Shown here: positions 1 through 24,195 of the stretch, in pieces | How positions within the stretch are numbered: position 1 is the first letter of the stretch | Layout: every line of letters starts with the position of its first letter | Virus record (IMG/VR): IMGVR_UViG_3300030102_001182 | Span: 1 to 24,195 of that record | Direction: 5' to 3' (one strand) | DNA length: 24,195 nucleotides | Source of the DNA: a virus | Notes under the pieces: model-generated | Seen by the model: the letters and a program-made list of their open reading frames with translations, nothing else | The model's database searches: none | What the model was told of the DNA's origin: nothing | Made by a program: the position numbers and the translations under genes

Positions 1-1527
1 CGGTGCACTATCCCCTAAACTTACAATATTACCTTTGTTGATAGTCACATCTGTTCTTAAATCGTCTGAAGGACTTGCTACATCATCAAGCGCGTAACTA
101 TCTGAAAAAGCCCGCACAAACGTAGCTACACGGCTAAATGATTCGGACATAACTACGTTTTCAAGTGTTTGCACTTTAACGCTATCTCCCATACCACTAT
201 GATTCGTGCAATAGTAATGTAACGTAGAGGGAGTCTCGCCCGTAGTTGCAATTCGTGTATAGGCACCAGAAGACCCAGGAGTACCGTTAACGGTTACACC
301 TGTACTATAAGCAGACCCACTAGCATGTGTGCCATTGCCTGTTTCTGAAAATCTAAATGGATGGTTTGAATTACTAGAGTCCGATTGGTCAAATGTATAT
401 GTATTTCCAGCAATTAAATGTACAAGGGGGGTAATGACCCCATCGAGGTAGTACTTATTACCCGACCCATAAGAATTAACTCCACTAGCAACGGTTACTG
501 CAAACGTTGTGTCATCAGCTAGTTGTATTGAGGTCTCTGCCCCCATTCCGCTATGGTTCGTACAGTAATAATGTAAATCTGGAGTAGAAGAAGTTACAAC
601 TATTTTTGTAAATGCCCCAGAACTTCCAGGAGTTCCGCTTGTTGTAATATTTGTAGTATATTCAGACCCAGAGTTATGGGTTCCATTTGCTGTTGTAGAA
701 AATCTAAGGGGGTGGCCTGAATTACTAGCATCAGATTGATCAAATATGTATGTAAATCCCTCATTTAAAATTAAACCGGCGCTTACTATACCGTCTATGT
801 GATATTTATTTCCCGTGCCATACGAACTAGTACCAGAAGCTACCGTGACCGTATATGTAACCGTGCCACTTTCAGCAGGTATTGGCTTATCTACAGATAG
901 TGCCTTTGCTTCAGATACAGTTGTTGTATCTGATTGTGGCAAGTCAACACTAAATGCAGGTGTATCTAAAACTGACAGAGTATCACTTTTGGCCGGATTT
1001 ATACCAAGAATTTGTGCATCAGAAAATGATAATGTGTCACTTTTTGCTGGTTCAATACCTAATGCAGGGGCGTCTGAAAGTGTGTTGGTCTCAGCAAATG
1101 ATGTGCTAAACGCAATCGCTGGTTCATCAGAAAGACTAGGAGCATCACTAAACGCTCTAACATAATCAACAACTTTACTAATAGACTCAGAAATGCCTAC
1201 TGTATCAGATGCGCTCTTGCTAAAAGCAAGCGTCGCTTCTTCTGATAAAGTAACGGTCTCTGTTCTTGCTGTTTCAAAAAGTATAGCTGGGACATCTGTC
1301 AGGCTAATCGTCTCAGCATTTGGGTGCCCAACAATAAAGTAAAGGTTTTTACTGTCAGAATCTAGTTTTACGTCTGCTGCGGTAAGTTGTTGAAAAGCGA
1401 CAACTTGTCTAAGATCCGTAAAGTCTACGGTGCTTTTTAGGTGTTGAAATAAATTTACAGACTCAGTAGAGTCTGTTTGAATAATCAGCCGTAGCTGTTG
1501 GTAGTCTACGGTAAACTTGAATGCCAT
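1..1527 (-). CDS. Tail-fibre-like protein with tandem cupredoxin domains (C-terminus off window)
   Basis: My own minus-strand translation from the ATG at 1527 stays open for 509 codons to the window edge, so the C-terminus is missing. The start overlaps the stop of the preceding gene as TAATG. Residues 1-70 are a unique head. Residues 73-218 are a Ser/Thr/Asp-rich array of about 18-residue repeats. Residues about 223-330 and 339-448 are two copies of a beta-rich domain, each with an early His (272, 389) in an HP-x-RFS context and a late C-x2-H-x2-M (Cys322/His325/Met328; Cys440/His443/Met446). That is the ligand set of type 1 copper proteins, with amicyanin-like spacing. A repeat-like stretch resumes after domain 2. 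Position after the giant core protein and a BppU-like adaptor suggests a tail fibre or receptor-binding role at the virion surface; that role is inferred. Copper binding is unproven, as marine phage proteins may use this fold only as a surface module. Confidence 0.8.
   Translation of the reverse strand, partial: MAFKFTVDYQQLRLIIQTDSTESVNLFQHLKSTVDFTDLRQVVAFQQLTAADVKLDSDSKNLYFIVGHPNAETISLTDVPAILFETARTETVTLSEEATLAFSKSASDTVGISESISKVVDYVRAFSDAPSLSDEPAIAFSTSFAETNTLSDAPALGIEPAKSDTLSFSDAQILGINPAKSDTLSVLDTPAFSVDLPQSDTTTVSEAKALSVDKPIPAESGTVTYTVTVASGTSSYGTGNKYHIDGIVSAGLILNEGFTYIFDQSDASNSGHPLRFSTTANGTHNSGSEYTTNITTSGTPGSSGAFTKIVVTSSTPDLHYYCTNHSGMGAETSIQLADDTTFAVTVASGVNSYGSGNKYYLDGVITPLVHLIAGNTYTFDQSDSSNSNHPFRFSETGNGTHASGSAYSTGVTVNGTPGSSGAYTRIATTGETPSTLHYYCTNHSGMGDSVKVQTLENVVMSESFSRVATFVRAFSDSYALDDVASPSDDLRTDVTINKGNIVSLGDSAP
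874..1311 (-). repeat. About eight tandem 18-residue protein repeats
   Basis: Within the tail-fibre-like protein, residues 73-218 split into units of 18 residues (one of 20). Typical units are TNTLSDAPALGIEPAKSD and TLSFSDAQILGINPAKSD. Each has a hydrophobic-Ser-Asp core and an Ala/Pro/Lys spacer. The DNA copies have diverged, so this is an old protein-level array rather than a fresh expansion. A related stretch (VRAFSD plus flanks) recurs after the second cupredoxin-like domain. The array probably forms an extended stalk. Confidence 0.75.
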
Positions 1528-1904
1528 TAATCAAAGTCGTCACGTACTTTAAACTTAATTAAGTCTTGTACAGTCTGGATATTACCGTCTGACTTAGTAA
1601 ACTCAATCTCTCCTTCGTACGTACCTGCGGCTGTCCAGGTCCCGGATGGGAACACTAACGCACAAATCCCAGCACTAGCAGGAGAAGAAACAGTAGCAGT
1701 AATGGTACTTAAAACAGTAGAAGAACCTACTTTTCTAATCCTTAATTTTACAGTGCCGTTGCTTAAATCAATAGGTGCCCATGTTGAGCTATCTTCTAGA
1801 TCTAAGGTAGCTCCAGAAGCCGCTGTATTACTGTCTTTTAAATTAAAAGTAAGTTCTGGTAGTGTGTCTCCGACTACTAACTTTATTGTGTCTGAATATG
1901 CCAT
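1527..1904 (-). CDS. BppU-N-like baseplate/fibre adaptor protein
   Basis: A 125-residue beta-rich protein. It opens with IKLVVGDTLPELTFNLKD, continues with a PIDLSNGTVKLRIRK segment and ends with a GTYEGEIEF strand. This layout matches the Ig-like N-terminal domain of phage upper baseplate proteins (BppU / DUF2479 group), which attaches receptor-binding fibres to the tail. The whole protein is about one such domain, so it is probably a stand-alone adaptor. The start at 1904 follows a GGAAGGT ribosome-binding site that contains the stop of the giant gene upstream. Its own stop overlaps the start of the tail-fibre gene (TAATG), so the two are likely translationally coupled and may act together at the tail tip. 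The fold call rests on pattern recognition only. Confidence 0.6.
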   Translation of the reverse strand: MAYSDTIKLVVGDTLPELTFNLKDSNTAASGATLDLEDSSTWAPIDLSNGTVKLRIRKVGSSTVLSTITATVSSPASAGICALVFPSGTWTAAGTYEGEIEFTKSDGNIQTVQDLIKFKVRDDFD

Positions 1905-1912
1905 AATTAATT

Positions 1913-4900
1913 TTACCTTCCAAAATTTCTAGTGTCTAGCTGACCATAAACAGGCAAGTAATCTGCTACACGCCAGTCCCAAGTTATGCCATCATACACC
2001 CTTTCTGCAGCTGGCCCCAAGGGCGGTACCCAGAATGGTTTGCCGTACCTATGACTCTCTAAGAATATAGGCAGGGCTAAACTCACTGGGCCTAGCATAC
2101 CACTTCGGTCTATGATCTCAGTTATATACTGTCCTGTACTCATGCTGTTGCTCTTAAAGTAGTTTACTCCTGGATCGTCGCCATCAATACCTGGCAACAA
2201 CTCTGCTAGTAAATACTTAGTCAACTCTCTTATTTCTAAACCTAACATAGTTATAGGCAGTAAGATCCCAGCCATAAGCAACAATGGCATCACACCAGCG
2301 CCTACGCCTTGGTTTACAAACCCTCTATGTGACTCTTTTAAGGTTGGGAACACGATTGTTTTACCGTAAGCATAGAAGAATGATTTTAACTGCCATATAA
2401 GAGCATACCTAGGATCATTAGCATAAGTAGGTCTTTGTGCTGGATTAGGTCTTACGATAGATTCATCTACAAACTGGGCCAACGCTTCATTGACCTTTGT
2501 ACGTGTAGCATCATCTGCCTTACCGCCTTCCCAAGCCAACACTTCATCTGCGGTGATATTTAGTTCATCTAAGTAAAGTTGAGATGTAGCGTCCCCTTCC
2601 TGAGCTTTTCGTGCGTGATTCTGCAGGAATCTTGTGCCCATGCCCGTAGCAAACACTCTAGTAAACTTAGTGTATGCCTCTAGCAATGTGACCCTAAACC
2701 AAACATCTGATACATTTTTCGAAGTTTGATTCATAAAGTTCTGTTCTCCAGCAAAGATAAAGAAGCTGGACATAGCATCTACACCGATAACACCAACCTC
2801 TCGTGCTAACTCAGCAGCCTCTTGCGGGCTTTTTATCATAGTTTTGATAACGCTAGCCACGTCACTTATCTTAGCTGTACCCCTAGACCTCAATACTGGC
2901 CCTGCTGTATCTTGTAAAGAAGCTAGCACAGTAAAAGCTAGCAGAGTAATAATGTTCACGGGAAGTAGTACATTATTCGCTACTTTTAGCCAACCTTTAT
3001 CTATAGGTGGGGTTTTACCAAACATAGAATCAATGATTCTTTTAGAATCTTCTTGTTGTTCTGGGGTAAGTTGTTCTCTTAATCTGTTTAGCTCTTTTAC
3101 ACCGCCCGACTGTTCAAACTCGTACTTAAGGGCTACTTTATCTAAATATTGTTTTAGAGCTACTTCTGCTGGTAATGCTAAGCCAGAATCTATAAGTTCT
3201 TTGTTTGTTACGTTAGACCAAAGTTTTTTCCTTTCTTTCATCATGCCAAGATCTATCTCATCTTGAGCAGTAAACTCTATTTCTCCGCTACCTGTCTTGA
3301 CAATGTAATTAACTGCTTCTGCAATCTCAGCGTCTTTTGCGGTTGGGTTAGCTTTTTTAAGAATGTTTCTAGCGGTTATTTGTAGGCTCTCGTTCCCTGC
3401 TATTTCTGCAACCGCAACTACACGAGGGAAGAAGTTACTTCTAAACTCTACCCCATACCTAGATAAGCCTAGATCTTTATATACGTTGTTCTCTAGATAT
3501 TCTCTTATCGCCTTAGCTTGTGGTGGTAGATTAGCTGTGTCTACAGTATCATCAGCAGCTAAATCTATTTGCTGTTTTTGTTCTGTACTTAAGGTAGAGT
3601 AAATCCAACCATCTTCTACCCCTAATATCTTTGCTACCTCATTAAACATAGCATTTGATCTTCTAGTTTTTAGCGTAAAGATACCCGCTCTGCCTGATTG
3701 AGAAACAGATCTAGGGTCTTGATTAAAGAAGTCAGCTATCTGTTCACCAACTGGGCCGTAGTTCCTAAGCCTGGTATCAGCAGTTAGTAATATTTTCTGC
3801 AGCCATTTAGGCAAGTTCTTAGTCTTAAATAGTTTACTTGTCTGCTCCATAGCTTTTCGCAACTGCTTATCAGTAAACGTTTCTGGCCCAAGAACCCCTT
3901 CAATCATAGTCTCTATGCTTGCTTTTGTTTTATAAGAAACATGCTGGTTTTCTGGGTTTATAAGAGTTTTTTGTAATTCAGCCGCATACTCTTGGAAGGT
4001 TTCGTCCATTGCTGTACGCTTTCTAAAGATCTTAGACTGGTCATACATTTTCTTTTGTGATTTAGCTAGGCGCTTGAACCAAGCCTGAGCAGGTTTGTTC
4101 ATGTTGTCGTAGACTTCAGAATCCGCTTCTATACCCAATTCTTTTCTAATAGCTACACCGAACTGATCAGCCATAAAGTTCTCTATGCCCGTGTCATCGT
4201 TTGTGTAGGTAGGAGGCACGTTGTCACCTTTTAGTATTTCTTCGTACGCTTGTAGTATTTTTTTCCTAGTAGCGGGCACTTTTAAACTCTTTTCTAGCTC
4301 TTGGAAAGTCAAAGAGTTACCTAATTCTTTTAAAAATGCAGAGTAGTATTGTCCTTCAGAGATGTCTGGATTTGTTTTCATTAAGATAATATCAAAATCT
4401 CTGTACTGCAGAGTCATAGCTACTTTATCTGATCGGTCTAAAAGATCTTGTCTTTTATCGTCAAAGTTTTTTTGGTCGATTACGTTTTTAATTCTTGTAG
4501 GTAACTGTGAATCGCTGTACCCTTCTTCCGCCGCTACAATGTGTAAGTTTGTTGTGAGCCCTAAGTTTCTAGCCGCTCCAATCATATTAGTAATTATTTG
4601 TTTTCTAAAAGGTAGGTTTGCTCTTGCCCTTGTCGTAGGTGCTGGGGTATCTATACCTTTTAACTTATTAATCTTTTCTTCTATCACTTTACCTAAGTAC
4701 ACTGCTGTAACTTTTTGGTATTTTGTGTTGTCCTTAAATTTTGGTTTTGTATTACTTGTTCTTGCTAGATCTGCGTACCTATCTCTGCCCCTGAACTCTT
4801 TGCCTTGTTGTTCTTGATAAGTCTCGAACAAATTTCGATCTCGAATGTCCATTTTTACAGCGGAAGTATCTGTAATCTTAGTATCAGTAGGAGCGTCTAG

Positions 4901-7900
4901 GTTGTACATGCCAGTCTCATCTATAGAAGGTGTAGCTCTTTCTATAGCAATTGTTTGAAGGTCATCTAAGTAAGTTTCTATTGGCACATTTCTATTGATT
5001 GCACCGCCCACTCCTTGAAATTGCGGATCGAGAATATCAACGTCTTGTCTATAAGTTATCTGTTCGTTCGTGTCTCTATCTACACCGACCACGTCACGAG
5101 TTACTTGTGTAGTTGCTTGCGGGTTATAGGTGCCGGGTTCATTCCTTACATCCGCACTGTTTATAGCAGCTATGACCTTACCTATTTCACTTAGGAACTG
5201 CATTATAGTCCTATCTTGAGCTTTGACTATTCCATACAATTCCTTAACTTCGCCTGGTGTCTTTTTAGAATCTTTATCTACTGCAGCATACCTGACACTC
5301 AAAGCGTCTTCGGCCCTAGCCGCAAGATCTTCTAGTTCTTGTAAAGTCATCTCCTGCATAGTATTAGCTTCAACATTTTGTATCAAAGGTAAAATATGTG
5401 CAGGGCTCATACCAGCGACTAAAGATGTACCCTTTGTTTCATACACTAAATCTTTTAAGGGCACGTTTACTTTTGCAAATCTATCATTTGTAAAAAAACC
5501 GCTAGCTAATTTTGGAAGCCCAAATTGTTTTCTTAAGTATCGAACCGCTTTTGAAAAATCCTTAATGTCCTCTGGTATTTTTATTCTAAGAATACTTGCT
5601 CCAGGCCCATCCGGTTGAGAGATTATGTCATCAAGAGCTGCTCCTAGTTGTATGTCACTTTTCTTTTTGGGCCCAGACATAACGAACACTGCCTCTTCTT
5701 TTACGCCTTGTGGGTAATACTCAAGTTGGAAATTATTTTCTTGTAATATATCTATTGCATCTAACAGAGCTGCGAGTCTTTGCCCAGCTTGGTTTGTGTA
5801 CTCTTCGGGCTGTCTACGTTGTTTTATCTTAGATAGAGTAGAGATACCCTCTAGTAAAACCGCCATGTCTACGTTTATTGGTTTTTTACTTTTGGCTTCG
5901 GGGTTTAGATTCTGTAATTTAAAGTGGATTGGTGTGTCATAACTACTAGACTTAGTTCTTGCGTTCGCTTGGTCTAATCGTATCTGGAGATCCGCACGTA
6001 TGTTTCTGGTAGTTTCAACATTTTCTCTAGTAAGTTCTCTAAACTGTTCTGGCTCAGGTTTCATCCTTACTATTACATATCTTCTTTCAGTATCCGGTTG
6101 TTGAGGGCCCAAAGAAGCATCTGGTCTTTCAGGTGCTACGAAAGTCTCGTCATTAGCAGTTGCTGTTCTAAGCCCACGCAAATCTCTTACATCTACAAAT
6201 CTTAAAAACCCAATACCGCCTGTTTCTTCTCTTTCTATCTTGGCTTTGTCTCTAAAAGTTTGTACTGCCCTTTTAGATAAAAAAGGTTTCTGACTTTCAA
6301 ACTCTGCTTTCAAAGTCGGGTGTATGTACGTATTCAACCCAGCAATAGAACGCCCGTCTGCTTTAGGATCACTTTTATCTACCTTAAACCCTACACTTAG
6401 TCTGTGCTCTTTTAAGTCTTCCTCGTATTTTTTTACTTTCTTTTTGTTGTTCTTTTCTTTTTCTGTTAGGGGTTTTGGTTTTTGTTTATATCTTTTAGGG
6501 TCTACAAACGGGTTTTGTACAGTACCAGAACCAAATTTAGACATAACAACTGGATCTGCTTCTTTTATTGGGGCTTTAGCTTCTCTTTGTGCGGCTCTAA
6601 AATCAGCAAGTTGTTTTATATAGGCTTTATCTTTTCTACCCTTTTTAAAGTCTTTTGGGTTTGGTCTTTGTAAATCTAAAACTACATTAGTTCTACTTAA
6701 AACCTCACTAACTCCTACTAAAGGTACATTAGTCGCTTCTCTACTACCAAACTCATCCCTAGCTATGCTACTTTCAATAGAGTCTGGTTGTTGCAACAAA
6801 GCCCCTTGTTCAGCTATTTCTTGTAATATCCCGTCTAGTTCCAGGGCTATAGTTTGAAAACCCCCTGAAGTCATTCTTTGTAAAAAAGCTCTATCTTCTT
6901 TTCTTAGAGGCCCAGCATTTTTTTCTGCATTTATAAGTTGGCCATAGATTCGTGAGTACCTGCGTCTTGCGTTTGAGTCGGGTGTGCCTATTGGGTCTAA
7001 TAAGTTCTTTGAAGATTGTTTTGGGCCTGAAGGCTGAGGGCTTTTTTTACTTAAGTTTATTGCATTTAAATCTTGTTGAGATTGCTGTTTAGCCGCCTCT
7101 CCAGGAGCGGCTGTATCAGCAGTATTTTTAGCTACACGCTCAACTTCAGCTAACTGTTCTGGTGTTAACTCTTGTAGAGTTTTACCTTGTTGTCCATGCC
7201 CTGCTGATTGTAATTTGTAACCTGAACTTTTTATATTCGTAGTTACTGCAGAAGGGCTAGAATTAAGAATAACCTCGTTTCCTTGTTGATCAATAACTTT
7301 TATTGATCCTGCTTCTGATACAGCTGTTACTCTTGCTTTGTATCTGTTACCAGCAATATCAAATACATCTATCTCATCCCCTACTTTTACATCTGAAGGC
7401 GGAGAAATTTCAGCGGGTTCTGTGGTATTTTGTGAATCTTGACCTGTAGTTTGTTGCCTGCCTAATAAAAGCTTACGTGTTTGTTGCAAAAAGAAGACAA
7501 GCTCACCGAAGTCAATAGGTAATTTGTATTCGTTTTTAAGGTAACTATCAAACTGTTCTCTTTGAGCAGGGGTTACTCTACCTTTTCTTATATCAATGTT
7601 TGCTCCAGTTACGTCTATGTTTATTTGACCTCTGTCCCCTTCTACGCCAGTATCATCATCACTAGTCCCCATCTCAGACATGTCGCTGGTTTCAAAAGCC
7701 TCTTTAGTAGCTTTTAGTACATCAGCATCTTTAGGTAATCCTTCTTGTCTAAAACGTCTATGCTGTGCCAAACTTTGTATTTCTATACTGTACCTCTTCG
7801 GGTCCATAGCCGCTCTTATTTTATTCATCGCAGCTTCTGCAGCTTCTGCATCACCTTTGACATCTTCCCTAGCAGATTGATACTTAACAAACTCACCTTT

Positions 7901-9547
7901 TTCGTTATCAAAAAGACCAACTACAATGTCATCTTTAGGGTCTCTAGACCTGCTAAACCCTAAGTTCTCTGCTAAAAAGTCTTCTAGTACTCCAGTGTTA
8001 TATTTATATCCACTGTCCATAATGTTTGCTAGCCTGCTAGCGGAGCGCTCATTTGTAGTAAAGAAAACGCCTGTAGGCGTAGAAACACTAAACAATTCAT
8101 TGTCACCGAACATCGCTTCTACTTTCTCTTGTATCTTTGCAAACTCTGCTTTTGACTCTATAGGAACAAACACACTATCGGCCCCTGAGTTTTCATTGCT
8201 CATAAAGTCGAATTGTGCTTCTAAAGCTACCGCGCGTTCACCCATAACTGCGCCTAACTTCGCTGCGTTCTCTCGTTCAGTAAAGATACGCATCATCTCG
8301 CGTTCTGCGACGCCTCTTTGTGAAAGGTTTCTAGCTTTGTTTATAACTGCAGTACCTGCGCCTAAACCACCACCAACACCAAGCCCACCCATAAGACCAG
8401 CAAATAAAGCATTTACTCTATCTATTTTTGCTTGCGCTTTCGTGTAAGTGTCGTCTATTCTGAACTTTTGTTGTACGGATAGCTCTTCTTGTAAAAGTTC
8501 GGCAAGGCCCTCGGAAGCAGCAGTAACCGCACTGATAGAAGCAAAATCCTTAAATAAACTTCCTGGAGGGATAGGGTCAAACTTGAATGGGTCTGCGGCT
8601 GCGCCCCTTTTTACCCGCCCCGGTCTCTTTAACCTGCCTATGGTAGCTGCAACAGTTAAACCTTCAGCACCAACTCCAGCAATACCAAAAGCGGTACCTT
8701 GCAACAAAGAATTAATTGCGTCTTTTTTGCTGTCCATGCCCTGATCGACGTAATCACTAAAAGCTATACCAGTACCCATACGTTGTTCTTGGGTAAATGC
8801 ACCTAAAACTGCGCCTTGGGTAAATCTTTTGCCACGTAGGTTAGAACGCATGACACCGTAGATGGTGTCTAAATCTTGAAGTTCTCCTTTTGAAAATTTA
8901 TGTAGCGGCTTTTTATTAGCGTTGACCCTAAGTTGATTTTTGTATGCTCTACTTAAAAGGTCTTCTACTTCGCCTTTGTCGATCCCAGCTCGAGTTGTTT
9001 GTAACGCCTTTACGCTACCAGTTACGGCTTTTCTTCTAGCAGCCGTCCCAGCAGCTGCAGCCCCTAGTAATGCAGGTGTTGCTGTACCACCAGATAGTAT
9101 TGTACCACCAGCCACAACGCCCCCCACAACAACAGCTTCAGCTAAACTTGCAGCCAGTGAAGGTATAAATTGTCCCGTGGCAGACGCAAAGTTCAGCATA
9201 AAATCATGCACGTCGCGTTCTTCCAATGCGCTAGCAAAGTCTGACTCAAGTCCTCGTAAAGGTATGCCAGCTTGATCTTCTAAAAAATCTGCTTCACGTA
9301 CTCGGTTGCGGGCAGATACATCATCCCCACGAAGTGTGTCTATAGCAGCTAAAAAGTTTTGATTTTGTGCGGCTATGTTTGCAGCACCAGACTCAATACC
9401 GGCACCGAACGCTTCTCCCAACGTATCTATTTTTTCTACATAAGTTGCATCAGGAGTTGCACGTCTGCCGGCAGTTTGTACGAAAGTAGTTTTGGTAGCG
9501 TCAGGAGTCTGTTTAAGCTTGGCAATTGTATTACTGTCAACTGCCAC
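1913..9547 (-). CDS. Giant virion protein (2544 aa), T7 gp16-like position, DNA-ejection/polyvalent protein
   Basis: The GTG start at 9547 follows a GGAG site. The N-terminal 410 residues hold three Ala/Gly/Val-rich, membrane-seeking stretches (about 126-170, 279-302, 382-402). Around 721-761 is a small SH3/KOW-like beta segment (VGDEIDVFDIAGNRYKARV). Around 1690-1800 is a zincin-like peptidase layout: an extended beta region, then FLKELGNSL where an active enzyme would show HExxH, then ENFMADQFG about 45 residues on. Both metal-binding His are replaced (Lys, Asn), so it is probably inactive. The C-terminal third resembles the large polyvalent proteins of phages: an RSNFFPRV motif, hydrophobic stretches near 2190-2215 and 2416-2440, and an RPNPAQRP-x-YANDPRYALIWQLKSFFYAYGKT segment. 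As the last and largest gene before the fibre genes it sits where T7 gene 16 sits, so a periplasm-spanning ejection role is inferred. I saw no convincing N4-type virion RNA polymerase motifs. Confidence 0.75.
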   Translation of the reverse strand: MAVDSNTIAKLKQTPDATKTTFVQTAGRRATPDATYVEKIDTLGEAFGAGIESGAANIAAQNQNFLAAIDTLRGDDVSARNRVREADFLEDQAGIPLRGLESDFASALEERDVHDFMLNFASATGQFIPSLAASLAEAVVVGGVVAGGTILSGGTATPALLGAAAAGTAARRKAVTGSVKALQTTRAGIDKGEVEDLLSRAYKNQLRVNANKKPLHKFSKGELQDLDTIYGVMRSNLRGKRFTQGAVLGAFTQEQRMGTGIAFSDYVDQGMDSKKDAINSLLQGTAFGIAGVGAEGLTVAATIGRLKRPGRVKRGAAADPFKFDPIPPGSLFKDFASISAVTAASEGLAELLQEELSVQQKFRIDDTYTKAQAKIDRVNALFAGLMGGLGVGGGLGAGTAVINKARNLSQRGVAEREMMRIFTERENAAKLGAVMGERAVALEAQFDFMSNENSGADSVFVPIESKAEFAKIQEKVEAMFGDNELFSVSTPTGVFFTTNERSASRLANIMDSGYKYNTGVLEDFLAENLGFSRSRDPKDDIVVGLFDNEKGEFVKYQSAREDVKGDAEAAEAAMNKIRAAMDPKRYSIEIQSLAQHRRFRQEGLPKDADVLKATKEAFETSDMSEMGTSDDDTGVEGDRGQINIDVTGANIDIRKGRVTPAQREQFDSYLKNEYKLPIDFGELVFFLQQTRKLLLGRQQTTGQDSQNTTEPAEISPPSDVKVGDEIDVFDIAGNRYKARVTAVSEAGSIKVIDQQGNEVILNSSPSAVTTNIKSSGYKLQSAGHGQQGKTLQELTPEQLAEVERVAKNTADTAAPGEAAKQQSQQDLNAINLSKKSPQPSGPKQSSKNLLDPIGTPDSNARRRYSRIYGQLINAEKNAGPLRKEDRAFLQRMTSGGFQTIALELDGILQEIAEQGALLQQPDSIESSIARDEFGSREATNVPLVGVSEVLSRTNVVLDLQRPNPKDFKKGRKDKAYIKQLADFRAAQREAKAPIKEADPVVMSKFGSGTVQNPFVDPKRYKQKPKPLTEKEKNNKKKVKKYEEDLKEHRLSVGFKVDKSDPKADGRSIAGLNTYIHPTLKAEFESQKPFLSKRAVQTFRDKAKIEREETGGIGFLRFVDVRDLRGLRTATANDETFVAPERPDASLGPQQPDTERRYVIVRMKPEPEQFRELTRENVETTRNIRADLQIRLDQANARTKSSSYDTPIHFKLQNLNPEAKSKKPINVDMAVLLEGISTLSKIKQRRQPEEYTNQAGQRLAALLDAIDILQENNFQLEYYPQGVKEEAVFVMSGPKKKSDIQLGAALDDIISQPDGPGASILRIKIPEDIKDFSKAVRYLRKQFGLPKLASGFFTNDRFAKVNVPLKDLVYETKGTSLVAGMSPAHILPLIQNVEANTMQEMTLQELEDLAARAEDALSVRYAAVDKDSKKTPGEVKELYGIVKAQDRTIMQFLSEIGKVIAAINSADVRNEPGTYNPQATTQVTRDVVGVDRDTNEQITYRQDVDILDPQFQGVGGAINRNVPIETYLDDLQTIAIERATPSIDETGMYNLDAPTDTKITDTSAVKMDIRDRNLFETYQEQQGKEFRGRDRYADLARTSNTKPKFKDNTKYQKVTAVYLGKVIEEKINKLKGIDTPAPTTRARANLPFRKQIITNMIGAARNLGLTTNLHIVAAEEGYSDSQLPTRIKNVIDQKNFDDKRQDLLDRSDKVAMTLQYRDFDIILMKTNPDISEGQYYSAFLKELGNSLTFQELEKSLKVPATRKKILQAYEEILKGDNVPPTYTNDDTGIENFMADQFGVAIRKELGIEADSEVYDNMNKPAQAWFKRLAKSQKKMYDQSKIFRKRTAMDETFQEYAAELQKTLINPENQHVSYKTKASIETMIEGVLGPETFTDKQLRKAMEQTSKLFKTKNLPKWLQKILLTADTRLRNYGPVGEQIADFFNQDPRSVSQSGRAGIFTLKTRRSNAMFNEVAKILGVEDGWIYSTLSTEQKQQIDLAADDTVDTANLPPQAKAIREYLENNVYKDLGLSRYGVEFRSNFFPRVVAVAEIAGNESLQITARNILKKANPTAKDAEIAEAVNYIVKTGSGEIEFTAQDEIDLGMMKERKKLWSNVTNKELIDSGLALPAEVALKQYLDKVALKYEFEQSGGVKELNRLREQLTPEQQEDSKRIIDSMFGKTPPIDKGWLKVANNVLLPVNIITLLAFTVLASLQDTAGPVLRSRGTAKISDVASVIKTMIKSPQEAAELAREVGVIGVDAMSSFFIFAGEQNFMNQTSKNVSDVWFRVTLLEAYTKFTRVFATGMGTRFLQNHARKAQEGDATSQLYLDELNITADEVLAWEGGKADDATRTKVNEALAQFVDESIVRPNPAQRPTYANDPRYALIWQLKSFFYAYGKTIVFPTLKESHRGFVNQGVGAGVMPLLLMAGILLPITMLGLEIRELTKYLLAELLPGIDGDDPGVNYFKSNSMSTGQYITEIIDRSGMLGPVSLALPIFLESHRYGKPFWVPPLGPAAERVYDGITWDWRVADYLPVYGQLDTRNFGR

Positions 9548-9550
9548 GTT

Positions 9551-11368
9551 TTAATCTCCGCGATATGGTTTTATAAATTGACTTACTTCTATGTTGGTTG
9601 CTAAATCATTAAATGTATCAGTAAACTCTTTGCCTTCTATAGCGTTGCCGACTTGCCTGCCAGAAGAATCCACAAACACTATCTTCTTAAGTTGTAACCC
9701 GCCGCCTGTTTTTTCTTCGTATATACCACGCGCAGTGTTAACGATGTCTCCAAGTGTTTGGTCTTGGTTTGCCCTATCGGTGAATAACTTGATAAAGAAG
9801 TTCCTGTCGTCTGCTCCTCTATTCATCATCACACTATACATAGCTTGTCCGATAACAGTTCTCATACCATCAACCATCTGTGTAGATAACAACCCATTTC
9901 TCTGTGCGTTACTAAACTTATCTATCATTCGCTTGAAGTGAATGTTTCCTTCATTAGCAGTTATATCGGTAATCTTGCCATCATCATAAAGAGCCTCTGT
10001 AAAGTTAACAAAGTCTTTGTCAAATGCCTCATAGGCATCTTTGACAGCGTCATTAGTTAATTTAGCACTTTCTATTCTATTGTTTTGGAGTTTTAGTTTT
10101 AGCTCCTCGTTAAACTTCCTACTTGTTATATTGAAGGATTGTTCTTGTAACCTGTTTACACTAACGTTCCCAGTTTCTAGTAGATTTAAACTTTCCTGGA
10201 ACTCTTTCTGGAAGTCGCCGCCTGCAGCTACTGCTAAGGCTGCAGCTATTTCTGCCCTATTTATATCAATCTCATCATCATATTCTGGCAATGTTCTCAA
10301 GTCTTCTGGGTCTTTAACATTATATTTACGGAAAATCGCTCTGGTTTTATCTACAGTAGATTGTTCTATACCCACCTCTTTTAAAAGACTTTGATTTTGT
10401 TCTATAAAAGCAAACAATTGTTCTGGGGTAGCTTGATAAGGCATTGCAACATTTGATTCTCCTATACGTGTTAGAAGGTCTTGTCGTTTGTCTTGCGCTA
10501 TTTTTAAATCGCCTGCAGCCTTAATGTTTTCTTCGGTAGGTTCAGCACGAGTTCTAATGGGAACTTTGCTATCCATTCCTTCTCCGGACATACGCGAAGA
10601 AATTGAGTCGGGCGTTGACGCTTTTCTTAGGGTTTCTATTTCAGAGTCTACTTCTGTTAAATCTTGTCCTAGTTTTGCCCTGTAAGCATCTAACCCTTGG
10701 TTAAATTGGGTTCCTAAATCAACAATCATTTGAAAAGCAGAAGCTGGGTCTAGGTCCCCTGTCTCTACCAGTCCTTCTATAACACCCACTGCTTGCGGAA
10801 CACTACCCGCTTGTTCTATTTTTTCGGAATTCGAAAGTTTTTTATTTGCCTCAAGACCAGCTAAAGTTAGTATCCCCTGCGCTCTGCCACCAAAAGCTTC
10901 TCCGCCTGCAGTAATTCTATCTGCTTTGCTTTGTAAAATAGTATTAACCATAGTACGAAGACCCTCTCTATTAGTTGTCATAACAATATCTTGTGGGTCA
11001 TTACTAAACCCAAGGGTCTTTGGCACAATGCCCTGTTTGCCTTGTATCTCAAAAGTTATACCAGCGGGTCCTTCTCTTAAGCCTACTATTTTCCCTTTTT
11101 CTTTTTGTCCACTATTTATATCAGTGTATGTAGTTGCAGTGGGGCTAGCATTTAAGATATTAACTATCTTCTGTATCCCATTCTCTTCCTCAAACAATTG
11201 ATCAAACTTAACATCATCTATCTGTGCGTACTCATCATTATCTTTGATATTTAAAAGGTCTATATAAGGTGACACGCTTTCTAAAAGTACTTTAGCCTCG
11301 CGATCATTTCGCTCTGATATGCTACTGCCTATAGAGTAGGCTCTTTGTATGTCTGATAAAGTTGCCAT
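9551..11368 (-). CDS. Internal virion protein, T7 gp15-like by position (605 aa)
   Basis: A 605-residue soluble-looking protein with no signal peptide and no clear membrane segment. The N-terminal 60 residues are helical and charged. A beta-rich segment follows around residues 95-135 (GLREGPAGITFEIQGKQGIVP), and the rest is mainly helical and rich in Glu, Asp, Asn and Gln. I do not recognise a named domain. The case for a role is context: it lies between two small Ala/Gln-rich proteins and a giant protein, exactly where T7 gene 15 (747 residues) lies between genes 14 and 16, and it shares the helical, soluble character of core proteins. The gap to the preceding stop is one base and no strong ribosome-binding site is visible, so translation is probably coupled. 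Function as a core/ejection component is inferred. Confidence 0.6.
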   Translation of the reverse strand: MATLSDIQRAYSIGSSISERNDREAKVLLESVSPYIDLLNIKDNDEYAQIDDVKFDQLFEEENGIQKIVNILNASPTATTYTDINSGQKEKGKIVGLREGPAGITFEIQGKQGIVPKTLGFSNDPQDIVMTTNREGLRTMVNTILQSKADRITAGGEAFGGRAQGILTLAGLEANKKLSNSEKIEQAGSVPQAVGVIEGLVETGDLDPASAFQMIVDLGTQFNQGLDAYRAKLGQDLTEVDSEIETLRKASTPDSISSRMSGEGMDSKVPIRTRAEPTEENIKAAGDLKIAQDKRQDLLTRIGESNVAMPYQATPEQLFAFIEQNQSLLKEVGIEQSTVDKTRAIFRKYNVKDPEDLRTLPEYDDEIDINRAEIAAALAVAAGGDFQKEFQESLNLLETGNVSVNRLQEQSFNITSRKFNEELKLKLQNNRIESAKLTNDAVKDAYEAFDKDFVNFTEALYDDGKITDITANEGNIHFKRMIDKFSNAQRNGLLSTQMVDGMRTVIGQAMYSVMMNRGADDRNFFIKLFTDRANQDQTLGDIVNTARGIYEEKTGGGLQLKKIVFVDSSGRQVGNAIEGKEFTDTFNDLATNIEVSQFIKPYRGD

Positions 11369-11369
11369 A

Positions 11370-11939
11370 TTAAATCTGGAACGCAGCTAATATACTAGCT
11401 GCCATATTACCCATTTGAGAAGCATAATTAGCTTTCGCTTGTTTGTATGCTCCTCTCCTTTGCACTTCGCCTTGGGCCGCAGTGCCTAGCCCTTGTAAAG
11501 CCCTGGCGTTAACGCCTTGACCTATGCCGATCATTTCTTGCAACAGCGCTTGGTTCATGGCTCTTTGCCTAACTCTAGCATTATTTACCGTGTTAGCTAA
11601 AGATAGAGCTCCGCCTCTTTGTGCGGTCCGTTGCTGTTGTTGAAGTTGTGCTTGAGATAAACCCGCGCCGCCGTAACGTTCTAGATTACGTTTTTGTATG
11701 GCCGCAGCTATTCTTCTTTGCTTCGCTGCATTCACTCTAGATCTATCTATGAGAGTAGTATCGTCGGTCTTACCTAACAAACGTTTTTCAAACTCTCTAA
11801 AATTTTCTACGTAGTCGTTATAATCTTCCCTAAGAATATCAGCAAAAACTTTATCGGGGTTATCTACAGGCGCTAATCCCCCCGCATAATCTTGCTGAGC
11901 GGGCTTGATAATACCTTCTATTTGACTCATTATCGCCAT
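11370..11939 (-). CDS. Small internal virion protein, T7 gp14-like (189 aa)
   Basis: A 189-residue protein rich in Ala, Gln and Arg. The N-terminal part is charged (EDYNDYVENFREFEKRLL). The middle holds a Gln run (LSQAQLQQQQRTAQRGG). The C-terminal half is Ala/Gly/Met-rich and ends MGNMAASILAAFQI, which could insert in or lie on a membrane. Size, composition and position just before the 605- and 2544-residue proteins resemble T7 gp14, the core protein that forms the outer-membrane pore on ejection. Family membership is inferred from context. The start at 11939 follows a weak GGAA; an in-frame ATG three codons later is an alternative. Confidence 0.5.
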   Translation of the reverse strand: MAIMSQIEGIIKPAQQDYAGGLAPVDNPDKVFADILREDYNDYVENFREFEKRLLGKTDDTTLIDRSRVNAAKQRRIAAAIQKRNLERYGGAGLSQAQLQQQQRTAQRGGALSLANTVNNARVRQRAMNQALLQEMIGIGQGVNARALQGLGTAAQGEVQRRGAYKQAKANYASQMGNMAASILAAFQI

Positions 11940-11950
11940 ATTTTATTCCG

Positions 11951-12571
11951 CTATGTTGGTGTCCCTTTCCCTATACTTCGTCCAAATATTATATCGAAAG
12001 GATTGTCACTCACGTTGATTCTATCTTCTTGCTCCGCCATTTCATTGTAAATGTTTGCAGCTCTATACTGCCCGACGTTCTGACCTGCTTGCTTACCTAA
12101 AGTAGTAAACATCCCTATACTACCGGCATCACGGATTCGTCTAGCTTTAGCCCTATTTAAAGTGTCAGTAGTAGCTATCTTAGAAGCTAAAGATAAACCA
12201 GCCTGGGTATCAGAAGCCATTTTGTTAGTAAACTTCATGCCCGTAATTTGATCACTTAGCCCAGCCTGAACCCCTTGCGTTGTACCCTGCAGTAGTTGGT
12301 CGGTGCCAGCTGAAGCCATGTCAGCTTGTGCATCTACCGATTCGACCGCACGTCTATTTGGGTTTGTAGTTAGAGCTTGCATGGTATCAGCCACAGCTAC
12401 ACCTTCTGCCCTGTCAACAAGACTGTCTGCCTCTATTTCAACCCTTTCTACAAATTCTTTTTGTTTGGGTAAAAATTCTTTCTTGAAATAATCTTTCTCA
12501 GCTAACGCTATGGAAGCATTTATTTTTTCTACTTCACTTGGCTTATACTCTGACTTCTTAGGTTTTCCCAC
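11951..12571 (-). CDS. Small internal virion protein, second gp14-like candidate (206 aa)
   Basis: The GTG start at 12571 overlaps the end of the GNAT-like gene by 14 bases, with AGGAG 11 bases upstream. Residues 1-60 are a highly charged, helical, Lys/Glu-rich region. Residues 60-165 are Ala/Gly/Thr/Gln-rich, low in charge and predicted helical (QADMASAGTDQLLQGTTQGVQAGLSDQ). The tail is mixed and ends GKGTPT. I do not recognise a named family. Composition and position between the GNAT-like protein and the other small Ala/Gln-rich protein suggest an internal core or ejection component. Two such proteins in a row, where T7 has one, could be a split or duplicated gp14 role. No evident membrane helix. 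Confidence 0.5.
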   Translation of the reverse strand: MGKPKKSEYKPSEVEKINASIALAEKDYFKKEFLPKQKEFVERVEIEADSLVDRAEGVAVADTMQALTTNPNRRAVESVDAQADMASAGTDQLLQGTTQGVQAGLSDQITGMKFTNKMASDTQAGLSLASKIATTDTLNRAKARRIRDAGSIGMFTTLGKQAGQNVGQYRAANIYNEMAEQEDRINVSDNPFDIIFGRSIGKGTPT

Positions 12572-13013
12572 TTTTAACCGTTCTCCTATATATCCTTGTA
12601 TCAGTATGCCAGCCTTTTGCTATTGCATACGGTTCCAATTCAGGTACATGAGATTGCGCTTCTATGTACTTACAGTCGGATTTCCTAGCTAACTCTTCAA
12701 TCCAATCTTGATGAGACAGCCACTGATGTCCGCCCTTATCATAAGTATACGCTAACCACATATACAATGTCTTGTCTTTTGTGTACCTATCTACGTCTAT
12801 AGTAAGTACTAAAAACCCGACTGGTGAGGTAAATAAAAACGCTCTTTCATTTACACAATCACTATAAACATCTTCGGGAATAAAAGTTAGACTTGGATTG
12901 TCTGCTAATATACTTTCTATGCCAGGCTTAATAATGTTCCACGTGGAACGTATATCAGTAAGCACTGGTTCGACAAAGTCATTAGTAGTCGATCTCCTTT
13001 CCGTATCTTCCAT
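12558..13013 (-). CDS. GNAT-like protein, T7 gp13-like position (151 aa)
   Basis: A 151-residue protein with an acetyltransferase-like alternation of strands and helices: a central strand pair (AFLFTSPVGFLVLTIDV), a helix (HQDWIEELARKSDCKYIEAQ), then a final strand region (YAIAKGWHTDTRIYRRTV). The LARKSDCKYIE...YAIAKGW pattern is typical of the C-terminal half of GNAT folds. The acetyl-CoA pyrophosphate loop (Q/R-x-x-G-x-G/A) is not apparent, so catalysis is doubtful. Known context: T7 gp13, encoded just before core genes 14-15-16, also has a GNAT-like fold. The ATG at 13013 lies 4 bases after a strong AGGAGG inside the preceding gene, with which it overlaps by 32 bases. A 16-base parS-like palindrome lies within this gene. 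Confidence 0.55.
   Translation of the reverse strand: MEDTERRSTTNDFVEPVLTDIRSTWNIIKPGIESILADNPSLTFIPEDVYSDCVNERAFLFTSPVGFLVLTIDVDRYTKDKTLYMWLAYTYDKGGHQWLSHQDWIEELARKSDCKYIEAQSHVPELEPYAIAKGWHTDTRIYRRTVKSGKT
12935..12950. promoter_or_regulatory. parS-like ParB-binding palindrome
   Basis: The sequence is TGTTCCACGTGGAACG. Positions 12936-12949 are a perfect 14-base palindrome (GTTCCACGTGGAAC) and match the bacterial parS consensus TGTTNCACGTGNAACA at every position except the last flanking base. It is embedded in the GNAT-like gene, where it encodes Arg-Ser-Thr-Trp-Asn. No ParA or ParB gene is visible in the window, so if it is bound, host ParB or a phage ParB encoded elsewhere would be the partner. 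Binding is inferred from the match alone. Confidence 0.55.
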
Positions 13014-13656
13014 AGCGCCTCCTTGGCCTACCTATTCCTTTGTATTTTACTGTTCGTTTTACACCCAGGTCCCCGCCTCTTGCACGAAGTTCTGCTTGTA
13101 CTATTTCACTATTAAACTGTGCTAGGTATTCCCTAGCTGCGCCAATGTCTGTCCACTCTCTGTTAGGCATGCGAAGTAATCTATACAAAGAACCATAAAC
13201 AATCGCATCTCTATACTGGTTCGAGATTGTGCTGTCAATATTATTGCTGGTCCTAGTTGGTTTTAAAGCAACACTAGCAATAACTTCTTTTGTTCCGCTT
13301 GGAACAGGAACAATCCAGAATAAACTAGAAGATTTTTGTAGGTAAACGTGCGGACTGCCTGTTCTATTTCTCCAGTCTGGGTAATTTAACTCTAAGCTAC
13401 GTGGACTTATGGGGTCCATGTCGTTCCCATCGTGCGTCATATATAAAACTTGATGCACTTCTGTAGCTACTGGGATATCAAAATCATACTCATACACCCC
13501 CGCAGTTGTATTAAAAGGGTCCATGTCTAGTATGTAAGCCTTTGACCTTTCGCAAAATTCTATAGTTGCAGATCGAATGTGCTGTTCAACTAAAGCATCT
13601 GGGCACAGTGGCACGTAAGGTAAGATGTCTTTTACTAAAGAAGTATAAGTTGCCAT
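12982..13656 (-). CDS. Connector/neck-type structural protein (224 aa)
   Basis: A 224-residue protein. It opens with a helical MATYTSLVKDILPYVPLCPDALVEQHIRSATIEFCERSKAY region, the arrangement seen in podovirus head-tail connector and tail-tube proteins. The beta-rich middle has a PVPSGTKEVIASVALKPTR strand. A helical region carries YRDAIVYGSLYRLLRMPNREW and then EYLAQFNSEIVQAELRARGG. The C-terminus is strongly basic (GRPRRRYGRYGK). The overall plan parallels the preceding connector gene, so the two may be paired neck or tail-tubular components (the T7 gp11 position). The start at 13656 lies one base after the stop of that gene, with no clear ribosome-binding site of its own. The exact role is inferred. 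Confidence 0.6.
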   Translation of the reverse strand: MATYTSLVKDILPYVPLCPDALVEQHIRSATIEFCERSKAYILDMDPFNTTAGVYEYDFDIPVATEVHQVLYMTHDGNDMDPISPRSLELNYPDWRNRTGSPHVYLQKSSSLFWIVPVPSGTKEVIASVALKPTRTSNNIDSTISNQYRDAIVYGSLYRLLRMPNREWTDIGAAREYLAQFNSEIVQAELRARGGDLGVKRTVKYKGIGRPRRRYGRYGKEIDY

Positions 13657-13657
13657 G

Positions 13658-14377
13658 TTATGCGCCGCGTACCATAGGTGATACAGATCCTATATTAGCG
13701 ATTGGATCACTGTTAGGATCTAATAATAATTGTGCTTGGGCTCCCTGTCCTACGCTTGCTTGGAAAAGCTGATAATGTGTACCTGCCCGTTGTGCATTTC
13801 CTGCGTACTCTGCGTCTTTTAGGTAAGCTCTGTATAGCACGAAGTCTACTATCGCGTTAGCATAGGTATCATCTATATCTATAGTGTCGCTGCCTTGAGT
13901 TAAATCAGTAGGCGACTTCGAATAAACTATTTCTAAGAAAGTGCTAGTGCTAGATGCTCCGGGATAAACATAAAAAACCCGTGGGTCATCGTCATCGAAA
14001 ACATAATTTTTAACAGTGGTCCCGTGGGTAGAAGATCCTGTTGCGTTAGGATCGTGCCAGTCCGGGTCTTGTGCGTTTAGAATATCCACGTTTACTAATC
14101 TAACCGCTCTTTTACCAGTTGCACCGCCAGAAGCATCAGACATGTTTCTAGTTATCTTTATCAAACGCAACCCTTCAGTAGGTATAGTTTGCCTAGTACC
14201 TACTACTAAAGCTACATTGGCTGTTTTAGCAGAAGCTTCAGGCCTAAAATTAACAATTTCTCTTTGGGCATCGTTGATATAACGACGTAATTCAGCGTCT
14301 GACCAACGGACACTGGTGGTATCTTGCAGAGTATCTCTTATTCTAGCTAATAAATTAGTCTCTGTTAGTGTGCCCAC
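13658..14377 (-). CDS. Head-tail adaptor protein, DUF6682-like (239 aa)
   Basis: A 239-residue protein with features I associate with the DUF6682 phage adaptor family: an N-terminal helix pair with RWSDAELRRYINDAQREIVNFRPEA, a strand region VGTRQTIPTEGLRLIKITRNM, then DPDWHDP, a DDPRVFYVYPGA strand, an EIVYSKSPTDL strand, and a C-terminal helical region NAIVDFVLYRAYLKDAEYAGNAQRAGTHYQLFQ. Such proteins sit beneath the portal and join head to tail. Placement downstream of the capsid gene fits. The GTG start at 14377 follows AAGGTG. The reading frame immediately after is a second connector-type protein, one base beyond the stop. Confidence 0.75.
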   Translation of the reverse strand: MGTLTETNLLARIRDTLQDTTSVRWSDAELRRYINDAQREIVNFRPEASAKTANVALVVGTRQTIPTEGLRLIKITRNMSDASGGATGKRAVRLVNVDILNAQDPDWHDPNATGSSTHGTTVKNYVFDDDDPRVFYVYPGASSTSTFLEIVYSKSPTDLTQGSDTIDIDDTYANAIVDFVLYRAYLKDAEYAGNAQRAGTHYQLFQASVGQGAQAQLLLDPNSDPIANIGSVSPMVRGA

Positions 14378-14388
14378 GTTTCACCTTA

Positions 14389-14763
14389 TTAATGTAGGCA
14401 GTTTTCTATTTCTTCAATCAGAGTAGATTTTTTCTTACGTCTATCTAATTCAATTCCGATAGAACGGCCATATTCTTCTAGTTCAATTTTAGTCATGCTT
14501 TTAAGATCAGGCTTAGGCGTTTCTACAACTGCCTCTTCTTCTATTGAAATTTCTTCTGTGATTGGCGCTTCTTCTACAACCGGAGCTTGTTCTACTACGG
14601 GTTCTGGAGCTTTCTCAACTCCGCCTTTCACTTCTGTACACCCTTCTTGCAAGCATAGTAAACCTAAGTCATCACCGACTTGTTTTGGTTCGTTTGCTTT
14701 TAAGTGTACGACTGCGCCCCAGGTAGAGGCTATTGACTTATCTTCGTTTGATACTATCCACAT
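14389..14763 (-). CDS. Virion-region protein with Pro/Glu/Val linker and HeH/SAP-like C-terminus (124 aa)
   Basis: Three parts are visible. Residues 1-45 form a small beta-like domain (WIVSNEDKSIASTWGAVVHLKANEPKQVG) containing two Cys in LLCLQEGC. Residues 50-85 are a low-complexity Pro/Glu/Val linker (EKAPEPVVEQAPVVEE). Residues 88-124 (LKSMTKIELEEYGRSIGIELD...STLIEEIE) look like a HeH or SAP-type helix-extension-helix motif, often used for nucleic-acid contact. It lies between the capsid gene and the head-tail adaptor, so it could be a minor head or head-completion protein. It has its own AGGAG site at 14771-14775, just after the hairpin that follows the capsid gene. Function is not recognised. 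Confidence 0.6.
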   Translation of the reverse strand: MWIVSNEDKSIASTWGAVVHLKANEPKQVGDDLGLLCLQEGCTEVKGGVEKAPEPVVEQAPVVEEAPITEEISIEEEAVVETPKPDLKSMTKIELEEYGRSIGIELDRRKKKSTLIEEIENCLH

Positions 14764-14778
14764 AATTTTCTCCTAAAT

Positions 14779-14805
14779 ATGGGTGACTACTAAATAGCCA
14801 CCCAT
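14779..14805 (-). terminator. Hairpin after the capsid gene (attenuator or processing site)
   Basis: Read on the minus strand, ATGGGTGGCTA, loop TTTAG, TAGTCACCCAT forms an 11-bp stem with a single G-T pair and a 5-base loop. It begins 15 bases after the capsid stop codon. Only a short ATTT follows, then the AGGAG of the next gene, so it is not a classical full-strength terminator. A partial terminator or a 3-prime stabilising/processing hairpin for the capsid message fits better. Confidence 0.55.
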
Positions 14806-14819
14806 ACAGAATAACACGA

Positions 14820-15965
14820 TTAGTATGCTACATCCAATCTAATAACACCGAAGTCCTCATCCTGTCCTGTGACATCTGAGTTGTACTTAGGCTTCTTAAG
14901 ACCGAATATCTTACCAATTGAGATACCGTTTTGGTTTCCATAGTCGAATGTGTCTTCTACTATTTCAGGGATACCAATGTCAGCCATAGCTAATGCTTGA
15001 GCACCGCAGAATAAACATGCAGAACCATTAACATCAGCGTTAGCGCCCCATTTGTATCCAGATGAACCAGCATTTGAAGATGAACCAGAAGTTGCACCAC
15101 TTGTGTTAAACACGTGTCTGAACTCATGGATCATCACACCATCAACCATTAGACTTGAAGAACCTGAGAACAAGCTTGACTGAGGTCCTCTGATACCAGC
15201 TTGTCTTACGTTAGCAAGGAAGTCTGAATCAAGTTTAAGGTCAGCCATTACTTGTGGGGTCACGAAGAGATGGAACATCTCATCATTACCCGCACCTCTT
15301 AGTCCTCTGATGTACTGATCTTTAGCATAAGCTTTTAGATCAACGATAGCGCTATAGCTTAGTTTGTCAGCTGCAGCAACTGCAGTAACATCACCAGCAA
15401 CGATACCGTTTGTAGCATCAAATCTTCTATGTCTATTAGAAGTTGGAGCAGTTACATCACTTGAAAACTCTAAGTCGTTTAGGTTTTGACCTGAAGTTAA
15501 TGATGCTCTTAGACCACCATTGTTCTTAAGGTTATATCCAATACCACTTAAAGTAAGGAATGCTAATTGGTCCATTCTGTCAGCCATTGCATAAGCAAGA
15601 GCATCTCTTGAATGTTCCCTGAAGTTCACAACTGATTTTTGATCAGCCAGTCTACCAGACAGTCTGTTTGCAAATCTCAATTGATCAATTTGTACGACGA
15701 TGTCGTACGCTCTTAACGCCTCTTCATTACCTTCGAGAGTGTTGTCTCCAACAATACCGTCACCAGTCATGTCGGCAAGAAGTGTTAAAACAGCTCTTGC
15801 TCCCTTTTCTGATTGGGTAAGCTCAGATATTCTCTGAACCATAGCGTTAGATCCGCTACCCGCGAATTGGTTAATGAAGGACATGTTTCTAGCTACACGC
15901 CAGAAGTCTCTAGACCAGATGGTAAGTTGTTCACTGGTCAAAGAAGCAAAGTTAGTATTTGCCAT
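14820..15965 (-). CDS. Major capsid protein, N4 gp56 family
   Basis: A 381-residue protein. The N-terminus (ANTNFASLTSEQLTIWSRDFWRVARNMSFINQFAG) and the following MVQRISELTQSEKGARAVLTLLADMTGDGIVGDNTLEGNEE region match the N4 gp56 (DUF4043-type) coat family, as does the REHSRDALAYAMADRMDQLAFLTLSG helix. These proteins form the icosahedral head shell with an HK97-type fold. Base use is noticeably smoother here than in neighbours, as expected of a highly expressed gene. A GGAG sits 9 bases before the ATG. Upstream are a candidate promoter and a structured leader; downstream is a hairpin, so it may be made as its own message within the operon. A His-Glu-Phe-Arg-His stretch near the C-terminal third is probably coincidental. 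Confidence 0.92.
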   Translation of the reverse strand: MANTNFASLTSEQLTIWSRDFWRVARNMSFINQFAGSGSNAMVQRISELTQSEKGARAVLTLLADMTGDGIVGDNTLEGNEEALRAYDIVVQIDQLRFANRLSGRLADQKSVVNFREHSRDALAYAMADRMDQLAFLTLSGIGYNLKNNGGLRASLTSGQNLNDLEFSSDVTAPTSNRHRRFDATNGIVAGDVTAVAAADKLSYSAIVDLKAYAKDQYIRGLRGAGNDEMFHLFVTPQVMADLKLDSDFLANVRQAGIRGPQSSLFSGSSSLMVDGVMIHEFRHVFNTSGATSGSSSNAGSSGYKWGANADVNGSACLFCGAQALAMADIGIPEIVEDTFDYGNQNGISIGKIFGLKKPKYNSDVTGQDEDFGVIRLDVAY

Positions 15966-16019
15966 AATAATGTCTCCATTAAAAATTAATTAACCAGTCG
16001 ACTTATTGGAGCGACTATT

Positions 16020-16124
16020 TGTCCGTATACCCTTTGTCGTTGGGGTTACGCTCTCGTTTTGGTACGGGTTACGAACCCGGCCAGTTTTACGCCCTGTGCC
16101 GGCGAGAAACGCTTTTTACGGACA
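16020..16124 (-). ncRNA. Structured leader RNA of the capsid gene
   Basis: Between scaffold and capsid genes, minus-strand RNA can fold into a closed, branched structure. P1 pairs TGTCCGTA (16124-16117) with TACGGACA (16027-16020), 8 bp perfect. P2 pairs GCGTTTCTCG (16112-16103) with CGAGAGCG (16056-16049), with one bulge and one G-U. P3 pairs CCGG (16102-16099) with CTGG (16084-16081). P4 is CGGGTT-CGT-AACCCG (16079-16065). P5 is ACCC/GGGT (16046-16043 with 16032-16029). The block is G+C-rich in an A+T-rich genome and carries several CGTAA words. I do not recognise it as a known riboswitch, ribozyme or tRNA. It ends about 55 bases before the capsid start. Confidence 0.55.
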
Positions 16125-16166
16125 CGACCCCGGTAAGATATCGCTCTTACGTGCGAACTTGTTTAA

Positions 16167-16175
16167 TTTATACCA
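16167..16175 (-). promoter_or_regulatory. Candidate extended -10 promoter for the capsid gene
   Basis: The minus strand reads TGG-TATAAA, an extended -10 element, overlapping the last bases of the scaffold gene region. A weak -35 (TGGTGA, 3 of 6) lies 17 bases upstream. Transcription would start near 16160, giving a leader of roughly 195 bases that contains the structured element. No experimental support. Confidence 0.4.
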
Positions 16176-16179
16176 CACT

Positions 16180-17223
16180 TTATCCGAAATCACCACGCAT
16201 TCTTTTCAAAGTTTCTTCAGGCAATGCGGCAAATTCTTCACTAGATAGAGTATTGATATCAACTTTCTTATCGGCTTTGTTTTGGCCTTTCATAGCTGGC
16301 GGTTGTTTTTCCGCTGCCTCTATCTTTTTGTTGGTATTTGCAATCTTTTTCTTTTTAACTATTTCTTTTTGTACAGGATCAACCTTCGGAGCTTCTTGTA
16401 CAGCGGGTTTTCCCATAATTAAATCTACAGCTTTTTGCAAAGCGTCTGCGCCTAAGTAGCCTTGAGTCATATAAGCATCTCTTAGTTCTAGCACTTCATT
16501 TGTTTTGTCTTGATCAAAGCTTGGATCTGCTTGACTTAACATAGGGTACATAGCTTCAAGTTGTACAGCTTTGGTTTGTAGATCTACCATCTCTTGGTTT
16601 TCAGTAACGGTCTGTCCCATCTTAGCTTGCATCTCAAACATCATTTGTTGTTTTTCTGCTTCTCTTATTTCTTTTCTAAGTTGGGTGGCTTTTTCGCTTT
16701 CGCCTTCCATAACTAAAGTTTGGTATTCGCTTTCTTTAGCATCAAAGTCAAACTCAGGTGCTTCTTTTACGTCTTCTACTTTAGGAGCTAGCGCTTCATC
16801 TAGTTTTTTCTGAAGAGCTTTTTGTTTGGCTAAAACTTCATCAAACCTAGATTTAGGAATCATCGGTTCTTTTTGAGCAAGTCCTCCCTCATCTGACTTC
16901 TCAGGTTGTTGTGTATCTCCCTCATCGTCTGCCAATACTGTTTCTTCTCCTGTATCTTCTGCGACTTCAGGCTCAGGTTCAGTTTCTTCCTCTTCTGTTT
17001 CCTCTTCAGGCTCTTCAGGTGATTCCTCTTCAACCTCGACTTCATCGGTTTCCTCCTCTTGAGTTTCTTCTTCAGTTTCTTCTTCTGTTTCTTCCTCGAC
17101 CGGATCATCGAAGTTTAAATCAACTTCAAAACTTTTTGTATCTTCTTCGGTCTTTGGATCAGCTCCAGGCATCGTGTCAAGCACGACGTCTTGAGTGTTT
17201 TCAGTTTCGGGATTCTTAGCCAT
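16180..17223 (-). CDS. Scaffolding protein (347 aa)
   Basis: This protein lies between portal and coat, the usual scaffold position, and has scaffold-like composition. Residues about 35-115 are extremely acidic, with Glu/Thr runs encoded by a GAA/ACA-rich imperfect repeat. A PMIPKSRFDEVLAKQKALQKKLDEAL helix follows, typical of phage scaffolds, then a long coiled-coil-prone middle (KATQLRKEIREAEKQQMMFEMQAKMG). A basic linker (EIVKKKKIANTNKK) precedes a short helical end (SSEEFAALPEETLKRMRGDFG), likely the coat-binding helix. The role is to direct capsid assembly and then leave the head. The ATG overlaps the portal stop (TAATG) and follows a strong AGGAGGT. Confidence 0.85.
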   Translation of the reverse strand: MAKNPETENTQDVVLDTMPGADPKTEEDTKSFEVDLNFDDPVEEETEEETEEETQEEETDEVEVEEESPEEPEEETEEEETEPEPEVAEDTGEETVLADDEGDTQQPEKSDEGGLAQKEPMIPKSRFDEVLAKQKALQKKLDEALAPKVEDVKEAPEFDFDAKESEYQTLVMEGESEKATQLRKEIREAEKQQMMFEMQAKMGQTVTENQEMVDLQTKAVQLEAMYPMLSQADPSFDQDKTNEVLELRDAYMTQGYLGADALQKAVDLIMGKPAVQEAPKVDPVQKEIVKKKKIANTNKKIEAAEKQPPAMKGQNKADKKVDINTLSSEEFAALPEETLKRMRGDFG

Positions 17224-19340
17224 TATTCAGTACCTCCTGTTGTGTCTAAGTTTCTAAGAGCTTCGACTGCCATCTTGGATGCCGCCGCTGTATCACTCTG
17301 TTCCTTACGCATATCATTTGTCAATGCTGACAATCTCTCACGTAAATCGAGTTCCTCACGTTTAGTTTGCAGTTTACTCTGTAACTCTGCAATCTTCAAC
17401 TGTGGTTCAGTTTCTATTTGATCTACTTTAGCAACATTCACAGCCGCCATTGTTTGTATGTTTGCTACTTCTGCTTCTAGTTTAGCAATCTCAAGCTGCG
17501 TGCTTCTGATCTGCGCTTCCATTTGGAACTTCTGCATCTGTATTTGTTCTGGTGATAAAGGTCCGGTGCCTTGCATTTTTCTTATTCTATCAGCAACATC
17601 TGCTTTACGTGATAGGTGTGAATACTCAACAATCATATCATCCGGTATTGGCACTCCAACCTGACGTAAAGATATGGCCTCAGCAAACTGCATCTCGTCA
17701 AAGTTATCTCTAGCGGGCGCACTTGATACTACAACATCATACTCGCCTAGTTGTAAATCATTAATTACCTGTCCCTCTGGGGTCATTTGATTTACTCTTA
17801 ATTCTTTTCTTGGTTTGTACGGATCAGACTCATCAGTGATTTGTATAACACGTTCTTCTGTATAGTATCCTTGTACTAATCCTAAAATAGCTTCTGCTAA
17901 ATACTGTCTAGACTTAGCTAAGTTAGTAAGAGGTACTTGCAAAAGCATAGATCCTCTGTTTTGTTTTGCTTGAATAGCTACACCTGATACTTCAGCACTG
18001 TCTTGGCCTAACATCGCGTCTGTAATACCACTTATTTGTTTAATGTTTGCTGCGGCTTTTTGCCCTAGCCTGTCTAAACCTGTAGGTATTTGGTTAGGTG
18101 GTATCTTTGCTGGTGGTGTAGAACCACGATTAAACTCTAATACTAACCCAGTTTCTGCCCCGTGTTCTTCCAGGTCATCCGCGGTCATGCCCGAAAGTGA
18201 GCCGTTCTCTACAATCCATCCACTATTTGCTGTGGTGTTTACTATATGCAGCTCTTGAGAAGTAATCTTGTTGAGCTGTTCTTGCGGGGACAATAAGTTT
18301 CGGACCATACCGAACGGCTTACCTCTTCGAAAATATGGAAAATAAGGCACGATTGTAAAATGTTTATATGGAGACCAATCATCAAACAATACAACTGTAT
18401 CAGCTGTGACAGTCCAACGTACTTTCCTAACTGTTTTAGATAAAATGTCTAAACCGTATTGATCAGCAAAGGTTTCTCTTTTCTTTTTAGACCAGTTTTG
18501 TGGCACATCTCGCATGTCACCTGTTACTGGGTCTAAGTAATACATACAATCTTTGAGCTTGTAATACTGTCTTTCTATAACTCTTATTGACCTGAGCATT
18601 CGTGCACTGTCAGGATCCCCAGCGTATTGTTGTCCGTAGTTATATTCGTCGGTATCTCCGTACCTTTCTTCTTCAAACTCCATAGAGTCAGCACCCAACG
18701 TGGTACCTGTCTCTGCTAACATTCTTAATTTATCTGCTTTGTCCTGCCCGTAAGTTTCTTCTATCTCGTCAACACTCATCCACTTGGTTTCGAATATCTC
18801 GTTCCAAGTTCTTGTGTCGTAATGTTTTGCGTCTGGGTCAATTAAAATATCAAGTGGGTCTTTCGCTTCGATTCTAACTTCACCTTGTATGTGATCAGAG
18901 AAATCTATCCGCACATCGAAGTAACCTCGATCTTGAATCAACCCATCAGAGAACACTTGGTTCTCAATCCACTCTAACTTATTGTTATCTGCTATCTGTT
19001 GGTAAACTTTTGTAAGAACATCCGCCACTTCTTGATTACCACCGCCCCTAGGCTTGAATGTTATGTCTGCTTTTTTCGTGCTTTGTTCCCCGAGCACGGC
19101 ATTGATTGTAGGAAGGATGGTATTTATAGTAAGAGCCGGTCTGCCTTGATCATCGAGTTCTTGCATATCGAACTCATCCCATTGATCTCCGCGATAGTAC
19201 ATGTCGCATTTTTTAGCCATCTGGATATACTCATCATGGCCGTTATCTCTTGCACGTACGTAAGCGTTGAATTGATTTTTTGCTAGTGTAAGTTCTTCTC
19301 CCTTATCTAACTTTTTCTTAGTTTTGTTTCTGTATGCCAT
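17223..19340 (-). CDS. Portal protein, P22 type
   Basis: A 705-residue protein, close to the 725 of P22 gp1. The N-terminal helical region contains the MYYRGDQWDEFD motif and DDQGRPALTINTILPTINAVLGEQ, hallmarks of P22-type portals. PLDILIDPDAKHYDTRTWNEIFETKWMSVDEIEETYG, PYKHFTIVPYFPYFRRGKPFGMVRNLLSPQEQLNK and GVAIQAKQNRGSMLLQVPLTNLAKS are further family features. Residues about 605-690 form a long coiled coil, matching the barrel or its extension. The dodecameric portal sits at one head vertex, serves as the DNA channel and binds the terminase. The start at 19340 lies just after the terminase stop without a clear ribosome-binding site. The stop is shared with the scaffold start. Confidence 0.93.
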   Translation of the reverse strand: MAYRNKTKKKLDKGEELTLAKNQFNAYVRARDNGHDEYIQMAKKCDMYYRGDQWDEFDMQELDDQGRPALTINTILPTINAVLGEQSTKKADITFKPRGGGNQEVADVLTKVYQQIADNNKLEWIENQVFSDGLIQDRGYFDVRIDFSDHIQGEVRIEAKDPLDILIDPDAKHYDTRTWNEIFETKWMSVDEIEETYGQDKADKLRMLAETGTTLGADSMEFEEERYGDTDEYNYGQQYAGDPDSARMLRSIRVIERQYYKLKDCMYYLDPVTGDMRDVPQNWSKKKRETFADQYGLDILSKTVRKVRWTVTADTVVLFDDWSPYKHFTIVPYFPYFRRGKPFGMVRNLLSPQEQLNKITSQELHIVNTTANSGWIVENGSLSGMTADDLEEHGAETGLVLEFNRGSTPPAKIPPNQIPTGLDRLGQKAAANIKQISGITDAMLGQDSAEVSGVAIQAKQNRGSMLLQVPLTNLAKSRQYLAEAILGLVQGYYTEERVIQITDESDPYKPRKELRVNQMTPEGQVINDLQLGEYDVVVSSAPARDNFDEMQFAEAISLRQVGVPIPDDMIVEYSHLSRKADVADRIRKMQGTGPLSPEQIQMQKFQMEAQIRSTQLEIAKLEAEVANIQTMAAVNVAKVDQIETEPQLKIAELQSKLQTKREELDLRERLSALTNDMRKEQSDTAAASKMAVEALRNLDTTGGTE

Positions 19341-19341
19341 A

Positions 19342-20985
19342 CTATGCGCTCATTGCGGACTTTTTCTTCGGTCCTTTTGCTATATATCTTAACCTATCGC
19401 GCCACGAAGGTACATGCTCCGGCGCCTCATAAAAAGTTGCGTACTCAGTCATCATTAAACCTACCCAAGCCAAGGCATCAACTTGGTCATCGTGCACGCC
19501 GTTAGGGAAACGTAAAAGCTCAGCCACGAGTGGGCCTGTCCAAACTGCGTTCTCTGGAAGAAAAACTCTTCCCTGTTGCATTCTACCTTGGATAGCCCTA
19601 GCTCTTGCCTCTTTGTCACGTCTACCTACTTTTAAATCTTTAAAATATGCAGAATGTAAATTACGTTCTGCTACACGCTTCTGTAGAAAAGGACCAATAG
19701 CCATTTCTATATGCCCCTTCTCTATGCCAATAACTCCTGGTCGCCATTGCTCATAAAAATCTAGAATTTTTTCAACTAACTCAAAACCGTCATACCTGCC
19801 GCGGATAACATCAACGACAAACATATTGTCATACTCGTCAATCCCAACAGTCATACCTACTGAGTAGTCATTCCGATCTCTTTGACCGATAGCCAAATCC
19901 CAAGCAGTATAATATCGAAGTCTATCATAATCTAAGTCGGGTGGGTCATAATATTGAATCATGTCCCTAGTAAAATAATCACCTTCGTCCGACACTGGGT
20001 TTTGTTGATACAAAGCTGTCCAGTCTCTAGGTCCGATTGCTTTCTGTATTTTTTCTAAAGATTCTATCGTGTAACGTTCCGGGTGTAGCGGATCGCCTTC
20101 TTTTCTAAACTCTTCGTCCTCTTCAGCGAGTGCTGGGTACTTAACAACTTCCCAATCATCAGCACCGTTCTCACTGGCCATTAAAAGTCTGCCCGCCAAA
20201 TCATCATCGTGCCATCTTGTTAAAATAACCAGAATACCGCCACCGGGTGCTAGACGAGTATACGCTGTCGAGGTATACCAGTCCCAGGTCGCTTCGCGAT
20301 TGTTTTCAGATTCTGCGTCTTCTCTGTTTTTTATTGGGTCGTCGATCAAAAGAATATGCGCACCTTTACCGGTGATACCACCGCCGACACCCGCTGCAAC
20401 ATAACCGCCGCCTTGTGTCGTTTGCCAGGACTCTACTGATTGAGAATCTTTATCTAATCTTGTGTCTTCGAATACTTTTTTGTAACTTGGCTCTCTAAGA
20501 ACTTGTCTAACTTTTCTCGAGAAGCTCATAGCCAAAGATCCGGAATAGGAACAACTAATAAACTCATGATCGGGGTTACGTCCGAGATGCCAAGCGGGAA
20601 AAGCAATACTAGCCAAGGTAGATTTACCATGCCGCGGGGGCATGAACAACATTAATCTAGGGGAGTTTTTGTTGGCTACGTCTTGGCTAAATTTTTCTAA
20701 CCTTTTACAGATATCTTTGTGTACCCAACCCGCTTGATAGTCCGGATTAAATTTTTCTACGAAAGGTAGCATGCGTTTTCGTGACAGAATACGCTTCGCC
20801 AGCTCTTGTTCTGCACGTAACTGTGCATTATTCGCTGCTTTTTCCTGTTTTTGTTGTTTTTTAGGCTGTGGGAGTTCGTCTGCTTGGTCGGCCGCGCAGT
20901 AAACACATAATCCTTTTGGTAATACGAGGTTTTCTGCTAAAAGTTTCTTGCACTTATAGCATTCGACCTTAATAAGCTCCGTCAC
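19342..20985 (-). CDS. terL: Terminase large subunit with N-terminal zinc-ribbon extension
   Basis: A 547-residue packaging motor. ATPase: Walker A PPRHGKST at 116-123, Walker B ILLIDD at 211-216, coupling motif LTRWHDDD at 255-262. RNase H-like nuclease: Asp363 in AWDLAIG, Glu422 in IEKG, and Asp499/Asp500/Asp503 in HDDQVDALAW. All catalytic residues look intact. It cuts concatemers and pumps DNA through the portal encoded next door. Unusual: residues 1-60 precede the normal core and begin with C-x2-C and C-x2-C (Cys9, 12, 27, 30), a zinc-ribbon-like knuckle, followed by a Lys/Gln-rich linker. The GTG at 20985 is the first usable start after an in-frame stop. Methionine is not available until residue 72, too late for a full ATPase. 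No ribosome-binding site is obvious. Confidence 0.93.
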   Translation of the reverse strand: MTELIKVECYKCKKLLAENLVLPKGLCVYCAADQADELPQPKKQQKQEKAANNAQLRAEQELAKRILSRKRMLPFVEKFNPDYQAGWVHKDICKRLEKFSQDVANKNSPRLMLFMPPRHGKSTLASIAFPAWHLGRNPDHEFISCSYSGSLAMSFSRKVRQVLREPSYKKVFEDTRLDKDSQSVESWQTTQGGGYVAAGVGGGITGKGAHILLIDDPIKNREDAESENNREATWDWYTSTAYTRLAPGGGILVILTRWHDDDLAGRLLMASENGADDWEVVKYPALAEEDEEFRKEGDPLHPERYTIESLEKIQKAIGPRDWTALYQQNPVSDEGDYFTRDMIQYYDPPDLDYDRLRYYTAWDLAIGQRDRNDYSVGMTVGIDEYDNMFVVDVIRGRYDGFELVEKILDFYEQWRPGVIGIEKGHIEMAIGPFLQKRVAERNLHSAYFKDLKVGRRDKEARARAIQGRMQQGRVFLPENAVWTGPLVAELLRFPNGVHDDQVDALAWVGLMMTEYATFYEAPEHVPSWRDRLRYIAKGPKKKSAMSA

Positions 20986-20987
20986 GC

Positions 20988-21227
20988 TTAATAACGGTAA
21001 GTTTTTTTCTTCTTAGTCGCTTTTTTCTTTTTCATAGCCGGCTTTTTAGCTTTTTTTACCGACTTTCTAGGGTATCCTTTTCCATATCCCATATCTTTCT
21101 CCTTTTCCCAGAACAAAGGTAAGTCTTTGCCCAGTTTTTTCTCTTTGCTAATATGCAAACCTACATAAATAAACAGTGCTATAGCAGTTAACAGTACAAT
21201 TGCGATAACTGTGTTTAGCACTTCCAT
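20988..21227 (-). CDS. Small single-pass membrane protein with basic tail (79 aa)
   Basis: Residues 4-26 (LNTVIAIVLLTAIALFIYVGL) form one clear transmembrane helix. The rest is hydrophilic and becomes very basic (KKAKKPAMKKKKATKKKKTYRY), so the tail most likely stays in the cytoplasm. The gene overlaps the end of the DUF6321-like gene by 13 bases and stops two bases before the terminase start. A holin-like or membrane-tethered DNA-binding role is possible, but nothing in the sequence decides it. It belongs to a run of seven small basic genes between the two terminase subunits. Confidence 0.65.
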   Translation of the reverse strand: MEVLNTVIAIVLLTAIALFIYVGLHISKEKKLGKDLPLFWEKEKDMGYGKGYPRKSVKKAKKPAMKKKKATKKKKTYRY

Positions 21228-21499
21228 CTTCTGCGCGCTTGCCTCAACCTTGAATTTGGATTTTTTGCTGCTTTTGGGAACTTTTTCATTTGCCCCGCAC
21301 TTCTAGCGCAATAAGACTTACGTCTTTTCGCTGCTTTTGATCCTTTTTTAACTTTTCCTGTTACTGCTGTCTTAAGTTTAGAGCCTGGGTTCAGTCTTCT
21401 ATAGGCTTTTACACCTGCTTTAGTCATCCCAGCGCCTTTTTTAGTTGCCCTAAAGTTCTTTTTGTTTCTGGCGGGCATTTTACTTCTTTTTCTTGGCAC
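21215..21499 (-). CDS. Small basic protein, DUF6321-like (94 aa)
   Basis: A 94-residue, Lys/Arg-rich protein. Its core (GAGMTKAGVKAYRRLNPGSKLKTAVTGK, then KKGSKAAKRRKSYCARSAGQMK, ending RLRQARRRWKC) matches what I recall of the DUF6321 family, found in many phages and large aquatic viruses and of unknown function. It has two Cys near the C-terminus. The GTG at 21499 follows GGAGGA, overlapping the previous gene by 20 bases. An ATG eight codons in (21478) is an equally possible start and would begin MPARNKKNFRATKKGAG. The composition suggests nucleic-acid binding, which is inference. Confidence 0.7.
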   Translation of the reverse strand: MPRKRSKMPARNKKNFRATKKGAGMTKAGVKAYRRLNPGSKLKTAVTGKVKKGSKAAKRRKSYCARSAGQMKKFPKAAKNPNSRLRQARRRWKC

Positions 21500-21803
21500 G
21501 GGTCCTCCTTCTTGTAGTAGGCTTTCTCTTCCTAACTATAGTTTTTACGTTACGAGGCTTCCCGCCTGGATTACCCGCTGCTCTTTTTCTTTTAACTGCG
21601 CTTCGTCTTTGTGCTGCAGTCATACTCCGAGCTTTTGATCTCGGTACACATTTTGGATATTTACGTTTGCTTTTGCCTTTTTTAGCAGACTTCCTACCAC
21701 AGGCTTGAAACTTGCCCTTTTTCTTTGGGGCACCGATATCAACCCAATCGCCTTTTGGTCCTTTACCGAACCACGCGGTTAGGCCACCGGTAGGCTTAGC
21801 CAT
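21480..21803 (-). CDS. Small basic protein, DUF5872-like (107 aa)
   Basis: A 107-residue, very basic protein. The N-terminal WFGKGPKGDWVDIGAPKKKGKFQACGRK is followed by KYPKCVPRSKARSMTAAQRRSAVKRKRAA, a two-Cys arrangement (ACGR ... PKCVP) like that of DUF5872-type proteins in phages and algal viruses, and by an Arg/Lys tail. Family assignment is from memory of the pattern. Function is unknown; nucleic-acid binding is likely from composition. Its ATG shares a base with the stop of the preceding gene (TAATG), and its end overlaps the next gene. Confidence 0.65.
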   Translation of the reverse strand: MAKPTGGLTAWFGKGPKGDWVDIGAPKKKGKFQACGRKSAKKGKSKRKYPKCVPRSKARSMTAAQRRSAVKRKRAAGNPGGKPRNVKTIVRKRKPTTRRRTRAKKKK

Positions 21804-21988
21804 TATCTATACCCACCACCGCGTTTTTTATAGGTTCTAACCAACCAACCATTGGCATATGCAGACGGATAGACCTTAAACTTACGTTTAGCTTCGGCTT
21901 TTACCCTTGCATATAAACTTGGGTTAGTAGGTGTTGCACCTTTCCTTTTACTACTCTTCTTTCTAGTAGTTTTTCTTTTTGCTGGCAT
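21803..21988 (-). CDS. Small basic protein with YPSAYANGWLV motif (61 aa)
   Basis: A 61-residue protein: a basic head (PAKRKTTRKKSSKRKG) then TPTNPSLYARVKAEAKRKFKVYPSAYANGWLVRTYKKRGG. The YPSAYAN-x-WLV core is a pattern I know from many marine phage and giant-virus small proteins, with no assigned function. The start has an ideal GGAGGT site, which lies inside the tiny gene upstream (26-base overlap). The stop overlaps the next start. Confidence 0.7.
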   Translation of the reverse strand: MPAKRKTTRKKSSKRKGATPTNPSLYARVKAEAKRKFKVYPSAYANGWLVRTYKKRGGGYR

Positions 21989-22085
21989 TTTTACCTCCTG
22001 TCTTTGGTATGCTTTTGTACCGATTCATTTTCTTCGCGAATTTTTTCATGTTAGGGTGCGGTGCGTTTATGCCTTTTGTACGCAT
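21963..22085 (-). CDS. Tiny basic ORF (40 aa)
   Basis: Read directly: ATG at 22085, TAG ending at 21963, product beginning MRTKGINAPHPNMKKFAKKM and ending KNASKKKNY. The ATG shares a base with the stop of the preceding tiny ORF (TAATG). The 3-prime end overlaps the next gene and supplies its GGAGGT site. It is Lys/Asn-rich with no recognisable motif. The coupling pattern supports translation, but the short length leaves doubt. Confidence 0.5.
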   Translation of the reverse strand: MRTKGINAPHPNMKKFAKKMNRYKSIPKTGGKNASKKKNY

Positions 22086-22165
22086 TACTTTTTACCTTTT
22101 TTGACTTTTCTCTTTTTGCCCTTTTTTATCGACATCTTGCCAGGCTTTTGATTAATACAATGCAT
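22085..22165 (-). CDS. Tiny basic ORF (26 aa)
   Basis: Read directly: ATG at 22165, product MHCINQKPGKMSIKKGKKRK plus a short Lys tail, TAA ending at 22085. AGGAGG lies 8 bases before the ATG inside the upstream EF-hand gene, and both ends show TAATG overlaps. An internal ATG (residue 11) is a possible alternative start. Half the residues are basic. No family recognised. Confidence 0.4.
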   Translation of the reverse strand: MHCINQKPGKMSIKKGKKRKVKKGKK

Positions 22166-22320
22166 TACTTTTTGCCTCCTTTTTTCTTTTTCTTCTTTTT
22201 AATAATACCTCTGCCCATAAGAATATCGGCTTTGGTTATTTTTCCGTCTTTATTAAGATCGGGGAAACTTTTCTTGCGTTTCTTTTTAGTAGCTTTTGCT
22301 TGTTGGTGATATTTAGTCAT
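22165..22320 (-). CDS. Small basic protein with EF-hand-like loop (51 aa)
   Basis: Read directly: ATG at 22320, TAA ending at 22165. Basic head (MTKYHQQAKATKKKRKKS), then FPDLNKDGKITKADILMGRG, then an all-Lys tail. DLNKDGKITKAD is a 12-residue EF-hand/dockerin-type calcium loop (Asp1, Asn3, Asp5, Gly6, Ile8, Asp12), with a non-standard Asp rather than Glu at position 12. The start overlaps the small terminase stop (ATGACTAA). I recall similar FPDL-x-x-DGKVT proteins in marine phages. Calcium binding is inferred from the motif. Confidence 0.7.
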   Translation of the reverse strand: MTKYHQQAKATKKKRKKSFPDLNKDGKITKADILMGRGIIKKKKKKKGGKK

Positions 22321-22831
22321 TATTATTTCCTTGGGGTTCTAAATATGATTTATCTACGCCAGCTAGTTTTAGAAGCTCGGCGTCCGGCAACCGTTCTAGT
22401 TGCTGGATCTTGTCTACATTAATATTGACCTGGGTCGCTTGTTCAGGAGCGAATAACCCATGCAGTTTACATAGAGAGTCGACAACGTTCTTTTCTTCTG
22501 TGGCGGTGGCCGATTTTCGGTGGGCCTCAAGATACATGGTGGTGGCCGTGTTTCGATCGAACTTAACCTCTTCACGCATCTCTTCTCTAAGATACTCAAC
22601 TGCTTGTTGGATTTTTGGTTTCTTAAAAACCTCGTACACATGATCCATGTTACGGTAGCCTGCCGCACGTCCAGCGGCGGCTTTACTTAGTCCTCTTAAA
22701 TGGAACAAAATCAACCTTTCTTCTTGGACAGAAAGCTCGGACAGTTTTACCCCAGCGTATGGGTAATGAGACTGAAGTTCAATTCTATCTTCTTCGGTGA
22801 CTTGCATTTCTTGATCTGCTACAAGGCTCAT
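22313..22831 (-). CDS. terS: Terminase small subunit
   Basis: A 172-residue protein, first gene of the minus-strand operon. Residues about 30-70 hold a helix-turn-helix (LSVQEERLILFHLRGLSKAAAGRAAGYRNMDHVYEVFKKP), typical for DNA recognition by small terminases. Then come a central helical oligomerisation region (IQQAVEYLREEMREEVKFDRNTATTMYLEAHRKS) and a Glu/Gln-rich end likely to meet the large subunit. It should recognise the packaging site and load DNA onto the motor. There is no visible ribosome-binding site before the ATG; a promoter just upstream would give an almost leaderless message. It is separated from the large subunit by seven small genes, whereas the pair is usually adjacent. Confidence 0.85.
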   Translation of the reverse strand: MSLVADQEMQVTEEDRIELQSHYPYAGVKLSELSVQEERLILFHLRGLSKAAAGRAAGYRNMDHVYEVFKKPKIQQAVEYLREEMREEVKFDRNTATTMYLEAHRKSATATEEKNVVDSLCKLHGLFAPEQATQVNINVDKIQQLERLPDAELLKLAGVDKSYLEPQGNNND

Positions 22832-22837
22832 ATCGTA

Positions 22838-22867
22838 AGCATATCTTATTTGTGGATAACTTGTAAA
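22838..22867 (-). promoter_or_regulatory. Candidate sigma-70 promoter of the virion operon
   Basis: On the minus strand, TTTACA (22867-22862) and TATGCT (22843-22838) are separated by 18 bases, matching 5 of 6 and 4 of 6 consensus bases. The predicted start falls within a few bases of the small terminase ATG (22831), consistent with the lack of a ribosome-binding site. The DnaA box occupies the spacer. Confidence 0.4.
22851..22859 (-). promoter_or_regulatory. Perfect DnaA box
   Basis: TTATCCACA on the minus strand is the strong consensus DnaA box. One copy in a window this long could occur by chance (about 0.2 expected), but it lies in the divergent intergenic region directly beside A/T-tract repeats, the arrangement of an origin. 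Confidence 0.5.
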
Positions 22868-22904
22868 TTTTTTGCGGGAAAATTTTTTGTAGAAATTTTT
22901 TTTG
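22865..22904. repeat. Three A/T-tract direct repeats (candidate unwinding element)
   Basis: AAATTTTTTG occurs at 22865-22874 and 22880-22889, and a slightly longer form (AAATTTTTTTTG) at 22893-22904, starts 15 and 13 bases apart. The spacing and A/T content recall the 13-mers of DnaA-dependent origins, and phased A-tracts would also bend DNA. The flank continues as GAAAAAAGTTTTC. Confidence 0.5.
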
Positions 22905-23129
22905 AAAAAAGTTTTCTATACCGCGTTCGCATTCCCCCTCCCCGCTGCCAGCGACCCATACCCGACTCCGATTCGCATCCAGATCTAGTTTTTTGTTTTC
23001 GACTCTTGGAACCTTGTATCAGTTTTATGTGGTCGAGCTACAGCAGGTCAGACAAGCTGACTTTCCATATAGGTTTGTGAAGAGAGTAAATGGTTTATTC
23101 TCAGTAACTAGCTAAATAGGAGAACTAAT
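22905..23129. other. Remainder of divergent intergenic region
   Basis: A C-rich stretch (22921-22982) with two TTCGCAT words follows the A/T repeats. An inverted repeat GTCAG-acaag-CTGAC lies at 23047-23061 and could be an operator. I see no convincing promoter for the plus-strand genes, though one must lie here or within the repeats. An AGGAG at 23118-23122 serves the first plus-strand gene. No gene-like reading frame was accepted. Confidence 0.4.
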
Positions 23130-23438
23130 ATGGCTAAACAAAACTATGAAACCAGCTTTGATGTTGACACCATCGAGGCTCAAAAGGATAGAGCATTATC
23201 TGTATCTAAAGCAGGTAATCTCAATCTAGACGCTAAGGTAGCTAACCCTGACTTCGATAAGAAGGCTAAGAAAGGCACACCTGAGAGCTATGCAATGACT
23301 AGCATCAGAGACTGCTTTGACTTCTTCTTGTTGAAAGAGGACGGCTCGGTAGCGTTCAAGGTCAAAGACCATATCAATCTAGCTGGCGGTACAGCTGTCA
23401 CTGCTTTTGCTAGAGAATGGACTCCAGAGAGCAACTAA
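23130..23438 (+). CDS. Hypothetical protein, first gene of rightward operon (102 aa)
   Basis: A 102-residue protein with no recognised family. The first 50 residues are charged and hydrophilic (Asp/Lys-rich), followed by RDCFDFFLLKEDGSVAFKVKDHINLAGGTAVTAFAREW, which looks like a small folded beta-alpha unit. It starts with a good AGGAG site 7 bases upstream and leads the plus-strand operon that diverges from the virion genes, so it may be an early gene. Codon use is more even than in the left arm. Its stop overlaps the next start (TAATG). Confidence 0.65.
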   Translation: MAKQNYETSFDVDTIEAQKDRALSVSKAGNLNLDAKVANPDFDKKAKKGTPESYAMTSIRDCFDFFLLKEDGSVAFKVKDHINLAGGTAVTAFAREWTPESN

Positions 23439-23728
23439 TGCGACTGGCGTTCTATCTTGGTCGAGTTACTAGAGGGGCAGTGAAAGCTGTCCTTCCAGTA
23501 GCTAAGTGGACGGCCCAGCAAGGATCCACTATTGTATCCGAGTTCAATCGGGGTATTACTCATAAACCTACTATCATCGCAACTGATGAGAGCTACGAAG
23601 AGCATGTATCTAGCTTCGAAAAGAAACTAGACGCTGTCGACGAGGAAATCAGAAAAGAGCTAGCTGAAGAGCAAGTCCAACCTGAGCTTCCCGGCATGAA
23701 CCTTCAACAACCTACGAGGGAATCATGA
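23438..23728 (+). CDS. Hypothetical protein with coiled-coil-like C-terminus (96 aa)
   Basis: I place the start at 23438, where the ATG shares a base with the stop of the previous gene; an in-frame ATG at 23417 would add seven residues. The N-terminus (MRLAFYLGRVTRGAVKAVLPVAKW) is amphipathic or weakly hydrophobic and could touch a membrane. The C-terminal half is acidic and helical (SFEKKLDAVDEEIRKELAEEQ). It ends PELPGMNLQQPTRES. No family recognised. The stop overlaps the next tiny ORF as ATGA. Confidence 0.6.
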   Translation: MRLAFYLGRVTRGAVKAVLPVAKWTAQQGSTIVSEFNRGITHKPTIIATDESYEEHVSSFEKKLDAVDEEIRKELAEEQVQPELPGMNLQQPTRES

Positions 23729-23784
23729 GTAGTCATACCATACCTGAGTCTATCTGGGCTCAGGTTGAACATTGGAGAAACTAA
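23725..23784 (+). CDS. Tiny ORF (19 aa)
   Basis: Read directly: MSSHTIPESIWAQVEHWRN. The ATG overlaps the previous stop (ATGA) and is preceded by GAGGG. The stop codon abuts the next ATG directly, and its last codons carry the GGAG site of that gene. Either a real micropeptide or a coupling leader that feeds ribosomes to the membrane protein. Confidence 0.4.
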   Translation: MSSHTIPESIWAQVEHWRN

Positions 23785-23952
23785 ATGGATATCGTAACCA
23801 TTGCAGCAATAGCTGTTCTTATATATACGGTTATCGGGGCGGTTATCAAACTAACCCTAATCGCAATATATCTACACTTTGTCAAAGCTTATTTATACTC
23901 TGGCAATTCATCGGTCAATTCAGACCAATTCAATTCTAACTTAACATACTAG
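23785..23952 (+). CDS. Small membrane protein (55 aa)
   Basis: Read directly: MDIVTIAAIAVLIYTVIGAV, then IKLTLIAIYLHFVKAYLY and a polar tail rich in Ser/Asn. Residues 3-38 are almost entirely hydrophobic, enough for one long or two short membrane helices. GGAG lies 7 bases before the ATG, immediately after the preceding stop. It is the last gene before a strong terminator. A small inner-membrane protein of unknown purpose; a holin-type or superinfection role is possible but unsupported. Confidence 0.6.
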   Translation: MDIVTIAAIAVLIYTVIGAVIKLTLIAIYLHFVKAYLYSGNSSVNSDQFNSNLTY

Positions 23953-23962
23953 TTAGCCATTA

Positions 23963-23992
23963 GGGGCGTCTTCGGGCGTCCCTTCTTTTTTT
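23963..23992 (+). terminator. Intrinsic terminator with TTCG tetraloop
   Basis: GGGGCGTC-TTCG-GGCGTCCC forms an 8-bp stem with two G-U pairs and a stable C(TTCG)G tetraloop, followed by TTCTTTTTTT. It begins 11 bases after the membrane-protein stop and closes the plus-strand operon. Confidence 0.9.
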
Positions 23993-24035
23993 GTGCTAGT
24001 CATCCGCCCGCTTCGCGCCCGGAACCCAGCCAGAC

Positions 24036-24052
24036 GAGGGGGACACCCCCTT
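24036..24052. other. G/C-rich hairpin before the partial right-end ORF
   Basis: GAGGGGG-ACA-CCCCCTT can fold with a 7-bp stem and a 3-base loop. A second C5 run follows at 24056-24060 and could compete for the G run. No T tract follows, so this is not a standard terminator; it lies in the probable leader of the partial ORF and may affect its expression. Confidence 0.4.
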
Positions 24053-24075
24053 CGAACCCCCGGAGAACTACTATC

Positions 24076-24195
24076 ATGCCTGCCTATTACTACTATCATC
24101 ACGAGCGTATGCGAGTGTGCCCGCATGCATATGCCAATCTTGAATCTGGTTCCACGTGTTCCACGGACCTTTGCCGATGTGGAACCGTTTCATGG
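24076..24195 (+). CDS. Partial His/Cys-rich ORF at right edge
   Basis: Read directly from the ATG at 24076, with GGAGA 8 bases upstream; open for 40 codons to the window end. It starts MPAYYYYHHERMRVCPHAYA and continues with SGSTCSTDLCRCGTVSW. Four Cys and three His in 40 residues could form a metal site. The length is too short to be certain it is coding. Confidence 0.4.
   Translation, partial: MPAYYYYHHERMRVCPHAYANLESGSTCSTDLCRCGTVSW
24148..24186. repeat. ParB-like half-sites and inverted repeat
   Basis: GGTTCCAC (24148-24155) and GTGGAACC (24179-24186) are a perfect 8-bp inverted repeat. TTCCACG occurs twice (24150-24156, 24159-24165). GTTCCACGTG (24149-24158) is ten bases of the parS consensus, and GTGGAAC is the opposite arm. 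The same arms make up the full palindrome at 12936-12949. Confidence 0.45.

Follow-up and report, generated by a model that had tools for sequence, protein, structure and literature searches.

The window, meaning the whole stretch of DNA analysed (a virus record of 24,195 bases), carries one copy of the parS-type palindrome GTTCCACGTGGAAC inside a gene of a phage structural module. This palindrome is best explained, at a probability of roughly 0.7, as an orphan parS that recruits the chromosomal ParB of the host and so holds and positions the DNA of a non-integrating phage. Host ParB is favoured because the site is single copy, takes a second location in relatives and is identical to real chromosomal parS sites.

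Sequence and setting of the palindrome

Pattern search of the record returned the palindrome once (Table 1). Its core agrees with the chromosomal-type parS consensus TGTTNCACGTGNAACA at 14 of 14 positions and the enclosing 16-mer TGTTCCACGTGGAACG (12935-12950) at 15 of 16, the single mismatch being the last base, so that the near-perfect parS with its last flanking base off, claimed in an earlier note on this DNA, was recovered. The same 16-mer is the M. xanthus parS consensus as quoted in the available text of PMC7022226. The rarity by chance claimed for the site also held, since the 14-base pattern was present in none of 100 shuffled window sequences. Two further near-palindromes, at 13292 and 24149, have two mismatches each; the former may be a chance match and the latter belongs to a half-site array described below.

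Table 1. Features of the window, with position, strand and basis of assignment.
Feature	Position	Strand	Basis
parS-type palindrome GTTCCACGTGGAAC / 16-mer TGTTCCACGTGGAACG	12936..12949	.	sequence match, shuffles, homologue conservation
phrog_610-family gene holding the palindrome, 151 aa, predicted GNAT fold	12558..13013	-	PHROG match, structure prediction
second block without synonymous change, GNAT-fold gene	12744..12782	-	codon comparison; promoter-like AAGACA-18-TATACT
terminase small subunit gene, beside the noncoding array	22313..22831	-	phrog_51, 5e-7
start of noncoding half-site array, terS side	24077..24195	.	GTTCCAC at 24149 and 24158, GTGGAAC at 24179

Within the carrier gene the palindrome is read as CGT TCC ACG TGG AAC, encoding Arg-Ser-Thr-Trp-Asn (RSTWN). 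The gene lies in a head/tail structural module with a P22-type portal, flanked by an SU10-type adaptor gene on one side and by smaller genes of unknown function on the other. Its product matched only phrog_610 (function unknown) and no Pfam family, and a search for the protein among named phages gave no match. A GNAT fold is predicted from structure models (best pLDDT 80.8, four others 58-77): 48 of the 50 PDB rows listed bore the names of acetyltransferases, or of complexes involving acetyltransferase-type enzymes or toxins, with TM by query of 0.41-0.65, and the other two (3i9s) were an integron cassette protein.

Downstream of this gene (1913-12571) the encoded proteins diverge abruptly from those of relatives with capsid proteins sharing 94-97% identity with those of the window; the product of 9551-11368, for instance, is 23% identical in locus L006 versus 81% in L009. 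The pattern is a sign of modular exchange.

Conservation of the palindrome

Homologous loci were taken as the best 80 of 126 stretches, giving 81 rows with the window. Of the 40 nearest loci (protein identity 71-99%), 38 had the exact palindrome; none of the next-nearest 40 had it at the GNAT-fold gene. The two exceptions among the nearest were L012, in which one changed base turns Thr into Met, and L033. Following dereplication at 95% nucleotide identity, it was kept in 16 of 17 representatives.

All 39 sequences among the 81 rows that encode RSTWN use the same five codons and thus have the palindrome, even though these codons include 6-, 6-, 4- and 2-fold degenerate ones. Codons for other unchanged residues were counted in 13 loci (codons 1-11, 21-26 and 78-90 excluded), and differed in 36-50% of cases in L036-L041 and in 12-39% in the seven closer loci. 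Homologues without the palindrome do not retain the full RSTWN, and the outcome that the earlier note had named as fatal to its reading, residues kept with the palindrome lost, does not occur. Codons 78-90 of this gene (39 bases) form a second block, which showed no synonymous change in the 17 representatives, was nearly fixed in the 80 loci and is more strongly conserved than the palindrome codons. It contains the promoter-like AAGACA-18-TATACT, although a promoter scan found 2 candidates, with 1.8 expected.

Copy number and second location

The 14-base pattern GTTNCACGTGNAAC was exact in 20 of 32 relatives' records, and none of the 32 held two copies. The remaining records had only a one-mismatch match (5) or none (7), and the reversed-pattern control gave 0 matches in the 32. 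By place, 17 of the exact sites fall in the GNAT-fold gene and 3 in a noncoding gap. The latter three records (G026, G030 and G032) have no gene site and carry the exact palindrome in the interval that separates terS from the early genes; the corresponding gap position holds TGTTCCACGTAGAACA in G025 and G029, and GGTTCCGCGTGAAACA in G031. Thus six of the seven relatives compared that have no gene site carry an exact or 1-2-mismatch gap palindrome amid GTGGAAC half-site repeats, the seventh, the 58-kb related phage G027, having neither gene nor gap site. Six shorter records with no gene site (G014, G021-G024 and G028) gave no match at up to one mismatch.

Sixteen gap loci were inspected, and two of them (L096 and L097), which have no TGGAACC, were left out of the alignment. 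In all 14 aligned phages the gap holds an array of TGGAACC/GGTTCC half-sites at fixed spacing. Of the seven phages with a gene site, six have a disrupted version of the unit equivalent to the palindrome; in the seventh, G008, this unit reads TGTTCCACGTAAAACA, with two mismatches. The 14 phages were tallied as exact gene site (7), exact gap site only (3), 1-2-mismatch gap site only (3) and neither (1), with both sites exact in none. Gene and gap places are not strictly exclusive, because G008 combines an exact gene site with its two-mismatch gap unit. Since the compared phages are related, the site probably relocated once or a few times, rather than 14 times independently.

Exact gap copies match TGTTCCACGTGGAACA over its whole length, the half-site being followed by A, the base found in parS, and the surrounding repeats are mostly GTGGAACC; the gap copies of L082-L084 match parS at 16 of 16 positions. 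In the window the array is cut by the contig end at 24,195, within its first units, the palindrome lying further inside the array in other lineages. From its sequence, this terS-side array of GTGGAACC/GGTTCC half-sites looks like an origin, a pac or a half-parS region.

Search for partition and integration genes

Partition and integration proteins were searched in the 32 relatives' records, many of which are fragments, as ParB_N and tyrosine integrase (PF00589) only; both gave 0 of 32. ParB_N was likewise absent from the window record, and no ParA/ParB Pfam match was obtained among its 18 ORF products. The earlier note had stated that no ParA/ParB is present in the window, which agrees with these results. 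Of its two proposals for a parS, recruitment of host ParB is the one now favoured; the other, a phage-encoded ParB elsewhere in the genome, found no support in the relatives' records.

Two candidate identities were rejected on the same searches. An integration site (attP core) calls for an integrase, of which the tyrosine type was found in 0 of 32 records, and a phage-encoded ParABS calls for a ParB gene, found in 0 of 32 relatives and not in the window. The combination seen here, a parS on phage DNA with no ParB_N or tyrosine integrase match in these often fragmentary records, is the one expected of a virulent phage making phi29-type use of host ParB.

In the 62.9-kb relative G015, a primase-helicase-like protein, an exonuclease, a helicase and CsrA were found, and no ParA/ParB among 20 early-side and accessory proteins compared with Pfam (10 of these also with PHROGs). 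The first 20,000 bases of this record (L099) encode CsgG and CsgF (curli export), a FecR-domain protein, a CHASE2-adenylate cyclase, a cytidylyltransferase-like protein and CsrA.

Cultured relatives and candidate host

The nearest cultured relatives of the window phage are P. aeruginosa phages (MCP 54%). KPP25 carries TGTTCCACGTGGAACA as the sole exact site in its whole record, in a gap beside the MCP gene; the 40 kb of it that were inspected, which cover the terS side, showed no half-site array. Phages R18 and CRPAP1904 have one 16/16 host parS each, and R4900a also carries a 16/16 parS; KPP25 and R18 represent one genus. The P. aeruginosa parS determined by ChIP-seq is given as TGTTCCACGTGGAACM in the available text of PMC5098823, and the KPP25 16-mer equals it at 16 of 16 positions. 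According to the same text, P. aeruginosa sites with two mismatches showed no significant in vivo binding, a point relevant to the two-mismatch gap units described above as well. Perfect parS palindromes are described as the best ParB-binding ones in the part of PMC4368675 available.

No site at up to one mismatch was found in Acidovorax phage AP1, Aeromonas phage phiA008 or MW202615. Among 16 other Pseudomonas phages (14 with records naming P. aeruginosa as host) none had the exact site, 3 had a one-mismatch site and 2 the reversed control pattern. Since all these phages are without an exact site, parS is not a general phage need.

Searching species genomes with MCP gave 9 loci, including contigs assigned by binning to Gammaproteobacteria TMED226 (77%) and WB9_1A_092 (77%) and to a Neomarinimicrobiota MAG (90%). 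From the names of these MAGs, the window phage lineage is probably marine. The TMED226 MAG (G034), a 0.8-Mb draft, contains one match to GTTNCACGTGNAAC at up to one mismatch, and this is an exact GTTCCACGTGGAAC. It lies where the recF frame ends, adjoining gyrB and followed by dnaN and dnaA (genes named by eye); the same contig carries parA (also named by eye) and then parB, roughly 10 kb from the site, and the parB product matches solved Spo0J/ParB structures. A bacterial ParB together with the same parS was seen for KPP25/P. aeruginosa and for this MAG. TMED226-type Gammaproteobacteria are a plausible host group with the phage's exact 14-mer as centromere, on a MAG link that rests on binning, which can be wrong. 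The phage contig binned in TMED226, a 19.4-kb fragment, had no site at up to three mismatches, and the exact site was absent from the WB9_1A_092 draft.

A capsid gene of this phage family (MCP 52%) also occurs in an isolate of Pasteurella testudinis, on the 72.6-kb contig NZ_FWWV01000006 (L229); the exact parS was absent from that genome.

Occurrence in virus databases

Among IMG/VR stretches, TGTTCCACGTGGAACA and TGTTTCACGTGAAACA were each found in at least 120, versus 2, 17 (9 clusters), 12 and 2 for four control palindromes, an enrichment of at least 7-fold. The 80 TGTTCCACGTGGAACA matches examined, of at least 120, fell into 60 nucleotide-similarity clusters, 33 mostly intragenic (within a mechanically called ORF of 90 aa or more) and 27 intergenic; for TGTTTCACGTGAAACA, 51 clusters were obtained among the matches listed. 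Forty TGTTCCACGTGGAACA records, mostly the longer ones of the 80 with no strict length cut, were tested further, and ParB_N and tyrosine integrase were found in 0 of 40 each. Terminase_6N was present in 11 of the 40, as in KPP25, so that the phage identity of the other 29 rests on IMG/VR; some of these could be bacterial contigs.

In INPHARED, a 34-base doubled-parS query returned 123 records at E <=10 (73 at >=99% identity, GenBank/RefSeq duplicates included) versus 0 for the control, phi29-group phages being matched at 20 of 22 bases. Three Microviridae (KT264816, KT264817 and MG945337) match a doubled parS-like motif over 32-33 bases (E ~1e-6 to 5e-6). Klebsiella jumbo phages RaK2, K64-1, Muenster and others show a 17-base parS match, in some inside a gene annotated as baseplate wedge; their hosts are not known to have a chromosomal ParABS.

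Discussion

ParB loads at parS and slides in a CTP-dependent manner, and positioning is driven by ParA. In the KPP25-related phage lineage the palindrome, usually single copy, would serve as a nucleation point for host chromosomal ParB, which would load there and slide along the adjacent phage DNA as a CTP clamp. Host ParA could then hold the phage genome near the nucleoid origin region, and, from known ParB biology, the genome would be carried along with the host origin. A non-integrating genome would in this way be positioned and, should infection stall in a slow-growing, dividing cell, might be inherited, as with phi29 and Spo0J. That the palindrome is a ParB-binding site is considered likely; that retention or positioning is its main use is proposed more tentatively, at somewhat less than even odds. 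Weighing against a parS read by host ParB, as far as the sequences tell, would be the outer-base mismatch of the window 16-mer, the Klebsiella phage matches, and G027 and the six shorter records with no site.

The palindrome is almost certainly a selected DNA element, as is also expected of a chromosomal-type parS, which is selected as DNA and not as protein. Coincidence, or protein-level constraint on RSTWN, is scarcely credible: it could draw on the sliding-window score, in which RSTWN comes only 6th when 744 windows of five codons are ranked by synonymous conservation, and on the stronger conservation of codons 78-90, but it is opposed by the fixed degenerate codons in 39 of 39 sets, the loss of full RSTWN in homologues without the site, the empty shuffles, the lack of any second exact copy and the reappearance of the palindrome elsewhere in relatives. 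The ranking alone is not decisive, and the argument for selection is based on codon identity across all RSTWN rows together with the second location. The main rival to an orphan parS is a phage-encoded protein (a replication initiator, the small terminase or another repeat binder) that reads GTGGAAC half-sites, the palindrome being its strongest target with two half-sites and the likeness to parS being convergent. Such a reader would account for the fixed-spacing array in 14 of 14 aligned phages, in 7 of which (L093 included) the palindrome or a 1-2-mismatch version is an array unit, and would suit the origin-like DnaA-box-like TTATCCACA and AT-rich stretch noted by eye near the start of terS in L082, L083 and L085. 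It does not account for KPP25, which has the palindrome without an array, for the outer A of the exact gap copies, where most repeats have C, or for the wide enrichment of the same 16-mer, found in 60 virus-contig clusters. Moreover, P. aeruginosa ParB is reported in the available text of PMC7022226 to bind the half-parS GTTCCAC as well, and the array itself may be ParB-bound. A phage-encoded half-site reader was considered quite unlikely.

Host ParB might also be bound to another end, as a decoy, a brake on late-gene transcription or an aid to packaging or condensation. The late structural module is where the window clade has its site; ParB enrichment extends over more than 20 kb around P. 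aeruginosa parS (PMC5098823, available text), and an excess of ParB in E. coli prevents a parS plasmid from replicating, with about 10^4-fold fewer transformants (PMC4368675, available text), all of which would fit these uses. A lone site, however, is a poor titrator, and a brake on one promoter is at odds with a position that varies by lineage (within a structural gene, in the terS gap or, in KPP25, in the gap on the MCP side). These uses in place of retention or positioning were judged somewhat unlikely.

If host ParB does load on these phages, chromosome segregation would join the host systems exploited by phages, and a centromere would be a conserved single-copy phage element, one that could account for the persistence of non-integrating phages in slow-growing bacteria. 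Variants of parS in phage genomes could aid host prediction, and the cultured phages KPP25 and R18 make recruitment of host ParB testable at once. There is perhaps an even chance that the principle is general, with many phages that have no ParB themselves, infecting Gram-negative and other hosts, docking their genomes on the host segregation machinery via a host-matched orphan parS, and the usually single centromere of the window clade having changed place, sitting either in a noncoding half-parS array or at a late-gene position fixed at synonymous sites.

Comparison with known systems

With the chromosomal parS TGTTCCACGTGGAACM and ParB of P. aeruginosa the window site shares the 14-base core, and the full 16-mer is identical in the three gap copies and KPP25. 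The window site differs in lying on a phage in which no ParB was detected, inside a coding gene, as a single copy and not at oriC. The plasmid-prophages P1, N15 and some mycobacteriophages encode their own ParB; their ParABS systems likewise place a partition site on a phage genome, unlike the window clade in that ParB_N and tyrosine integrase were found in 0 of 32 records.

For orphan parS sites in virulent phages of Gram-negative hosts, no report was found among the titles and abstract openings listed from the open-licence literature. The closest precedent is the virulent Bacillus phage phi29: host Spo0J reportedly entraps its genome in the spore (Meijer 2005, cited in the available text of PMC9437464), and its virion gene 10 ends with TGTTTCACGTGGAACA. 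Both cases present a parS-type site on phage DNA, use of host ParB being reported for phi29 in that text. The phi29 system differs in its Gram-positive host, its sporulation setting, an unrelated phage and a different parS variant; in the window clade no sporulation is in view, and the site is conserved at the level of codons and occupies a second place in relatives.
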